64,000 nucleotides of DNA from Chamaesiphon minutus PCC 6605 (GTDB lineage Bacteria; Cyanobacteriota; Cyanobacteriia; Cyanobacteriales; Chamaesiphonaceae). Below are positions 1 to 64,000 of the stretch, piece after piece (position 1 is the first letter of the stretch; each line of letters starts with the position of its first letter). Both the position numbers and the translations under genes were made by a program. Where the stretch lies: NCBI RefSeq assembly GCF_000317145.1, contig NC_019697.1, forward strand, positions 5,941,889 to 6,005,888, written 5' to 3'. A model generated the notes under the pieces. The model did not search any database and was not told the DNA's origin. It saw only the letters and a program-made list of their open reading frames with translations.

Positions 1-66
1 TTATTGACCTTAGAACAAAAACAGTTTAACCAACATCAACGCAAACTCAGACAGATTGAAATATGA
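1..66 (+). CDS. C-terminal end of an unidentified gene (cut by window edge)
   Basis: The reading frame is open from base 1 to a TGA at 64-66. It encodes about 21 residues rich in Gln, Lys and Arg (ending RKLRQIEI), which looks like a helical tail. The composition would fit the end of a transposase, but nothing decides this. The rest of the gene lies outside the window. Confidence 0.3.
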   Translation, partial: LLTLEQKQFNQHQRKLRQIEI

Positions 67-607
67 TGTTGTGGTATAACATTACCCAAAATAACCATTT
101 TCAAAACTCATCCAAAAGGACGATCTTCTAATCGAAATAGTTAGCTAATATTGGATTATGGACAGCGGGCAATTTCTTTTGCTAACTTCCTATGATTTGT
201 AAAAAGATAATTTCACGTTCTATTTAATAGAGCAATGCACTGGATGGGGGTTATATCGCAGTGACCCAGTGCTGCCCATCGTAGGAGAGCGACGGTAGAG
301 GGGCAGACAGTGCAGAAGTTAGCATTCTAAATGTCATTTTTAACTGCAAATATTACCGGATCGAGCATCCATTTAGTGTAGAGTTTTTGTCGCTTCCTCT
401 ACTTTGTTTCTACTAACGGGGAACTAAACTTCCCATCAGAGCGATCGAAAGTAGAAAATAAATGGATGACTTTCATAACAAAGGCGTAAGTTTGATAAAT
501 AATAATTATTTTTAGATCTCATGAGCGCGCGCTTAGGTTAAGGGAATCGACCGCGATTGCCAATAACTTTTAGCAATCTGGTAGATCGATCGAGTCAAGA
601 TGATATT
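67..607. other. Intergenic region without a recognised gene
   Basis: About 540 nt with no convincing reading frame. A CTGCCC/GGGCAG pairing near 273-307 could form a local hairpin. No tRNA or other known RNA was recognised. It should contain the promoter of the secreted protein that follows. Confidence 0.4.
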
Positions 608-1306
608 ATGGCTCAGGTCATTACATCTACTCGTATGTTGAATCTTAGAAAAGTTTGTTGGGGAATGCTGGGAGTCATAGCAATCGGTGCATTCGAGCCT
701 GTGGTTTGGGCGGCAATTCCCGAAATTGAGCCAGTAGTTAGTTTCAGATCTAATTTATTAGCAGCAGATCCGAGCTTTGCCGATATTTTAAAAGGTAATA
801 GCATTCCCACCTCAATTAAATTGAGAGAATTAACTCCCGAATGGCGAGCGATGAGTACCAACGGTCAGTTAGAAATTGGTAACTTTCAAGCCTTTGTCAG
901 TTTATTTGGCGGCGGAGCTTTTGCCAACAATTATTACACCAAAGGCCAAACCGTTACCATTGGTTCCGAGACATATATTGTCGCTTATAGCATACTATCT
1001 TTAGCCGAGCGAGTGGCTCCAGATCTAACGCTCAACCTTTCGCTTTTGAACCTAAAAACGATCGGGAGTATGAGCAATATTAGGGCATTTGATACGATCG
1101 CTGAAACTAAAGTTTTAGAGAAGCAGCTAGCAAGCCTTCAAATTACGAATCTTTTTGGGGGTAATAAGACAGAAGAAAAGCCAGTCGAAGCACCTGTCGT
1201 TCAACCTGCCGAAGTGAAACCGCCAACAACTGTGCGTAAAAAACGCCGTACCATTAGAAAACCTCGTCGCAGACAAATTAGAAGAACTATTAATAGAAAT
1301 AATTAA
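608..1306 (+). CDS. Hypothetical secreted protein with basic C-terminal tail
   Basis: The family is not recognised. From the ATG at 608 the protein is 232 residues and begins with a signal-peptide-like stretch: Arg/Lys, then a hydrophobic run, then a WAA cleavage-like site. A mixed alpha/beta middle includes a Gly-rich FGGGAFANNYY segment. A Pro/Val linker leads to a strongly basic tail (KKRRTIRKPRRRQIRR) that could bind nucleic acid, acidic polymers or peptidoglycan. An upstream in-frame TTG at 557 would add 17 residues, but the ATG places the signal peptide at the N-terminus. It is followed by a hairpin repeat. Export is inferred. Confidence 0.6.
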   Translation: MAQVITSTRMLNLRKVCWGMLGVIAIGAFEPVVWAAIPEIEPVVSFRSNLLAADPSFADILKGNSIPTSIKLRELTPEWRAMSTNGQLEIGNFQAFVSLFGGGAFANNYYTKGQTVTIGSETYIVAYSILSLAERVAPDLTLNLSLLNLKTIGSMSNIRAFDTIAETKVLEKQLASLQITNLFGGNKTEEKPVEAPVVQPAEVKPPTTVRKKRRTIRKPRRRQIRRTINRNN

Positions 1307-1358
1307 GTAACAGTTGGAAATTAAGGACTAATCCGAACTGGATTTGACCTCACCTCAA

Positions 1359-1382
1359 CCCTCTCCCCATTCTGGGAGAGGG
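1359..1382. repeat. Hairpin repeat between convergent genes
   Basis: A 9-bp perfect inverted repeat (CCCTCTCCC/GGGAGAGGG) with a 6-nt loop lies between the convergent secreted-protein and rnz genes. It has no T-tract. Similar GAGAGGG hairpins are scattered in cyanobacterial intergenic DNA, so it may be a dispersed palindrome rather than a terminator. Confidence 0.45.
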
Positions 1383-1515
1383 AGTAAGATTAAATCTGTT
1401 ATCTAAGCTGTGTGTTCCTGATTCGAGTCATTACGATCGACGGCGTTGCTGATTCTAGTTACAATTTGCTCTTTTTCGATCTCTTTGCCCCGCTCCCCGC
1501 TTTAGCAACGCCTGA

Positions 1516-2451
1516 TTAATTAATTCTCCGTGCTATTTCGTGAGTCATCAGATCGTAAGCCATCTTAGTCTGGGGAAAAATCGCGCGTGCGGCTTGCAAC
1601 AAATCGTCTAACACGATCGGATTTCCCGGTGCATAGCGGGGGCTAAAATGAGTCAAAATCAGCTCCTTAGCTCCCGCACCCAAAGCGACTTGAGCGGCCA
1701 TCGTCGAGGTAGAATGCAGCCGATCGAAGGCCATTTCGGCATCCTCATGGGCGAATGTAGACTCATGAATCAACACATCAGCGTCTGCTGCTAATTCGAT
1801 CGAATTTTCGCAGAATACGGTATCGGTACAATAGACAAATTTGCGCCCGATTTCTGTCTCGCCACATAAATCGCGACCGTTAATTACCCTACCATCTGCT
1901 AGAGTAACGACTTCACCATTTTTGAGCTTGCCATAAATCGGCCCTGACGGAATCCCTAATTCTTTAGCCTTCTCTAGATTGAATCTTCCTGACTTGTCGG
2001 TTTCACTCACCCGATAACCATAGGCTGGCACCTTGTGCTTGAGCGGGATGCAAGTAACGGTAAAATCTGCCTCCTGATGCACCACTCCCGGCTCGATCGT
2101 GTGTACCTTAATCGGATAGTTAAAATGAGTGTAAGAATACTTTTGACACGCCCGTAGATACTCATCTAATCCTTTAGGGCCATAAATATCGATCCGATCC
2201 GGACTACCTGCCATCCCATAAGTAGCCAGCAATCCCATCAGCCCAAAAATATGATCGCCATGCAAATGCGTGACAAAGATGCGCCGAATCTGGCTAATTT
2301 TGACATCGCAGCGTAACAACTGATGTTGGGTAGCCTCACCACAATCGAATAGCCATACTTCCGCTCGTTGGGGGAGATTGAGTGCGATACTAGAAACATT
2401 GCGCGCCCTTGTGGGGACACCTGACGATGTGCCAAGGAAGGTGATTTGCAC
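1516..2451 (-). CDS. rnz: Ribonuclease Z (tRNase Z, 3' tRNA processing)
   Basis: A metallo-beta-lactamase-fold endonuclease that removes the 3' trailer of tRNA precursors. The 311-residue length is that of the bacterial short form. It starts MQITFLGTSSGVPT, the hallmark N-terminus, and has the zinc motif THLHGDH at about residues 61-67, a CTDT motif near 208 and the late ligand motif ILTHFSPRY near 265-273. The exosite (flexible arm) region lies around 155-185. It is a single gene, convergent with the upstream secreted protein and divergent from the ExbD-like gene. It appears intact. Confidence 0.95.
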   Translation of the reverse strand: MQITFLGTSSGVPTRARNVSSIALNLPQRAEVWLFDCGEATQHQLLRCDVKISQIRRIFVTHLHGDHIFGLMGLLATYGMAGSPDRIDIYGPKGLDEYLRACQKYSYTHFNYPIKVHTIEPGVVHQEADFTVTCIPLKHKVPAYGYRVSETDKSGRFNLEKAKELGIPSGPIYGKLKNGEVVTLADGRVINGRDLCGETEIGRKFVYCTDTVFCENSIELAADADVLIHESTFAHEDAEMAFDRLHSTSTMAAQVALGAGAKELILTHFSPRYAPGNPIVLDDLLQAARAIFPQTKMAYDLMTHEIARRIN

Positions 2452-2586
2452 GTTATTGGATGCTAAATTATAAAATGCTATCCCAAAAATCTGTCAATCG
2501 GACTTCAATTTAGTCCTTAATTATAAACGATCGACACAAACGCTTGAGAGTCTGCGCTGCAACTGCGAACCCCTAAATTTCAACTT

Positions 2587-3243
2587 ATGAAGATAAATTC
2601 TGGTAATACCAACACCGAGCCGAGAATCGAGCTAGTACCACTGATTGATGTAATTTTTTGCATTTTGACGTTTTTCTTATTAGCTGGGCTTCAGGTAGCC
2701 AGACAGCAGGCGATCGGTGTCGATATTCCCTCAGCAACTACTGGCACGCCAGCCGCACGAGAATTGCTGATGGTCAGTCTCAATGATGCGGGACAATTGT
2801 TTCTCGAACAGCAGCCGATGTTGGTACCCGGACAATTAATAGAAGCCGTTAAACAGTACCGTCAAGCGCGCCCCAATAGCTCGATCGTGTTATATGCGTC
2901 GAAACAAGTCAGCTACAATAAGGTCGTCGAAGTCCTCGATGCGCTTAGAGGTGTCGCTGGGGATCGCGTCGCACTAGCTACTCTACCATCCAATACCGCC
3001 GCACCCACGCCGCCAGTCATCCCCAATCCGACTGGCTATGGTTACCCCTACAATCCTTACAATCCTTACCAAGGTGTCAATCCAGCTACAACAGTACAGC
3101 CCAATACTGGTGCGCCGACTCCAGCAACTGGTGCTGCGACACAACCAATCCCCGTCACGCCTACGACACAACCAATTCCTGCCGTAACTCCTGCGGCGAC
3201 GACAACTCCTTCTGTGGCTCCGATTAGATCGCCCAAGCCTTAG
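2587..3243 (+). CDS. ExbD/TolR-family biopolymer transport protein
   Basis: A 218-residue inner-membrane protein. The short N-terminal segment ending EPRIELVPLIDVIFCILTFFLLA holds the single transmembrane helix with the conserved Asp used for proton-driven energy coupling in ExbD/TolR. A periplasmic domain runs to about residue 140. A C-terminal tail of about 75 residues rich in Pro, Thr and Ala with NPYNPY repeats is unusual for the family. ExbD works with an ExbB/TolQ partner and a TonB/TolA arm, and no exbB is adjacent, so the partner must be elsewhere. The gene is divergent from rnz. Confidence 0.85.
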   Translation: MKINSGNTNTEPRIELVPLIDVIFCILTFFLLAGLQVARQQAIGVDIPSATTGTPAARELLMVSLNDAGQLFLEQQPMLVPGQLIEAVKQYRQARPNSSIVLYASKQVSYNKVVEVLDALRGVAGDRVALATLPSNTAAPTPPVIPNPTGYGYPYNPYNPYQGVNPATTVQPNTGAPTPATGAATQPIPVTPTTQPIPAVTPAATTTPSVAPIRSPKP

Positions 3244-3576
3244 ATTCACGAGCGAGCGATTCAGAAGCTCGCTCGGATACTCACTTCCGATCGAACCCAG
3301 TTGAGATCTGTTCGGAAAGAATCGAGCGACCGATATTATCCAGATGGGCGGGAAACCCACCCATTCAACTGCGTAAACAAAAGACACAACCGCTGTTTGA
3401 CTGTCTAACCAAACATGATTGGATCTGTGATGCGGCTTTTACCCGTTTTGCAGGTAATAAGTAGGGTACCCACGCGGTGGGCAACCCATAGCTCGATCGA
3501 GCTGTAGTGGCCATCGTGAGTACCCTAAATTTATAATTCGACTAATCTTGTCAAACTAGTGTCGATCGCACCTTCG
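3244..3576. other. Intergenic region with short palindromes
   Basis: About 330 nt between the convergent ExbD-like and DUF1816 genes. It contains a GGGTACCC-type palindrome near 3464 and an AGCTCGATCGAGCT palindrome near 3490. No gene or classic terminator was seen. Confidence 0.35.
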
Positions 3577-3873
3577 CTAGCCGTATTGACCGCTCATAGG
3601 TGTTTTTACGACTGAATTATAATGTTCCCGAGCGGATTCCTCATAATCGATCGTCATTTGAACTGGCTTGCAACGTTTGATTGCTACCTGAATACCTTGG
3701 GCTGATTCACCTTCTAAGTCTTCGACATAGCCCACTTTAGCCTCGTCAGCTTCCACAGCGGTCGCGAACGGCCCAAAATAATAGGTACAGTGAGGCCGTT
3801 CTGTGGTAATTTCGACCCACCAAGCTTGTCCTACGAGGTGGAGCGCACTGCTCCAGATATCTTGAATATTCAT
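3577..3873 (-). CDS. DUF1816 domain protein
   Basis: A 98-residue soluble protein matching the small cyanobacterial DUF1816 family: 'WWVEITTERPHCTYYFGPF', then an acidic 'A...A..GYVEDLEGE', then a basic beta strand 'IQVAIKRCKP'. Family members are related in size and style to phycobilisome linker CpcD-like domains, but the function is unknown. The first codon lies just before an 82-bp tandem duplication that separates it from the methyltransferase gene. Confidence 0.75.
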   Translation of the reverse strand: MNIQDIWSSALHLVGQAWWVEITTERPHCTYYFGPFATAVEADEAKVGYVEDLEGESAQGIQVAIKRCKPVQMTIDYEESAREHYNSVVKTPMSGQYG

Positions 3874-3890
3874 TGGTATAGATTCCGCCG

Positions 3891-4054
3891 ATTCAAAAGA
3901 GGTTAATAAGTTGATGGACTTTGAAGAATATTAAGGCTTAGATACTAAATAATCCCAAAATATCTGCTTAACATTCAAAAGAGGTTAATAAGTTGATGGA
4001 CTTTGAAGAATATTAAGGCTTAGATACTAAATAATCCCAAAATATCTGCTTAAC
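3891..4054. repeat. Perfect 82-bp tandem duplication
   Basis: Bases 3891-3972 and 3973-4054 are identical over 82 nt with no spacer. The second copy contains the TAA stop and the last two bases of the final Arg codon of the methyltransferase gene. The first copy therefore looks like a duplicated 3' end placed in the intergenic region upstream of the DUF1816 gene. Confidence 0.95.
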
Positions 4055-5540
4055 GCTCAGAAAGCCGTAACATATTTGACAAACGCTGGCGCGATATTTC
4101 ATATAGGCACATCGCAGCAGCATTGGCGGCGTTCAAACTGGGTGTTTTTCCGCTCAATGGAATCGACACCAAATGGTCGCAACCTTTTTGAGTTAGCAAA
4201 CTCAGTCCGTCGCCCTCAGAGCCAATGGCGAGCGCGACGGGACGTCGATCGGTAAAATCGACGCTATAGACTGCCTGTTCGGCATCAGCCGTGGTGCCAT
4301 AAATCCAGAAGCCAGCTTCTTTGAGTTGACTTAAAGCGCGGCTGAGATTGACGACACGAGCGACGGGCAGGTGCTCTAGTGCGCCAGCGGCTACTTTTAG
4401 CACGGTGGAAGTGATCCCAACAGCGCGACGCTGGGGGATAATGACGCCTTGTGCGCCGAGTGCTTCTGCGGTGCGCACGATCGAGCCGAGATTTTGGGGA
4501 TCGGTAATGCCGTCGGCGACGACGATAACGGGTGCATCTGAAGCTGCTAATGCTTGGGCGATTAGCTCTTCGATTTCTAGATAGTCATGGGGGGCGACTT
4601 GGGCGACAATCCCCTGATGGTTGCCACCATTGGCTAGATAGCTCAATCTTTGGTTGTCCACTTCATCGACTACCGTACCATTAGCTTTGGCTTGGTCGAT
4701 GAGGGTGAAGAAGGCGGGATGGTGGCGGAGTTTGGAAAGTACCCAGATTCGATTGATTTGGCGTTCGTTTTCGATCGCGGTGAAGACTGAGTGCTTACCG
4801 TACAAATAATCGGTGACTTCTTCTTCGGTAATTTCTGGTGCGGGGGGATCTTGCCAACCGCCGCGATTGTTGCGGCTAGGCGGACGATCGCGCCATTCTT
4901 TGGGTTTGCCGCCAAAATCTTGGCCGCGATCTTCCGGACGGCGTTGGCGGAGCCTCTCAGAATGAGAATCGCTAAATTTCGACGGACGGTCGTCTTGACG
5001 GCGATCGCTGAATTTGGAAGGACGGTCGTCTCGATTGAAATTAGGACGAGGGGGTCGGCGATCCGCGCCATCCCGATCGCCCCGACGATCGCCAAAGGAA
5101 TCGTCTCCACGAGGCTTATAACCGTCCTGACGGGGTGAAAAATCTTTGGAACGTTCTGGACGAGGTACGCCCCAATCCTGACGATCCTCGCGGGGCTTAT
5201 CCTGACGACCGAATTTCCGATCGGGCTTGGGTCTGTCGAAACTCGATCCGCCTTCAGTCGGACGCGGACGATAGCTACGATCTCGATCGAAATTATTTGC
5301 ACCATCGGTCTTGCGCGGACGACGATCTCCCGCGCGGTCGTCGGGTTTGCCGCGATAACTGGAGTCGCCACCTTCTTTACGACGCGGTGCGTCGCTGGGG
5401 CGATATCTGTCCGAACTACTAGGTCTACTATCCGCACTGCGGCTGGGGCGATAATCGCGCTCCCCACTTCCCGAACCGTCGCGATCTCCTTGACGTGGGA
5501 AAGGTTTGCCGCCACTAGAGCGACGAGGTTTAAATACCAT
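4050..5540 (-). CDS. rlmB: 23S rRNA (guanosine-2'-O-)-methyltransferase RlmB-like, with long disordered N-terminus
   Basis: A SpoU/TrmH-family 2'-O-methyltransferase. Residues 1 to about 235 are low-complexity Arg/Gly/Asp/Ser/Pro ([13 protein letters not shown]-like), probably disordered and RNA-binding. The substrate-binding domain ([13 protein letters not shown]) starts near 246 and the knotted SPOUT domain runs from about 340 to 485. The three motifs are visible: [24 protein letters not shown] and [17 protein letters not shown]. RlmB of E. coli is about 243 residues, so the extension doubles the size; such extensions occur in cyanobacterial homologues. It is 18 nt downstream of the mini-RNase III gene, a pairing also seen in Firmicutes, and the two are probably co-transcribed. 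Confidence 0.88.
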
Positions 5541-5557
5541 GTGATGTTAGCTAATTA

Positions 5558-5992
5558 TTATGGGGCTGGAGCCGGATCGAGTGGGAGTAGAGCGAGTAAC
5601 TCCCACAGCCGTGGGGGATCGGTAATATGAAGATAACCGATTAATGTCTCAAAACTGGTAGCCTGCTGATAAACTTCGGGATCGAGGCGACGCGGACGAC
5701 CACTCGCCGCATTCCTTCCTCGCCGGATGGCATCCAATTCTACGGATGTCAGATGGGGTAGGAGTAGTTGCAGATGACTAGACTGCGCTTCAGCACGTAC
5801 TTGTGCGACAACTTGACGATGATAATCATGAGAACGTTTAGGCGGAAACAAAAATCTCGTGCGAACGTATAGTTCGTACACAGCATCGCCCAAATATGCT
5901 AGAGCTGCTGGTGACAGTTGCGGCACTTGGTTGGGGTGGATAGCTAAAATATTCGGCTGTTGCCAGCTTGGTGGTAGCTCGGTTTCACCCAC
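5558..5992 (-). CDS. mrnC: Mini-ribonuclease III (23S rRNA maturation)
   Basis: A 144-residue RNase III-type catalytic domain without a dsRNA-binding domain. The signature LAYLGDAVYELYVRTRFLF at about 31-49 contains the acidic catalytic residues, and a basic helix 'SVELDAIRRGRNAAS' follows. Mini-III matures the ends of 23S rRNA, which fits the adjacent rRNA methyltransferase. The start codon is GTG. Confidence 0.9.
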   Translation of the reverse strand: MGETELPPSWQQPNILAIHPNQVPQLSPAALAYLGDAVYELYVRTRFLFPPKRSHDYHRQVVAQVRAEAQSSHLQLLLPHLTSVELDAIRRGRNAASGRPRRLDPEVYQQATSFETLIGYLHITDPPRLWELLALLPLDPAPAP

Positions 5993-6276
5993 AGCGATCT
6001 CTAATTAGCTAGATAATTTTGACTCAGCTTTCCGATTTTATCAAGATTTCTCGAAACTGGTAGGAATTGATAGATTTTGACATTAAACTTAGCAGCTAGG
6101 CAATTCGGGATGAGCGGTCTCTTATCTTACACGATCGCCGACCTACCCAATCAATTACGACCGATCCCAAATCCGGTCTGAATTTCGCGGCGGTTGGCAA
6201 CAGTTTCAGCAGATGTGGGATGACAAAAACGCCACCAACCCAGTGATGGCACCCTGACATAACTATTAATTATTAC

Positions 6277-6306
6277 GAGATCGGTCATGTTAATAATGCC
6301 GATCTC
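6277..6306 (-). terminator. Putative terminator hairpin of the STAS gene
   Basis: GAGATCGG/CCGATCTC forms an 8-bp stem with a 14-nt loop, immediately downstream of the minus-strand STAS gene. The following minus-strand sequence is A/T-rich but not a clean T-run. The remaining 5993-6276 shows no gene. Confidence 0.5.
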
Positions 6307-6314
6307 CGTTATTT

Positions 6315-6659
6315 TTACCCTGGTTCGATTCGTGCTAATGCAGCATCGACAGAGGTTTGAAGCGATAAGAACTGCTCTAATCTTACGAGTTTGACAGTTT
6401 GGGTTACCCGCGCATTCGTAACGATTTGAACGGTTCCTTGGACACCTTGAGCTTTTTTGACTAGTTGCACGAGCGCGCCTAGTCCCGAACTATCGACAAA
6501 ATCGATTTTGGATAAATCTAAAATCAGATTTATTGGCCCTTCTTCGACGCACTTGTCCATCACCTTTCTAAAAGTTGGCTCGGAAAATGCGTCGAGTAAT
6601 CCGGTGAGGCGGAAGAGTTGGTAGTTATCTTTAACTTCGCGAGTGCCTCGGAGACTCAC
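6315..6659 (-). CDS. STAS-domain anti-sigma factor antagonist
   Basis: A 114-residue single STAS domain. The phosphorylation-site signature LDLSKIDFVDSSGLGALVQL is at about 47-66, and the phosphoacceptor is the Ser of DSSG. Such proteins bind an anti-sigma kinase or phosphatase and switch partners on phosphorylation. No kinase or phosphatase gene is adjacent. The GTG used as start has no nearby Shine-Dalgarno; a perfect AAGGAGG lies about 29 nt upstream, so translation may begin a few codons earlier at a non-ATG codon. Confidence 0.85.
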   Translation of the reverse strand: MSLRGTREVKDNYQLFRLTGLLDAFSEPTFRKVMDKCVEEGPINLILDLSKIDFVDSSGLGALVQLVKKAQGVQGTVQIVTNARVTQTVKLVRLEQFLSLQTSVDAALARIEPG

Positions 6660-6958
6660 GGTTAAGCTTAGTGGTTCAGCGATAATAGCCTCCTTAAATG
6701 TTTACTTAAAATAAATGATTTATCTGTAGGCGATATTAAACAATACTCTGGATTTATCACAAATTACGGTCATCTTGTCAACTTCCGATCGATTGAGGCG
6801 ATAGATGCCAATCGGTGCTGTGTCCATCTAACATTGTGCGACAGCTATGTTTGAGCCAATAATGCCCCGGTAAAAATTTATCCTGTGCCTACTGAGTCGA
6901 TGGCTGTCGATCGCATCCCACAGATTTAACTCACGATTGTAACAACACCTATAGGCTG

Positions 6959-8113
6959 CTACTCTCTATCTCCTGATTTAACTTCCTGCATCTGCTGGAC
7001 GAATTTGGCAAACAGATAGTCAGCATCGTGAGGGCCAGGACTAGCTTCCGGATGGTACTGCACTGAGAAGCAGGGCAGCGTTTTGTGTTGTAATCCAGCA
7101 ATGGTGCGATCGTTTAAATTCAGGTGCGTGATTTCTATATCTGCACCTAATGACTCAGCCGTCAGTGCAAAACCATGATTTTGGCTGGTAATTTCTACCG
7201 TTTGGGTTAGTCCGGCTGGCTGATTGAGTCCGCGATGACCGAATTTGAGTTTAAAGGTTTCCGCTCCCAGGGATAGACCGAGAATTTGATGACCCATACA
7301 GATGCCGAAAATCGGCTTGTCAGCACTCAATAACTCTTTAGTCGTAGCAATCCCTTCCGTGACGGCGGCGGGGTCGCCAGGGCCATTTGAGAGGAAGATC
7401 CCATCGGGATCGTGCTTGAGAATTTCGGCGGCGGAGGTATTAGCTGGGACGACAATGACCCGACAACCATAACTTGCCAACCGCTTGAGAATATTTCGCT
7501 TCACGCCAAAATCTAGCGCGACAACCGTTAATGGTTGGCTATCGCCAGCAGCCGCTGCGGGTTTGAATTCCCACATTGCCTCGCTCGGCTGCGACCACTC
7601 GTACACCTCTTTGGTAGTCACATTATCGACGAGATTTAAGCCACTCATACTCGGTGCCGACTTCACCAGATTGAGCAGTTCCGCCGGATCGAGAATTTCG
7701 GTCGAAATCGCCCCATTCATAGCTCCAGCCGATCGCAACTTGCGAGTCAGCGCGCGGGTGTCGATCCCATAGATACCTGGAATATTGTGGTGTTCGAGGT
7801 ATTTAGGCAAAGAAGCCGTCGATCGCCAGTTACTCGGACGATAGCAGACATTGCGCGCGATCGCGCCCCGAACGTGTGGCGCGTGAGACTCTTCATCGTC
7901 AGGATTGACACCTGTATTACCCAATTCTGGATAAGTAAACACGACAATTTGACCGCTATAGCTGGGATCGGTAAGTACTTCCTGATAACCAGTCATCCCG
8001 GTATTGAAGACAACTTCGCCAATGGTGGTACCCATCGCTCCAAACGACCAACCAGGGTAGGTTGTGCCATCTGCTAGAACCAATAATGCTGGCAATACCG
8101 CAGAAACGGACAT
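6959..8113 (-). CDS. carA: Carbamoyl-phosphate synthase small subunit (glutaminase)
   Basis: Hydrolyses glutamine and passes ammonia to CarB, feeding pyrimidine and arginine synthesis. The N-terminal half ([32 protein letters not shown]) is the carA-specific domain. The C-terminal class I amidotransferase has the nucleophile in GICMGHQ and the His/Glu pair in [11 protein letters not shown] chose the ATG at 8113 (MSVSAVLP, 384 aa); an in-frame start at 8182 would add 23 atypical residues and run into the divergent gene. carB is not in the window. Confidence 0.95.
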
Positions 8114-8181
8114 AGTATTTACAAACGGGTTATTATAGCGGTTGCAATTATACCATCCCTTACTAATTGCTATCATCGCCA

Positions 8182-8979
8182 ATGCTACCCATGCAAAAAT
8201 ACTCCCAAATCATCATACTTTCATTAGCGATCCTGGGCGCGATCGTCGATCGACCCGCATGGAGCGATGTCTCTACAGATAGCCCAATTTTATCGGAATC
8301 TTTCTGCCAAAAAGTATTTACAGACGCGATCTCCAGAGCTAGAGCGGGTAATTGGCAAGCGTCAGAACAGGAGCGACGAATCATCCAACAGTGTCGGGTC
8401 AAGTTTTCACCTCCAGTGAATCCCAATACCCCATTACCGCAAGCCTCTTTATGTATTTCTTTAATTAAAAATCTACTTCAAGGAGATCTAAATCGATCTT
8501 CTGAAATCGATTTTTCAGAAGATCGATGGCTGCCTGCGACAAGATGCTCTGAGGTCGTGGCTGCGTACTATATGCCATCGGGTTCGATGTTACCTACACT
8601 GAAAGTTAACGAGCGATTCATTATTGACAAAACAGCGTATCGAGTCCAAGCTCCACGACGGGGAGACATGATTATTTTCAATCCTACCGAGCAACTCAAA
8701 AGACAAAAATTTAATGACAAATTTATCAAAAGAATTATTGGGCTACCAGGAGACAAGATTAAAATTCAAAATGGTAAGGTTTATATTAATGGCAAGCCCT
8801 TAAAAGAAAATTATATTCTCGAACCGCCTAGTTATAGCCACAAATTAGTTCTGGTGCCTGCAAATAGCTATTTTGTTTTAGGCGATAATCGCAATAATTC
8901 TTACGACAGTCATTACTGGGGCTTTGTGACTCGCGATCTGATTGTTGGTAAATTGATTTGGAAACTGGAGAGCAAGTAA
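8182..8979 (+). CDS. lepB: Type I signal peptidase with unusual N-terminal secreted domain
   Basis: Cleaves signal peptides from exported proteins. The catalytic S26 domain occupies about residues 130-265: Ser in PSGSMLPTL, general-base Lys in [11 protein letters not shown], and the C-terminal [14 protein letters not shown] box. Instead of the usual short tail plus transmembrane anchor, the first 25 residues ([17 protein letters not shown]...) look like a signal peptide or single anchor. They are followed by about 95 residues with four Cys (FCQKV, QQCRV, LCISL, TRCSE) before the catalytic Ser, so disulfides are possible. Candidate starts are ATG 8182 and ATG 8191. It is divergent from carA, and a canonical LepB lies 2 kb downstream. 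Confidence 0.88.
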
Positions 8980-9027
8980 TCGATATACGTCAGACTAATC
9001 CAAGTTACTAGCGATAGACGCTCCGAA

Positions 9028-9560
9028 TTAAATAGTTGTTTGTAGTAGGAGCGATCGAGCGTTTGGCTGCGAGTAGCGAGGTAATTTCTGGATTAACTTA
9101 CCGCTGACAAATAAATGTGTTAATGTACGATTGTTAGTTAAAGCATCAAATAATAAAAATTGAGATCTATCGCCTAACTTAACTCTACCTAGATTGAGAT
9201 AGGATAGGGTGTGATTGGTACTCAGATAACTGGCGATCGCACCATAAGTCTCAAACAAACCCGCCCTCCCCCACAATCTAATTAAACACGATCGACTACC
9301 AAGGCGAAGGAAAATAATCCTTGAGAAAATGACCGAATAAAGGTATTTATGGTAGATTAATTCCAGTGACGAGCGGATCGTAAATGCGTGCCATACCATC
9401 AATCAAATCTCGATCTCATTAATCATGGTTTGAGCCGACTGTTAATTAAAAATGGTGCGATCGCATTGACAAGTTGTACCTCTAATAATTCTGGCCTACT
9501 GACTCGATCGAGTCTTCGGTCGGTCACAAAATCTGTACGATCGATGTCAGCTTCGCTCAT
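9028..9560 (-). pseudogene. Remnant of a leucine-rich-repeat protein
   Basis: The minus strand encodes NLR-type leucine-rich repeat pieces: 'AIASYLSTNHTLSYLNL' and 'LFDALTNNRTLTHLFVSG', each resembling the 28-residue repeat unit. Upstream, a second frame encodes 'LVNAIAPFLINSRLK' and then hits a stop. The repeats are split by stops and frame changes and no complete domain is left, so I call it a decayed gene. A short frame with ATG near 9402 remains open, but expression seems unlikely. Confidence 0.45.
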
Positions 9561-9597
9561 TACCCACCTGCGACTTAAGTGCGGGCTAACTAAGAAA

Positions 9598-9641
9598 GTC
9601 CACTGAAATGGACGGATAGATTCTTTAGTCCACTTCAGTGG
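9598..9641. repeat. Intergenic palindromic repeat
   Basis: GTCCACTGAAATGGAC (9598-9613) and GTCCACTTCAGTGG (9628-9641) are near inverted copies, and the first is nearly self-palindromic. It lies just downstream of the KTSC gene on the minus strand. It could be a dispersed cyanobacterial repeat or a weak terminator. Confidence 0.5.
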
Positions 9642-9655
9642 CGATCTGACGTTAA

Positions 9656-10087
9656 TTACTCGATTCTAGCCGATGGATAATAGCCTTTAATTTCTTGGTT
9701 ATAAAAGCTGCCGATCGAGTCTGTTGATTGCAAATCTTCCCAAAGTTCCGGTTCTACTTCTGAATACTGGTACACTGCGCCACTATTAAACTCGATCTGC
9801 AAAATCTCCCGCTCGTAATCGTAGCCGACTTGCGCCGCCATCGTCGAATGGGCTGGCAACATCTCAATGTGTTCTTCGCACGGCTCGTTGGCGTAGCCGC
9901 TCGTTCCGAGCATTGCGGGTGTAGATGCAATAATTCGATCGAGTAGTTGCAAGCCTTCATACGCGGCTAATGGAGCGGGAATTTCGATATACTCGATCTC
10001 ATCTTCGCGTTCGATTATTAGCTTGAGTCCATCATCATCGTGCGCGATCGCTTTCAAGCTGCTTAAATCGATTTTACTTAGCTTCAT
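9656..10087 (-). CDS. KTSC-domain protein
   Basis: A 143-residue soluble protein. Residues about 80-143 match the KTSC domain: 'STMAAQVGYDYEREILQIEFNSGAVYQYSEVEPELWEDL', then 'DSIGSFYNQEIKGYYPSARI'. The acidic N-terminal 75 residues (EREDEIEYIEIPAPLAAYEGLQLLDRI) are of unknown fold. KTSC proteins are often small phage- or nucleic-acid-associated proteins with no firm biochemical role. The family call is fairly sure; the function is unknown. Confidence 0.7.
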   Translation of the reverse strand: MKLSKIDLSSLKAIAHDDDGLKLIIEREDEIEYIEIPAPLAAYEGLQLLDRIIASTPAMLGTSGYANEPCEEHIEMLPAHSTMAAQVGYDYEREILQIEFNSGAVYQYSEVEPELWEDLQSTDSIGSFYNQEIKGYYPSARIE

Positions 10088-10393
10088 CTGAGTTTGTGCT
10101 CCTGCTACAAGTGCGATCGTTAGTTATTTTCAGGCAACAATACAGTACTATTGTATCATATAGGCTGTAGTTGAGGCGATCGAGTAGTGTTTTTACGTAT
10201 TAAAGCCGAGAACTAGGAGCAGATGGCAACGATCGGGATTAAAGTAATGACAACGGTAAGATCCGACCTATGAAACCAATTATGCTGCCGACTGTTCCCA
10301 TCGGTTACCGAACCCAATCAGCAGATTGCTCGTTGGCGTAGCTTCTCCAGAAAAAGATCGGTAGTATTTTAAGATTGCAGTAAGTTCGTGGAC
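10088..10393. other. Intergenic region with short degraded frames
   Basis: About 300 nt. Only tiny frames are present (for example a 23-codon plus-strand frame from about 10270 ending in the common GTTGGCGTAG repeat). A dispersed 'GGCGTAGCTTCTCCAGA' motif marks this as repeat-derived. No RNA gene was recognised. Confidence 0.35.
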
Positions 10394-10582
10394 TTACGGA
10401 TCGATGATACTGGGCAACAAAACCAAGCCAGTTGCGTCGATCTGTTTAGCTGCATCATTAGCGGCGATCTCCGCCGCAATCTCGACAATGCGTTCGTCAC
10501 GAACTAATACATCTGCTGTCAACCAGTTACCATCAACCAAGAGGAGCCGAGCATGAGGGATTAGCAAAGAATTAACGCTCAT
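10394..10582 (-). pseudogene. N-terminal stub of a dihydroorotase (pyrC-type)
   Basis: The frame from ATG 10582 encodes 'SLLIPHARLLLVDGNWLTADVLV' and 'QIDATGLVLLPSIIDP', the N-terminal beta-sandwich and first strand of cyclic amidohydrolases. It stops exactly where the family has IDPQVH. After the TAA the frame continues 'VHELTAIL...' with loss of similarity. A Gln codon has become a stop, and the catalytic barrel is absent. Only about 63 of roughly 430 residues remain, so it cannot be active. Confidence 0.7.
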
Positions 10583-10900
10583 ACTCGATCGTCCAAAATA
10601 AAGGTCATAATGGTCTATACGCAAAACAATTTTGCAAAGATAGCAATGAGTGTCTGGATCTCACCACTCGTGCGTCGCCTCGGTGCGATCGAAACTACAA
10701 GTAAGCGAGATTGAGACTGATTTTGACAATTGTTTGCGATCTTCTAAACTATCTGAGTAAGATTTTACAGCACGATCGTAGAGGTTGTTGGATCGAGATC
10801 CTGTCGTTTAGGCGTCAGCGCAACCGCGAGCCGCAAAATCACCTCGATTTTCTCTCAATCTCATCAATTCACTAACCAGCCCACTTCTTCAATCGGTTTT

Positions 10901-11527
10901 ATGGATCGCGAACAACCTAAATCTGAGCCTGAATCTCAATCGGAAGCTAATCTGACACCTCCAAAAGCCGACAATCCGTGGATAGAGACAATCAAAACCA
11001 TCGGCTTGAGTGCTGTACTGGCGTTTGGGATTCGGAGCTTTGTAGCTGAAGCGCGTTATATCCCTTCGGGTTCGATGCTACCGACATTACAAATTGACGA
11101 TCGCTTGATTATCGATAAAATTAGTTATCGCTTTTCCGATCCCGTTCGTGGCGATATCGTTGTTTTCAATCCTACCGCCCAACTAGAAAAAGAAAAATTT
11201 AAGGATGCTTTTATCAAACGGGTAATCGGCGTACCTGGCGATCGAGTCGATATCAAAGGTGGTAAGGTCTACATCAATGGCAAATTATTACGTGAAAATT
11301 ATATCGAGGAAGCTCCTAATTACAATTGGAGCAGCACGTCATTAACTCCTGATGGCATTGTGCCTAAAGGCAATTATTTAGTTTTGGGTGACAATCGCAA
11401 TAATAGCTACGATAGTTACTTTTGGGGCTTCGTCCCTAAGGATAAAATTGTGGGCAAAGCGACAGTCAGATTTTGGCCGATCGAGCGAGTAGGCGGGATC
11501 GATTCTCAGCCTGAATATACAAAGTAG
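10901..11527 (+). CDS. lepB: Signal peptidase I
   Basis: A 208-residue canonical cyanobacterial leader peptidase. A cytosolic tail rich in acidic residues and Pro (1-27) is followed by one transmembrane helix (about 30-46, TIGLSAVLAFGIRSFVAEA). The catalytic Ser is in [10 protein letters not shown] and the Lys in FIKRVIGVPGDRV, with [17 protein letters not shown] near the end. It faces the lumen or periplasm and removes signal peptides. It is about 60% similar in its catalytic domain to the unusual paralogue at 8182-8979. The ATG is at 10901, and the upstream region is non-coding. Confidence 0.95.
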   Translation: MDREQPKSEPESQSEANLTPPKADNPWIETIKTIGLSAVLAFGIRSFVAEARYIPSGSMLPTLQIDDRLIIDKISYRFSDPVRGDIVVFNPTAQLEKEKFKDAFIKRVIGVPGDRVDIKGGKVYINGKLLRENYIEEAPNYNWSSTSLTPDGIVPKGNYLVLGDNRNNSYDSYFWGFVPKDKIVGKATVRFWPIERVGGIDSQPEYTK

Positions 11528-11800
11528 CGTAATCGATCGGGTACGATCGATGGTCGGGGAGAGGGCGAATAATTGACAATTACTTTTCTGTGAAGGATAG
11601 CGGCTTGCGCTTACGGAGGTTTCCTCCGGATTATGCCAGACAAGACAAGAGAATAAATAATCTTATTCGATCTCATCTGTCAGCAGGAAGGATTTACATC
11701 TATCTTTTTTGGTAAAGGGTAAACGAAAGGTGCCTTGGCTTGGTATGTTTGTCCGCTGCTCTCTATCGATCGACAGATTAATACGAGCGACGAGCTACTG

Positions 11801-13165
11801 CTAACGATAATTCATCGCGTCAATTTGTTTGGTAATATTTACAGCCTGTCGATCGGTGATGCCAGAGATAAAATCTAAAACATGCATGTAAGCATGATGC
11901 AAAGACCAATCTGACTGGGGTTGATGTCCGCCCATCATCGCCAAGATTTTAATGTGTCGCTCGGTTAATTCTTCGCGATCTTTGTGGATAATTAGATTAT
12001 ATGCTGCGGCAATAAAAGCATCTAATAATACATCGATCGTGGCATGAGATCCGACTTCAATTTGGATTTTGCGGGGATCGTTAAAGATTTTATTTTTAGC
12101 AGTATTCTTAGCGATGGTAACGCATTCTTTGATGCGACCGCCACAAGCATCAATCAGATCGTCATACATGAAATGTCCCTGCAAGAGATTGTCTTTTTGC
12201 TTGACAAAAGCATCGACAACACCCTCAATGAGAATATTCATCGCCTTACCTCGCGCGATCGCAATTTTCCGACCAATTAAGTCAGTCCCCACACAACTAG
12301 AATGTAGGGGTGGAATTTCATCAAAATTGTAGACAATCTTTAAGATATCGATCGCTTCATCATAAGTAATAAAGCCCATCTCAATACCATCTTCGAGATC
12401 GATTAGAGCATAACAAATATCATCTGCTGCTTCCATCAAATATGCTAGCGGATGGCGGCTCCAAGCCATGGGAGCGCGTTCGAGCAAGCCGAGTTCGGTA
12501 GCGATGTCCGAGAGAATATCGCGCTCGGTTTGATTGCAACCATACTTCTTTTCGATCGATAGTAACTCCGAAGTCCAAGGATACTTGAGAAATGTACCTA
12601 AAGTTGCATAAGTAAGTCTCATTCCTCCTTCAAACAAATAATATTCGAGCTTGGCAATTACTCTCAATCCTTGAGCATTACCCTCGAAATTTTGAAAGTC
12701 ATTTAGTTCGGCATGACTCAATTTTGTGACAAATTTTAGATTGCTATGTTTGCGAAACCAGTGTCTAATAGCCTCTTCGCCAGAGTGCCCGAAAGGAGGA
12801 TTGCCGATATCGTGAGCCAGACAGGCAGCTTGTACGATATCGCCGACATCAGATGGTGCAATGTCGATCCCGGCTAATTCATTGGCTAATCTTTCGCCAA
12901 CCTTGGTACCTAAACTTCTACCCACAGATGAAACCTCTAAACTGTGAGGTAATCGGGTGCGAATATTATCATTTTCGGGTAGCGGATGTACTTGCGTTTT
13001 ATGATTGAGGCGGCGAAAAGCACTAGAGAAAATAATCCGATCGATATCTTTGTGAAAATGAGTCCGTCCGGCTTCTTTGTGTTCGAGTTGAGCTACTCCA
13101 TATCTTTTACGGGAAAAAAGTTTTACCCATTGCATTCGATCCATCTGAAGAGTTACCTCGCTCAT
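11801..13165 (-). CDS. dgt: Deoxyguanosinetriphosphate triphosphohydrolase-like protein (HD domain)
   Basis: Hydrolyses dNTPs to deoxynucleosides and triphosphate, limiting the dNTP pool. HD-superfamily ligands are visible: H in RLPHSLEVSSVG, HD in CLAHDIGNPPFGHSGEEA, and D in LMEAADDICYALIDLEDG. It has the family N-terminal 'GRTHFHKDIDRIIFSSAFRRLNHKTQV'. The length, about 450 residues, fits the type 1/2 subfamilies. Several starts are possible (GTG 13186, ATG 13165, 13144, 13135); none has a strong ribosome-binding site. No phage or restriction neighbours are seen, so a housekeeping or defence role is left open. Confidence 0.88.
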   Translation of the reverse strand: MSEVTLQMDRMQWVKLFSRKRYGVAQLEHKEAGRTHFHKDIDRIIFSSAFRRLNHKTQVHPLPENDNIRTRLPHSLEVSSVGRSLGTKVGERLANELAGIDIAPSDVGDIVQAACLAHDIGNPPFGHSGEEAIRHWFRKHSNLKFVTKLSHAELNDFQNFEGNAQGLRVIAKLEYYLFEGGMRLTYATLGTFLKYPWTSELLSIEKKYGCNQTERDILSDIATELGLLERAPMAWSRHPLAYLMEAADDICYALIDLEDGIEMGFITYDEAIDILKIVYNFDEIPPLHSSCVGTDLIGRKIAIARGKAMNILIEGVVDAFVKQKDNLLQGHFMYDDLIDACGGRIKECVTIAKNTAKNKIFNDPRKIQIEVGSHATIDVLLDAFIAAAYNLIIHKDREELTERHIKILAMMGGHQPQSDWSLHHAYMHVLDFISGITDRQAVNITKQIDAMNYR

Positions 13166-13485
13166 AAATTTCGATCGTGATTTCACTTCAACTTTCGTGC
13201 CGATTTTCGATGTCGATCGGCGGCGAGCACCCTATCTCTAGGGTAACAATTACAGCTTACATTTTGGTAATAATTCTCATCTCCCTAGGGTATAGTACCC
13301 ACAAATAATATACTGACTAAATATTTGCGAGCCAATCTTTAAATCGAAACCGATTGTGGTAGAATGTTTTAAGTACTTGAGTACTTATCTAATTTCTGCG
13401 CGATCGATACCACTTGCAACCCGGATGATGGATCGTCATCCTTGCGTTTAGTCTAGCCACACATCACTGGTTCACTCTTAACTGT

Positions 13486-13558
13486 GCGGAGGGTACCCTA
13501 GTGTTGGATTACGGTTTAGATGCTTTGCATCTAATGACAACACTAGGGTACCCTCCGC
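13486..13558. repeat. Long intergenic hairpin (21-bp perfect arms)
   Basis: Arms 13486-13506 and 13538-13558 are perfect inverted copies of 21 nt beginning GCGGAGGGTACCCTAG. The 31-nt centre contains a further AGATG/CATCT hairpin. The long perfect stem is unlike a terminator (no T-run) and suggests a MITE-like dispersed element or structured RNA. The rest of 13187-13655 shows no gene. Confidence 0.7.
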
Positions 13559-13655
13559 TGGCGTTGAGCGAGCCAGTCCCAAGAGGTTTACGAAGAGGGA
13601 TCGCGCAGCCAGATTAGGTATGCTCACGGCTTTAGAAAAGATCGCCCTAAAAAAA

Positions 13656-13688
13656 TGCCCCGTTTGGCATTAACGCTACGATGGGGCA
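13656..13688 (-). terminator. Rho-independent terminator of the ShlB remnant
   Basis: On the minus strand TGCCCC...GGGGCA is followed by a T-rich run (TTTTTTT). It lies about 65 nt downstream of the stop codon of the outer-membrane protein remnant, as expected for its terminator. Confidence 0.6.
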
Positions 13689-13751
13689 AAAACAAAGTGG
13701 TTTCAAGATGTAAGAATACTAGTTCTTTGTAATTTAGCTTGTGAGTTTAAT

Positions 13752-13907
13752 TTAGGGAAAATAGCGCAGAGAAAAATATAAGCCGTTATCTTGCCATGAG
13801 TTTTTTTGAGCCGAAGCATTTACGAATGGAATTCCCCACTCGATGCGCGCGCTGAGATTATCGCTGCGCCATTGCAATCCCAACCCAGTAGAAACTAGGG
13901 CATGTCA
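13752..13907 (-). pseudogene. C-terminal remnant of a ShlB/FhaC/HecB-type outer-membrane transporter
   Basis: About 50 codons end at TAA 13752-13754 and encode the last beta strands of a two-partner-secretion transporter: 'STGLGLQWRSDNLSARIEWGIPF' then 'SWQDNGLYFSLRYFP', with the terminal aromatic typical of Omp85-type barrels. The frame is cut at about 13907 where an IS5-like remnant begins, so the rest of the gene is gone. No secreted TpsA partner is present. Confidence 0.7.
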
Positions 13908-13952
13908 TCAATTAGGTAAACTTAGATAAAGTCAAAAATTTACTAACAGACG

Positions 13953-14285
13953 ATGACAACCAGAAGATCTGCCCTCCGAGACGACCAATGGGAGCGAATT
14001 AAAGATTTGTTGCCAGGACAAGAAGGTCATGTTGGGGTCACAGCAAAAGATCGTCGGCTGTTTGTTGAAGCAGTGCTATATCGTTATCGTTCGGGCAGTG
14101 CGTGGCGAGATGTGCCTGCTCGGTTTGGAGACTTTCGGCAAGTGCAGACACGCTTGAGTCGGTGGTCAAAAACCGGAGTATGGGAGAGCGTATTTGAGCA
14201 TTTAGCCACAGATGCTGATAACGAATATGCCATGATTGATTCAACAATTGTCCGTGCATACCAGCATAGTGCAGGGGCACCGCCG
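13953..14285 (+). pseudogene. IS5-family transposase, truncated (orfA part)
   Basis: The frame from ATG 13953 encodes the N-terminal half of an IS5/IS427-type transposase: 'LRDDQWERIKDLLPGQ', 'FVEAVLYRYRSGSAWRDVPARFG' and the first catalytic Asp in 'AMIDSTIVRAYQHSAGA'. Similarity stops at about 14285 and the frame runs on into unrelated sequence to 14357. The second half (orfB) and right end are missing. The left end probably lies near 13900, where the ShlB remnant is cut. Confidence 0.75.
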
Positions 14286-14360
14286 ATGCCTTGGGCAATC
14301 CATAATGAAAGATGGTACCCTAACTTATGCCGCCTAGTACTAGTACTCGATCGGTAAAAA

Positions 14361-16136
14361 TTATTGAACGCTTTGCAACCACTCTCGAACACCTTGGGCG
14401 ATCGTCTGGGCTAATCTGCGTTGTTGTTGCGGATTAGTCACCCATTCAAACTCTTCGGGATTGGTCATAAAACCCAGCTCTAATAAAACAGAAGGGGCGG
14501 CGGTCGGTCGGGTTAGAGCTAAGTTGTTCCAAAATACACCATATGAAGGTCTGTTCATTTGCTTGACAATGTAGTTCTGCATGAAGATAGCCAAGCTGTG
14601 GGCTGAGGGGTGATACCAAAATGTGCCAACACCTTTGGTTTTTTCTAAATCGCCGTTATCGGGTAGAGAATTGTAATGAATCGACAGGGCGAGGGTGGGG
14701 GATTCGCGCTCAATGGCGGCCATCCGAGCTGGTAGGGATAAATCGCGATCGTCTTCTCTGGTCATCACCACAGTTGCCCCCTGCTGGCGAAGTTCGTCCC
14801 GCACCAGTCGAGAGACGATTAAGTTGACATCTTTTTCCAGATAGCCATTGGGTCCAGGCGCACCAGATTCCTTGCCACCGTGGCCGGGATCTATCAAAAC
14901 TTTGATGCCAGTTAAGGGCTGACGCGATTTCTTCGCTAACACTGGGGGGCGGCGCAGTGCCATTACTAAGCTGCTGCCTTCATAGCGTAGTTGATAGCCC
15001 CAATGCTGGTCTTTTTTGAAATTAAAAGTGTATTGCACGCGATCTGGTGCAACTTGTTGCCAATCGAGGCGAGAGATTAAAGGATTATCATCCAAGCGAA
15101 TCACATCAGTTTGGGCGGTGGTGTTGTGCAAAGTTAGCACCAAAGATCGACCATTTGGTTGAACGGTAACAGGCACTGGGGTGGTCAACGGAAACACCAT
15201 TTCCAAATGCTGGGGTTGTTGCCGATAGCCCACGCTGCGAATGATGGCACGCGGGGGCACTGTGCCGGACGGCAGAATTTGGGTTTCCTTGCGATCGATC
15301 CACCCGCCATAGCCCAGCCGCAGCCAATCGCCTTCACGGCCAGTAATGACCGATCGAGTGCCTTGGGGGAGCGGGGTCAGCCGGGAATAGTCGGTGCTAG
15401 GGCCAGTGCGCGCCACACCCGCAGGGGCTGTCACTGTGGCAACTTGAAATTGGATTGGTGAGAGGATGGTAATTTGCCCCCCGCCCACCTGGGTGGTGGT
15501 TTGACCATTTAAGGCGAGCTGAAATTCTGGCTTGCCCAGATTGAGATCTCGATCGGTAGCGGAGATCGTGTTACAACCTTGATAATTACTGATGTTGCTC
15601 GGATTAATTGGCTGATTTTGCCCAGTCAAGATGGCATTACTGGCTGGTAATTGAGCCGATGGTGGCTGGGCAGTCAGGGGAATATTTTGGTTGGCTAGTT
15701 TGACCGAGACGGTGGCGTTGGGCGCAGCAACGGCACTAAAACAAATCGGTTCGCCACTCGGTCTGGCGATATCCAGCGCGGGTTGTAACGAATTGGCAGC
15801 AAAGCCCAGTCCAGATGGCAAGGTGGGTTGATTGGCAACGCGGCTCACCTTAATTTTGCGCTCTTGGTCTTGATAGCGAATGGAGAAGAGATTATCTCCC
15901 ACTTGCAGTGGGAAACTGGGCGCAAAATGACCAGCTCGACTGCGCCTAATTGTATTGCTATTCACCGTGACTACCCCCGCCGCTGGCGCAGTACCGATAA
16001 AAAAGATCCGATCGCTTTTGGTAGTGTGGTTATTGGGCGGATAAACAACCTGAAACGAGGGTGCTTCGGCATGGACGGCGATCGCGGTCAAGACAGCCAA
16101 GCAACCCAACAGTAGAGCGCGAAAGAATTGTTTCAT
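14361..16136 (-). CDS. amiC: N-acetylmuramoyl-L-alanine amidase, AMIN + SH3 + Amidase_3
   Basis: A 591-residue periplasmic cell-wall hydrolase that cuts the amide bond between MurNAc and the stem peptide and, in cyanobacteria, helps separate daughter cells or form septal nanopores. An N-terminal signal peptide (MKQFFRALLLGCLAVLTAIA) is followed by Ig-like/adaptor sequence, then a bacterial SH3 domain near 235-290 (VTAPAGVARTGPSTDYSRL). An AMIN-like domain lies near 300-390 and the zinc amidase domain runs from about 408 to 588. Zinc ligands are His in DPGHGG, Glu in YLEKDVNL and His in SIHYNS; the catalytic Glu is in LLELGFMTN. It is intact and stands alone, with the stop close to an IS5 remnant. 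Confidence 0.93.
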   Translation of the reverse strand: MKQFFRALLLGCLAVLTAIAVHAEAPSFQVVYPPNNHTTKSDRIFFIGTAPAAGVVTVNSNTIRRSRAGHFAPSFPLQVGDNLFSIRYQDQERKIKVSRVANQPTLPSGLGFAANSLQPALDIARPSGEPICFSAVAAPNATVSVKLANQNIPLTAQPPSAQLPASNAILTGQNQPINPSNISNYQGCNTISATDRDLNLGKPEFQLALNGQTTTQVGGGQITILSPIQFQVATVTAPAGVARTGPSTDYSRLTPLPQGTRSVITGREGDWLRLGYGGWIDRKETQILPSGTVPPRAIIRSVGYRQQPQHLEMVFPLTTPVPVTVQPNGRSLVLTLHNTTAQTDVIRLDDNPLISRLDWQQVAPDRVQYTFNFKKDQHWGYQLRYEGSSLVMALRRPPVLAKKSRQPLTGIKVLIDPGHGGKESGAPGPNGYLEKDVNLIVSRLVRDELRQQGATVVMTREDDRDLSLPARMAAIERESPTLALSIHYNSLPDNGDLEKTKGVGTFWYHPSAHSLAIFMQNYIVKQMNRPSYGVFWNNLALTRPTAAPSVLLELGFMTNPEEFEWVTNPQQQRRLAQTIAQGVREWLQSVQ

Positions 16137-16162
16137 TATGGTTGCGATGTAGGGGGTAGAGG

Positions 16163-16266
16163 CAATACGGTTCGGTTAGTCAGCGGTTGAAACCGCCGCT
16201 AGTGATGCAAAGTCCGCCTTCGCGGACTAGAACTAGAACAAAAATTGGTTTAATCGAACCGTATTG
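16163..16266. repeat. MITE-like repeat with 16-bp terminal inverted repeats
   Basis: CAATACGGTTCGGTTA (16163-16178) pairs with TAATCGAACCGTATTG (16251-16266), 15 of 16 matching. Inside are two smaller palindromes, GCGGTTGAAACCGC and GTCCGCCTTCGCGGAC. This 104-bp non-coding unit looks like a dispersed cyanobacterial miniature element. Confidence 0.65.
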
Positions 16267-16312
16267 GGGGTAGAGGTTAGAGGTTAGAGCCGCGACGCTG
16301 CGTTCCTACTCC

Positions 16313-17064
16313 CTACTCCTTATATAAATACGATTCGCTGTAACTCTTCTCTATGATTTGCATTTTATTGCCAGCTACTTTGTCCCCTATTACCTTATCG
16401 CCGTCAATGCGATCGCCCGTCCAATTATAGTTTTTGTCTTGTGTCATGCTTGAATCCTGTTGATTGTGATTATCGATCGGCACTGTTACCGAAACGTTGA
16501 TATTGGGAGATCGATTACTCGATTCTAATCGATCGAGATCCGATCGCCGATCGAAATCGAGATTTCGTTCCATTCCCCTATTATCAAATCGATCGTCATT
16601 CAATATGTTGTCAATTAACCCCCGTACATTCACATCTTCACCGCTTGGGTGACATTCGATCGTAGATTTACCTCGATCGATACGTTGGTGCAATAGACTC
16701 AATGGAAAATCAAAGGGTTTCGAGCTGGATTTACAAGTCTGACAATTGCAGGGAATTCTAGTTTCGTATGCGTCTGCGGGTATCTTGAAATCTTCATGAA
16801 TTTCTCTGAATTTGCGGTGAATGAGCGTCATCAAATCGCGAGGTCGATCGCCGACGATTTTGACAGTAATATAGCGTTGATGATAATGTTCGATGACCTC
16901 TGCACGGGTGTTATTTTCCAGCAGCACTACACCTGTTTTCCAGACTAGCGCAATTGGGCTTGAGAATGACGCGATGGCGGAGGAGCGGATCGTCCTGAAA
17001 ATGCAGACACACGCCTAAATTGTGGAGAAAGCGACTGAGTTGAAACCTTTTATCTGAAAAATCT
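16313..17064 (-). pseudogene. Remnant of a Roc-COR (ROCO) GTPase, C-terminal part
   Basis: The frame from 16927 to 16313 (204 codons) matches the extreme C-terminus of cyanobacterial COR-domain proteins: 'IPCNCQTCKSSSKPFDFPLSLL' with paired Cys motifs, 'GEDVNVRGLIDNIL', then the low-complexity 'TGDRIDGDKVIGDKVAGNK' tail. Upstream, another frame at about 17064-16930 encodes 'LSRFLHNLGVCLHFQDDPLLR' and 'VILKP', the start of a COR domain, and then stops. The middle of COR, the Roc GTPase and any LRR are missing. An internal deletion plus frame change makes it a pseudogene, though the C-terminal frame is still open. Confidence 0.65.
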
Positions 17065-17374
17065 ACCGATTACGCCCCCTCAATGCTACGCGCAGATCTG
17101 TCAGAATTGGGATGAATTCCAGCCAGGGACTACTGCTTGCCAAAATGCCCAACTGCAAGGCATCGAGCCAAACTACTTACCTCAACCGAACTATCATCGG
17201 AACTCGATCGGGAAATATTGAAGGGGAACCGCTCGATCGAGTGTCACCGATGTTGTAAAATGAGAATCATAATCATTCTCTAATTGGGCGATCGACTATC
17301 GAAATGATGGGCGATATTGCCTGTCATCCATCTGCCAGGAGTTGCTTGTTCGATCGAGTAAGCTGTCGATCGTC
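17065..17374 (+). other. Possible gene 3' fragment left of the IS66 element
   Basis: A frame ending at TGA 17219-17221 encodes a short Asn/Gln-rich tail (ICQNWDEFQPG, then QGIEPNYLPQPNY). It has no recognised family or start and may be the end of a lost gene. The remaining 150 nt up to the IS66 end hold GATCGATC palindromes only. Confidence 0.2.
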
Positions 17375-18882
17375 GTAAGGATTCGGGTGAAAAATGTTAG
17401 AGGGGGGAGAATCTGCTAGAGTAGACACATGAAAAAGCCCGCAGAAAAGACACAGCAGGAAAAAACCGAAATAGAACAGTTGAGCCAAGCGGAACTGGTT
17501 GAATTGGTGCTGGGGCTGCAAAAAATTATCAAAGAACTGGAAGAGAAACTGGCAATTGCGACAGAGAAAAGTAGAACCAACAGTAAAACATCATCACAGC
17601 CGCCGTCTCTAGACCTAATCCAGAAGTCCGAAAAAGCCAAAGAGCAAACAGAGGAAGAGCAAAAAAAGAAACCAGGTGGGCAACCAGGACATCAAGGAAA
17701 AACCCGCAAAGGATTTGGACGAGTAGATCGATACTGTATCAGCCAGCCAGAAATATGTCAGTGGTGTGGAAGTAGAGAGTTAAGTGAAGCAATTAGTCAT
17801 CGCACACAACAGGTAGCCTGTTTAGTAGACAAGCCCATAGAGGTCGTAGAATATCAAACCAGATCGTGTAAATGCCTGGAATGTGGTGGGGTAGTGCGAG
17901 GAGCGTTACCCGATGGAATAGTCCCAGGGCAAGACTTAAACATTAACCTTCAAGCACTATTAGTATGGCTAGGTAATTATGGGCACTTATCCTATGAAAA
18001 GCAACAAGAATTGGTGTGGGAATTAGGTGGAATCAGCATTGGTACTGGAACACTTCAGAAAACGAATCAACGAGTAGCTCAGACAGTAGAACCCGCCATT
18101 AATGATTTATGGGAATGGGCAACACATCGACCGAATGTACATGTAGATGAAACTCCTTGGTGTGTAATGGGAGTGAAGGAATGGTTGTGGACAGCTAGTG
18201 GAGAAGGATTTTGCTTATTCCATGCTGCCGATACTCGTGGACGGATTGAATTGGAAACGATGTTGGGCACAGAATTTGCTGGAGTATTAAGTTCCGATGA
18301 TTTCAGTGTCTATAATGGTTGCCAAGTTTCAGCACAACAGAAGTGTCTGGCTCATTTACTCCGACATTTCAAGCGGGTGTTCAAACTTCCTGGTAAAAAC
18401 AATAATGCCACTGTCGCGACTGTATTTATCGAACTAATTAATGAAGCTTTTAGACAGCATCGACTTTGGCGCGAAGGGGGAGATCTATCAACCTATTGTC
18501 AGTGGGCAACTGAGTTCAAAGCAAGATTAAATCAATCTCTTCAAACTTGGCTAGGTCAGGTTGGTTATGCTGCTGGTCTGTTGCTTAAATCATTACGTGA
18601 TAAGGCAGACCAATGGTGGTATTTTCTCGATGACCCGTCTGTTCCACCTGATAACAATTTAGCCGAACGTTCTCTTCGTCTAGCCGTGACCAAGCGGAAA
18701 GTTTGTGGTGGCTCTCGCTCAATGGAACGATTTGGCCAAACTGCCGATCTACTTAGTGTCATTCAAACCTGTCGTTTTCAAGCTCGTTCGGCCATGACTT
18801 TTTTCCGTGAGGCGATCTCTGCCCATTCTTGTGACCTACCGATGCCTTCTCTCATCCCCCTTCTCCAAACCTGAATTCTTAC
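17375..18882 (+). mobile_element. IS66-family insertion sequence (single-ORF type)
   Basis: The ends are GTAAGGATTCGGGT (from 17375) and the inverted ACCTGAATTCTTAC (to 18882), 12 of 14 matching. The element is 1508 bp with one transposase gene and no tnpA/tnpB. The 8 bp outside each end (CGATCGTC and AGGGAAAA) are not a duplication, so one or both flanks were rearranged after insertion. A truncated P-type ATPase starts about 20 nt past the right end. Confidence 0.8.
17429..18874 (+). CDS. IS66-family transposase
   Basis: A 481-residue DDE transposase of the TnpC type. A coiled-coil region at about 8-45 is followed by a Ser/Lys-rich 'PPSLDLIQKSEKAKE' linker and a zinc-finger-like region (CQWCGSRE...CKCLECGG). 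The catalytic core has 'HVDETPWCV', 'LSSDDFSVYNGCQ' and the 'PPDNNLAERSLRLAVTKRKVCGGSRS' C-terminal box holding the Glu. It appears intact. Confidence 0.9.
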   Translation: MKKPAEKTQQEKTEIEQLSQAELVELVLGLQKIIKELEEKLAIATEKSRTNSKTSSQPPSLDLIQKSEKAKEQTEEEQKKKPGGQPGHQGKTRKGFGRVDRYCISQPEICQWCGSRELSEAISHRTQQVACLVDKPIEVVEYQTRSCKCLECGGVVRGALPDGIVPGQDLNINLQALLVWLGNYGHLSYEKQQELVWELGGISIGTGTLQKTNQRVAQTVEPAINDLWEWATHRPNVHVDETPWCVMGVKEWLWTASGEGFCLFHAADTRGRIELETMLGTEFAGVLSSDDFSVYNGCQVSAQQKCLAHLLRHFKRVFKLPGKNNNATVATVFIELINEAFRQHRLWREGGDLSTYCQWATEFKARLNQSLQTWLGQVGYAAGLLLKSLRDKADQWWYFLDDPSVPPDNNLAERSLRLAVTKRKVCGGSRSMERFGQTADLLSVIQTCRFQARSAMTFFREAISAHSCDLPMPSLIPLLQT

Positions 18883-18901
18883 AGGGAAAAGCCTCATCCT
18901 C

Positions 18902-19629
18902 CGGTTCCTGATGGAATTCAATCAACCCTTAATTTATCTACTATTACTGGCTGGAACTGTAGCGTTATTGCTCCGAGATTGGGTAGATGCAGGCGCGATT
19001 TTTGCAGTCACATTGGTGAATGCGACGATCGGATTCGTTCAGGAATCCAAAGCCGAAAATGCGATCGCGGCTCTGGCTAAATCTGTCACTACTGAAGCTA
19101 CCGCGATTAGATCTGGCCAAAAAATCCGGCTCGATGCTCGCGAACTGGTACCTGGAGATTTGGTATTGCTAGCATCTGGGGATAAAGTACCCGCCGATCT
19201 CCGGTTGGGGAGCATCCGCGATCTGCAAGTGAGTGAAGCTGGATTAACAGGGGAATCTTTACCCGTCCAAAAAGCAGTCGATCCACTTGCCGCAGAAACA
19301 GTACTCGCCGATCGCACTAATATGGCATATGCAGGAAGTTTGGTGACATTTGGGCAAGCGCAGGGTGTGGTGGTAGCGATCGCCAACCAGACAGAGACTG
19401 GGCGGATTTCTCAACTGATGGAGCAAAGCAGCGGACTCAAAACCCCACTCACCCGCAAGATCGAGCAGTTTAGTCAGGCACAGTCGTACATTATTATGGG
19501 CTTGGCGGTGGTGATGGGTAAAGGTGGCGAGTGGGTTGAGGGGCTAAATGCCGCAGTTGCCCTAGCTGTGAGTGCCATTCCCGAAGGACTGCCAGCGGTG
19601 GTGACAGTAACGCTAGCGATCGGCGTACC
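18902..19629 (+). pseudogene. P-type cation ATPase fragment (N-terminal part)
   Basis: In-frame P2-type ATPase sequence from the first helices (EFNQPLIYLLLLAG) through the actuator domain with the TGES motif (AGLTGESLPVQK) to the M4 motif '[21 protein letters not shown]'. It lacks the start of the gene, cut at the IS66 element, and everything after M4, including the phosphorylation site. At about 19630 it is joined directly to hypE sequence in another frame; the ATPase frame runs on to 19726 as nonsense. A frame from ATG 18911 is open, but the product cannot transport. Confidence 0.8.
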
Positions 19630-20190
19630 ATTCTCGAACATCCACTCAAAATTGCTCCTAGTTCGATTCAAATTGGAGATGCGATCCTACTCAGTGGCGA
19701 TCTGGGGCGACATGGGATTGCCGTGATGGCGGCGCGGGAGGGGCTAGAATTTCAAGCCACCATTATCAGCGATTGTGCGCCACTAGCGGAGATTGTGGGC
19801 GAGTTACTGCAAGCGGGGATTAAAATTCACTGTTTGCGGGATCTGACTAGAGGCGGTTTAGCTAGCGCGCTCAATGAGCTGCTGATGGCTACCAAGCTCA
19901 CTATGTCGATCGATGAGTTGGCGATCCCAGTCTTGGAAGAGGTGCAAGGAGCCTGTGAATTACTCGGATTAGATCCCCTGTATATTGCTAATGAGGGGCG
20001 GTTTGTGGCGTTTGTAGCTCCGGAGGATGTCGATCGAGCGTTGGCAATCTTACGATCGAATGGTGAAGCGGCAACGGCGATCGGTAAAGTTGTTGCAACT
20101 CTCTCACCTGTTGTTATCCTCAATAGTAAGCTGGGCACTACTCGCATTCTCGATCTATTGAGTGGCGAGCAATTCCCCAGAATTGGTTAG
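19630..20190 (+). pseudogene. hypE: Hydrogenase maturation protein HypE, 5'-truncated
   Basis: HypE makes the thiocyanate precursor of the NiFe-hydrogenase cyanide ligand. The frame from about 19630 encodes the second half of the protein: '[25 protein letters not shown]', '[17 protein letters not shown]', '[16 protein letters not shown]', then the C-terminal strands. The N-terminal ATP-binding half is missing, replaced by the P-type ATPase fragment. The usual HypE C-terminal PRIC Cys motif appears as 'EQFPRIG', with the Cys that accepts the carbamoyl group absent. A GTG/ATG near 19723 could start a short product, but it would be inactive. No other hyp genes are present. Confidence 0.8.
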
Positions 20191-20224
20191 GTTGGGATTG
20201 GGATATTGGCGATCGTTTTAATCG

Positions 20225-20467
20225 TTATGACACGGCCATTCTCGACTGTCCGAGATGAAGATGTTCGCGATAATGACCATCTAGCCAACAGATTGGTAAT
20301 GATTCTTCAGACGGAAATCTCATTTCTGCTTTGGGAAATAAGGCGGGATCTTGAAGTTCTTCGCCAGCGTGACTTCTGCCGAGTACCTCAGCTTTAAAGG
20401 GATCGAAGAGATCGCTGAGTTCGAGAATTTCAACTAGCACTTGAGTCGGTCGATGCAGTAAAAACAT
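20225..20467 (-). CDS. Small conserved cyanobacterial protein ('acetyltransferase'-annotated type)
   Basis: From ATG 20467 the protein is 80 residues: 'MFLLHRPTQVLVEILELSDLFDPF', 'GRSHAGEELQDPALFPKAEMRFPSEESLPICWLD'. The pattern (hydrophobic start, then EEQDP..F.K..L.FPSGESLP.CW.D) matches a small cyanobacterial family often labelled acetyltransferase in databases without biochemical support. The last 15 residues may be altered at a rearrangement border. An AGAGAGGT ribosome-binding site precedes the ATG. A TCCTCA direct-repeat promoter site lies 95 nt upstream, placing it in the putative regulon. Confidence 0.65.
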   Translation of the reverse strand: MFLLHRPTQVLVEILELSDLFDPFKAEVLGRSHAGEELQDPALFPKAEMRFPSEESLPICWLDGHYREHLHLGQSRMAVS

Positions 20468-20544
20468 AAAAGACCTCTCTTTGTAAGAATACGGGTGTGA
20501 AGTGCTTACTGGCAAATAAATTTAGTCAGGGCTGCTTATTTATT

Positions 20545-20578
20545 ACTGTAAGCAAAAAATATGAGGAACTTGTGAGGA
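20545..20578 (-). promoter_or_regulatory. Direct-repeat promoter site 1 (small 80-aa protein gene)
   Basis: On the minus strand TCCTCACAAGTTCCTCA (20578-20562) is followed after 11 nt by TACAGT (20550-20545), a -10-like hexamer. It reads toward the small protein gene at 20467. It is identical to the consensus of the 15 sites. Confidence 0.8.
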
Positions 20579-20582
20579 TTGG

Positions 20583-20996
20583 TTAAGTTAGCAGCGCATT
20601 AAAGATATAGCCGATGCTAATAATACCAATTGTCATCAGCCCGATAAAGATGGCTAATAGTTGTGGGCGCAATACTTTTTTGAGAATTACCATTTCTGGC
20701 AAAGATAATGCTGTTACCGACATCGTGAAAGCCAAGACAGTACCCATCGACATTCCTTTATTTACCAAAGCTTCAGTAATCGGCACTACCCCTGCAATGT
20801 TCGCATAGAGGGGTCCGCCTAAAATTACGGCGATTGGTACTGCAAAAGGATTATTTGCACCTGCATATCGGATGACAAAATCTGTCGGTACATACCCATG
20901 AATTCCTGCCCCGATCGCAATTCCAGCCACCACATACAGCCCGGAAAATTTCACTCGATTGATATCTTTCTTGATCGAATCTTTGCTGCCAAGTTA
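20583..20996 (-). pseudogene. Permease C-terminal part (frameshifted from upstream half)
   Basis: Encodes four hydrophobic helices of a UPF0718-type permease: 'SGLYVVAGIAIGAGIHGYVP', 'FAVPIAVILGGPLYANIAGVVP', 'TVLAFTMSVTALSLPEMVILKKVL', 'IFIGLMTIGIISIGYIFNAL'. The matching upstream half is in another frame. The switch is near 20985-21000, where the thioredoxin-permease frame reads 'FDQERYQSS' and this frame begins 'DSIKKDINRVKFSG'. A one-base indel explains it. A GTG at 20954 could start a partial product. Confidence 0.75.
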
Positions 20997-21459
20997 ATGT
21001 CGCCAACAATAAATTTTCTTCATCATTTGATGACAGCATTTGTCGTGTTTTTCGTAGTTCCCATACAAATGGCTCCACCCATTTTTCTAATTTTAGGAGT
21101 CCGATAATATATCCAGAGAAGATCGCCAAGCCCACCCCAAAACTAATGTAGATGAGCATTACCTTTAGTCCAAATAATCCCCACAACAGAATCATGGCAA
21201 CTTCATTTACCATTGGTGCTGCCTGCAATAGTAGTTGAATTTGCTCTGGACTCATTACTTGTCCTTTGCTCACAACTTTGCCATCGATCGTCATTGCTGG
21301 TGTAGCCATCACCCCACGCATCGCAATTTCTACAGGATCGGTAATGTGTCGAACTTCAGCCGTTAAATTAAGATTTGCCAAAGCTGCTTTCGCATTTACT
21401 TCTAACTGTTGGCACTTTTTGCAGCCTGTACCCAAGATTTCAATCTCGATCGGATTCAT
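20851..21459 (-). pseudogene. Thioredoxin-like protein fused to a permease fragment
   Basis: Residues 1 to about 78 form a small redox-active disulfide (thioredoxin/glutaredoxin-like) domain with the CxxC motif in LGTGCKKCQQLE and the cis-Pro in ATPAMTIDG. After 'LLLQAA' the frame continues without a stop into the middle of a permease ('PMVNEVAMILLWGLFGLKV' and 'IYISFGVGLAIFSGYIIGLLKLEKWVEPFVWELRKT'). It then loses frame near residue 155 and ends in a missense tail. In other bacteria these are two neighbouring genes (permease plus thioredoxin) linked to metal or arsenic resistance. Here a deletion joined them and a later frameshift broke the permease. Confidence 0.75.
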
Positions 21460-21735
21460 AATATAGCTCCTATTTCATATTCTGGAAGTGGCTGAATGCA
21501 ATTAAATATAAAATCCCTGTAGGATGGGCACTGCCCAAAGCGTAGATTCGATCTAATTCTAGCCCCACAACTATGTTATAACCTGAGTTCGATGAGGCAT
21601 AGCCTCATCGAACTCAGATGTGACAACATGTTCAGCTTAATAGCAAATTTTATGTAAATTTTGGCACGATAAAACCCATCATTAAGATGATTAATGATTG
21701 AAAATATTGAGTTAAGTTAATAAATAAATAATCGG

Positions 21736-22626
21736 CTAAATAGGAACAATACTAAAGAAGTTTTGAGCAGGCTCATCTAGCTTCAAACTCGGCTTTTTAG
21801 GTTGATGAGTATAAGCAATTAATGCTGTAATCAGATTTAGCATGAAATTATGCAAGCTCCGATGGCGAGAATGGACTAAATAACAAATATTTTTTAACTG
21901 GTCATTTACCGTTTCAATCAGCGAGCGTTTCCGAAGTGATATTTTGTCATCCATCAAGATGAGCTTGTTTTTCATATTAGATTTTAGTGGCGTAATTAGC
22001 TGCAATCCTTTATTTAATAATTCTTCAAATAGTTCTTTCTTAATATATCCTTTGTCTCCAAATATTTTTCCTGATATTCCCTGTGTCATTGATGGCAAAT
22101 GTGTGCGGTCATCGACATTGCCAGGTGTGATTTTGCAGCTTAATATCTCTCCGCAATCATTAATAATTAAATGAAGCTTGAATCCAAAGTACCATCCCAT
22201 AGAACTCTTACTCAGCTTGGCAGTTTCTTTGAAAACCTTATTTCTTTTAATTCTTTTTGGGTGACAAACTGGAATAGCCGTGCTATCCACGAAACTAATT
22301 CCAGTCACCTTACCTTGACGAGAGTTGAGATAATAAAGGCAAGCTATTAAAACATTTGGCATCAACTCCACCATTCTATTGTAACTAACCAACTTTGGAA
22401 AATAATCAGTTAAGTTTTGACAAACATTTTTGAGGTAATAATCCTTAAATGTTCGATAGCTTGACTGATGGAAATGAATAGAAATAGTCATGACCTCGCT
22501 CAGTGATAGGCCGCAGCGTTTTGGTAAGCTATTACCGTTGGCAGGGAAAGATATTGATGAAAAAGTTGCTAGCCAATCTTGGCAGAAATCATCTATTTCA
22601 CAAAATAGTTCGGTTAAGTCCATCAT
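21736..22626 (-). CDS. IS982-family transposase
   Basis: A 296-residue DDE transposase. The N-terminal 'LFCEIDDFCQDWLATF' and 'LSLSEVMTISIHFHQSSYRTFKDYYL' are typical. Catalytic residues are in 'ISFVDSTAIPVCHPKRI', 'KIFGDKGYIKKELFEEL' and 'RKRSLIETVNDQLKNICYLVHSRHRS'. It appears full-length and intact. Confidence 0.92.
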   Translation of the reverse strand: MMDLTELFCEIDDFCQDWLATFSSISFPANGNSLPKRCGLSLSEVMTISIHFHQSSYRTFKDYYLKNVCQNLTDYFPKLVSYNRMVELMPNVLIACLYYLNSRQGKVTGISFVDSTAIPVCHPKRIKRNKVFKETAKLSKSSMGWYFGFKLHLIINDCGEILSCKITPGNVDDRTHLPSMTQGISGKIFGDKGYIKKELFEELLNKGLQLITPLKSNMKNKLILMDDKISLRKRSLIETVNDQLKNICYLVHSRHRSLHNFMLNLITALIAYTHQPKKPSLKLDEPAQNFFSIVPI

Positions 22627-22785
22627 CTAAGTGTGGTTTTCTAATATATATATTAATTTAACCAGAATCAGAGATTATACATAAGGGTTGCAATGCTATT
22701 TGTACTTTTATTTGCCGACCGCTCCTCAGAACTTTTAATAACTTATTAATTGTTAATTATTTGTAATTATCGATCGACGTTTTAC

Positions 22786-22832
22786 TTCCAAGTCATTATC
22801 AATAATCAAAGCTTATTGATAATGACTTGGAA
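22786..22832. repeat. 20-bp perfect hairpin inside the IS982 element
   Basis: Arms 22786-22805 and 22813-22832 are perfect inverted copies (TTCCAAGTCATTATCAATAA on the left) with a 7-nt loop. The hairpin lies between the element end and the transposase gene, on its upstream side. It could block read-through transcription into the transposase; this is inference. Confidence 0.7.
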
Positions 22833-22974
22833 ATATCTCATTTTAATAATTGATGTTTATGACTCAAGCACAGTCAGAGACTTGATTTGATGATGAGGCA
22901 CAGCCTCATCGAACTCAGGTTTATATATTGCTACTTATCTAAAAACCTAATTCATCAGGATTTAGTTAAGATCG

Positions 22975-23475
22975 TCACATCAGATGAGGTGGATTTATTT
23001 CCTTATTACTACTGACGCCATTAGTCATCCTTCCGCTCGTCTGATAGTGAGAAATTCGATAGATGCGGCTTACATCTGCACGTCCCCACGTATCGATCCA
23101 ATTGCGATTGATAGCCGGAGTAAGTGAGGGATTCTGTGCTTTAATCAGTTGCATAATTCGATTCTCGTTCCGAGAGGCTACGCCAACGATTTCCGATCGA
23201 TCTGTAATCCGCTCGGCCCGACCCTTCACCACTACACTTCGCCAATGTAGCGATCCAGTTACTTCTTCAACCTGTAGGCAAATTTCTGGATTCACATCCA
23301 TGCCATAGGTCTTCATCCCTTCGGTTGTAAATAGATAAATATCCGCACCTTCGAGATAATAATGCATTGGAATCACGGAGGGTTTTCCTTCGTAGATGAA
23401 GCTGAGATGACCGTACCCTACTTTGTGGAGCAATTCACGGATTTCTTTGGCACTCATTTCATCGATATTTAGCAT
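22975..23475 (-). CDS. Pyridoxamine 5'-phosphate oxidase-like FMN-binding split-barrel protein
   Basis: A 166-residue split-barrel protein: '[37 protein letters not shown]' and 'ICLQVEEVTGSLHWRSVVVKGRAERI'. It is close to the domain fused to the C-terminus of FtsH at 39434-41881 (shared 'MHYYL', '[10 protein letters not shown]', 'LHWRSV', 'NPxLxPAINR'), so the two are paralogues. The family binds flavin or F420/heme, and some are oxidative-stress proteins. The substrate is unknown. It sits right of the IS982 element and no direct-repeat promoter site was found upstream. Confidence 0.85.
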   Translation of the reverse strand: MLNIDEMSAKEIRELLHKVGYGHLSFIYEGKPSVIPMHYYLEGADIYLFTTEGMKTYGMDVNPEICLQVEEVTGSLHWRSVVVKGRAERITDRSEIVGVASRNENRIMQLIKAQNPSLTPAINRNWIDTWGRADVSRIYRISHYQTSGRMTNGVSSNKEINPPHLM

Positions 23476-23577
23476 AATTCTTCTCTGTAAAGATTCGATC
23501 TTAGGTACAGCCTCTGGAGTAAAGAGATCGGTGATTTGAAATGGACAGTTTAGTTATCTTGGGGTTCTATCCGATCG

Positions 23578-24063
23578 CTAAATCGATCGCGTTTTGTCCA
23601 TCAGCACAGAGCAAGGCGCACGATGGAGAACATAATTGCTGACGCTGCCGACGAGCAACTCATTGAGACCAGAAATGCCCCTATGTCCCATCACAATTAG
23701 ATCGATATCCGCAGATTGGGCAAATTCACAGATTTTGCGACCAGGGCCGCCAGCAACCTGGTGAAATTCAGTGGCAACGCCTGCGGCGGTGGCTCGATCT
23801 GCCAGCGATTTTAATAGATCTAAATTTTGTTGTTCGTAGGTCTGCCAGCGTTCTTGGTATATTTGCAGCGTCTCACTATTGGCAACTGGCATATAGTCCA
23901 TGCCGATGGGCATCGGCAGTGTTAAATTATTCTGCTCCTCAAAAGATAGAACATGCAAGAGTACAAGATTAGCCTTATCGGCCTTGGCAATATCGAGTGC
24001 TGCTTTAAACACATCATGGCTACTGTCCGAGCCATCTATTGCCACCAAAATTTTCTTAAACAT
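23578..24063 (-). CDS. Universal stress protein (UspA family)
   Basis: A 161-residue single Usp domain: 'FKKILVAIDGSDSSHDVFKAAL' at the start and the ATP-binding G-x2-G-x9-G-S signature 'GHRGISGLNELLVGSVSNYV' at about 130-149. Such ATP-binding Usps act in starvation, hypoxia and dormancy responses. A direct-repeat promoter site lies 64 nt upstream of the start, linking it to the putative regulon. It is intact. Confidence 0.92.
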   Translation of the reverse strand: MFKKILVAIDGSDSSHDVFKAALDIAKADKANLVLLHVLSFEEQNNLTLPMPIGMDYMPVANSETLQIYQERWQTYEQQNLDLLKSLADRATAAGVATEFHQVAGGPGRKICEFAQSADIDLIVMGHRGISGLNELLVGSVSNYVLHRAPCSVLMDKTRSI

Positions 24064-24109
24064 ATAGATCTCCTGTGACGTTAGATCTGTCTAATGACCT
24101 AATACAATC

Positions 24110-24143
24110 ACTCTACGAAGATAATTTGAGGAAGTTGTGAGCA
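24110..24143 (-). promoter_or_regulatory. Direct-repeat promoter site 2 (universal stress protein gene)
   Basis: The minus strand reads TGCTCACAACTTCCTCA (24143-24127), then 11 nt, then TAGAGT (24115-24110). It lies 64 nt upstream of the stress-protein start. The site overlaps the end of an ABC-ATPase remnant, so the promoter seems to have been created or placed at a rearrangement joint. Confidence 0.75.
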
Positions 24144-24228
24144 TTTTCAACAATTACCCCATCCACCATCTGAATTACTCGCCCAGTTCTGGCAGCAACA
24201 TTGGCATCATGAGTAACGATTCTCCAGC
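24113..24228 (-). pseudogene. C-terminal scrap of an ABC exporter ATPase
   Basis: A frame ending at TAG 24113-24115 encodes 'RIVTHDANVAARTGRVIQMVDGVIVEN', the H-loop (THD) and final strand of a MacB/DevA-type ABC ATPase. Only about 35 residues remain, fused out of frame to the HlyD-like scrap upstream. Together these are leftovers of a DevBCA-like export system. Confidence 0.6.
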
Positions 24229-24617
24229 CTGTCTTTCAAGCCGACTTTGACTAAGGCTTTGGTGGCTCGATCGATCCGCTGGGCGCGGGATTGAGCGATA
24301 TCTTCTGGACGCGAGCCAGCTTTGAGCAGATTGAGTGCCTCTTGCCGCTGTTTGAGAACGCTTTTGGCTTGGGCGATATCTTCGGGACGCGATCCGGCTT
24401 TGAGCAGATTGAGTGCTTGCTGGTCGCGATCGACTTGTGCTTGGGCACTATCATGAGTCGAGAGTGCCTTACTCAGAGCTTGTTGCGAAACGGCTTGCGC
24501 TGCATATAACTTTTGCGTGGGTTGCAGATCTTCTTGCGCTTGCCTGTGAGTGACCTGAGATTTACTCAAATTAGCTTGTGCTTGAGCGATATCCTGCGAT
24601 CGCGACCCCAATCCCAA
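24207..24617 (-). pseudogene. Fragment of an HlyD/DevB-type membrane-fusion protein
   Basis: 136 codons of Gln/Ala-rich coiled-coil: 'DIAQAQANLSKSQVTHRQAQEDL', 'LYAAQAVSQQALSKA' and two copies of 'LNLLKAGSRPEDIAQ'. This is the hairpin of periplasmic adaptors of ABC exporters. It lacks the signal anchor, lipoyl halves and barrel. Upstream it overlaps the end of the secreted protein gene by about 50 nt, marking a deletion joint. Confidence 0.65.
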
Positions 24618-24934
24618 CGACTATGATGATTGGCTTCTCTTCTGAGTCGAATATCGGTTCGATAACCACGCCGCTCCCATCTACGGGCAGCGCGTTCGGC
24701 ATCGCGACGCTCTACATGAAAACCATCTAAAATCCAGATCCCGACTCGATCTCGTGGATTACGGTAATAAACATAGTACCGCTGCTCTTGGCGACCGCGA
24801 TATTGAGCTAGTTGCAAATTCGCCTGCCCATGAAAGTTCTGTCTAGATTGTTGCGGGTCTAGTGCATTTGCAACACAAGGTGTAGCTGCTAAAAATCCGA
24901 TATATATCAGTGAGATCGGAATTATCTTGCTCAT
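24566..24934 (-). CDS. Small secreted protein with SPOR-like repeat, paralogue A
   Basis: A 122-residue protein with an N-terminal signal peptide (MSKIIPISLIYIGFLAATPCVANA). The mature part has 'YYVYYRNPRDRVGIWILDGFHVERRDAERAARRWERRGYRT', also found in the next gene ('YTVHYRSPRDRKWILAGFHAERRDAERAARRLQRSGFRT'). The strand, then helix of 'AERAARRLERRGYRT', resembles half of an SPOR-type fold, but that assignment is weak. The last 15 or so residues run into HlyD-like sequence and may be altered. A direct-repeat promoter lies 44 nt upstream. Confidence 0.65.
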   Translation of the reverse strand: MSKIIPISLIYIGFLAATPCVANALDPQQSRQNFHGQANLQLAQYRGRQEQRYYVYYRNPRDRVGIWILDGFHVERRDAERAARRWERRGYRTDIRLRREANHHSRWDWGRDRRISLKHKLI

Positions 24935-24960
24935 AAAATTCTCCTGTTAACCACGGATTA

Positions 24961-24994
24961 ACTTTATAAAGAACCTGTGAGTTTCTTGTGAGAA
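24961..24994 (-). promoter_or_regulatory. Direct-repeat promoter site 3 (secreted protein A gene)
   Basis: The minus strand reads TTCTCACAAGAAACTCA (24994-24978), then 11 nt, then TAAAGT (24966-24961). It lies 44 nt upstream of the secreted protein start. Confidence 0.7.
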
Positions 24995-25060
24995 AAAAGA
25001 TGCGACAGTTTGATTTTTGGATAAATTTATGAAGTTCTTACCTTTTCAATCTAAGTTAAT

Positions 25061-25384
25061 CTAGCGATCTCCAGTCCTACGCCGTTCGGCTGCTGCGAGC
25101 GATCTGATTTGGGTTCTAAAACCACTCCGCTGCAATCTGCGGGCAGCACGTTCGGCATCGCGACGCTCGGCGTGGAAACCTGCTAGAATCCATTTTCTGT
25201 CGCGAGGGCTGCGGTAATGAACGGTATAGCCAATTTGGTAGGGGGGATGAACTTGGGAGATGTGTACCTTCACTTCATCATCAAAGTTCTGGCTGACTAT
25301 TTGTGAATCCAGTGCATTGACCGTCAAAGGCATCGCCACTAAAAACCCCACAGATACCAGCGAAACTAGAATTATTTTAATCAT
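25061..25384 (-). CDS. Small secreted protein with SPOR-like repeat, paralogue B
   Basis: From ATG 25384 the protein is 107 residues with a signal peptide (MIKIILVSLVSVGFLVAMPLTVNA) and the same 'RSPRDRKWILAGFHAERRDAERAARRLQRSGFRT' core as the neighbouring gene. The two genes are tandem duplicates in the same orientation, each with its own direct-repeat promoter site. The function is unknown; a periplasmic or outer-surface role is inferred from the signal peptide. An upstream in-frame start (25408) would precede the signal peptide and is less likely. Confidence 0.65.
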   Translation of the reverse strand: MIKIILVSLVSVGFLVAMPLTVNALDSQIVSQNFDDEVKVHISQVHPPYQIGYTVHYRSPRDRKWILAGFHAERRDAERAARRLQRSGFRTQIRSLAAAERRRTGDR

Positions 25385-25412
25385 AAAGATTCTGTTGTTT
25401 ACCCACACATTC

Positions 25413-25446
25413 AGCCTACAAATATCGTGTGAGGTTCTTGTGAGTA
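25413..25446 (-). promoter_or_regulatory. Direct-repeat promoter site 4 (secreted protein B gene)
   Basis: The minus strand reads TACTCACAAGAACCTCA (25446-25430), then 11 nt, then TAGGCT (25418-25413). It forms a back-to-back pair with site 5 in the divergent region before dnaJ. Confidence 0.7.
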
Positions 25447-25493
25447 AACAGATTCGCTCTGGTTAATCCGTTCGACTCTTTAATTTCCGTAAA

Positions 25494-25527
25494 AGCTCAC
25501 GAGATCCTCACATTTAAAATCTAATGT
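25494..25527 (+). promoter_or_regulatory. Direct-repeat promoter site 5 (dnaJ-cbpM operon)
   Basis: The plus strand reads AGCTCACGAGATCCTCA (25494-25510), then 11 nt, then TAATGT (25522-25527). It points to the J-domain gene at 25586. Confidence 0.7.
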
Positions 25528-25585
25528 AAATAACAATGATTCGGATAATTTCGAGCCAGTGCTCCTAGATTTGGAGAGGTCAATA

Positions 25586-26542
25586 ATGCCAACTGCAACA
25601 GATTTTAAGGATTATTACGCCACTCTGGGAGTCGGCAAAGCGGCAACTCCTGAAGAAATCAAACGAGCTTACCGAAAACTTGCCCGCAAGTGCCATCCCG
25701 ACCTCAATCCTGGTGATAAAGACGCAGAGACAAAGTTCAAAGAACTTAACGAAGCCAATGAGGTACTCTCCGATCCAGATAAGCGGGAGCAGTACGACCA
25801 ATTTGGTCAGTACTGGGATCGCCCTGGATACGGTCAAGCATCGCCACAGAGCGGAGCTAATGTTGGAGTTGAAGATTTTGGTCAGTATAGTGACTTTGAC
25901 TCATTTATCAACGATTTGTTGGGTCGATCTGGACGTAGAACTTCTACCCGTAGAACTGCTACTGGTGGGTTTGACGATCTCGGTGGATTTCGCTCTCAAG
26001 CTCCCGCACCGGATACCGAAGCCGCGATCGCGCTGACCTTTGCACAAGCGTTTCATGGCGTTCAACAGCGGCTGCAACTCGACGATGACACGATTAATGT
26101 CCGCATTCCCGCAGGTGCTAAACCAGGCAGTCGGATTCGGCTCAAGGGTAAAGGTCGAGCTAGTCCGTTTACTCAACAGCGCGGCGATTTGTATCTCACC
26201 ATCGAAATACGACCCCATCCCTTCTTTCGATTTGAGGGTGATAACTTGGTTTGCGACGTGCCGATTCGCCCCGATGAAGCGGTGTTAGGAGCGGAAATTA
26301 GTGTGCCAACACCCGATGGTAGTGTAAAGATGAAAGTACCCAAGGGCATCAAATCGGGGCAATCGCTCAGATTGCGAGGCAAAGGTTGGACATTGCCCAA
26401 AGGAGGACGCGGTGACTTATTAGCCAAACTTCAGATCGTTACGCCCCAAGATCTTAGCGAAATCGAGCAAGAGTGCTACGAAAAAATCCAAGCACATAGC
26501 AGCTTTAACCCCCGCGCCCAGTTAGAGGAGATTAAATTATGA
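25586..26542 (+). CDS. cbpA: CbpA-type J-domain co-chaperone (DnaJ family)
   Basis: Stimulates DnaK ATPase and delivers clients. From ATG 25586 (GAGAGGT ribosome-binding site) it is 318 residues. The J domain at about 5-70 has the HPD motif in [12 protein letters not shown] Gly-rich linker follows, and two beta-barrel client-binding domains run from about 145 to 300 ('[19 protein letters not shown]', '[19 protein letters not shown]'). It lacks the zinc-finger region of DnaJ, which places it with CbpA. The next gene, cbpM, overlaps by ATGA, as expected for its dedicated inhibitor. Confidence 0.93.
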
Positions 26543-26850
26543 CATTCAGCCTTTCGACGACTGTGGTTTCCGATGAGGGAGAGCGACTTTATACCTTTGA
26601 ATCTGCTGCATCGATCGCTCAAACTTCGATTTCGGTTATCCAGATTTACGTGCAGTTGGGTGTAATCGAACCCACAGGCTCGATGTTGCATTCCCGCGAG
26701 ATTGCCCGCATCGGGCAGATTCAGCGGTTACGTCAAGATTTGGGGCTGAATCTAGTTGGCGCGGCAATGGTGCTGGATTTAGCTCAGGAGGTTGCCCAAT
26801 TACGCGCACAGCTTGAGATATATCGATCGGGGTCGCCGAATTCGTTTTGA
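26539..26850 (+). CDS. cbpM: Chaperone modulatory protein CbpM-like
   Basis: A 103-residue MerR-like helical protein: '[28 protein letters not shown]' (recognition-helix-like) and '[42 protein letters not shown]' (C-terminal coiled coil). CbpM binds the J domain of CbpA and restrains it. Its start overlaps the stop of the J-domain gene (ATGA), so the two are translationally coupled. Confidence 0.88.
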
Positions 26851-26922
26851 ATCGACAGTCCAGATTAAGTCAATCCGATCGATCGACGTAGTTAGTCAAC
26901 TGCATTAGTCAAGGTAATTCTT

Positions 26923-27117
26923 ATGCTGTCAGGAGATGCGATCGAGTTATTACGGAGCCTGAATCATACCGATAAATTGTATGCGATCCAACTGCTAATT
27001 TCAGATTTAGTTAAAGAAGAAGCTGAGTTGCTAAAATCTGGTTTCTCATCTCTATATGATGATTCTGGTGATGCTGAATTAGGTGAACTAGAGGAAATAG
27101 ATGAGGAAAGGTTCTGA
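26923..27117 (+). CDS. Small acidic hypothetical protein
   Basis: A 64-residue protein with a helical N-terminal half ('AIELLRSLNHTDKLYAIQLLISDLVKEEAELLKSG') and an acidic tail (ELEEIDEERF). The N-terminal pattern resembles short cyanobacterial proteins that often accompany toxin genes, but no toxin follows. It is probably the last gene of the dnaJ-cbpM operon, as a terminator follows 120 nt downstream. Confidence 0.5.
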   Translation: MLSGDAIELLRSLNHTDKLYAIQLLISDLVKEEAELLKSGFSSLYDDSGDAELGELEEIDEERF

Positions 27118-27233
27118 TGCTAAATCCGATCGATCCAGGCTGCTTACTCCCTTTATAATAGGCTGCGGTGTCTCTGCTGCCGCAGGAGAGATCGAGCGTC
27201 AGAACTGAGTTAGAGAGCGATCGGGATGACTAC

Positions 27234-27272
27234 CAAAAAACCCTAACATTTACTGGTAAGGGGTTTTGTTTT
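27234..27272 (+). terminator. Rho-independent terminator of the dnaJ-cbpM operon
   Basis: AAAAAACCC...AGGGGTTTTG can pair around a loop near 27247-27256 and is followed by TTGTTTTC. The position fits termination after the 64-aa gene. Confidence 0.55.
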
Positions 27273-27746
27273 CAAGGTGCGATCGGTTCAATTTAGGAGG
27301 TATGGGATTAATCAGCGATGGCACGTCTACCAAAATGACAATCCGATCGCGGAGCCTCTCGGAACGAGAATCGCGGATAGCTAGCGGCGATTCTCGCCCC
27401 GATAGATCCGATCGTGGTGTTGTAATTCCTGAAGTTCGAGATCGGCGACTTCGGCGATCGTATGTCCAGAAATTCGCATCCAATCGATTAATTCTTCATT
27501 CAACACCTCAAACCCACCAGCAGCAACCGCCCCCATCGCCAGTTCTGAATGTCCGGGAACGCCTAGTTTCCGCACCAGACAGACATCTAAGGGCGCATTG
27601 AGTGCTGCGGCAACTTCAGCAGCTACTGGTACGCCACCGCGAGGAATTCCTAACACGAGGACATCGGGGCGGTTGGCATACTGGGTGAGTTGGCTGGCGA
27701 GTAATTTTCCCGCCTCAGAACGATTGCGGAATCGGGTCTTCGTCAT
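27250..27746 (-). pseudogene. Phosphoribosyltransferase-like protein, frameshifted and truncated
   Basis: From ATG 27746 the frame encodes the N-terminal part of a cyanobacterial PRTase: 'FRNRSEAGKLLASQLTQY', 'VLVLGIPRGGVPVAAEVA', 'DVCLVRKLGVPGHSELAMGA'. It ends at 27381 after 'HHDRIYRGENRR'. The next domain strand 'DRIVILVD' (PRPP loop region) is in another frame just downstream, followed by unrelated sequence, so the PRPP-binding loop and C-terminus are gone. The start overlaps the end of the hibernation-factor gene by 32 nt, suggesting a former operon. Confidence 0.7.
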
Positions 27747-28095
27747 CAATCTCGCCTCCCAGATGTGTTTTGATTTCGCCGCGTCGTTGTCTTGCATACT
27801 CTTTGAGTTGGCGTTCGGCACTCTCAAAGGCATCGCGAATGGCAACGTGGAGATCTTCATGTGCCTGCTGTGCTGGCGGATTGATGATTAACTCACCACC
27901 AGGGACGGTTAAGTCGATCTGGATGTGGTAAATGTTGCCTTGATGATGGTGGCGATGGGGAACTTCGATGACAACGCGACAATCGCTGAGCCGATCTGAG
28001 AATTTTTCGAGCTTGGCGATATGTTTGCGAATCTTGGCTTCGATTTCGTCTGATGGTGTGAGGTTCTGCCAGATGATTTGGGGAGTCAATCGCAT
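27715..28095 (-). CDS. hpf: Ribosome hibernation promoting factor-like protein (HPF/RaiA family, short)
   Basis: From ATG 28095 (AGAGGT ribosome-binding site) the protein is 126 residues: 'MRLTPQIIWQNLTPSDEIEAKIRKHIAKLEKFSDRLSDCRVVIEVPH' then 'YHIQIDLTVPGGELIIN', 'AHEDLHVAIRDAFESAERQLKEYARQRRG'. This beta-alpha-beta-beta-beta-alpha fold binds the 30S decoding centre and inactivates or protects ribosomes in stationary phase or stress. It lacks the C-terminal dimerisation domain of long HPF. A direct-repeat promoter site 50 nt upstream puts it in the putative regulon. Confidence 0.88.
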   Translation of the reverse strand: MRLTPQIIWQNLTPSDEIEAKIRKHIAKLEKFSDRLSDCRVVIEVPHRHHHQGNIYHIQIDLTVPGGELIINPPAQQAHEDLHVAIRDAFESAERQLKEYARQRRGEIKTHLGGEIDDEDPIPQSF

Positions 28096-28127
28096 AATTT
28101 CGTAACCTCTTGAGCTGCTCACCAATC

Positions 28128-28161
28128 AATGTAGGCTAAAAGTCTGAGGAACTTGTGAGGA
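28128..28161 (-). promoter_or_regulatory. Direct-repeat promoter site 6 (hibernation factor gene)
   Basis: The minus strand reads TCCTCACAAGTTCCTCA (28161-28145), then 11 nt, then TACATT (28133-28128), 50 nt upstream of the start. It is paired back-to-back with site 7. Confidence 0.8.
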
Positions 28162-28215
28162 AATATAATAACTGCTACCGTCAAATGCTGCGACGATCTG
28201 ACAAAGTTGGCTTTT

Positions 28216-28249
28216 ACCTCACGAGTTCCTCAAATTTTTCTGATATTTA
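28216..28249 (+). promoter_or_regulatory. Direct-repeat promoter site 7 (DUF6335 gene)
   Basis: The plus strand reads ACCTCACGAGTTCCTCA (28216-28232), then 11 nt, then TATTTA (28244-28249). This is the only site whose hexamer lacks the final T. It points to the DUF6335 gene at 28345. Confidence 0.65.
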
Positions 28250-28344
28250 TTAATCTAGAAACTACATTGGCTAGAGATATTCGTTCGCGTAGCGTCGGCA
28301 ACGCCTAATCGATTCAAACAGTAAATTTGCCAAGGGAAAATCAG

Positions 28345-28728
28345 ATGAATAATCGAGTTGACGAACAACAGGATCGAGAATTGTCAGAATCGGCAACAGT
28401 CACCAGTGTCGATCCAGATCGATTAAATCAAGTCTCGGTAATCGATCCACCGATTTGGGAAGAGATTGCCGTTGGCGGAGCCTCTCCTTTGGAGAATCGC
28501 ACTGATGACGATCTAGATACCGAACCAGATCTGGCTGAGGAGATCGGTGTAGAGTCAATTGGAGACGCAGTGACTACTCCCGATTGGAACGATGTCGAAG
28601 ATCTGGCTGTTTCAGTTGGAATTGGAATTCCAGATCGCGAACTGCTGCACACCAACGAGATGTTAGAAGACCGCGATACCAATCGGTGGGAGCTAAATCC
28701 TCTATCTGCTGAAGATTTTAAGAAATAA
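28345..28728 (+). CDS. DUF6335-family acidic protein
   Basis: From ATG 28345 the protein is 127 residues and strongly acidic: 'EEIGVESIGDAVTTPDWNDVEDLAVSVGIGIPDRELLHTNEMLEDRDTNRWELNPLSAEDF'. The 'G.ES.GG...TPD...V..L...VG......E.LHT...L..RD..RWELDP.S.EDY' pattern is that of DUF6335 proteins, common in cyanobacteria and of unknown function. A 'GGCGGAGCCTCTCC' dispersed repeat is embedded in the coding sequence, encoding VGGASPLEN. A direct-repeat promoter site lies 113 nt upstream. Confidence 0.75.
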   Translation: MNNRVDEQQDRELSESATVTSVDPDRLNQVSVIDPPIWEEIAVGGASPLENRTDDDLDTEPDLAEEIGVESIGDAVTTPDWNDVEDLAVSVGIGIPDRELLHTNEMLEDRDTNRWELNPLSAEDFKK

Positions 28729-28798
28729 CCGCAGTAGCAGGGAGCGACGCATCATAAAAATTGAGGTCTGATGCTGGTTAAAGACTCCAACATCTTAG

Positions 28799-29785
28799 CT
28801 ACTGGCTGCATACCTGCGATAGCGTTCTTAAAAGATGCTCTACGGTAAAAGGCTTTTTCAAGAATGCCATCACACCACATTCTTGAAGCGTTTGAGTTAT
28901 TTGTTCGTTGGCTACCAAGCCACTCATGGCAATAATTCTGACATTGGGATTGAGTTTGTAGATCGTCCGAACGGTAGTCAAAATATCTAATGAGGGCATC
29001 ATCAGATCGAGGAGAATTACATCGACGTCATGTTTACGTTCGGCATACGTGGCGATCGCCTCGATCCCATCGCTAGCAGTTAATATTCGATAATTATAAG
29101 TTTCTAATGTGGTACTAGTAATCGATCGAATCGATGTTTCATCATCCACAATCAGGATTAGTTCGTTACTGCCGCTTTCTAACTTTGTAATCGGTTGCGG
29201 TTGAATTTCATAGGTATCAGTTGCTGGTAAATATATTTTAAAACACGTTCCTTTACCGACCTCGCTATCAACCTTAATAAATCCATCATGATTTTTGATG
29301 ATTTTCATTGTCGTAGATAATCCCAGCCCAGTACCTTTACCAATATCTTTGGTAGTAAAAAACGGATCGAAAATCCGATCGATTAGCTCTGGTGGGATGC
29401 CCATGCCAGTATCGGTAACAGAGATTGCGATATAGTCGCCAGGTCGTGCATCCAAATGAATTTTGGCAGAGTTTTCATCAATCTTTAGATTCTCAGTGCT
29501 GACTGTGAGGATGCCGCCATTGGGCATGGCATCGCGAGCATTGACACACAGGTTCATCAATACTTGATGGATGAGAGTACTATCTGCTTCGATCTTTGCT
29601 AAACTATCGGCGTAATTGAAGATAGTTTCAATATTTTTAGGAAAAGTTTGTCGAACGATCCGTTGAATTTCGGCGATAACATCGCGAACTTGAATAGCGG
29701 TGTTTTTTCCTTCTGCTCCTCGTGAAAATGAGATAATTTGTGTAACTAAATCTACACCTCGACGAGTACTCTCACTGAGAATTTT
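28799..29785 (-). pseudogene. Hybrid histidine kinase, 3' segment (HATPase + receiver)
   Basis: This is the 3' third of a kinase gene split by two insertion sequences. The open frame runs from the ISL3 border at 29785 through 'RRGVDLVTQIISFSRGAEGKN' and the HATPase motifs 'LMNLCVNARDAMPNGG' (N box), 'VTDTGMGIPPELIDRIFDPFFTT' and 'GKGTGLGLS'. It ends with a receiver domain: 'LILIVDDETSIR', phospho-Asp in 'VILLDLMMPS', Lys in 'FLKKPF'. An internal ATG at 29560 could start a fragment. The output domain is only a receiver, with no DNA-binding domain. Confidence 0.85.
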
Positions 29786-31223
29786 GGTTCTCCAGTACCT
29801 AATGTGCTAATTAAATGAGAATCGAGGCAGTACAAGAGAAAGAAAATAAAATAAATATGTCAAAACTGCTGACGAGGAGAGGAAAAGCAAGATAATGAAG
29901 AGAGGAAGAAATAGTAAGAAGAGCGGCGGGCAGGGCAAGTGGCAACAAAAAAGGAACTCAAGCTACTAACGGAGCTATTAGGAATAGAAGGAATGCGAGT
30001 AGAGTCGCAGCGACAATATGAAGGAATAGGCATCATCTTACAGGTAGAAGCAATAAAGAAAGAAAGCAAATGCCATAGATGCGGAACGAAGAGTAGTAGC
30101 TTACATCAGAATAATAGATACATAGTAAAAGATTTGCCGTGGGGAGAGCAGCAAGTTCACCTAGAAATAAACAGAAGACAATTTAAATGTAAAAAATGTC
30201 AAAAACCATTTAGCGAACAACTAGAATTTGTTAAAGGCAGAAGAACATATACTTCAAGACTAGCTAAAAAAATCCTAGCAGAAGCACTAGAAGGAGATAT
30301 TCAGAGCGTAGCTAGAACAGGAGTAATGACGACAGCAGAAATAGAGAGAATAATTGAAGACGCAGCAGCAGAGCTAAACGGAGAAAAGCCAACGGATTTA
30401 AGAAAACTGGGAATAGATGAAATAGCAATGGTAAAAGGACAAGGAAAATATTGTGCAGTATTAGTAGATATAGAGCGAGGAAAATTATTAGCAATAATCG
30501 AAAGCAGAAAGAGTGAAGAAATAGAGAAAATCCTGAAAGGATGGGGGACAGAGGTACTGGAAAGGATCGAAGAAGTCAGCATAGACTTATGGAAAGGGTA
30601 TAAAAGCTTAGCGATAGAAGTGATGCCTAATGCTCAAGTAGTAGCAGACAGATTTCATGTAACAGCGCAAATAAATAGTGAGTTAGATAAGCTGAGAAAA
30701 CAAGAAAAAAGAGCGATAGAGGCTAAACTTAAATCCGCAAAGACATTAGAGCAAAAGAATGAATACACTCGGCAATTGGCAGTAATAAAATCGAGTAAAT
30801 ATGCGCTGCTAAAAAATGAAAAAGAGTTAAGAGAGGAGAAAGAACAAGAGAAGCTCAAGCAGGTTAGAGAAGAATTTGCCAACATTAGGGCAGCACATCT
30901 ACTCAAAGAAAAATGGAGAGAGATAATGGAAAAAACAACATCGTGGATGAGAGGACTATTGAAAATTAGACATTGGCTGGTAAGAGCCAAGCAGCATTTG
31001 CCAAATAGTTGTGGCACAATCTCGCGATGGTTAACAGAGATAGTTGCTTACTTTGATGAGCGAACTACTAGTGGTGTAGTTGAGGGAATTAATAATAAGA
31101 TTAAGCTCATCAAGCGTACTGCTTATGGCTTCACTAATTTCAACAACTTCCGAAACAGATGCTTGCTAACTTGGAGATTCAATTATTGATTTAGCACATT
31201 AGGTACTGGAGAACCAGAATTTT
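29778..31223 (+). mobile_element. ISL3-family insertion sequence with 8-bp target duplication AGAATTTT
   Basis: The ends are GGTTCTCCAGTACCTAATGT (from 29786) and the perfect inverted copy (to 31215). The same 8 bp, AGAATTTT, flank both sides (29778-29785, 31216-31223). The 1430-bp element sits inside the histidine kinase gene. Removing it with one duplication copy restores the kinase frame (...LLKIL/SESTRRG...), so insertion was recent and precise. Confidence 0.93.
29939..31189 (+). CDS. ISL3-family transposase
   Basis: A 416-residue transposase. The N-terminal zinc-finger motif is 'CHRCGTKSSSLH' with 'QFKCKKCQKPFSEQ'. The catalytic DDE region has 'LGIDEIAMVKGQGKYCAVLVD', 'EVSIDLWKGYKSLA' and 'QVVADRFHVTAQI', and the C-terminal 'EGINNKIKLIKRTAYGFTNFNNFRNRCLL' box holds the Glu. 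The first codon is GTG at 29939. It is intact and Lys/Glu-rich, with lower GC than the neighbours, as expected for a mobile gene. Confidence 0.92.
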   Translation: MATKKELKLLTELLGIEGMRVESQRQYEGIGIILQVEAIKKESKCHRCGTKSSSLHQNNRYIVKDLPWGEQQVHLEINRRQFKCKKCQKPFSEQLEFVKGRRTYTSRLAKKILAEALEGDIQSVARTGVMTTAEIERIIEDAAAELNGEKPTDLRKLGIDEIAMVKGQGKYCAVLVDIERGKLLAIIESRKSEEIEKILKGWGTEVLERIEEVSIDLWKGYKSLAIEVMPNAQVVADRFHVTAQINSELDKLRKQEKRAIEAKLKSAKTLEQKNEYTRQLAVIKSSKYALLKNEKELREEKEQEKLKQVREEFANIRAAHLLKEKWREIMEKTTSWMRGLLKIRHWLVRAKQHLPNSCGTISRWLTEIVAYFDERTTSGVVEGINNKIKLIKRTAYGFTNFNNFRNRCLLTWRFNY

Positions 31224-32556
31224 TAATAAACTTTGAGTGCGCCCGTCGAGGTTGGGAAACTGGAGCGGGAGAACTTCGGCAATACCCAAAATTGGTGTGA
31301 AAATATTATTGAGATCGTGAGCGATTCCACTAGCAAGAGTGCCTAAACTTTCTAACCTTTGGGCGGATAAAAATTGTGATTCTAATTGTTTTTTCTCTGT
31401 GATATCAGTATCTACAGTTAGAATCGATTTAGCATTGCCAGCGGTATCTCGTACCAAGGCGCGACGGCTGATGATACTTAGAGGTTGCCCTGTGGCGGTA
31501 ACTTTCGTCAATTCCCCTTCCCACTTACCTGTGGTTAAAACGATCTCCATTATCTCTGGAAGTCGAGCTAAAGAGTCGGGACTGTCAAACTGCCGCGCAT
31601 CCCGACGGATCGCGTCATCTGCTGGCCAGCCATATAATCGTTCGGCTCCTTTATTCCAAAATAAAATTTGGTAGTTGAGATCGTAGACACACATTGCATC
31701 GGGCGCAATGTCGAGCAAACTTGCTTGCTCGTGCATAATTTGCTCCGATAGTTTGCGCTTAGTAATATCGTGAACGATCGTCAAAACCTGACTGACGCTG
31801 CCATCGGGATGGTAGGCAAAATTCTTAGATCGTAAATAATGCCACCGCCATTCTCCGTTGAAATGGCGCATTCGGTATTCAAATTCTTTAATTTCACCAT
31901 ATTCAAGACCGACGATTGCATTTACAGGGTTTGGTTCGTCGGGATGATGGAGGATGTCTACAACCCGATCGCCCATCCGCTCGATTTCTGCGGTTGGATA
32001 GCCGAGTAATTCGCCAAGCGAATAATTGGTATAGACGATCCGTCGTTCGTCTAAACTATAAATACTGATTCGGTCGGGTATAGTATCAAGAATCCGATCG
32101 GTAAAATCCTGACTGTTTTGTCGCATCAAAGTGATTTCTTCATGTCCGGCTTCGCCGCGCTGGCGTTCGCTCGGATCGACGACCACCGCTCGACTGATTA
32201 GATAGTTCCCTTCATCGTCGCGGACGATTGTCGCGCTCAAACTGACAGGGCAGATACTACCATCTTTGCGTACCATCTCAAGTTCTAGATCTTTAATAAA
32301 ACCCCGTTCCTGAAATTTCACACAGTTGTCGCGAAGCTTTCGTTTACTTTCTGGTGTAAGTAAATCGGGAAAGCAAATCTTCCCCACAACTTCATCGTAC
32401 TCGTAACCCAACATGTTTAGTTCGGATTGGTTGATGTATGAATAGATACTATGGAGATCGAGTGCGTGATGTCCACAGGGAGCGAGATCGCAAATTTTTT
32501 GAAATTCCTCATTTTGAAATTGAAGAGCTAGAGTTAATACATCTAAATTATTACAA
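31216..32556 (-). pseudogene. Hybrid histidine kinase, middle segment (PAS-PAS-PAS-HisKA)
   Basis: Carries three PAS/PAC units: 'KICDLAPCGHHALDL...', 'ILDTIPDRISIYSLDERRIVYTN' and 'LLDIAPDAMCVYDLNYQILFWN'. The dimerisation/phosphoacceptor helix 'LESLGTLASGIAHDLNNIF' follows, with the His of AHDLNN. It lies between the two insertions: the 5' end is replaced by ISAs1 sequence (giving a false 'MRSPCC' start near 32570) and the 3' end runs into ISL3. The PAS domains suggest sensing of light, redox or small ligands. Reconstructed without the insertions, the protein is 781 residues. Confidence 0.85.
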
Positions 32557-34051
32557 CAGGGTGAACGCACTTAAATCTTATATTATTAAAAACACTTAGA
32601 AACTAGATGTAAATTTGATTCATCAAAGATGTGAAATCTATACCCGTCGATAGCTTTAGCTAATTAATTGTGTTAAGTTGATTTGGAACTAATATCATGT
32701 AAAATGAAGCTGAAGCCTAAGCATAGTATCGCAGAACACTTTGACGACATAGAAGACATTAGGATTGAACGTGGAAAAAAACATAAACTAATCGACATCA
32801 TCACGATCTCCATTTGTGCTGTAGTATGTGGGGCGGACGGATGGATAGATATAGAAATGTATGGTATAGCCAGAAAAAAATGGTTAGAAAAGTTCCTAGA
32901 ACTACCGAATGGAATCCCATCTCATGATACATTTGCTAGAGTATTTTCACAAATTAATCCTGATGAATTTAATAAATCATTCCTGAGTTGGATTAAAGGA
33001 ATAAGTAAAATAACCGCAGGAGAAATAATTGCCTTTGATGGAAAACAATCTCGAAACTCAGGAGATGAAAAGAATGGTCAAGGTGTAATTAATACAGTCA
33101 GTGCCTGGGCTGCAAGTAATAGATTAGTATTAGGTCAAAAGAAAGTAGAAGGAAAATCTAATGAAATCACAGCACTTCCCGAACTGATTCAAATCTTGGA
33201 TTTAGCAGGATGTATCGTTACCATCGACGCAATGGGATGTCAAAGAGAAATAGTCAAAAAAATCGTCGAAAAAGATGCAGATTATGTAATTGCTGTAAAA
33301 AAGAATCAACCGACCTTGTACAAACAAGTAAAGCAGCTATTTAAACAAGCAATTGAAACTCAGGGAAAAGACCTCAACCTGAGTAGCTTCAACAGTAGAG
33401 AGATGAATAGAGGTAGAGAAGAAATTCGTAATTATTTAATGATAACAGATGTTGCGGAGCAAATAGATCCACTGCAAAAATGGAAAAAGTTAACTAGTAT
33501 TGGCATGGTAGAATCAGTTCGAGTTGTCGGCGGAAAGACGAGTGTAGAAACTCGTTATTTTATCAGTAGTCTAGAGAGCGATGCTCAAAAATTAGCAGAG
33601 GGAATTAGAAGTCATTGGTCGATAGAAAATTCTCTTCACTGGGTGCTTGATGTTGCTTTTAAAGAAGATGATAGTCGAATTAGGAAAGATAATGCTCCAG
33701 CTAATTTTGCGATTTTACGACATATAGCAGTTAACATAATTAGTGAAAATAAAAGTCGAAAGTTAAGTGTTAGAAGTAAGAGATTCTTGGCGACACTTGA
33801 CGAAGAATATTCAACTGAACTTTTAGAAGCTATTTTGTAATTTATTTGCACTAATTAATCTCGGCTTGACTAATGAGTTGGTCGAGCTTTCTGCTACACT
33901 AAATTAAATTAATCGGATCTCATGTTTGATTTTAGTTTCAATTGGCATTGTAATAAGTGCAATTAGTTAGTAAGTACGATTGAGTTAGCTATTCTAGTTT
34001 TGATCGATCGAATTACACCCGATTTTGATGCGTTCACCCTGATTATTACAA
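32547..34051 (+). mobile_element. ISAs1-family insertion sequence with 10-bp target duplication ATTATTACAA
   Basis: The ends are CAGGGTGAACGCA (from 32557) and TGCGTTCACCCTG (to 34041), a perfect 13-bp inverted repeat. ATTATTACAA flanks both sides (32547-32556, 34042-34051). The 1485-bp element is inserted in codon 11 of the histidine kinase gene. The perfect duplication shows the target order is unchanged. Confidence 0.95.
32704..33840 (+). CDS. ISAs1-family transposase
   Basis: A 378-residue transposase from ATG 32704. It has the H-repeat type N-terminus 'SIAEHFDDIEDIRIERGKKHKLIDIITISICAVVCGADGW' and the catalytic motifs 'IIAFDGKQSRNS', 'IVTIDAMGCQREIVKKI' and 'RSHWSIENSLHWVLDVAFKEDDSRIRKDNAPAN'. 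It appears intact. Confidence 0.93.
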   Translation: MKLKPKHSIAEHFDDIEDIRIERGKKHKLIDIITISICAVVCGADGWIDIEMYGIARKKWLEKFLELPNGIPSHDTFARVFSQINPDEFNKSFLSWIKGISKITAGEIIAFDGKQSRNSGDEKNGQGVINTVSAWAASNRLVLGQKKVEGKSNEITALPELIQILDLAGCIVTIDAMGCQREIVKKIVEKDADYVIAVKKNQPTLYKQVKQLFKQAIETQGKDLNLSSFNSREMNRGREEIRNYLMITDVAEQIDPLQKWKKLTSIGMVESVRVVGGKTSVETRYFISSLESDAQKLAEGIRSHWSIENSLHWVLDVAFKEDDSRIRKDNAPANFAILRHIAVNIISENKSRKLSVRSKRFLATLDEEYSTELLEAIL

Positions 34052-34077
34052 TTGTCAGGTGTCAATTTGCTTTGCAT
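34042..34077 (-). pseudogene. Hybrid histidine kinase, 5' segment (first codons)
   Basis: The minus-strand ATG at 34077, preceded by GGGAGGGAAAG, starts MQSKLTPDNCNN and continues in the correct frame into the middle segment (NLDVLTLALQ) once ISAs1 and one duplication copy are removed. This fixes the true start of the kinase. The stretch 34078-34444 upstream holds only its leader and no gene. Confidence 0.85.
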
Positions 34078-34444
34078 CTTTCCCTCCCATTCATCTTTTA
34101 TAACTTATATTGACTTCCATTATCGGGGAAGCGCAGACTTGACACAATAAAATACGATAATAATTTCTGTTGAAAATAAGATTGTAAAAGATGCTGCCAG
34201 CGCAGAGTATAGGTTCGATCGAACTAAACCAGCCTTCATGTTACTTATTAATTCTAGCAAGAAATATTTAGCAGATGTTTAGAAAAAATAGCTCGATCGA
34301 TTAATGGTCTGTAAAGATACATGTAGGGTACGGAGGCATAATGAAAATCCAGCTTTTTAGAGTTTTACTCGATCGAGTAAAACTCTCTCGGTCGAGTATT
34401 AAATCGCTAAACTTAAATATTAATTTACACTCACCAAACATCTT

Positions 34445-35989
34445 CTACGCGCGATCGCTACTTCGTCGTCTACGCAGCCACATTTTACGGAGTTCTTCCG
34501 CACCCAACAGCAGCGGTGGGCAGAGTAGCACCAGCAACCAATGTCCTGGTGCCAACGAAGCTGTCGCAAAGACGTAGCGAAATGGGGGAAAGTCGATAAA
34601 GGCGAATAAGGCGACACATTCAAAGCAGATCCCAAACCATAACAGGCTATTATTCGATCGAGACTGGCGAAATGCCGATCGCAAATCAGAGCGACAGGCG
34701 AATAAATTACCCACCTGACAAGCAACAATAACGGCTAAAGTCATCGTGGTAGATTGTCGATAGATAGCTGTTACCGCTGGCTCGGCAGTGTGCGCGAGAA
34801 TGGCGGGTGTGACTTGCTGGAGATCGGCTAAGGAGTAGCCATATCCGCTCCAAACTAGGAAGAATCCTGTCATTGATAATACTGCTTCGATCGCGCCGAG
34901 AAATCCGTAAGCGCGGAGTAATAAGGCACCGTTGAGCAAAGACTCCTTGCGGGGGCGGGGTGGGCGTTCCATGATACCTGGTTCGGGTGACTCCGCTCCC
35001 AGTGCGAGGGCGGGCACCATATCCGTACCCAAATCCACGGCGAGAATCTGTAAAATCGTTAGAGCGGGTGGGATTTTGAGAGCAACCATTCCCAGAAATG
35101 GGACGATTTCGGGGACGTTGGAGGCGAGGATATAGGTCATGAATTTACGGATATTTTGGTAGATCGATCGACCTTGCTCGATCGCGACTACAATCGTGGC
35201 AAAATTATCATCAGTTAGGACGATATCGGCGGCTTCCCGCGCCACATCTGTGCCGTTTAACCCCATTGCAATCCCAATATTTGCGGCACGCAGGGCGGGG
35301 GCATCATTCACACCGTCGCCTGTAACTGCGACTACTTCGCCGATGTCTTTATATGCTTGCACGAGGCGGAGTTTATGTTCTGGCGACATCCGCGCAAATA
35401 CCAAGCCCCCACGATATTTCAAAGTTTGTCGCAGTTGGGCGGCGGATAATTGCCCCATGTTTTCTCCGGTAACGACGCGGACTTTTTCGCCCACTACCAA
35501 GCCGATATTCCTCGCAATTGCTTCGGCTGTCAAGCCATAATCGCCAGTCACCATCGTCACTTTAATCCCCGCAGTATGACAGCGTTCGATCGCACGTTTG
35601 ACTTCGGGGCGCGGCGGATCGAACATCGCTACTAAACCGACGAAAATTAGGTTTTGCTCCAGCTCCTGATCGGGGAGATCGAGCAATTCTTGGCTACCCT
35701 TCCGCGCTGCTAGCCCCAAGACTCGAAACCCTTGACAGGCTAGATTGTCATTCGCCTGAACGACTTGCTGCCACACCGCTTGGCTTAACTCCTGCGCTAC
35801 TCCATCATGCAGAATCTCATGACAATGTTTCAATACTTCCAGTGGAGCACCCTTGGTAAAAGCCAGATAGGGCAACTCATCCACCCATAAATCCGCAGCT
35901 TGCCAATTCAACACCACCGTCATCATCCGGCGGCGAGAATCAAACGGAATTTCTCGCAAGCGTGGTAATTGCTGTTGGCGTTGTGCCAA
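34445..35989 (-). pseudogene. P2-type cation ATPase, C-terminal part (frameshifted)
   Basis: Encodes the rest of the nucleotide-binding domain (FTKGAPLEVLKHC), the hinge 'MVTGDYGLTAEAIARNIG' and 'VAVTGDGVNDAPALRAANIGIAMG', then helices M5-M10 with 'NVPEIVPFLGMV' and 'ILAVDLGTDMVPALALGAE'. The DLGTDMVPA box is typical of Na,K-type (P2C) pumps. The first residues of this frame (AAAKAGLNLAQRQQQLPRL) continue the domain begun in the upstream frame. The two overlap near 35990-36060, where one base has been lost or gained. Confidence 0.85.
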
Positions 35990-35991
35990 AT

Positions 35992-37353
35992 TTAATCCCG
36001 CTTTGGCAGCCGCAACGAGTAATGCCGCTTCAGTCGGATCGCCAATTTCTTGCCACCGACTGGGGCTTCGAGATGAACGAGACGGGCATTGGAACAGAGG
36101 GCAGAGCCTAAGAGTAAGAGATTGGTTCGCGTGACAATGCCCCCATCAGCCGGAAGATCGATCTTCCCGCTAGTCGGATCGTAACCCGCGCCAGCTATCT
36201 CGATGAGACTATTAAATTTCGCTCGATCGGCTGCTAAATCGGGCGGTAGCCAAAGATAACGCACCGTCATCTCATTTTTGGTCAAAGTCCCCGTCTTGTC
36301 CGTACAGATGACGGTAGTGGCACTGAGAGTTTCCACCGCTGAAAGCCGCCGCACCAAGGCATTCTGTCGCGCCATCCGTTTTACACCCAGAGCCAACGCC
36401 AACGTCACAGTGGGTAGCAATCCTTCCGGTACATTGGCAACGATAATCCCGATCGCAAAAATGAAACTCTCGGTAATATCCAGCCCAATTAGAAAATAAC
36501 TGAGCAAAAACACCGTCGCGCCCATACCGATCGCGATCGCGGTAATAATCCGCACAATTCGGGTAATCTGGACTTCTAACGTACTGGGTTCGCGCTTTAC
36601 CTCTGTCGTCAAGTGCGCCACCTGTCCAAATTCCGTCTGTGTACCCGTAGCATATACCACCGCCACCGCCCGCCCCCCTGCCACCGTCGATCCAGCTAAA
36701 ACGAGGTTGGCGATCTCCGCCGGATTTACCCGCTCTTGTAATGGCTGTTCGCCCTGTCTGAGCAAGGTTTTACCACCGCGAATCGGTACAGTTTCCCGCA
36801 GACTCACTGGTTCAGCATTCCGCGCGACAGGCAAAGATTCACCCGTCATCACCGATACATCGATCGATAAACTTTCCGCAGATACCAATCGCGCATCCGC
36901 CGAAATGCGATCGCCTTCTTCCAGTTGCATCACATCGCCGCGCACCAATTCCCGCGCCGGAATCTGTTGGAGTTGCCCATTTCGCTCCACCTTTACCTGC
37001 ATCGGTAATACTTTTTTCAAAGCAGCTAGAGCTTGCTCGGCTTGAAACTCTTGCCAGAAGCTAAAAATCGCGTTAATCCAAATTACCGCCCAAATTGCCC
37101 AACCGAGTTCGGGGGTGCGCGAAATAAACGCTAAAGTCCCTGCCACCCAGAGCAGCAAAGCCATAAAGTGGGTCAACTGATCGGTAAACCTCAGCCACAG
37201 GGGACGCTGGGCAGGTTCGGGCAATTCATTAGCACCGAATTGTTGCAATCTACTGGCAGCTTCATCCTCAGACAAGCCGCTGGCGGCACTGTCTAGTGCT
37301 TCATAGACTGATTCGACGGGTAATGCCCAAATCGGTTGATGAGATGATGCCAT
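35992..37353 (-). pseudogene. P2-type cation ATPase, N-terminal part (frameshifted)
   Basis: From ATG 37353 (AGGATTGGCAT before it): N-terminal cation-ATPase domain 'GLSEDEAASRLQQFGANELPEP', M1-M2, the actuator motif 'SVMTGESLPVARN', the M4 motif 'NVPEGLLPTVTLALALGVKRMA' and the phosphorylation site 'ICTDKTGTLTKNEM'. It then reads 'EAPVGGKKLAIRLKRHYSL' and stops, whereas the -1 frame continues 'WQEIGDPTEAALLVAA', the expected KGDPTE-like motif. A single indel near 36050 separates the two halves. A direct-repeat promoter site lies 87 nt upstream of the start. Confidence 0.88.
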
Positions 37354-37422
37354 ATGCCAATCCTGTATTTTCCGATCTAGCTCAGTACCCAATTAGGAGG
37401 TTTTTTGGATACATTATCATAG

Positions 37423-37456
37423 AGACTAGATCGACAACGTGAGGAACTCGTGAGGG
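37423..37456 (-). promoter_or_regulatory. Direct-repeat promoter site 8 (P2-type ATPase gene)
   Basis: The minus strand reads CCCTCACGAGTTCCTCA (37456-37440), then 11 nt, then TAGTCT (37428-37423). Confidence 0.75.
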
Positions 37457-37749
37457 CGTAAAATGTCATAGTTCAGTGCATTAAATAGCTAGAATAGTTA
37501 ATCTGAAGTAAGTTAGTGGTAAAAAAGTTTGCTGCCCGAATCGATTGTAGAAGAACTATTGGTTACCACTTAACGATGATTTTATTGATACGCCGTTACG
37601 ACTGTCAGAAGCCCTAATTTTAGTGGCTTTTGTCGAGAATTTCGCGCCAGAAAGTGTGTTGATTGATTTACGCGATCGTAGCAGTTTCGCATCTAAAACT
37701 ACTATCTACACATAATTGTCAGTGTAATTTCAATTAAGTTTAGATACAA
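37457..37749 (+). other. Non-coding stretch with possible gene debris
   Basis: The plus strand has short frames such as 'LPESIVEELL' and 'LRLSEALILVAFVENFAPESVLIDL' near 37590-37680, interrupted by stops, ending at TAA near 37713. They may be the tail of a lost gene, but no family was recognised. No regulatory site for the methyltransferase is visible. Confidence 0.3.
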
Positions 37750-38262
37750 CTAATAGATCCAAGGAATCAACTTCTTTACAGAATTAGAGTAGCTTGCATA
37801 ATCCGAAAACTTTTCTGTCAGCCAAACTTCTTCCTTCCTCGACTTAGCATCAAAAAATACGAATAAAACGATCGAACCTACCAGATGTATCCAACTCATC
37901 TGCCAACTTGCATAGGCTAAAGCCAGATAAATCACCCCACTATACATCGGATGTCTAACCAGCCCATAAACACCAGTTTTTACTAACTGCCCTTCATCTC
38001 TAGGGTGCGGTAATGGGGTAAGATTTTGACCCAGATCGGATAGCGATCGACCCAAAAAAACTATTGCCAAAATACCGAAGATCGCCGTCAAAATCCAGCT
38101 TATATACTGCAAAACAGATGAATCTAACTCGATCGAGCTAGGTCTAGTCGGTGGGAGCAGTGCAAATATAAGTAGTAGAACACCCTGAGCAATTACCCAG
38201 TATTCACCACGATCGCCTCGCCACCAATTAGTTGTAACGCCCCAATCTGATAATAATTTCAT
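37750..38262 (-). CDS. Isoprenylcysteine carboxyl methyltransferase-family membrane protein
   Basis: A 170-residue protein with about four transmembrane helices and the ICMT/PEMT signature 'TGVYGLVRHPMYSGVIYLALAY' near 108-129, then 'DAKSRKEEVWLTEKFSDYASYSNSVKKLIPWIY'. Such enzymes use SAM to methylate lipids or isoprenoid substrates in the membrane; the bacterial substrate is unknown. A degenerate copy of its first 27 codons lies at 39179-39257, on the far side of the lipoyl-protein gene. Confidence 0.8.
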   Translation of the reverse strand: MKLLSDWGVTTNWWRGDRGEYWVIAQGVLLLIFALLPPTRPSSIELDSSVLQYISWILTAIFGILAIVFLGRSLSDLGQNLTPLPHPRDEGQLVKTGVYGLVRHPMYSGVIYLALAYASWQMSWIHLVGSIVLFVFFDAKSRKEEVWLTEKFSDYASYSNSVKKLIPWIY

Positions 38263-38479
38263 AGGTTATTTATCATCAACTCAAAACTCACGAAATTACT
38301 GGACGAATGTTTGATAATGAATACGATTTGGCGATCGCAATCACGATCCCGAATCCAATCGCGTAGTGACCGAGGGAATTACAAAGTCGATCGTTTTATA
38401 TTTAATTCTGCCTAGCTACTTAACATCCCTGTTCTGAGATATATAAATTAATCATCTAGTTTCCCCAGTGCAGGGGAAG

Positions 38480-39025
38480 TTACATCGTTACAGATGGAGT
38501 GGACACTGCTACGGATTTACCTGCTGCATTACTGACATCTTCAGCGGTGATGCGTCTGTTCGGACCAGTGCCGTGTAATGATTTGACGGTTATACCATAT
38601 TGCTGGGCTAATTTCCTCGCGTAGGGAGATACTAAGGGTCGCTCGCTTCTGAGGATTGTAAATGCGGGAGTTGCGGCAACTGCGGCGACGGGCGGAGGGG
38701 TGGGAGTTGTCGCGGGTGTAACCGCAGGTAGGGCTGTCGCTGGATATTTGTCGTTTGCTTGCTGTTTGGCGATCTCGATCTCCGCTTCGGTTTCGGCAAT
38801 TAGGGCGATTACCGAGCCGGAAGGTGCGAACTCACCAGCAGGGACGAGAATCGCTGCAATATAGCCTTCAGAAAAGGTTTCGATCTCTATATCAGCCTTG
38901 TCGGATTCTACCACGGCAACGATTTCACCTCTTGCGACCTTATCGCCAGGAGATTTCAGCCAGGAGACAATCTTGATTGGAGCCTCATAGTCTAAAACAC
39001 CGATGAAAACTTCACGTATTGCCAT
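38480..39025 (-). CDS. Lipoyl plus E3-binding domain protein (E2 acyltransferase without catalytic domain)
   Basis: A 181-residue protein. The lipoyl domain at 1-80 has the lipoylation motif 'AVVESDKADIEIETFSEGYI'. A Pro/Ala/Thr-rich swinging-arm linker covers about 95-125, and a peripheral-subunit-binding domain covers about 127-165 ('LVSPYARKLAQQYGITVKSLHGTGPNRRITAEDV'). The C-terminal acetyltransferase domain of dihydrolipoamide acyltransferase (about 230 residues) is absent and the frame ends cleanly at TAA. It is either a truncated gene or a stand-alone lipoyl carrier that docks E3. The usual N-terminal MPALSSTM is replaced by IGVLDYEAP. Confidence 0.75.
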   Translation of the reverse strand: MAIREVFIGVLDYEAPIKIVSWLKSPGDKVARGEIVAVVESDKADIEIETFSEGYIAAILVPAGEFAPSGSVIALIAETEAEIEIAKQQANDKYPATALPAVTPATTPTPPPVAAVAATPAFTILRSERPLVSPYARKLAQQYGITVKSLHGTGPNRRITAEDVSNAAGKSVAVSTPSVTM

Positions 39026-39178
39026 AAAGGAATTTTTGCGATCGAAACAATGTAGGTTTAGCTTGCTGCTCTCTATCTTAGCTTTAGTTTGGGTTGAGGT
39101 ACGAAACCCAACAGCACCAAGGTTATAAGCAGAGTTATTATTTTATATTTAATTAGGCCCAGCTACTTAGTAAAATTC

Positions 39179-39257
39179 CTTGAGCAATTATCCAATATGC
39201 ACCACGATCGCCTCGCCACCAATTAGTAGTAATGCCCCAATCTGATAATAATTTCAT
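39179..39257 (-). repeat. Partial duplicate of the methyltransferase 5' end
   Basis: About 79 nt nearly identical to 38186-38264, encoding the first codons of the ICMT-family gene (MKLLSDWGITTNWWRGDRG) before losing similarity. A shared 'TTTTATATTTAATT...TAGCTACTTA' stretch also occurs near 38395 and 39143. These copies flank the lipoyl-protein gene on both sides. Confidence 0.75.
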
Positions 39258-39433
39258 CAGCTATTTATCATCATTTTATCAATCTTATTTCATACCCCAA
39301 GTCGGTAACGCCAAAAAATGATTGGCATCATAACTAAAAATATATAGTTGTAATATTATGCTCACCAGTGACACCTTGAATTTGAGAGTGTTAGCAATCC
39401 GGCTAGCTTATTAGCTTGAATGAATATATCAAC

Positions 39434-41881
39434 TCATCCGATTAACTGCCTGCTGCTGACACCATCGGTCGTGCGTCCGGTCATCTCGCTTGGCTCGATC
39501 TGATAGATCGTCACTACCTGCGCTCGTCCCCAGGCATCAGTCCAAGTGCGGTTGATGGCAGGTGAAAGGGTGGGATTGTGTTGTTTGACGATCTCTCGCA
39601 CCCGCTCGATTTCCTCGCGATCTTTGAGCTGTTTGGCTGTGCCGCTGACGATGACGCTGCGCCAATGTAGCGGATCGTCAAATACTTCTTCGACCTGAAG
39701 ACAAACCTCTGAGTTTCGATCGATCGCCTGGGTTTTCATCCCTTCAGTGGTAAACAGATAAATATGCGGATCTCGACCCGAATCATCGAGGTAATAATGC
39801 ATCGGCATCACATAGGGTTTGCCTTCATAATTAAAACCCAAATGACCGTAACCAACTCGCATTAATACTTTGGCGATCTCATCCCGTCCCATTTCGTCGA
39901 TATCTAACATAGTTATGCTCCTAACGTGTAAATGTTTGTAATTAAAACCATTTCGGCTCACAGAGATCGATTCCTCAGCTTTTGGATCGGTTAAAATTTC
40001 TCCAGTTTGCAGCCAGTTGGATAACAGCGGTGGTATTGCCACTCGATCGAGATAATCATGCAATTGTTGACCATCGAGAATTTCCCGTTCTAGTAATACT
40101 TGTGCCACCTCTTTTAGTAAGGTTTGATTGTGGGCGAGAATTGCGCCAGCGATGTGATGAGCATTGTCAATTAGGTGTTTAACCTCTCTGTCGATTTCAG
40201 ACTCTACTTCAGGACTGAGAGGACGACGGGGATTGCCCCAGCCGCCGAGAAATTGACTAGCTGACCTGTCGAAGGCCATCGGCCCCAGTTGTTTGCTCAT
40301 GCCATAAATCGTCACATAGCGATCGGCTAAATCGGTAGCTTTTTGGATATCATCGCTGGCTCCAGTCGAGACTTTGCCCATAATCAATTCTTCTGCCGAT
40401 CGACCGCCCAATAACATCGCAATCTGACCGCGCAATTCATCTTCCACCATCAAAAACCGATCTTCTTGGGGCAGTTGTAGGGTATAGCCCAGCGCAGCTA
40501 CCCCACGGGGGACGATCGAGATTTTTTCGATCGATCCCGATCCCGGCATCAGCGAACCGACGATCGCGTGACCGACTTCGTGGTAGGCTACTGTCTCTTT
40601 TTCGATCTCATTCAGGACGCGAGATTTCTTCTCTAGTCCGGTGAGGATGCGCTCGATCGCCTCTTCAAAGTCGGACATGGTAACGGCGACTCGATCGTGA
40701 CGTGCCGCTAATAGAGCAGCTTCGTTGACCAAATTTGCCAGATCTGCACCTGCAAATCCCGGTGTGCGGGCGGCTAATTTGAGCAAATCCACATCGTTCG
40801 ACATTTTGACATTGCGGGCGTGGACGAGCAAAATTGCCTGCCGACCGCTTTTATCTGGTCGATCGACGACGATCTGGCGATCGAACCGTCCGGGGCGCAG
40901 CAGGGCTGGATCGAGGACTTCGGGGCGGTTGGTTGCTGAGAGTAAAATCACGCCTGTATTAGACGCAAAACCATCCATTTCTGACAACAATTGGTTCAAT
41001 GTTTGTTCGCGTTCGTCATTCCCACCCATCGGGGAATTAGCACTAGAGCGGGATTTGCCCAGCGCATCCAATTCATCGATAAACACGATACAGGGAGCCT
41101 GCTGTTTGGCTTGCTCGAATAGTCCCCGCACTCTGGCCGCACCCACACCGACAAACATTTCGATAAATTCCGAGCCAGAAATACTAAAGAATGGCACCCC
41201 AGCTTCGCCCGCGATCGCTTTTGCCAACAGGGTTTTACCCGTCCCTGGCGGGCCTACCAAGAGTACCCCTTTGGGGATTTTGGCTCCTAATTTCACATAT
41301 TTATCGGCATGTTTGAGAAAATCGACAATTTCTTGTAGTTCGGCTTTGGCTTCATCGACCCCAGCCACATCCTCAAAAGTTACCCCAGTATCGCCTGCAA
41401 CATAGGTTCTGGCATTACTATTACCCATGCCCAATAGTCCCATCCCACCTTGTTTATCGGGAGCGATAAATTTCGACCACAGCGAGATAAACAGGATGGG
41501 GAAGATTACCCAACTTAAAATCGACCAAATCCCTGATAGGGGACTAGGTACGGTCACTGAATACTCTACCTGATGGGTGCGGAGAATTTTAGCCAGTTCG
41601 GGATCTTCGGCTAGTTTTCTAGTGACAAATATCTTCTGAGGGGCAGGATTGCTAGATTTGGCACCGGGAGTTGGTTTTAACTCATACTGAATTTCTTGGT
41701 TATCGATAGTCGCCTTGACTACTTGCCCAGATTCTACCTGTTGAATAAATTCGCTATAAGGCTGACGTGGATAGCCTTGACCCGACCATGCCAGCACGAT
41801 TAGCAGCCAAATTAGGAAGATAAAATTACCGGAAATTGGGAAGTTTGATGGGGCAGTTTTGCGCTTGTTGTCGATCGGCAT
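39434..41881 (-). CDS. ftsH: FtsH-type AAA+ metalloprotease fused to an FMN-binding split-barrel domain
   Basis: An 815-residue fusion. Residues about 20-140 are the two-helix membrane anchor with periplasmic loop. The AAA+ domain spans about 165-395 (Walker [14 protein letters not shown], Walker [15 protein letters not shown] with RPGRFDRQI). The zinc protease domain has HEVGH at about 439-443. The FtsH part ends near 635. After a 20-residue linker, residues 658-815 are a complete PNPOx-like domain, paralogous to the 22975-23475 protein. An AGGAG ribosome-binding site and an in-frame ATG (39910) precede that domain, so it may also be made separately. FtsH degrades damaged membrane proteins such as D1. 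Confidence 0.93.
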
Positions 41882-41920
41882 AAGAACGACCTTCCTTGGC
41901 TACAGTGGGAGCTAACTTAT

Positions 41921-41954
41921 ACTGTAGGATTTAAATCCAAGGAACTTGTGAGGA
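41921..41954 (-). promoter_or_regulatory. Direct-repeat promoter site 9 (ftsH fusion gene)
   Basis: The minus strand reads TCCTCACAAGTTCCTTG (41954-41938), then 11 nt, then TACAGT (41926-41921), 57 nt before the start codon. It is back-to-back with site 10. Confidence 0.8.
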
Positions 41955-41969
41955 AATTAGCGATTATCG

Positions 41970-42003
41970 TCTTCACAAGTTCCTCATCTCGATCTCCTAA
42001 TCT
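41970..42003 (+). promoter_or_regulatory. Direct-repeat promoter site 10 (136-aa membrane protein gene)
   Basis: The plus strand reads TCTTCACAAGTTCCTCA (41970-41986), then 11 nt, then TAATCT (41998-42003), 75 nt upstream of the membrane protein start. Confidence 0.8.
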
Positions 42004-42060
42004 CAAATTACAGAAATGAGTCAATAATTTATAACTTCAGTTTGAGGGTCGGAGGGTAAT

Positions 42061-42471
42061 ATGAATAATGAATCGATGCTATTTGTGACGATCGCTTGTT
42101 GGTTTATTTTGGTCGGTCTCTTCCTAACTGACAAATATATACTTAAAACACAAGCAGCATCTAAACTAGGCAATTATGCAGTAGCATTGCATCACACTTT
42201 CGATCTAGTAGCAGTAGTGTTGATGTTTAGTGGAGCCTATTTATTATTGCTGCATGGCAAAGCTTGGGTCGTAGTGGCATTTAGTATCGGTTTACTCTGG
42301 TCGGGGCTGCCGATTGCCATCAATTATGTAGTCGGGCATCAAGTATTTGAGGGCTACTGGGATGAAGCCGCTACAGAACATAACTTTATTTTGGATGGCA
42401 AGATTTGGTTGTCTGTAATTATCGCGCTGGTAATGACTTTGCTGGTGATGTCTTGGTCGTATTATAGTTAG
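42061..42471 (+). CDS. Hypothetical four-helix membrane protein
   Basis: A 136-residue protein with four predicted transmembrane segments (about 8-26, 45-65, 68-90, 115-134) and polar loops with His (ALHHTFDLV, GHQVFEGYWDEAATEHNF). The paired His residues in helix 2 and loop 3 could bind a metal or heme, but there is no direct support. No family was recognised. It is divergently transcribed from ftsH with its own direct-repeat promoter. Confidence 0.65.
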   Translation: MNNESMLFVTIACWFILVGLFLTDKYILKTQAASKLGNYAVALHHTFDLVAVVLMFSGAYLLLLHGKAWVVVAFSIGLLWSGLPIAINYVVGHQVFEGYWDEAATEHNFILDGKIWLSVIIALVMTLLVMSWSYYS

Positions 42472-42569
42472 CGATCGAGATCCACGCTCGTCGAGTATTC
42501 TACGGCGATCGATCTAGCTCAAATTAGGAGCTAATTCTAGGATAAGGCACTGATTTGTTGATGTTTTTC

Positions 42570-42686
42570 CTATTTTTCAGGACGATAATGCATCATCCAT
42601 CGATAAGAAATGAGATTTATAATAAGACCAATTAGCACCAAAATTGTCATTAGTGCACTAATTTGGTTGGCGTAGTTTGATTTCAT
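42570..42686 (-). CDS. Small single-helix membrane peptide (38 aa), candidate
   Basis: ATG at 42686 to TAG at 42570-42572, 38 residues: 'MKSNYANQISALMTILVLIG' continuing through LIINLISYRWMMHYRPEK. One hydrophobic helix with a positive C-terminal end. Size and shape fit accessory photosystem or cytochrome subunits, but the sequence matches none I recognise. It lies 80 nt downstream of the psbA-like gene on the same strand. The ribosome-binding site is weak. Confidence 0.4.
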   Translation of the reverse strand: MKSNYANQISALMTILVLIGLIINLISYRWMMHYRPEK

Positions 42687-42729
42687 CGCTCGATGCCTAT
42701 TGCAACTAGATCGGACTCGATCGCGAAAG

Positions 42730-42761
42730 CCCTCACTGAGCCAAGCTAGGGTTGGTGAGGG
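42730..42761 (-). terminator. Hairpin downstream of the psbA-like gene
   Basis: CCCTCAC/GTGAGGG forms a 7-bp stem, 7 nt past the stop codon of the D1-like gene on the minus strand. There is no strong T-run; it is probably an attenuating terminator. Confidence 0.45.
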
Positions 42762-42767
42762 AGTGGA

Positions 42768-43334
42768 TTAGCCGACAGGGGGAGCCGTAGCTGCGGACAA
42801 AACTAACGGGAAGTTGTGAACATTGGGTGCGTGCATTCCCTGCAATCCCAAATTAGCGCGGTTAATCAGATCGGCATTGCTACGGATTAATTTGCCATGA
42901 CTATCGGCAAGCGAATGGTTGAAATTAAAACCATTGATGCCAAACGCCATCGTACTTACGCCCAAAGCGGCGAACCAAATCCCCACTGTCGGCAAGGCGA
43001 CGAGTAAGAAATGAAAAGCCCGATGGTTGCGACTGGCAAATCCGGGAATTAAGAGCCGACCGAGAAAACCGCTATGTCCGGCTAAGTAGTCATAGGTAGG
43101 ACGGGATTGCCCGAAATCATAGCCATGCTCGATCGGTTCATCCTCACTAGTCTCCCGAATCAGGGTCGATGTGACTAACGAACCATGTAGAGAACTCAAG
43201 AGTGCCCCACCAAATACACCCGCGACTCCCAACATGTGGAAGGGGTGCATCATAATATTATGGTCGCCCTGAAATGCCAGCATAAAGTGGAATGTCCCGG
43301 CAATCCCTAACGGCAAACCGTCAGCAAAACTACC
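42768..43334 (-). pseudogene. psbA: Rogue photosystem II D1 protein, C-terminal half (after in-frame stop)
   Basis: Same frame as the upstream half, directly after the TAA at 43335-43337. It begins [17 protein letters not shown] and ends [16 protein letters not shown]. In Synechocystis D1 numbering D170, H190, H198, H215, H272, S264, H332 and H337 are kept. Four manganese-cluster ligands are changed: E189 to Asp, E333 to Ala, D342 to Val and the C-terminal A344 to Ser. Such D1 variants are called rogue or sentinel D1 and assemble PSII that cannot evolve oxygen. A TTG at 43316 is a possible internal start. Confidence 0.85.
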
Positions 43335-43838
43335 TTAACCGATCGGATAAACTAACAGCACCGCAGTTGCTGCCGCTGCTGGAGCCGAAAATGCCACAGC
43401 AATCCACGGGCGAGCACCGAGCCGATAGCTCAGTTCCCATAACCGTCCTAAATAGCACCAAATGCCAATCAGGAAATGTAACACGACTAATTGATAAGGG
43501 CCGCCATTGTAGAGCCATTCATCGATCGAAGCCGCATCCCAAAGCGGGTAAAAATGTAACCCGATCGCCGCAGAAGTCGGCACGACGGCAGCGGTAATTA
43601 AGTTGTTACCAGCAAGTAATGCCCCCTCAATCGGGTCGCGGATGCCCTCCATATCGACTCCTGGGGCAGTAATAAAGGCAATGATAAAACAAGTGGTAGC
43701 GGTCAGTATGGTGGGAATCATCAGTACGCCAAACCAACCGATATACAGCCGATTGTCGGTGCTGGTAATCCATTGACGAAACCGCTCCCAAATACCAAAG
43801 CTATCCGATCCCAGACGAGTTTGAATTGTAGTACTCAT
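43335..43838 (-). pseudogene. psbA: Rogue photosystem II D1 protein, N-terminal half (premature stop)
   Basis: From ATG 43838 (ribosome-binding site GAGGAG): [10 protein letters not shown]..., 167 residues covering helices A to C and YZ (Y161 in LLVYPIG). It stops at the codon for conserved Gln165 (YPIG-stop-GSF instead of YPIGQGSF). A single CAA-to-TAA change explains the break; the rest of the protein follows in the same frame. Residues 130-131 are Leu-Trp, so the Gln-Asp pair associated with chlorophyll f synthase is absent. A consensus direct-repeat promoter lies 49 nt upstream. Confidence 0.88.
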
Positions 43839-43869
43839 CAGTTCGATCTCCTCAAGTGATGCTACCAAA

Positions 43870-43903
43870 ATGGTAGATCGATAATTTGAGGAACTTGTGA
43901 GGA
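43870..43903 (-). promoter_or_regulatory. Direct-repeat promoter site 11 (rogue psbA)
   Basis: The minus strand reads TCCTCACAAGTTCCTCA (43903-43887), then 11 nt, then TACCAT (43875-43870). It is identical to the consensus and 49 nt upstream of the D1 start. Confidence 0.8.
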
Positions 43904-43918
43904 AGTAAGCTCTAAAAT

Positions 43919-43952
43919 TGCTCATGAGAAACTCACAATCGAAGCATATCTT
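43919..43952 (+). promoter_or_regulatory. Direct-repeat promoter site 12 (Cys-motif protein gene)
   Basis: The plus strand reads TGCTCATGAGAAACTCA (43919-43935), then 11 nt, then TATCTT (43947-43952). It is a weaker match to the repeat, but spacing and orientation are the same. It is back-to-back with site 11. Confidence 0.6.
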
Positions 43953-43987
43953 AAAAGACAGATTAATTGTGTTATGCCCTAACTGAG

Positions 43988-44350
43988 ATGGTCGCCAAAT
44001 CGATCGCAATTCCATCATCTAGTTCACTACTTCCACCCCCGTTGGGGAGTGGGATTTCCGTGGAGCTGAGTCCAATGTTGACGATCGTGCTGAGTATTGT
44101 GATGCTACTCGCGATCGCTGCTCGAATTAATATTTATCTTCGCTCGAACATTCCCCACTTGGTTAGATTGAAAATACATCCAAATGTTGGGTGTCAACGC
44201 TGTCAATACTTTAGCCGTAATCGCTATCTAAAATGCGCTCTTCATCCATCCACAGTATTGACCAAGCGAGCGATTGATTGTATAGATTATTGCCCAAATA
44301 GCCACTCCCTTCCCAGTATCAAAAAATTAGATGTCGTGGATAGTGAATAG
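43988..44350 (+). CDS. Membrane-anchored Cys-motif protein, cyanobacterial
   Basis: From ATG 43988 the protein is 120 residues: one transmembrane helix (about 27-46, [20 protein letters not shown]) followed by a soluble tail with '[20 protein letters not shown]' and 'AIDCIDYCP'. The C-x2-C-x-[YF]F...YLKCALHP...C-x-DY pattern recurs in short cyanobacterial proteins of unknown role and may bind a metal. It is divergent from the rogue psbA. Confidence 0.65.
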
Positions 44351-44395
44351 TAGGCATTTATGCTAAACATAGCTCACCTTTGGAGGCTCAAACTT

Positions 44396-44647
44396 ATGGA
44401 ATCGCAAGTACCTCTCCATGGAATAGACTTAATCGATTGTGCCCAAGCAAATGCTAACCAAGGCATTAAATTAGCAGCGCAGCAGTGTGGCTATCGCGAC
44501 GATCTCACTGCATTCGATCGAGAATTGACAGTCGCCACCGCACAGATCGGGGTAAAAATTAATGGCTTTCAAGATTTGATTAAAACGATCGAACCAGGTC
44601 AAGTGCGGGGGATCGAAATTGCGCCGGACTCCGATACAAAAATTTAG
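44396..44647 (+). CDS. Hypothetical cyanobacterial protein
   Basis: From ATG 44396 (GGAGG ribosome-binding site 7 nt upstream) the protein is 83 residues: 'ESQVPLHGIDLIDCAQANANQGIKLAAQQCGY' and 'LTAFDRELTVATAQIGVKINGFQDL'. It is soluble, mixed alpha/beta, with no recognised domain. It is 45 nt downstream of the Cys-motif gene and probably in the same transcript. Confidence 0.6.
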   Translation: MESQVPLHGIDLIDCAQANANQGIKLAAQQCGYRDDLTAFDRELTVATAQIGVKINGFQDLIKTIEPGQVRGIEIAPDSDTKI

Positions 44648-44705
44648 GGTTTGCGAGCGAGATTGGCGACGATCGCGAATAACTCAAAGATCTAATTTGC
44701 CGAAT

Positions 44706-45419
44706 CTATCCCCAGATCGAAATATGGTAAAAAATATCCGCCGCCGCGATGTAAATAGGATTACGTCTAGGACGGCTTCGCTGCCTGGAATCTAGAGGGA
44801 AGTCAGTCAGAAACTGAGCGCGAGTAGTTGGTTGATGTAAAATCAATCCTTCACCGCCTAATGGATGTTTTTCATCGATCGGTTGTCCTTCGATAGAAAC
44901 AAAAACTTTGCCATCGGGATTGAGACTGGTCGCTGTATAAATTACTTGTGCGATTCGATAAATAACCGAAGTACTCCCCCCACCCGATCGAAATTCCCGC
45001 GATAAATCGACATGCACGCCATCCGCTCGAACTTTCAAACTGCGAAGTTTGGTACCTTTAGGAATCGTACTGCTCAAATCTTCACCAGGCTGGGCTGCTA
45101 GTAGCTTGTGCATGGCAGTTGTGAGGACTTGCTGGGACGAAGACGAACTATTATTATCGGTATTCGATGGTAGCGACTTGGCAACTAGAGTGAGTTTATT
45201 ACGACTTGTTCTCAACCAATAAACTTGAGGCTGACTTAGTTGAGTGGTCGATCTCGGCGGTGGATTAGTTGGCGTGTTAGAAGAGGTAGTAACTGGAGTT
45301 GATGGTTTTTGACGATCTGGAGAAAGTACCAGATTTCCCGCCCAGAGACTCAATGCGACTACTGTCGTCAACAATAGCGATAGTTTGACAGCATGTTTGT
45401 GATTCACAGTTATTTTCAT
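44706..45419 (-). CDS. GerMN-domain exported protein
   Basis: A 237-residue protein with an N-terminal membrane anchor (about 12-32, LSLLLTTVVALSLWAG), a Ser/Thr/Pro-rich linker and a GerMN domain from about 70 to 215: 'QVYWLRTSRNKLTLVAKSL', 'AMHKLLAAQPGED', 'GTKLRSLKVRADGVHVDLSREF', 'AQVIYTATSLNPDGKVFVSIEG'. GerMN domains occur in germination and envelope proteins; here a periplasmic envelope role is inferred. No direct-repeat site was found upstream. Confidence 0.8.
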   Translation of the reverse strand: MKITVNHKHAVKLSLLLTTVVALSLWAGNLVLSPDRQKPSTPVTTSSNTPTNPPPRSTTQLSQPQVYWLRTSRNKLTLVAKSLPSNTDNNSSSSSQQVLTTAMHKLLAAQPGEDLSSTIPKGTKLRSLKVRADGVHVDLSREFRSGGGSTSVIYRIAQVIYTATSLNPDGKVFVSIEGQPIDEKHPLGGEGLILHQPTTRAQFLTDFPLDSRQRSRPRRNPIYIAAADIFYHISIWG

Positions 45420-45476
45420 AAAATCTCGCTACTAGTAAGGATACGCAGAAGGTAGCAACTTGGGTTGAATATTCAA

Positions 45477-46250
45477 CTAACGATAAATAGCGTTATCGAT
45501 CCTACAGCGGAAAAATTCACCTTCAGATTCAAAGCGTTCGCTATCGAAGAACCAACCCAATCGCAACTGAGTCGGAATCGTGTAATCGCCAAATGTCCCA
45601 TTTGCTTCTACCACACCGCCAAAATCTACATATTGGTGTTCGCGACCTTCAGGATTGCTCCACAGCAGAAACTTCACCCGTTTTAATCCCCCAAATCGAT
45701 CTACTCCCAGGACTAGTTCTGCCTGTTCGCCGAGTGCGGTAAAATTGGCCCGCACATGCTCTGTATCCATTTCCGTCCAAGCAAGATCGGGATTACACAG
45801 CACCGAGGGCAACCATACCGATTCGCCCTGCATTCGTCCCTTACCCGATCGAGTAACACCAGCCCCAGACGCTTCCATGACGGTAAATAGCCCCAGCATT
45901 TTTCTTTGGACTTCACTCATGCCATCTACTACACTGTCTGCTCCCCAAATCGGTAAACCTTGCATCCAAGTTGTCGCCCACCACATCATCCCCCGATTCC
46001 AGCAAATTACTTCCTCACCTGTAAAGTGATACCATTTTTGACCGAGTTTGATTTCGCCGTGCATCCACAATCTGACGGCGGAGGCGAGTTTGGCACCAGG
46101 AACGATTGCGTGGTTGAGATAAAGTTGCGCTGCTGTGGGCAGATGTGCGATCGATTCGGGATTAAAAATTCGTTCGCTAATGGCAGTCGATTCCCATAAT
46201 TCGTCGATCGAAATCTCTTTGGTTTTGGTGATAGTTGTAGTTGCAGTCAT
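45477..46250 (-). CDS. DUF6544/DUF6920-like conserved protein
   Basis: From ATG 46250 (GGAG 8 nt upstream) the protein is 257 residues and soluble. The recognisable core is 'LPTAAQLYLNHAIVPGAKLASAVRLWMHGEIKLGQKWYHFTGEEVICWNRGMMWWATTWMQGLPIWGADSVVDG', then 'ASGAGVTRSGKGRMQGESVWLPSVL' and a beta-rich end. These features match a family of unknown function named DUF6544 or DUF6920. The N-terminus is Thr-rich. A direct-repeat promoter lies about 115 nt upstream. Confidence 0.7.
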   Translation of the reverse strand: MTATTTITKTKEISIDELWESTAISERIFNPESIAHLPTAAQLYLNHAIVPGAKLASAVRLWMHGEIKLGQKWYHFTGEEVICWNRGMMWWATTWMQGLPIWGADSVVDGMSEVQRKMLGLFTVMEASGAGVTRSGKGRMQGESVWLPSVLCNPDLAWTEMDTEHVRANFTALGEQAELVLGVDRFGGLKRVKFLLWSNPEGREHQYVDFGGVVEANGTFGDYTIPTQLRLGWFFDSERFESEGEFFRCRIDNAIYR

Positions 46251-46348
46251 AGCAATCTCCATTCGGTAACATTGGATCTAGATGAAGAGTTAATTACAGC
46301 GGATTGTAGTTCTCTAGTCGGCAATCGATCCGATTGGCTGACATCCTC

Positions 46349-46382
46349 AGACTAAGATAAGTTTGTGGGGAACTCGTGAAGA
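46349..46382 (-). promoter_or_regulatory. Direct-repeat promoter site 13 (DUF6544-like gene)
   Basis: The minus strand reads TCTTCACGAGTTCCCCA (46382-46366), then 11 nt, then TAGTCT (46354-46349). Confidence 0.7.
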
Positions 46383-46420
46383 AATCGATCTGTGAGTTTA
46401 TGATAAAGTTGCCATTAAAT

Positions 46421-47287
46421 CTAGACAGCTATTTGGGGTTTTGCTCTCCCAAATTGCCAGAGTAAGATAACACCCAATCCAAAGAGATTGACGAGGAAAA
46501 CTACCAACCCACCAAAAAAGGGAATTAATGCCAGCACTGTCAATATTGCCAAACCTACTAAGAACTGCTGGGAAACTGACATCTGACGATCGCGATAAAA
46601 ACTTTGACCGACAAATAGAGCCACTCCTAGCGAACCGACTAACGACGCAATAATTACAGTCAAACTGAGCAGGGGAATCAGAGGAATTCCAATTAGGGTA
46701 ATCGCCAAACATACGCTGATAAATACAATCGATACGATCGCGCCGAATCCCCACACAGCCGTTAAACCAGGATCGTGACGCAATTTTGCTGCCAAATCTG
46801 GTAAAAACTGCGGGCTAGTTTGTAAGATAATCAGTCCGAGGATCGCGGCAACTACAGCAGAACTGATTCTAAACATCGCATTGAAGAAATACCAGGGGAA
46901 GAAGCTGTGTCGCCCGTATGAGCCAGACATCATGCCATGTCGGTCGTTGAATGTTCCTCTCTGGCCCCCGATCGTTGCCCCTGGTTCCTGGACGATTTTG
47001 CCACCGATCGAGTAAGCATCGCCATCTACTCGCGCTCCCGATTTGAGGATGACATCTCTACCCACGGCAATTGCCGTGTCTACAACTCTGGCATTAGGTA
47101 ATACTGTTACACTGCCACCAAAAGCATGGGCGTTTTCGATAACTTGGTTCGCTGGTACGGTGACGTTGCCGCCAAAGCGAATTAGATTGGTATTGTTAAG
47201 ATTAATATCTGTCTGCGCCAGCGCATTGCCCGCAAAGATTAAGCAAATGGTGGCGATAAAAGCCAGTATTAATTGTGGCAATTTCAT
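46421..47287 (-). CDS. Bactofilin-like beta-helix protein with membrane domain
   Basis: A 288-residue protein. A signal peptide (MKLPQLILAFIATICLIFAGNALA) is followed by a beta-helical region of short hexapeptide-like repeats at about 35-110 ('GGNVTVPANQVIENAHAFGGSVTVLPNARVVDTAIAVG'), as in polymer-forming bactofilins. Four or five transmembrane helices follow from about 130 to 280. Such proteins lie in the envelope and are sometimes stress-induced. A direct-repeat promoter lies 119 nt upstream, back-to-back with that of hsp20. Confidence 0.75.
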   Translation of the reverse strand: MKLPQLILAFIATICLIFAGNALAQTDINLNNTNLIRFGGNVTVPANQVIENAHAFGGSVTVLPNARVVDTAIAVGRDVILKSGARVDGDAYSIGGKIVQEPGATIGGQRGTFNDRHGMMSGSYGRHSFFPWYFFNAMFRISSAVVAAILGLIILQTSPQFLPDLAAKLRHDPGLTAVWGFGAIVSIVFISVCLAITLIGIPLIPLLSLTVIIASLVGSLGVALFVGQSFYRDRQMSVSQQFLVGLAILTVLALIPFFGGLVVFLVNLFGLGVILLWQFGRAKPQIAV

Positions 47288-47388
47288 GAATTTTAGCCTC
47301 TTGTTAACTTCCGCGAGATCTTATCGACTGACTTGGTAAAAATAAGTCAACACACCCTGCCTGAATGACAAAACATCCATTAGTTCTC

Positions 47389-47422
47389 AGGCTAGTTCAC
47401 AAAAATGAGGAACTCGTGAGGA
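47389..47422 (-). promoter_or_regulatory. Direct-repeat promoter site 14 (bactofilin-like gene)
   Basis: The minus strand reads TCCTCACGAGTTCCTCA (47422-47406), then 11 nt, then TAGCCT (47394-47389). Confidence 0.8.
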
Positions 47423-47484
47423 AAGTTCGAGCTGTTTAAATAGTTCAAATTTGGCACTGAGGCTAACAAATATCCAGTTGTAAA

Positions 47485-47518
47485 TCCTCACAAGTTTCTC
47501 ACAAAGTATTACTAACCT
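47485..47518 (+). promoter_or_regulatory. Direct-repeat promoter site 15 (hsp20)
   Basis: The plus strand reads TCCTCACAAGTTTCTCA (47485-47501), then 11 nt, then TAACCT (47513-47518). This leaves a long leader of about 160 nt before the hsp20 start. Confidence 0.75.
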
Positions 47519-47680
47519 AATAGTTGAGTATCTTGGTTGCTGTTTATAGCTCGATGATAAAGCTACGCTAATAATAGATATAGAAACAGCTATGATTTGC
47601 ACATCAATCCTCAAAGAGCAAATACCAACAGTAGCTAAGTGAAAATTAGTTTCAAGTCAGTAATATTGGAGAATGTTAAT

Positions 47681-48148
47681 ATGGCAATTATTCAATGGCG
47701 GCCTTTTCGCGACATTACTCACTGGGAATCTTTACCCACGATCGATACCCTCCAAGCAGAGATGAATCGCTTGTTCCAGCAACTATCGCCCAGCGGTAAT
47801 GGGGATGGTGAGCTAATGGCATTTATACCTTCAGCAGAGCTGGAAGATACCCCAGAGGCAATCCATCTCAAACTCGAAATTCCTGGATTAGAAGCCAAAG
47901 ACCTCGATATTCAAGTCACCGATCGATCCGTATCCATCAGCGGCGAACGCAAGTCCGAAACCAAAACTGAGGAAAAAGGTGCGGTTCGTTCTGAGTTTCG
48001 TTATGGCAAGTTTGAGCGCATCATTCCTTTACCCGTACAGGTCAAAACTGATGCGGCTCACGCTGAATATAAAAATGGAATTTTGACGCTCGATCTCCCC
48101 AAATCAGCGGAAGACAAGAAAAAAGTCGTCAAGGTCGAAGTTAAGTAG
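47681..48148 (+). CDS. hspA: Small heat-shock protein, Hsp20/alpha-crystallin family
   Basis: From ATG 47681 (TTGGAGAA ribosome-binding site) the protein is 155 residues. A short N-terminal arm (MAIIQWRPFRDITHWESL) precedes the alpha-crystallin domain at about 50-145, with 'IHLKLEIPGLEAKDLDIQVTDRSVSISGERK' and the 'AEYKNGILTLDLPKS' box. The C-terminus lacks a clear IXI motif (KKVVKVEVK). It holds unfolding proteins and membranes in stress. It marks the right end of the regulon-bearing island. Confidence 0.95.
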   Translation: MAIIQWRPFRDITHWESLPTIDTLQAEMNRLFQQLSPSGNGDGELMAFIPSAELEDTPEAIHLKLEIPGLEAKDLDIQVTDRSVSISGERKSETKTEEKGAVRSEFRYGKFERIIPLPVQVKTDAAHAEYKNGILTLDLPKSAEDKKKVVKVEVK

Positions 48149-48156
48149 CTCAAAGC

Positions 48157-48175
48157 TTGCTGTCTTTAACAGCAA
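48157..48175 (+). terminator. Terminator of hsp20
   Basis: A TTGCTGT/ACAGCAA 7-bp stem with a 5-nt loop, followed by TCCTTTTGTT, 9 nt after the hsp20 stop codon. Confidence 0.65.
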
Positions 48176-48402
48176 TCCTTTTGTTAATCCCCAACCGTTA
48201 TGAGGATCTCATCGATCGTATTTCAAGCGCGATTGGTGAGATTTTAATTAATATCAAAATCAAAGAACAAATGTGATGAGGTAATGCCAAGGGTTCGTAT
48301 TGAGTATGATTAGAATTTAGTAGATAACGTCAGTTCGGGATAAGAAAGGAAGGAGGCATTAAGCTACAAGGTACAACTATCAACGCTCTAGCACCTCCTC
48401 CT

Positions 48403-48743
48403 ATGAATAGTTTAGACGCATTATTCTCGGATATTGATGATTTCTGCCAAAAATTTGAACCACGGTGGCATTCACACCTTATCGCCGGAGATCGCCAAAC
48501 CCGTCGCCGTGCTCAAAGCCTGTGTCTGAGCGAAATCATGACAATTCTGGTGACATTTCATCAGCACCATTATCGGAACTTCAAGCATTATTACCTTGAC
48601 CACGTAAGTGTTTACTAGTCGGGTGCATTCCCCGGATTGCCCATAGCTGGGCAATCCGGGGAATGGATTTCTCAAACGCTATTGCCGTTGTGTGTCTATC
48701 TCAAGCAGTGTTTTGGGGCTTGTACCGGAATTAGTTGTCTTGT
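48403..48743 (+). pseudogene. IS982-family transposase remnant, left part
   Basis: 'LFSDIDDFCQKFEP' and 'LCLSEIMTILVTFHQHHYRNFKHYYLDHV' match the N-terminus of IS982 transposases, including the intact one at 21736-22626. After an internal deletion with a GGATTGCCC..GGGCAATCC palindrome (48633-48660), another frame encodes 'LLPLCVYLKQCFGACTGIS', the stretch just before the catalytic FIDST. There it is interrupted by the inserted MITE-like element. Confidence 0.75.
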
Positions 48744-48991
48744 TGCGCTTTTTACGTCGGGGAACCCCATCTGTGACAAGTTAAGGTTTTCGATCGAATG
48801 TCAACACCCATATATAGCGTGGCTGTTGGTTCGGTCTCACTATATATCAAAAAACTCGATTGATAGTGCTAATGTATTCGATCTCTGAATATCTGATGTA
48901 ACGGTCGATCGAAGGATCGCCAAACGTGCTTGACAATTGCGATCGCGCCTTAACTTGTCACGAATGGGGGAACCCGACGAGCGCGCACCGC
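48744..48991. mobile_element. MITE-like element with long inverted ends inside the IS982 remnant
   Basis: About 248 nt that split the IS982 frame between 'CFGACTGIS' and 'FIDSTCLKVC'. The ends carry imperfect inverted repeats of about 45 nt; the inner parts GTGACAAGTTAAGG and CCTTAACTTGTCAC match perfectly, preceded by GGGGAACCCC-like sequence. It has no coding capacity. Exact ends are uncertain by a few bases and no clear target duplication was seen. Confidence 0.6.
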
Positions 48992-49045
48992 TTCATTGAT
49001 TCTACTTGTCTAAAAGTCTGCCACAATCGCCGGATATCTGGACTT
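48992..49045 (+). pseudogene. IS982-family transposase remnant, right part
   Basis: 'FIDSTCLKVCHNRRISG' continues the catalytic region of the remnant upstream of the MITE-like element. After about 54 nt the similarity ends at the 3' border of a group II intron remnant. The rest of the transposase is missing. Confidence 0.65.
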
Positions 49046-49049
49046 GACA

Positions 49050-49165
49050 CTCCCCCATGCTTATTAGAGTCGATGCCTAGATTACTCCAGGACACCTCTC
49101 CTTCAGAACCGTGCGTGCGACGTTAACCGCACACGGCTCCTGGTTTGACACCTATTAAGTCGGGT
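49050..49165 (-). ncRNA. Group II intron 3' end (domains V and VI)
   Basis: On the minus strand, bases 49139-49106 form a 34-nt domain V hairpin starting GAGCCGTGTGCGGTTAACG and ending CGCACGGTTC. Domain VI-like sequence follows (GGAGAGGTGTCCTGGAGTAATCTAGG). Domain V is the catalytic core of group II self-splicing introns. The rest of the ribozyme 5' of the maturase scrap is absent, so it cannot splice alone. Confidence 0.75.
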
Positions 49166-49429
49166 CTAACCCGCTGTTCGGACTCTCACCTGACTATGAA
49201 TAGCCTGATGCTGGTGACATTCTCGATGTAGAGCTTCCAAATTATTTGACTTCCAATTTGTATGGTTGCCGTCAATGTGGTGTAGCTCCGCAACGTAACA
49301 AGACTTTGCCCCACCATCCATCCATAGGCGAATAGCCTTATTGCGGATGAACTGAACAGTCCTAATCGCCTCATCAACTGCGCTGAACTGGTTGGATTTA
49401 CCGGATGCTTTATACTCACATACGAGCAT
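49166..49429 (-). pseudogene. TnpB N-terminus joined to an HNH (group II intron maturase) C-terminus
   Basis: From ATG 49429, 'MLVCEYKASGKSNQFSAVDEAIRTVQFIRNKAIRLWMDG' matches the start of IS200/IS605-type TnpB. After 'AKSCYVAE' the frame continues 'LHHIDGNHTNWKSNNLEALHRECHQHQAIH', an HNH nuclease end of group II intron-encoded proteins, and stops just before domain V. Two unrelated mobile genes are therefore fused in frame. The reverse transcriptase domain and most of TnpB are missing. The frame also extends upstream to 49516. Confidence 0.6.
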
Positions 49430-49499
49430 TGAGGATGTTGTACTAACCGTGTTTATGATGGTCGTTTTATCATAAGATGAGTAGTTTGAAAATATTAGT

Positions 49500-49650
49500 A
49501 CTATTCCTAAGCGCATCCTGCGGCTAAAGCTATTGAGATTGGAACTGATGGTTTCGATCTACTTGACGGCAGCAGCAATGAATTTAGAGCGGATTTATGC
49601 TTGGCTTGAAGAGATTCCTCTAGCTCAAACTCGCCGTTCTCATTTTGAAA
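49500..49650 (+). pseudogene. C-terminal scrap of an unassigned transposase
   Basis: An open frame encodes 'LKLLRLELMVSIYLTAAAMNLERIYAWLEEIPLAQTRRSHFEKMA', resembling the helical C-terminus of DDE transposases (IS1182/IS5-like). It then runs into the truncated SDR gene on the opposite strand at about 49650. Confidence 0.45.
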
Positions 49651-50071
49651 AAATGGCATATCGAAAGCGCGCGACCTGCTCCAGCGTTTCGCAATCGCCA
49701 GCCCACTCGTTGGCGGAGCCTACCGGAGGTAATCGATTTTTGAATTCGCCAACAGTATCCGTTTCCTGATAAGTTGCCGATCCACCTGTCGATCGAATAT
49801 CACGTTCTACTTGCGCTCCTAAGGCTGCGCGCCGACCGCAGAAGTAGACATTAGCACCCTGTTTGGCAAAGGCTTCGGCGGTGGCTTTACCAATCCCAGA
49901 GGTGGCTCCGGTAATTAAGACAACTTTGCCAGCAAAGTTACCCGACGAGGTATTTGCGATGGCAACTTCAGAATTTGGGGTGGGTTTGGCGGTGGATTTT
50001 GGCGCAATGGCAACTGCGGCGGTAAGTCCAGCGGCACCAGTAGCGAGCAGATGGCGACGGGTAAAAGGCAT
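49640..50071 (-). pseudogene. Short-chain dehydrogenase, N-terminal half with Tat-like signal
   Basis: From ATG 50071: a twin-arginine-like signal (MPFTRRHLLATGAAGLTAAVAIA), then the Rossmann start 'KVVLITGATSGIGKATAEAFAKQGANVYFCGRR' with the TGxxxGIG cofactor motif. After 'GGSATYQETD' similarity ends; the last 35 or so codons come from the dispersed 'GGAGCCTACCGGAGG' repeat and transposon debris. The catalytic YxxxK region is missing. Confidence 0.75.
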
Positions 50072-50187
50072 GGCGATAATTTTCTAGAAAATATTGGTTA
50101 ACCTGAGTTCTGGAGAAGAGTTGCGTGGAGACTGGAAATCGGGGCGGTACTGGAACGAAGCTAATCTTCTTAACCTGCCAGTATTAA

Positions 50188-51216
50188 TTAGAGTGTGGAT
50201 CGCAGCCGATCGACGATCGAAGCAAGCGTTTTCTCCATTACATCCGGACGATCGTAGAAATCAAATTGTTGATAATCATTCATCCACACTATTTTTTTAT
50301 TAGTAGTAGGTATCGTTGCAAAAAATTGTTTGGCTCCAGCAGGAATTGCCCCTTTTTCACTATGAATAAATAGTGTCGGAATCTTGACTCGATCGGCTTT
50401 ATCCATCGGATTAAAGGTCAGCCATTCCGCCCAAGTTGCGACGGCAAAGCGATTGTTCCACTGCGGAATTGCGCCGCGTTGGGGATTTTGGTAATAGTCG
50501 ATATCGCCGAACATCACTGCGGTTTTATCGGTTTTGCTAGTAGCTAAAAGGTAATCTCCTTTGCCCGTTTTCGCAAAACTTGCAGCGGCTTTACGTCCGG
50601 TTTGAATCATCTGCTGGACTTTAGCCTTACCGCCATAAACTTGATTAACGATCGCGGGATTGTGCAGCCACAGCGCGACGGTTATTAAAGATTTGAGTCG
50701 ATCGTCTTCAGCAGCTACGGTAGTCATGTATCCAGCACCAGCACAGATCCCCAATCCAGCAATCCGATTTTTATCTACGGCATCGACAGTTTGTAGAAAA
50801 GAAATCGCATTTTTAATGTCTTGAATTTTGACAGTCGGCGATTCACAACTACGTAATTTACCACCACTTTCACCAAAGGAGCGGGAATCGAATGCTAAAG
50901 CAGCATAGCCGCGTTCTGCCAGCTTTTGGGCGTATTTCCCTGCCATTTGCTCTTTTACTGTCGTCCACGAGCCAGAGACGATCACAGTTGGTAGTTTGTC
51001 GCCAGTTTTGTAGTTAGTGGGGAGATAAAGATTGCCGACTAATTTTTCGCCCGCACTTTGAAATGTAACGCGATTGATGCCTGGTTTGAAGGTTTGGCGA
51101 TTGCTAGCGATCTTCTGTTGTGGGCTAGAAACCGTTTGAGCGAAAACGTTCGTTACAGCGGCAGTGCTACCAAACATTACGAGCGACATTGCTAATAGAC
51201 GAGAACTTAATTTCAC
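50188..51216 (-). CDS. Exported alpha/beta hydrolase (dienelactone hydrolase-like)
   Basis: A 342-residue protein. A signal peptide (about 1-26, ending VFAQ) precedes an alpha/beta-hydrolase fold: strand 'KLPTVIVSGSWTTVKEQMAGKYAQKLAERGYAALAFDSRSFGESGG', nucleophile elbow 'IAGLGICAGAGYM' (Cys rather than Ser at the G-x-C-x-G elbow, as in dienelactone hydrolase) and acid strand 'IPTLFIHSEKGAIPAGA'. The expected catalytic His position reads 'NDYQQFDFYD', so His is not obvious. The substrate is unknown. It is intact and stands alone. Confidence 0.8.
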   Translation of the reverse strand: MKLSSRLLAMSLVMFGSTAAVTNVFAQTVSSPQQKIASNRQTFKPGINRVTFQSAGEKLVGNLYLPTNYKTGDKLPTVIVSGSWTTVKEQMAGKYAQKLAERGYAALAFDSRSFGESGGKLRSCESPTVKIQDIKNAISFLQTVDAVDKNRIAGLGICAGAGYMTTVAAEDDRLKSLITVALWLHNPAIVNQVYGGKAKVQQMIQTGRKAAASFAKTGKGDYLLATSKTDKTAVMFGDIDYYQNPQRGAIPQWNNRFAVATWAEWLTFNPMDKADRVKIPTLFIHSEKGAIPAGAKQFFATIPTTNKKIVWMNDYQQFDFYDRPDVMEKTLASIVDRLRSTL

Positions 51217-51591
51217 GATCGCTGCTCCTGAATTGACTTTGATACCCTTACTTTACGAGTTCGGATAGCGGCAGCGATATTAAATTCTTGCGCGGATTTA
51301 TCAAAATCTTGCTCGACTTCAAATTTGTGCTCGCCATTGTTCGGACATATTATCGAGTGCAGCACAAAAAACCAATCGGTGATTTAGACTCAATCGAGTT
51401 TTCATGCTTTAAAGCACTTATCCCAGATATTCAGGGAGACTAAAATTAACTGATGTAGTAATTGCGGGTACCCTTAGCATCGATCGCTTCCCCAATCCGA
51501 TCGCGTCCACGAACATATTCCCCAGTAAGCATCGAAATAACGATCGACTAAATCCGATCGAGAGAAACTTTAAACGCGATCGAGCTTAATA
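51217..51591. other. Intergenic region
   Basis: No gene was seen in this 375-nt stretch, only GATCGATC-type palindromes and short broken frames. It may contain the promoter of the hydrolase gene on the minus strand. Confidence 0.35.
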
Positions 51592-51737
51592 CTCGATCGA
51601 TTTTGGTTCGTGCTTTGGACGATCGAGCAAAACATTTTTATGAAAATAATGGTTTTGTGGCAATTCTCGAACGACCATTGACGCTATTTTTGCCTGTTGC
51701 TACTGCGGTTGCCGCGATCCAATCTCAGGAACTATAG
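51592..51737 (+). pseudogene. GNAT acetyltransferase C-terminal scrap
   Basis: A frame ending at TAG 51735-51737 encodes 'ILVRALDDRAKHFYENNGFVAILERPLTLFLPVATAVAA', the last helix and strand of GNAT toxins of the TacT/AtaT kind (usually paired with a DUF1778 antitoxin). The N-terminal acetyl-CoA-binding part is missing upstream. Confidence 0.6.
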
Positions 51738-51914
51738 TAAATGCTCGGACGATCGGCAAGAATGAATATGTTGCCAGAAATAAATACTCCAAAACATTCC
51801 TCTACTCAAGCGATCGGGAGTTAAAGTAGGAGCCGCTGGCATCCCGTTGAGATCCCATGGGCTTGGTGAGAAATATTGTTATGCCCAGCAGATCGACATA
51901 TTGCGCTCGCTTTT

Positions 51915-52271
51915 TTAGCTACTAACTTGGACTTGTTCATCGACAACTCTAGCAGAAAAAGTCTGTAACTTTACCTTGGCATCATCTAAACATTCGCCTG
52001 TCAACAAACTAAAATTTTGCTTGTATATCGGCGATGCAACTTTAGGAATACCATTACGATCGCCGACAATTCCTCTAGATAAAACGTAGGCTTTGCTAAA
52101 CGGATCGTAATTCTCGATCGCGTAAATATCTTCCCCTTCACCGACTCTAAATACAGCAACTTGTTGGCCATCTATTAAAGCACAAACGCCTGTATTTGGT
52201 AAAATTCGGTCTAGTGGGCAGATAGTTGTCCACTGTTGAGTTGTTGGCTGAATTGATTCTATTTGTGACAT
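51915..52271 (-). CDS. nirD: NAD(P)H nitrite reductase small subunit NirD
   Basis: A 118-residue Rieske-fold protein without the iron-sulfur ligands, as usual for NirD: 'WTTICPLDRILPNTGVCALIDGQQVAVFRVGEGEDIYAIENYDPFSKAYVLSRGIVGD', 'VASPIYKQNFSLLTGECLDD'. It works with NirB to reduce nitrite to ammonia in the cytoplasm. It lies downstream of nirB on the same strand, separated by about 225 nt holding a Uma2 scrap. Confidence 0.9.
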   Translation of the reverse strand: MSQIESIQPTTQQWTTICPLDRILPNTGVCALIDGQQVAVFRVGEGEDIYAIENYDPFSKAYVLSRGIVGDRNGIPKVASPIYKQNFSLLTGECLDDAKVKLQTFSARVVDEQVQVSS

Positions 52272-52314
52272 TAAAAAAGTTGGAATTTATAAAAGGAATT
52301 TGGATTACCAGATT

Positions 52315-52464
52315 TCACTCATATTTAATGTGAAACCGGACAAGCCTCAAATCGGGATTGTCAATACACAGGAGATCGAATTGTTCTGGGGTGACAGTGA
52401 GAGTGGTATTGGTGACGTCGAGCAGTAACTGTTGACTCTGCGTGGGGGCGGTAGCTATCGTCAT
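52315..52464 (-). pseudogene. Uma2-family endonuclease N-terminal scrap
   Basis: ATG 52464 to TGA 52315: 49 residues, 'TLTVTPEQFDLLCIDNPDLRLVRF', matching the start of Uma2/DUF820 proteins (TPEQFxxLCxxNPDLRLE). The PD-(D/E)XK core is absent. It sits between nirB and nirD, so a former insertion may have been deleted. Confidence 0.55.
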
Positions 52465-52497
52465 AAATTCTCTGAGGAATTACGGCCTATGGCTATT

Positions 52498-55026
52498 TTA
52501 ACTGTCGATCGAAAGTAATTGTCGTTCGTGTTCGTAAACGGGGCGTTTTTGGCCGCGTTCTTCGACTTGAACGATATTCGGATCGGGTGCGTCGCTGTTG
52601 ACGAAGTGTTGGAAGCGTTGGAGCTTGACGGGATCTTTGAGAGTGACATCCCACTCGCAGGCGTATGTAGAAACTTGATGTGCCATTTCTGCTTCGAGTT
52701 CGGCGGCGATGCCGAGGGAATCATTGATAATCACATTTTGCAGATATTCCATGCCGCCTTCGAGTTTATTAAACCATGTGGCCGTGCGTTCTAAGCGGTT
52801 GGCGGTACGGATATAGAACATCAAGAACCTATCGATATAGCGAATCAGGGTTTCTTTATCCAAGTCGGCGGCTAATAGCTGCGCGTGTTGGGGTTTCATC
52901 CCACCGTTACCACATACGTACAGGTTCCAACCTTTTTCGGTGGCGATAATTCCAAAATCCTTGCTTTGGGCTTCCGCGCATTCGCGGGTGCAGCCAGAGA
53001 CCGCAGATTTGAGCTTGTGAGGTGCCCGCAGACCGCGATAGCGTAATTCTACCTCGATCGACAGTCCGACGGAATCTTGGACGCCAAACCGACACCAGGT
53101 GCTACCGACGCACGATTTAACCGTTCGCAAAGCTTTACCGTAGGCGTGCCCAGATTCAAAGCCAGCCGCTACCAGCCGCTGCCAAATGTGTGGGAGTTGG
53201 TCTACCCGCGCGCCAAGTAAATCGATGCGTTGTGCGCCCGTGATCTTAGTGTAGAGGCCAAATTCTTTGGCAACTTCGCCCAAGACGATCAGTTTGTCGG
53301 GGGTGATTTCGCCGCCAGGAATACGGGGGATGACGGAATAGGTGCCATCGCGCTGAATATTGGCGAGGAAGGCATCGTTTGTATCTTGCAAGCCGACGTG
53401 GGGTGCGTCGAGAATTTGGTCGTTCCAAGCGGAGGCGAGGAGCGAAGCGACGGCTGGTTTGCAAATTTCGCAGCCGCGTCCGGTACCATAGCGATCGAGT
53501 AAGGCTTGAAAAGTATGGATATTTTGCGATCGAACTAGGCTATATAATTCCTGACGGGAAAAGGCGAAGTGTTCGCACAGGTTGTTATTGACGGCAATTC
53601 CGGCTTTTTTGAGTTCGGATTTGAGTAAGTCGGTAACTAACGGAACGCAACCACCGCAACCAGTTCCGGCGTTGGTACACGATTTGACACTACCGATATC
53701 GCGCAGTTCCTGCTCCTGAATCGCGGTGCAGATTTGGCCTTTGGTGACGTTATTACACGAGCAAATTTGGGCGGTATCGGGGAATTGGTCTACGCCCATG
53801 GCCGTGCTGGCACCACTGCGCGGCGGTAAAATCAGATCTTCTGGATGTGGCGGGAGTGCCATCTGATTTTGCATCAGTTGCAGCAAGGTACCATAAGGAG
53901 CAGCATCGCCGACTAGAATCCCGCCGAGTAAACGGGTACCATCTTCATTAACTACCAGTTTTTTGTAAGTACCTGCGATCGCATCATCGATTTTAATTAC
54001 TTTCGAGCCAGCCGTCTTGCCAAATGCGTCGCCAAAGCTAGCGACATCGATGCCTAATAGCTTCAATTTGGTGGACATGTCTGCGCCCGTGAAATTATTA
54101 GCATCGCTGCCACAAAGCCTGTCTGCGGCCACTTCCGCCATCCGATAACCGGGAGCGACGAGGCCAAAAATTTGATTGTTGTAGAGCGCGCATTCACCGA
54201 TCGCATAGACATCTGGATCGGATGTCTGACAATTATCGTCGATAACAATCCCGCCGCGATCGCCGATTTTTAATTCACTCTGACGTGCTAACTCATCCTG
54301 GGGACGAATCCCCGCCGAGAACACGATTAGATCTGTCTCTAACTCGGTACCATCGGCAAATAACATCTTGCAGACACGTCCATTTTCGTCGGCGACAATC
54401 TCCGTCGTCGATTTGCCAGTATGAATGCCGATACCTAAATCTTCAATCTTCTGGCGCAATACTGCACCGCCAGATTCGTCTACCTGTACGGGCATCAGAC
54501 GCGGCATGAATTCGACTACATGGGTTTTTAGTCCCAAATTTTGGAGCGCATTGGCACATTCCAAACCTAGTAAACCACCACCGACAACTACGCCTACTTT
54601 GCAATTTTTGGCATACGCTTCAGTCGCCTCCAAATCGCAAATCGTCCGATATACAAAAGTACCTAGTAAATCGTTACCTTTAATCGGCGGTACGAATGGA
54701 TAGGAACCAGTCGCCAGCACGAGCTTATCGTAACTAATCGTCAACCCTTTTGCAGAAGTGACAGTCTTATTGGCTCGATCGATACTAATTGCCTTATCGC
54801 CAACGTGTACCTCGATCTGATTATCCTGGTAAAAATCTGGCTCGACCAGCGATAAATCTTCGGCTGTCTTACCTGCAAAATAACCGCTGAGATTAACCCT
54901 GTCGTAAGCTACCCGTGGCTCTTCGCAAAAGCAGATTAGCTCCCAATCCGCACCTTTTGCTGCCATCTGTTCCAAGAACCGATGACCGACCATTCCATTG
55001 CCGATCGTTACTAACCGTTTTGCCAT
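52498..55026 (-). CDS. nirB: NAD(P)H nitrite reductase large subunit NirB
   Basis: An 842-residue flavo-siroheme enzyme reducing nitrite to ammonia. The FAD/NAD Rossmann domains cover about 1-300 ('LVTIGNGMVGHRFLEQM', 'VGVVVGGGLLGLECANAL'). BFD-type [2Fe-2S] sites are in 'CSCNNVTKGQIC' and 'CTNAGTGCGGC', with a second 'GRGCEICKP' segment. Siroheme/4Fe-4S ligands are in 'CVGSTWCRFGVQDS' and 'VSGCTRECAEAQ'. It is intact and pairs with nirD downstream. Most cyanobacteria use a ferredoxin-dependent NirA instead, so this NADH-type enzyme suggests acquisition or a different redox supply. Confidence 0.95.
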   Translation of the reverse strand: MAKRLVTIGNGMVGHRFLEQMAAKGADWELICFCEEPRVAYDRVNLSGYFAGKTAEDLSLVEPDFYQDNQIEVHVGDKAISIDRANKTVTSAKGLTISYDKLVLATGSYPFVPPIKGNDLLGTFVYRTICDLEATEAYAKNCKVGVVVGGGLLGLECANALQNLGLKTHVVEFMPRLMPVQVDESGGAVLRQKIEDLGIGIHTGKSTTEIVADENGRVCKMLFADGTELETDLIVFSAGIRPQDELARQSELKIGDRGGIVIDDNCQTSDPDVYAIGECALYNNQIFGLVAPGYRMAEVAADRLCGSDANNFTGADMSTKLKLLGIDVASFGDAFGKTAGSKVIKIDDAIAGTYKKLVVNEDGTRLLGGILVGDAAPYGTLLQLMQNQMALPPHPEDLILPPRSGASTAMGVDQFPDTAQICSCNNVTKGQICTAIQEQELRDIGSVKSCTNAGTGCGGCVPLVTDLLKSELKKAGIAVNNNLCEHFAFSRQELYSLVRSQNIHTFQALLDRYGTGRGCEICKPAVASLLASAWNDQILDAPHVGLQDTNDAFLANIQRDGTYSVIPRIPGGEITPDKLIVLGEVAKEFGLYTKITGAQRIDLLGARVDQLPHIWQRLVAAGFESGHAYGKALRTVKSCVGSTWCRFGVQDSVGLSIEVELRYRGLRAPHKLKSAVSGCTRECAEAQSKDFGIIATEKGWNLYVCGNGGMKPQHAQLLAADLDKETLIRYIDRFLMFYIRTANRLERTATWFNKLEGGMEYLQNVIINDSLGIAAELEAEMAHQVSTYACEWDVTLKDPVKLQRFQHFVNSDAPDPNIVQVEERGQKRPVYEHERQLLSIDS

Positions 55027-55186
55027 GAGAATGCTACCTTACCTAGAATAATCCTGAGTCTATATAAGGCTAGGTAGATTAGCTAATTTAATTTGTATCG
55101 AGACATACAAAATCCTCCCAATTATTCACTAATTGCATGGGGATCGTGTGGATAGGGGATAGGGGTTGGATCGGTGGATGCTTTTG

Positions 55187-55228
55187 CTGAAGCTTTAGCG
55201 AAGTCGTTCAGCTTCGCTAAAGCTTCAG
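55187..55228. repeat. 17-bp perfect inverted repeat upstream of nirB
   Basis: CTGAAGCTTTAGCGAAG (55187-55203) and its perfect inverted copy (55212-55228) with an 8-nt loop. There is no T-run. It could be a regulatory hairpin or a dispersed repeat between gun4 and nirB. Confidence 0.6.
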
Positions 55229-55309
55229 GGTAGATTGGTAATAATAGGTAATAGGTAATGGGTGAACTGGAAGCAGTCTATTTCCAATCCACAATCCAAA
55301 ATCCCATGG

Positions 55310-56029
55310 CTACTTTTCCCAAGCAGGATGAGATAGTAACGAAGAAATCGCCCGCACGCCTCGCAATTGATTAGATAGCGGTAAATGACCTTTAGGCGCG
55401 GTCAAATCCCAAGTAAACGAACCTGGGTAGCGAGTCCAGTTATTACCCTCTTTCCAACCGATTTTCGGCCACAGTTTATCCCAATTTTTGGACATACCCA
55501 GCCACATTTCGCGCTGAACCGAGAATCCAAATTTACCTTCAGAGTGAATCAGCCACAAGGCATCGATCGTATGTAGGTCGATCGTTGGTAACTGTTCGAC
55601 TTCGGTAAAATAGATCCACTTGCGTTGGACGGCATCCTTACCTGCAAGTTCGCACAACTTCTCGTTGGTAAGCTTATCTGCGGCTTGAAAGTTGCGTTGG
55701 GCGAGTAATTGCTGAAGCTGCGTATAATCGATGCCTACACTCGATGCTAAGGGCACGACGCCTGTAGGAAACTCACGATCGAGAAAATCTTTGGCGGTGG
55801 GCAGCTCGCTCTGATATAAAGCTTGATACACTGCTCCGCCGACGATTGTCGGCTCTGTACTCCGTTGTTGTTGGAGCCACTCGCTTAAAAATTCAATGCC
55901 TGCTAACCCTGTAGCAACAAGCTGGGGGAGGATTTGCAACTGATTTTTAGGGATATTAGTTGTAAATTTTTCCTGTAACTCGGCGATATCTGAAGGTATC
56001 GATGGTGAGGTAGTACTGGAATCGGGCAT
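55310..56029 (-). CDS. GUN4-domain protein (tetrapyrrole regulation)
   Basis: From ATG 56029 the protein is 239 residues. A helical N-terminal domain covers about 10-95 ('LVATGLAGIEFLSEWLQQQ'). The GUN4 core covers about 100-235: 'DYTQLQQLLAQRNFQAADKLTNEKLCELAG', 'LPTIDLHTIDALWLIHSEGKFGFSVQREMWL' and 'WTRYPGSFTWDLTAPKGHLPLSNQLRG'. GUN4 binds porphyrins and stimulates Mg-chelatase in chlorophyll synthesis. It is intact and supports the assignment to a phototroph. Confidence 0.9.
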   Translation of the reverse strand: MPDSSTTSPSIPSDIAELQEKFTTNIPKNQLQILPQLVATGLAGIEFLSEWLQQQRSTEPTIVGGAVYQALYQSELPTAKDFLDREFPTGVVPLASSVGIDYTQLQQLLAQRNFQAADKLTNEKLCELAGKDAVQRKWIYFTEVEQLPTIDLHTIDALWLIHSEGKFGFSVQREMWLGMSKNWDKLWPKIGWKEGNNWTRYPGSFTWDLTAPKGHLPLSNQLRGVRAISSLLSHPAWEK

Positions 56030-56200
56030 GAGTGAAGATCGGCTAAGAAGTGGAGAGTCCGATCGATATTTTACCAAATATAGTCTGACTTGTTCTTTGT
56101 GGTGAAGTTGAGAGTGGGGAGTGGGGAGTTGGGAGCGGGGAGTTGGGGATTAGTTAAGATTTACTTTGCCTATTACCCATCCACCCTTCTACCCTTCTAA

Positions 56201-57394
56201 CTAGCTTTTTAACAACAAATAATAGAGATATCCTGGCCCGCCAGTGACGCCTGCGCGATCGCCTGCAATTTTACCAGTACCCATAAAATAGTCTACACGT
56301 CCGGGGCCAGTAATCGCGCTACCCGTATCCTGATCCAAGACATAGCGACTGACCAATTTTTGTTCGATCGATCGACCGTTTGCATAAGGTAACTCGGTAT
56401 GCACTAGAGCTAGCGCGCCTGGTGGCATCATGGATTTGTCGGTGGCGATCGATCGATCTGGCGTGACTGGCACATTAATACTGCCCATCGGATCGCCTTT
56501 GAAGGTTTCCTTCATAAACACGAATCGCTTCCAGCGGGGAATGTAGACGTCTAGTTCTTGAGGATTTTCTTGGAAGTAGCGGATAATTCCGGGGAGCGTG
56601 AGCTGTGAGGGTGTCACTTTACCATCTTTGGCGAGTTCTTTACCAATACTGGTGTAAGCAAAACTCGTACCGCCAGCATAACCGACTGTGGTTTTAGTAC
56701 CGTCGGTGAGATTGAGTTCTGCCGATCCCTGAATCTGTACCAGCACGGCCTCAAATCGATCGCGCATCCAAAAGATCTCATTCCCTGCTAACTCACTTTT
56801 GCTGCCTTGCAAGCCATCTGCGCCCTCTAGCATGAGACGATCGGGCTGGGGATCTTTCCAGCTACTAAAACTTGCTGGTAATTTGTAGAGCGGATATTTA
56901 AATTCAGCAGTTTGTTGGCGGCTAGCTGTGTAAATTGGCTCGTAGTAGCCCGTAAATGTTACGGTACCTTTATTATCTTTGCCGACCGATTGATAGAAGA
57001 CAAATTCTTTTTTTACTGCTGCTTGGAGTTCGCCAGCAGACCGACTCTTATTTACTAATTGACGAAATCTGACGAGCGAGCGGCGCACTCGATCGCGATT
57101 GATGCCCTGTACGGCATAATTTTGGTAGGCTCTAACAGCAGCAGGGGTTTCTATATATCGGAGACTATTGTCGATCGATTTAAGCAAAGCCAGTTTATCA
57201 CCAGATTTGCCCCATAATTGATCGTCAAACCCGATCGAATTTTCTTCATAATTATTATTAGTATTAGTCGTGGAGCTACCCCGTTCGGATTGGACATTGG
57301 CTGAAGGGGCCGCAGTCACCCGCACGGATGATTGCTGGTTGAATCCTAGCGCAATACCTAGATTCAAAGTGAGTAAAGCCAGTGTTTTAATCAT
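56201..57394 (-). CDS. mltA: Lytic murein transglycosylase MltA
   Basis: From ATG 57394 the protein is 397 residues with a signal peptide (MIKTLALLTLNLGIALGF). The MltA barrel has 'TFTGYYEPIYTASR', 'DRFEAVLVQIQGSAEL' and 'VGYAGGTSFAYTSIGKEL'. The C-terminal 3D domain has 'QDTGSAITGPGRVDYFMGTG', with the catalytic Asp in GRVDYF. It cleaves the MurNAc-GlcNAc bond, forming an anhydro sugar. An upstream in-frame extension to 57517 is less likely because it would bury the signal peptide. Confidence 0.9.
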   Translation of the reverse strand: MIKTLALLTLNLGIALGFNQQSSVRVTAAPSANVQSERGSSTTNTNNNYEENSIGFDDQLWGKSGDKLALLKSIDNSLRYIETPAAVRAYQNYAVQGINRDRVRRSLVRFRQLVNKSRSAGELQAAVKKEFVFYQSVGKDNKGTVTFTGYYEPIYTASRQQTAEFKYPLYKLPASFSSWKDPQPDRLMLEGADGLQGSKSELAGNEIFWMRDRFEAVLVQIQGSAELNLTDGTKTTVGYAGGTSFAYTSIGKELAKDGKVTPSQLTLPGIIRYFQENPQELDVYIPRWKRFVFMKETFKGDPMGSINVPVTPDRSIATDKSMMPPGALALVHTELPYANGRSIEQKLVSRYVLDQDTGSAITGPGRVDYFMGTGKIAGDRAGVTGGPGYLYYLLLKS

Positions 57395-57549
57395 GAAATA
57401 ATTATTAAGTAACGCTTGGACAATGCAATCGGTGACGAGAGTTAGAGATGTCATGTTTCCATCACCATCGTCTAGATCGATCTCTAGTTGTATAACTGTT
57501 GCTCTAGTTTTAGGCATTTATCCCTCAAGCCTAAAGCCTAAAACCTAAT

Positions 57550-57804
57550 CTAATAATCGCGATCGATACTCGATGCAAATACAGGTTCGACGCGAATTGC
57601 TTCGACACAGCTAGGGCGAATTACCATATATTCACCTTGACTATTTTTTAAAGGTACGGTAATAAAATCACTAGAACTGGATTTGGGCATCAGTTCATTA
57701 CTATACCATTTTTGAAAATCTTGGACGGTGGGGAAACGAATTTCCTCGCGATGACCGCCTGATAATAGCAGATGCACTGCATACTCGTTTGCTACCTTAG
57801 CCAT
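57550..57804 (-). CDS. Conserved hypothetical small protein
   Basis: An 84-residue soluble protein: 'NEYAVHLLLSGGHREEIRFPTVQDFQKWYSNELMPK' then 'DFITVPLKNSQGEYMVIRPSCVEAIRVEPVF'. The beta-rich pattern with a central helix recurs in cyanobacteria without an assigned role. It is 156 nt upstream of the mltA start on the same strand. Confidence 0.6.
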   Translation of the reverse strand: MAKVANEYAVHLLLSGGHREEIRFPTVQDFQKWYSNELMPKSSSSDFITVPLKNSQGEYMVIRPSCVEAIRVEPVFASSIDRDY

Positions 57805-57880
57805 ACTCGATCGTGTTTGGGTTGAGACTGATTAGTTATGAGTATGCCCAAATCTCGATCGAGAATTGAAAATGTTGGGA

Positions 57881-57950
57881 GCGGGGAGCGGGGAGCGGGG
57901 AGCGGGGAGCGGGGAGCGGGGAGCGGGGAGCGGGGAGCGGGGAGCGGGGA
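57881..57950. repeat. Heptanucleotide tandem repeat, 10 copies of GCGGGGA
   Basis: Ten exact head-to-tail copies of a 7-nt unit (70 nt). Such short tandem heptamer repeats are characteristic of cyanobacterial intergenic DNA. A related degenerate stretch (GAGTGGG-like) lies near 56110-56150. Frames crossing it are not considered genes. Confidence 0.95.
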
Positions 57951-57976
57951 GATAATTATTTGTTACGCAACTCTAA

Positions 57977-58175
57977 AAATCCCCTCCTGGGAGGGGTGCC
58001 CGGAGGGCGGAGTGGGTAACAACCTCAACTCGCACGATCGATCTCCGAATAATTGCTGGATATTCAGCTTTACCTCGATCGTCAACTCGATCGAATTTTT
58101 AATGCGGAAATAGTTGGTGGGTAGTGAAGATCCGACCCACCCCACCCGTTGGGCACCCCTCCCAGGAGGGGATTT
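57977..58175. repeat. 25-bp inverted repeat pair enclosing about 150 nt
   Basis: Bases 57977-58001 and 58151-58175 are perfect inverted copies. Each arm also contains its own CCCCTCC..GGAGGGG hairpin. The inner sequence is non-coding. It resembles a miniature inverted-repeat element located at the 3' end of the uracil-DNA glycosylase gene; the right arm ends 2 nt before its stop codon. Confidence 0.75.
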
Positions 58176-58176
58176 C

Positions 58177-58878
58177 TTACGCACTGAGTTCGTCTAATTT
58201 GGCGCGGATGGCTTGAATATCTTGCCACATCAACCACTTGGGTTTGCCCACATCTGGCGCGGGATTTCGCAGTAAATAAGCTGGGTGAAAAATCGGCATA
58301 CACCATCTGCCTTCCCATTCGATCCAAGTGCCGCGAATTTTGGTAATTCCGTCTTTTTTACCCGTAATTGCTTTGACGGCTGTGGCACCTGTGAGCAGGA
58401 TAATTTTGGGATCTACCAGCCGGATTTGTTCGAGTAGATAGGGTTTGCAAGCGGCAACTTCCGCAGGTAGCGGGACGCGATTTTCGGGCGGACGACAGCG
58501 GACGACATTGCAGATATACACGTCGCGCTCGATCGACAGTTTAACAGCGGCCAGAATTTTTTCGAGCAATTGACCCGATCGACCGACAAATGGCAAACCT
58601 TGTTCGTCCTCATTTTGCCCTGGCCCTTCCCCCACAATCAAGATCGGTGCTTTTTCGTTACCTCTACCCACGACGGCATTAATTCGCGTATTCCCCAATT
58701 CACAGCGATGACACACTTGGCAATGGCTGGCTAGTTGCGTGAGATTGTCATACGTACCGGAGGGAATCGGAATGTTACTACTAGTAGGAATCAGCTCGAA
58801 TCTATTAGCTGGTAATGATTCTACAGGCGAACTAACTTCGAGTTGACCGAATAGGTTTAATTGAGATTCTGAAGACAT
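58177..58878 (-). CDS. Uracil-DNA glycosylase, family 4 (Fe-S type)
   Basis: A 233-residue DNA-repair enzyme removing uracil. [4Fe-4S] Cys appear in 'HCQVCHRCELGNTR' and 'CNVVRCRPPENRVP'. The active-site motif is 'ILIVGEGPGQNEDEQGLPFVGRSGQLL' and the C-terminal motif is 'IFHPAYLLRNP'. The N-terminal 45 residues are variable. It appears intact. Confidence 0.93.
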   Translation of the reverse strand: MSSESQLNLFGQLEVSSPVESLPANRFELIPTSSNIPIPSGTYDNLTQLASHCQVCHRCELGNTRINAVVGRGNEKAPILIVGEGPGQNEDEQGLPFVGRSGQLLEKILAAVKLSIERDVYICNVVRCRPPENRVPLPAEVAACKPYLLEQIRLVDPKIILLTGATAVKAITGKKDGITKIRGTWIEWEGRWCMPIFHPAYLLRNPAPDVGKPKWLMWQDIQAIRAKLDELSA

Positions 58879-59035
58879 GGGGTTTAGTTGATAGTTGATA
58901 GTTGATAGTTCTCACTACAAAGGTTTCAGGCAATCTCTATTTAATAAATATTTGCACCCAGCTATTTCATCTTGCAAATTATTAGTCGCGATCTGGTTCT
59001 GGCATCCAAAAAACATCTGTGTTTTGGCAACTAAT

Positions 59036-59968
59036 CTATCGCCCTGTCCCCCCGTCTCCTCGTCCCCCTGTCGCCTGCTGGCGATCGAGCAGATACCATG
59101 CCAATTTAGCAGCACCAGCAATTCCGGCATGATTGCCCAATTGTGCCTCAATTAACTTCAATCCCGGACGCGAAGTCGCCATCACGCGGCGATCGATTTC
59201 TTGTTGGGCGGCGGGTAAAAAATACTTGGCACTGGCACTAATTCCACCACCAATAATTGCGACTTCTGGCGTCAGGACATAGACGATACTCGTCAATCCA
59301 ATCCCTAAATTGCGCCCGTAATTATTCCAAAATTCTAACGCATCTCGATCGCCTGCTGCGGCCAATATCCCCAGCTCTTTCGGCTCTTTACCCGTCAGGC
59401 GTCGAATCGCTTGCCCAGAGAGAAACTGTTCCAACGAGCCATTATTGCCACTATTGCAGGGATGCCCATCTGGATCGAAAGCAATCAATCCCAATTCGCC
59501 CGCACTCCCGGCATGTCCGGTAAATAATACCCCATCGAGAAACACCGCGCCACCAACGCCAGTACCCAGAGTTAATAATACTAAATTGCGATAATTTCGC
59601 CCCGCACCCAGCCATTTTTCCCCCAATCCCGCACAATTAGCATCGTTACCAACAATCGTCGGTACGCCCGTGCGAGACTGGATCAGCGTCGCCACCGGAA
59701 TATCGATCCACCCTTTTAAATTGATGGCAACCTTCGCCACCCGTCCCACTGCATCCGCAGGGCCTGGTGTACCCACGCCGATCGCGTTAATATTAGCCAA
59801 TCCTGGGGCTAATTTCTCGATCGCATAAGTCATCATATCGATCGTGTCATCGGGATAGGCAGGTTGTGGCGTCGGCACTGTCAATGACTGAAGACAAGTC
59901 CCATCTTCAGTAAATCGCCCTAGTTTAATTGCCGTACCGCCTAAGTCGATCCCGATTACTTCTGTCAT
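59036..59968 (-). CDS. glk: ROK-family glucokinase
   Basis: A 310-residue sugar kinase. ATP-binding 'GIDLGGTAIKLGRF' at the start, 'GVGTPGPADAVGRV', catalytic Asp in 'VGNDANCAGLGEKWLG' and 'LVLLTLGTGVGGAVFLDGVL'. The usual zinc motif (H...CxCGxxGCLE) appears as 'GHAGSAGELGLIAFDPDG' plus 'PCNSGNNGSLEQFLSG', so two of three zinc Cys are replaced by Ser. This variant may fold without zinc. The last residues (GGRGDGGTGR) come from a repeat. Confidence 0.88.
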   Translation of the reverse strand: MTEVIGIDLGGTAIKLGRFTEDGTCLQSLTVPTPQPAYPDDTIDMMTYAIEKLAPGLANINAIGVGTPGPADAVGRVAKVAINLKGWIDIPVATLIQSRTGVPTIVGNDANCAGLGEKWLGAGRNYRNLVLLTLGTGVGGAVFLDGVLFTGHAGSAGELGLIAFDPDGHPCNSGNNGSLEQFLSGQAIRRLTGKEPKELGILAAAGDRDALEFWNNYGRNLGIGLTSIVYVLTPEVAIIGGGISASAKYFLPAAQQEIDRRVMATSRPGLKLIEAQLGNHAGIAGAAKLAWYLLDRQQATGGRGDGGTGR

Positions 59969-60058
59969 GAAATTAGAGGTTAGAGGTCAGAACGTGATGA
60001 ACGCCGATGTTGCTTTAGCATTTTATCCCGATCGGTGGTGCGCGGGGCAATCGTTTCA

Positions 60059-60298
60059 CTAATCCAGAGCGGGTTGGCCATCGGCTAGCTCTCTCATTGC
60101 ATTCCGATACTGGGAGGCTCCTAGTGTATAGGCTGCCATCACTTTGTCAAAGTTGGGATCGTGAATGACTAATTTGATGCCATCATCAGTCACCACCAAG
60201 TTCATCGTGTCTCCCTCGACTAATCCTAAGCGATCGAGGACTTCCTTCGGAAAGCTAGTACCGATCGAATTCCCTACTTTTCGGAGCTTGATTTCCAT
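60059..60298 (-). CDS. AbrB/MazE-type antitoxin (orphan)
   Basis: A 79-residue protein with an N-terminal SpoVT-AbrB swapped-hairpin domain: 'EIKLRKVGNSIGTSFPKEVLDRLGLVEGDTMNLVV', then a helical tail 'DKVMAAYTLGASQYRNAMRELA' as in PhlyP/Doc- or VapB-type antitoxins. No complete toxin gene follows; the 90 nt downstream only encode a short broken frame. The toxin may be lost, or the protein may act as a stand-alone regulator. Confidence 0.75.
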   Translation of the reverse strand: MEIKLRKVGNSIGTSFPKEVLDRLGLVEGDTMNLVVTDDGIKLVIHDPNFDKVMAAYTLGASQYRNAMRELADGQPALD

Positions 60299-60376
60299 AC
60301 ATTTTCGAGAATTGATGTGATTACTATTGTAATTGCACTACATAATAGCTATCAATAGTCAAGACTGATCTTACAA

Positions 60377-62182
60377 CAAGTAAAGTAAGACCTCAATAAA
60401 CGCTGATAGAGGGAAATATGGTCAGGAGAAATACCCCTCTCTCGTACTAAATAAGATAGTTACTTAAAATTCGCTATGCTGGAGCCGGAATTTTAGCAGC
60501 AGCTTTAGCACGAAGCACATCTGATAAGGGTCGTACTTGTTCATCGCCACATAATCTAGATGTCAGATAATTCCAAAACGAAATCCCTAGTTTACGACAA
60601 GTCTTTTTCAATCCAACGAAAGTGTCTCTAGCTTTTCGTCCTAACTCAGAACGTGTGCCGCCGCTAATTTTTCGGCGGGTCACATATTCTCTAATATCAG
60701 TTTCTGCTGCATTGTTATGCAAGGGAAATTCTGGACAATTTAGTACCTGTAACAGTTCAATCTTGCGATTTCTGATTTGGTTGAGTGCATGATTGAGCAA
60801 TCCATGATGAATATAACATCTGCCAAATATCTCATCAAATTTATCCTGTAGGCTCAATGCTCTTTCTCTACTTGGCTGCTGTTGGTACTGTTTCAATTCT
60901 TGATAGTATTCCCATAATAATCCTTGCATATCAGCAATATTCTCTCGTTCTTGCTCGGTCTTACCCTCTAATTTTCGCAAATTTCTCTCGATATGAACCC
61001 AGCATAATCCATGCTCCATGATGTTGAATTGTCCTGCCCCATCGCTGAGAATCCTCAGTGGCTCACTCCTACCTTGAATTGTCAAACCCCCTAGCAGTGC
61101 TGCTTCACTCAGCACCCGTACTGTTTTTACGCCAACTATTCCTTTTCCTAATAAATAGTTATGCCAATCTTCTTTGGTGATTGCCAATGGCTCTTCCGAA
61201 AAACCGATCTCCAGAAGATGTTTATGCGGGAGCTGATAATTTTCCAGATATGCTTTTGCCTCTTCGTTCAATACATATTTTTCCGCTCCAGCTTGCAATA
61301 TTTCCAGAAAGTTTTCTCGACTTTTGGAGTTACTGCTGTGGAAATACGCGAAGTCATCATTCCCAATTACTGTGCAATATCCATTTTTACCGTTGTGCCT
61401 TGCTCCGGTATCATCGGTATGGATATATGTTGCTGTCTCTAACCCTGCTCTCAATACCTGGTGTTGTTCTTGCTCGAATCTTTGATGCTCTTCATTTAAT
61501 AACCGATTTACTTGTCCTGCCGAAATATCTATTCCCCATTCTCGGAGTTGCTCGTAGATTAATGGCTGTGTTACTCTACATTGGTAATGCTGATACATCA
61601 CATAACACACTAATCCTGGCCCATAGTGTCTTCCTTGATATTCTGTGGGTAATTCTCCCACCACTGTTTTTCCATCCTCTGTGATGTACTCCGCTAGCTG
61701 AAATCGGATGTTATGCCGCTTAATTATTAGCTCTTGTACGTCGTAACTCCGATAGCCATTAAATTTAGTATTTTCTGGAATACTATCCGGTTGGATGACT
61801 ATTTCTTCGTCGCTCTCAAAGTTTGATTTTTTACTTTCTTTGGCTGAACCTGCTCTTTTTTCTGCTTTTGCTTCTTTTGGTTTGGGCTGATTCAACAGAC
61901 TGGCACTTAGTCTGGGTTTCCCTTTCAATTTCTTTTTTGCTCTTAATTCTGCTTCTAGCTGTTCTATTCTTTCTTGCTGATTCTGGAGTTGTTTGGATAA
62001 TTTATCTATGAGCTTTCGCTGTTCTTCTACCAGCCGTCGCAAACCTTCTACCTCTGTGCTTGGGGTACTCGCTTGGGCTGGACTAGTATCGCTGTTTATA
62101 CTCATCTCTTTGTTAAACCAGATTTTTGCTCTTTTTGCAACCCCCTGATTTACCAGCGGTTATTGAGACGTTACCAAGTAAA
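60377..62182 (-). mobile_element. IS66-family insertion sequence with 8-bp target duplication CAAGTAAA
   Basis: The ends are GTAAGACCTCAATAAACGCT (from 60385) and the inverted copy of GTAACGTCTCAATAACCGCT (to 62174), with 19 of the outer 24 bases matching. CAAGTAAA flanks both sides (60377-60384, 62175-62182). The element is 1790 bp with a single transposase gene. The intact duplication indicates recent insertion. Confidence 0.9.
60474..62105 (-). CDS. IS66-family transposase
   Basis: A 543-residue transposase. A long coiled coil at about 18-60 is followed by a Lys/Glu-rich linker. The catalytic part includes 'TATYIHTDDTGARHNGKNGYCTVIG', 'PLRILSDGAGQFNIMEHGLCWVHIERNLRKL' and 'FPLHNNAAETDIREYVTRRKISGGTRSELGRKARDTF'. 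It differs from the other IS66-type element in this window in size and sequence. It is intact. Confidence 0.9.
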   Translation of the reverse strand: MSINSDTSPAQASTPSTEVEGLRRLVEEQRKLIDKLSKQLQNQQERIEQLEAELRAKKKLKGKPRLSASLLNQPKPKEAKAEKRAGSAKESKKSNFESDEEIVIQPDSIPENTKFNGYRSYDVQELIIKRHNIRFQLAEYITEDGKTVVGELPTEYQGRHYGPGLVCYVMYQHYQCRVTQPLIYEQLREWGIDISAGQVNRLLNEEHQRFEQEQHQVLRAGLETATYIHTDDTGARHNGKNGYCTVIGNDDFAYFHSSNSKSRENFLEILQAGAEKYVLNEEAKAYLENYQLPHKHLLEIGFSEEPLAITKEDWHNYLLGKGIVGVKTVRVLSEAALLGGLTIQGRSEPLRILSDGAGQFNIMEHGLCWVHIERNLRKLEGKTEQERENIADMQGLLWEYYQELKQYQQQPSRERALSLQDKFDEIFGRCYIHHGLLNHALNQIRNRKIELLQVLNCPEFPLHNNAAETDIREYVTRRKISGGTRSELGRKARDTFVGLKKTCRKLGISFWNYLTSRLCGDEQVRPLSDVLRAKAAAKIPAPA

Positions 62183-62285
62183 ATCATTTAAAAACGCATG
62201 ACGGCTGGCGTATCAGCGGATGGAATTGCCAAATAACCACATGCATAATATGACGATCCGTTCCTCTGCATAAGCTGGTTAGGCT

Positions 62286-63311
62286 TTACATTTGGTCTAG
62301 ACTTAAACCTAATGCACTACCTAGCACATACCAAATATTTTGCCATCTTACTTTAACAAGATCGGTATCTACATAGCTTGTCTCATGATTTCCTCTACGA
62401 AGTAACTTGCCATTGCCAATATAGCTTATTTCAAATTCTCTCATGCGAAGTTTACTCATCTCACTTAGCAACGCTGTAAGTAGTGGATGAACATATACAG
62501 GATCGTCAGCTACTACTAAAAATTCGTCAAATAAATGTGAATAATTAATAATGTGTTTACCTAATTCAATGCTATACAACTCTTCAGAAATAGTATTAAT
62601 TCTAATTTCACCCTTGTCATATTCTTTGACTAGACCGTTAAGATGTTCTATCTCATAACCATGTTCGGGATCGTGAAATACAAAGACAGTGATAAAAGAT
62701 TTTTCATGTAACCATTCAATGGAAGAAAATATAATTTTTTCCAAAGATTGGATTTTAAATTCTTTTTGAGGATACAATTTCTTGTAGAATTGTAATAACT
62801 TGGCATTTTCTTGACAAATAAATGGATAGTCAACATACATTACTCGGTATTTAGCAGGCTCTCTCTGCATCCGCTCCTGATAAATTGTTCTAACTTCCTC
62901 TACACATGCTGCTGAGTTTCGATTTATCTCCCTGCCTGTAAACCTTAACACCACATACCCTGCACGAGAAAGATAACGCTGTCTTACTGCATCCTTTTCT
63001 AATTGCTCACGAGTTGAATGGTAAGCATGTCCATCTAATTCAATAATTAATCGAGCATCTTTGAGTATAAAATCTACCCTGTAACGGCTATGTTTTTCTT
63101 TATCTCCAAACCATTGTTCATTTTCGATAAGGGTGGCTAAATCGCCAAGTTCTCTACTAAATTCTGCTTCAATATGTGATTGTCCACGATCTTTATACCA
63201 GTTCGGAGCACTCTTCGGTTGTCCTATATGCTTCATAGTATTCTCTATAGTCTTGTCAATCCTACTATTAAACCCCATATATGCGATCGAGCGTAAACTG
63301 TCGATCTGCAA
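62286..63311 (-). CDS. DUF559-domain protein (Vsr-like PD-(D/E)XK nuclease)
   Basis: A 341-residue protein. Residues about 45-150 form a DUF559 nuclease-like domain: 'SHIEAEFSRELGDLATLIENEQWFG', 'SRYRVDFILKDARLIIELDGHAYHSTREQLEKDAVRQRYL' and 'GYVVLRFTGREINRN', with catalytic-type D..E-x-D motifs. The C-terminal 190 residues are unassigned. The likely start is ATG 63311 or an internal ATG (MGFNSRI, about 63278). The role is unknown; members are often linked to mobile or restriction contexts, and it lies 100 nt from an IS66 element. Confidence 0.78.
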   Translation of the reverse strand: MQIDSLRSIAYMGFNSRIDKTIENTMKHIGQPKSAPNWYKDRGQSHIEAEFSRELGDLATLIENEQWFGDKEKHSRYRVDFILKDARLIIELDGHAYHSTREQLEKDAVRQRYLSRAGYVVLRFTGREINRNSAACVEEVRTIYQERMQREPAKYRVMYVDYPFICQENAKLLQFYKKLYPQKEFKIQSLEKIIFSSIEWLHEKSFITVFVFHDPEHGYEIEHLNGLVKEYDKGEIRINTISEELYSIELGKHIINYSHLFDEFLVVADDPVYVHPLLTALLSEMSKLRMREFEISYIGNGKLLRRGNHETSYVDTDLVKVRWQNIWYVLGSALGLSLDQM

Positions 63312-63410
63312 TAAGTGGGCGAAAGGCTCCCAATTTCAGTCTTTCAGGATAAACGACAACATTGATGAAATCGATCGATAATGTAGATGGTGTTTATCTA
63401 TCGTTCGCTC

Positions 63411-64000
63411 ATGCAACCGCCACACGCAGCCAAGCTAGCTCACCAGATCGAGATTCATGGCGATACGATCGTCGATGATTATTTCTGGCTGCGCGATCGA
63501 GATAATCCGCAAACGATGGAGTATCTTAAAGCAGAGAACGAGTACACAGAGAAAGTCTTAGAGCCACACGCAGAACTCAGAGAGAGCTTGTTCCAAGAGC
63601 TAAAAGCGCGAGTCAAGGAAGACGATAACAGCGTACCCGTCAAAAAAGGTGATTATTACTATTACTCCAGAGTTGCTGCTGGTAAACAATACAGCATTCA
63701 TTGCCGCAAAAAAGGCGATCTAAATAGTTCTGAAGAAATCATCTTAGATGAAAATCAGCTTGCTGAAGGTAAGCCTTATTTTCAGCTTGGCACATTTGGC
63801 GTCAGTCCCAACCATCAACTCCTAGCCTATTCCGAAGATATCGATGGCTCGGAGACATATACACTGCGGATTAAAAATCTTAACACGGGCGAGCTGTTGC
63901 CTGAAACGATCGCCAATACTTACTATTCGCTAGAGTGGGTAAAAGATAATCAGACTTTCTATTACACCGTTTTAGATGAAAACTTGCGCCCTTATCGGCT
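63411..64000 (+). CDS. ptrB: Oligopeptidase B-like S9A prolyl oligopeptidase (5' part, cut by window edge)
   Basis: From ATG 63411 the frame is open to the end of the window (196 codons). It encodes the N-terminal propeller of an S9A peptidase: 'IHGDTIVDDYFWLRDRDNPQTMEYLKAENEYTE', 'GDYYYYSRVAAGKQYSIHCRKK', 'FGVSPNHQLLAYSEDIDGSETYTL'. Oligopeptidase B cleaves after basic residues in short peptides in the cytoplasm or periplasm. The catalytic domain lies outside the window. Confidence 0.88.
   Translation, partial: MQPPHAAKLAHQIEIHGDTIVDDYFWLRDRDNPQTMEYLKAENEYTEKVLEPHAELRESLFQELKARVKEDDNSVPVKKGDYYYYSRVAAGKQYSIHCRKKGDLNSSEEIILDENQLAEGKPYFQLGTFGVSPNHQLLAYSEDIDGSETYTLRIKNLNTGELLPETIANTYYSLEWVKDNQTFYYTVLDENLRPYR

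Follow-up and report, generated by a model that had tools for sequence, protein, structure and literature searches.

Is a D1 gene that is broken by one stop codon, and open and conserved on both sides of it, dead, dying or simply misread? The question is raised by a 64,000-nucleotide stretch of the Chamaesiphon minutus PCC 6605 genome (the whole stretch analysed here, hereafter the window), which lies in a contig of 6,284,095 bases within an assembly of 3 contigs and 6.76 Mb. An earlier reading of the letters alone (the sequence-only reading) had placed the gene at 42768-43838; these coordinates are correct, and the strand, which it did not give, is minus. The frame, followed from 43838 to 42768, comprises 356 residues; it closes with a TAA and is interrupted once before that, also by a TAA. 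The internal stop does occupy the codon of the conserved Gln165, as had been claimed, and the remainder of the frame is open and conserved, with no further internal stop (Table 1). ORF numbering here equals D1 numbering plus 3, or plus 4 above approximately residue 250. Among the other aligned D1 rows that have Gln in this column (n = 61), the codon is CAA in 50 and CAG in 11. When the frame is read through the stop, it matches Photo_RC (Pfam) at E = 5.8e-83 and TIGR01151 psbA (NCBIfam) at E = 6.7e-173; the score of the latter, 574.4 bits, falls below the cut-off of 596.05, which suits an atypical D1. Other intact psbA copies were sought in the same genome, and three standard psbA genes are present, none of them with an internal stop, along with one psbD.

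Table 1. Features of the rogue D1 locus, in window coordinates.
Feature	Position	Strand	Basis
Rogue/sentinel-type psbA (D1) gene with one in-frame stop	42768..43838	minus	ORF; Photo_RC/TIGR01151 matches; ligands; tree
Internal TAA at codon 168, equal to D1 Gln165	43335..43337	minus	Reading frame; D1 alignment
N-terminal part of 167 codons that precedes the stop and extends past tyrosine Z	43338..43838	minus	Ortholog retained in G001
Open, conserved 3' half of 188 codons that follows the stop	42771..43334	minus	Orthologous stretch not found in G001
Terminator-like hairpin, CCCTCAC...GTGAGGG, behind the rogue D1 gene	42730..42761	minus	Weak

The hairpin behind the gene is weak, since shuffled sequence folds as well as the region does (z -0.11) and a clear T run is absent; as judged by eye, the nearest relative, genome G001, retains its 3' arm only.

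What kind of D1 does this gene encode? In the alignment it retains Y161, D170, H190, H198, H215, H332 and H337, and H272 was seen to be retained when the alignments were inspected by eye. It carries the substitutions E189D, E333A, D342V and A344S, and each of these states, kept or altered, is as the sequence-only reading had listed it. At the C-terminus FPLDLA is replaced, so there is no LDLA processing site. In most of the Nostocales rows nearest to the gene, residue 189 is D or N, 333 is A, 342 is V or I and 344 is S; among the exceptions are two Calothrix rows with A189 and L342. Identity is 74-79% to the nearest named rogue relatives, with 76-78% for the best matches of the relatives scan, and 66-67% to the three standard psbA genes of its own genome. 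A tree of 40 rows splits standard from rogue D1 with support of 100/100 and places the gene in the rogue half, within a 19-row rogue set (97/96), where, with weaker support, it lies next to relatives from Nostoc, Anabaena and Fischerella. A clade of the gene with two of its own genome's standard copies is rejected (p-AU 8.6e-62); a looser test, in which the gene is grouped with all 11 standard rows, does not reach rejection at the 0.05 level (p-AU 0.076). Taken together, the ligand pattern, the identities and the tree support the class that had been proposed, i.e. a rogue/sentinel D1 (psbA4 or G2 type) that would be nearest to those of heterocystous cyanobacteria; aligned with psbA4-type genes and placed in a phylogeny, the gene groups with rogue and not with standard D1. 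If published knowledge is applied to this gene, a manganese cluster with such ligand changes probably could not assemble normally.

Does the nearest relative carry the same stop? The G001 ortholog is 92% identical to the gene over residues 1-166, and the adjoining DUF6544 gene shows that it sits at the same locus, yet it is broken in a different manner. The last homologous base matches window position 43341; after 27 intervening bases the homology is taken up again at 42716, downstream of the gene, so that the deletion starts some 6 bp or less from where the stop lies here. The G001 frame ends ...YPIYLW and then stops, giving a product of 169 residues. Could this deletion be an artefact of assembling psbA repeats? 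In draft genomes of the family, several psbA fragments do run into a contig edge in this region. The truncated G001 gene, however, is internal to a 10.8 kb contig without Ns and is joined to the correct downstream flank. A search of G001 for the orthologous 3' half elsewhere found none. Of the psbA copies of G001, the two full-length standard ones (a third is partial) were compared with the 180-base junction stretch, and on the coding strand they have no 9-mer in common with it. The lack of a 3' half elsewhere and of a common 9-mer at the junction makes an assembly mix-up unlikely, and we reject it. A TnpB-like gene (named by eye; L034, 5186-6025) is located just downstream of the truncated gene in G001.

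How old, then, is the stop? Over the columns of a 63-row D1 set that do not vary among the other rows, the gene agrees at 47 of 47 in the N half and at 52 of 52 in the C half. Against a 50-row set of rogue D1s alone, its only private change is I118V, which lies in the N half. The ratio of its C-half to N-half distance, 1.25, is ordinary, ranking 36th in ascending order among 47 rogue rows that range from 0.95 to 1.38. Between this gene and G001 the N half has a dS of 0.44 and a dN/dS of 0.10; in 11 comparison pairs of intact genes (4 standard, 7 rogue) dN/dS of the same half runs from 0 to 0.14. When neutral change was simulated over the 188 codons past the stop, about 8 amino-acid changes resulted at a distance of 0.02; at a distance of 0.22 there were about 69, and the chance that the frame stayed free of another stop was 9%. 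By a rough hand calculation, (1-52/188)^9 is ~5%, so that about nine random changes are the most that can be allowed. That 52 of the 188 columns are untouched therefore limits the neutral time since the stop to roughly 0.02 or less; set against a dS of 0.44, the stop looks much younger than the divergence from G001, in which case each of the two genomes would have lost the gene independently. On this sequence comparison the break in the rogue D1 gene looks recent, and the G001 deletion is likewise recent, or else its short product is still selected. An ancestral stop in common with G001 was considered and rejected, the 3' half here being too well kept.

If the breaks are independent, why do they fall so close together? 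Two breaks within ~6 bp would be a 1-2% coincidence if break points were uniform over 1071 bp, a post hoc figure worked out by hand. A CGATCG site is present at the place of the break and may have served the G001 deletion; there are four CGATCG sites within the gene, and if any of them would do, the coincidence (again post hoc and by hand) rises to about 4-5%. Apart from such a site, the near-identical break codon in the two species stands as a coincidence at the level of a few percent.

Rogue copies and internal stops were also looked for more widely. The family set comprises 9 genomes of the genus (this one included) and 2 of the sister genus, and no rogue copy was found in the 9 genomes other than this one and G001; some of these absences may be gaps, as the other genomes are 77-100% complete. 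From the other genomes 30 matches were examined, a count that leaves out eight weaker matches in the sister genus: 1 is rogue (G001) and 29 are 93-100% identical to standard D1 or to D2. Across loci L001-L083, tblastn found internal stops in L004 and L006 only, both of which are the gene described here, and none was found in 80 named loci. The cut-off of the relatives scan, 1e-168, corresponds to near full length, and the loci were mostly chosen as near full-length matches; the scan is accordingly biased against broken copies, and the frequency of broken rogue D1 genes elsewhere is not derivable from it. Seven rogue D1 genes (L064-L070) stop directly after D1 residue 343, with TAG in L065-L070 and TAA in L064, so that their C-terminus falls one residue before 344, where the processed protein usually ends. 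These seven had been flagged as possible recurrent in-frame stops in rogue D1s, an idea that we rejected: they are the normal ends of a shorter C-terminus.

We consider it probable that the rogue/sentinel D1 gene has just turned into a pseudogene in this strain and that a separate deletion removed its 3' half in G001. What speaks against a pseudogene is that both halves look constrained; the stop alone marks it. Might the TAA instead be a base-calling or assembly error, and the strain in possession of an intact, functional rogue D1? A single base would account for everything, the remaining frame is conserved as in intact genes, and the neighbouring P-type ATPase gene also has a lone frameshift between two well conserved parts. 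Nevertheless, the TAA is a substitution rather than a homopolymer indel, in a 3-contig assembly, the G001 copy is broken in another way, and the insertions and truncations nearby are not explained by single-base errors; we judge an error to be unlikely, though it is the foremost alternative. That the stop is read through or bypassed, with a little full-length rogue D1 being made, seems much less likely again, even though the 3' half is open and conserved. A search that scored 150 of the 320 first candidates gave 56 tRNA places, of which ARAGORN typed 52 with a clear sense anticodon and 1 with an unclear one (gt), the other 3 being weak and untyped; no suppressor tRNA is present among those typed, and none of them reads a stop. 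The three standard psbA genes, psbD and 7 of the 17 checked window genes terminate in TAA, no 3' half is left in G001 to read into, and no other D1 among L001-L083 and the 80 named loci has a stop at this place. On the same tRNA result, and because the genome's own three standard psbA genes and psbD end in TAA, we reject a recoding of TAA as Gln. Of the three accounts of the stop offered in the sequence-only reading, the recent break is thus the best supported, read-through has gained no support, and sequencing error keeps a small probability.

A further alternative is that a truncated D1 of the first helices and tyrosine Z, 167 residues long here and 169 in G001, is itself under selection in the two sister species, perhaps as a decoy or as a regulator of assembly or repair. 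Such selection would account for two independent lesions that cut the protein at almost one codon while its N half stayed constrained. The frame ends at nearly the same codon in both, their N halves have diverged under purifying selection (the dN/dS of 0.10 given above), both match the 47 invariant N-half columns, and the 62 bp upstream of the start codon are conserved from one to the other. Equal constraint, however, is what would be expected were both breaks recent, and the well kept 3' half here suggests a stop too young to be shared with G001. We know of no precedent for a truncated D1 that is selected, and we give this alternative very little credence. A split D1 made by reinitiation at TTG 43316 was also set aside, as no convincing start was seen by eye and that part is absent from G001.

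Is gene decay a feature of the surrounding DNA? The window holds six transposase genes, five within about 14-50 kb and the sixth at 60.5 kb. The P-type cation ATPase (34445-37392, minus) lies in two well conserved frames with a frameshift near 36.05 kb, which is another young lesion, or a sequencing error, near the D1 gene. An ArsP-type permease is in two frames, with a thioredoxin-like domain in frame with one part (20583-21459, minus), and a PAS-domain histidine kinase (28799-32570) is apparently interrupted by an ISL3-family transposase gene (29939-31189); truncated phosphoribosyltransferase and short-chain dehydrogenase genes are also found within the window. An FtsH-type protease (M41 + AAA; 39434-41881, minus) has a C-terminal pyridoxamine-phosphate-oxidase-like domain in the same frame, and a separate PNPOx-like protein is encoded at 22975-23475. 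Lipoyl and E3-binding domains (38480-39025, minus) occur without the catalytic domain of a 2-oxo acid dehydrogenase E2. When the window genes were compared with the rogue D1 loci of 12 relatives, no conserved neighbourhood was found beyond three kinds of match: a Usp gene beside the rogue gene in two of the 12 (L094, L097), a GerMN-like gene (41%) about 6 kb away in one (L092), and generic kinase-domain matches of 28-39% in five.

How could the gene have come and gone? It was perhaps acquired from a heterocystous cyanobacterium. While intact, a rogue D1 would replace normal D1 in the dark, yielding a photosystem II whose manganese cluster does not work. The lesion would most simply be a C-to-T transition that turned the Gln165 codon from CAA into TAA. 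A product cut after residue 164 would then comprise only the first transmembrane helices and tyrosine Z, and would be without D170, E189, H190, H198, H215, H272 and the QB site. From what is established on D1, a protein lacking such parts would be expected to assemble no reaction centre and to be broken down, in effect a null product. G001 would have lost its gene separately, by deletion of the 3' half. A search for nifD at E 0.001 gave no match in this genome or in G001, nor any match over the cut-off in the 9 genomes of the genus. That the sentinel D1 is being lost here agrees with its being dispensable when nitrogen fixation is not involved, a link that we infer. We read the locus as two independent, recent losses of a gene that would have been dispensable, in a lineage without detected nifD and in a transposon-rich stretch.

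What does the locus mean for the field? It offers a natural experiment on a protein of debated role, i.e. a sentinel D1 that was apparently lost twice in a lineage in which nifD was not found. The apparent double loss fits the mild effects of psbA4 deletion in Cyanothece that are described in PMC9640542. As a practical matter, the gene is not to be counted as a working fourth D1 of this strain. In titles and abstract openings of the literature on rogue/sentinel D1, psbA pseudogenes and Chamaesiphon (including C. minutus PCC 6605) there is nothing on this gene, and Chamaesiphon is absent from the main text of the opened papers, as far as those texts were available. It looks like a known kind of gene that is freshly dead or dying, an ordinary gene loss in progress.

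How does it compare with the D1 systems already described? With standard D1, as represented by the genome's own three psbA genes, it has the Photo_RC family in common, and it differs in that their manganese ligand set is full and its own incomplete. Like ChlF (the super-rogue D1), it lacks several manganese ligands and has D189, which is common in ChlF also according to the accessible part of PMC10535343; unlike ChlF, whose signature is given there as Q127/D128, it has L127/G128, and the QD motif is absent. The sequence-only reading had set the gene apart from ChlF by Leu-Trp at residues 130-131; its conclusion holds on L127/G128, but 130-131 are not the diagnostic residues in that part of the source. 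The closest likeness is to the rogue/sentinel D1 proteins (psbA4 of Cyanothece 51142; G2 D1), in which E189, E333, D342 and A344 are altered and tyrosine Z and H190 are kept. That class has about 65% identity to conventional D1 in the available portion of PMC4582080, which is alike to the identity found here, and PsbA4, in the available portion of PMC9640542, is likewise without an LDLA C-terminus. The gene differs from a working rogue/sentinel D1 in that its genome has no detected nifD and in that its own reading frame, with an in-frame stop at Gln165, is not intact.
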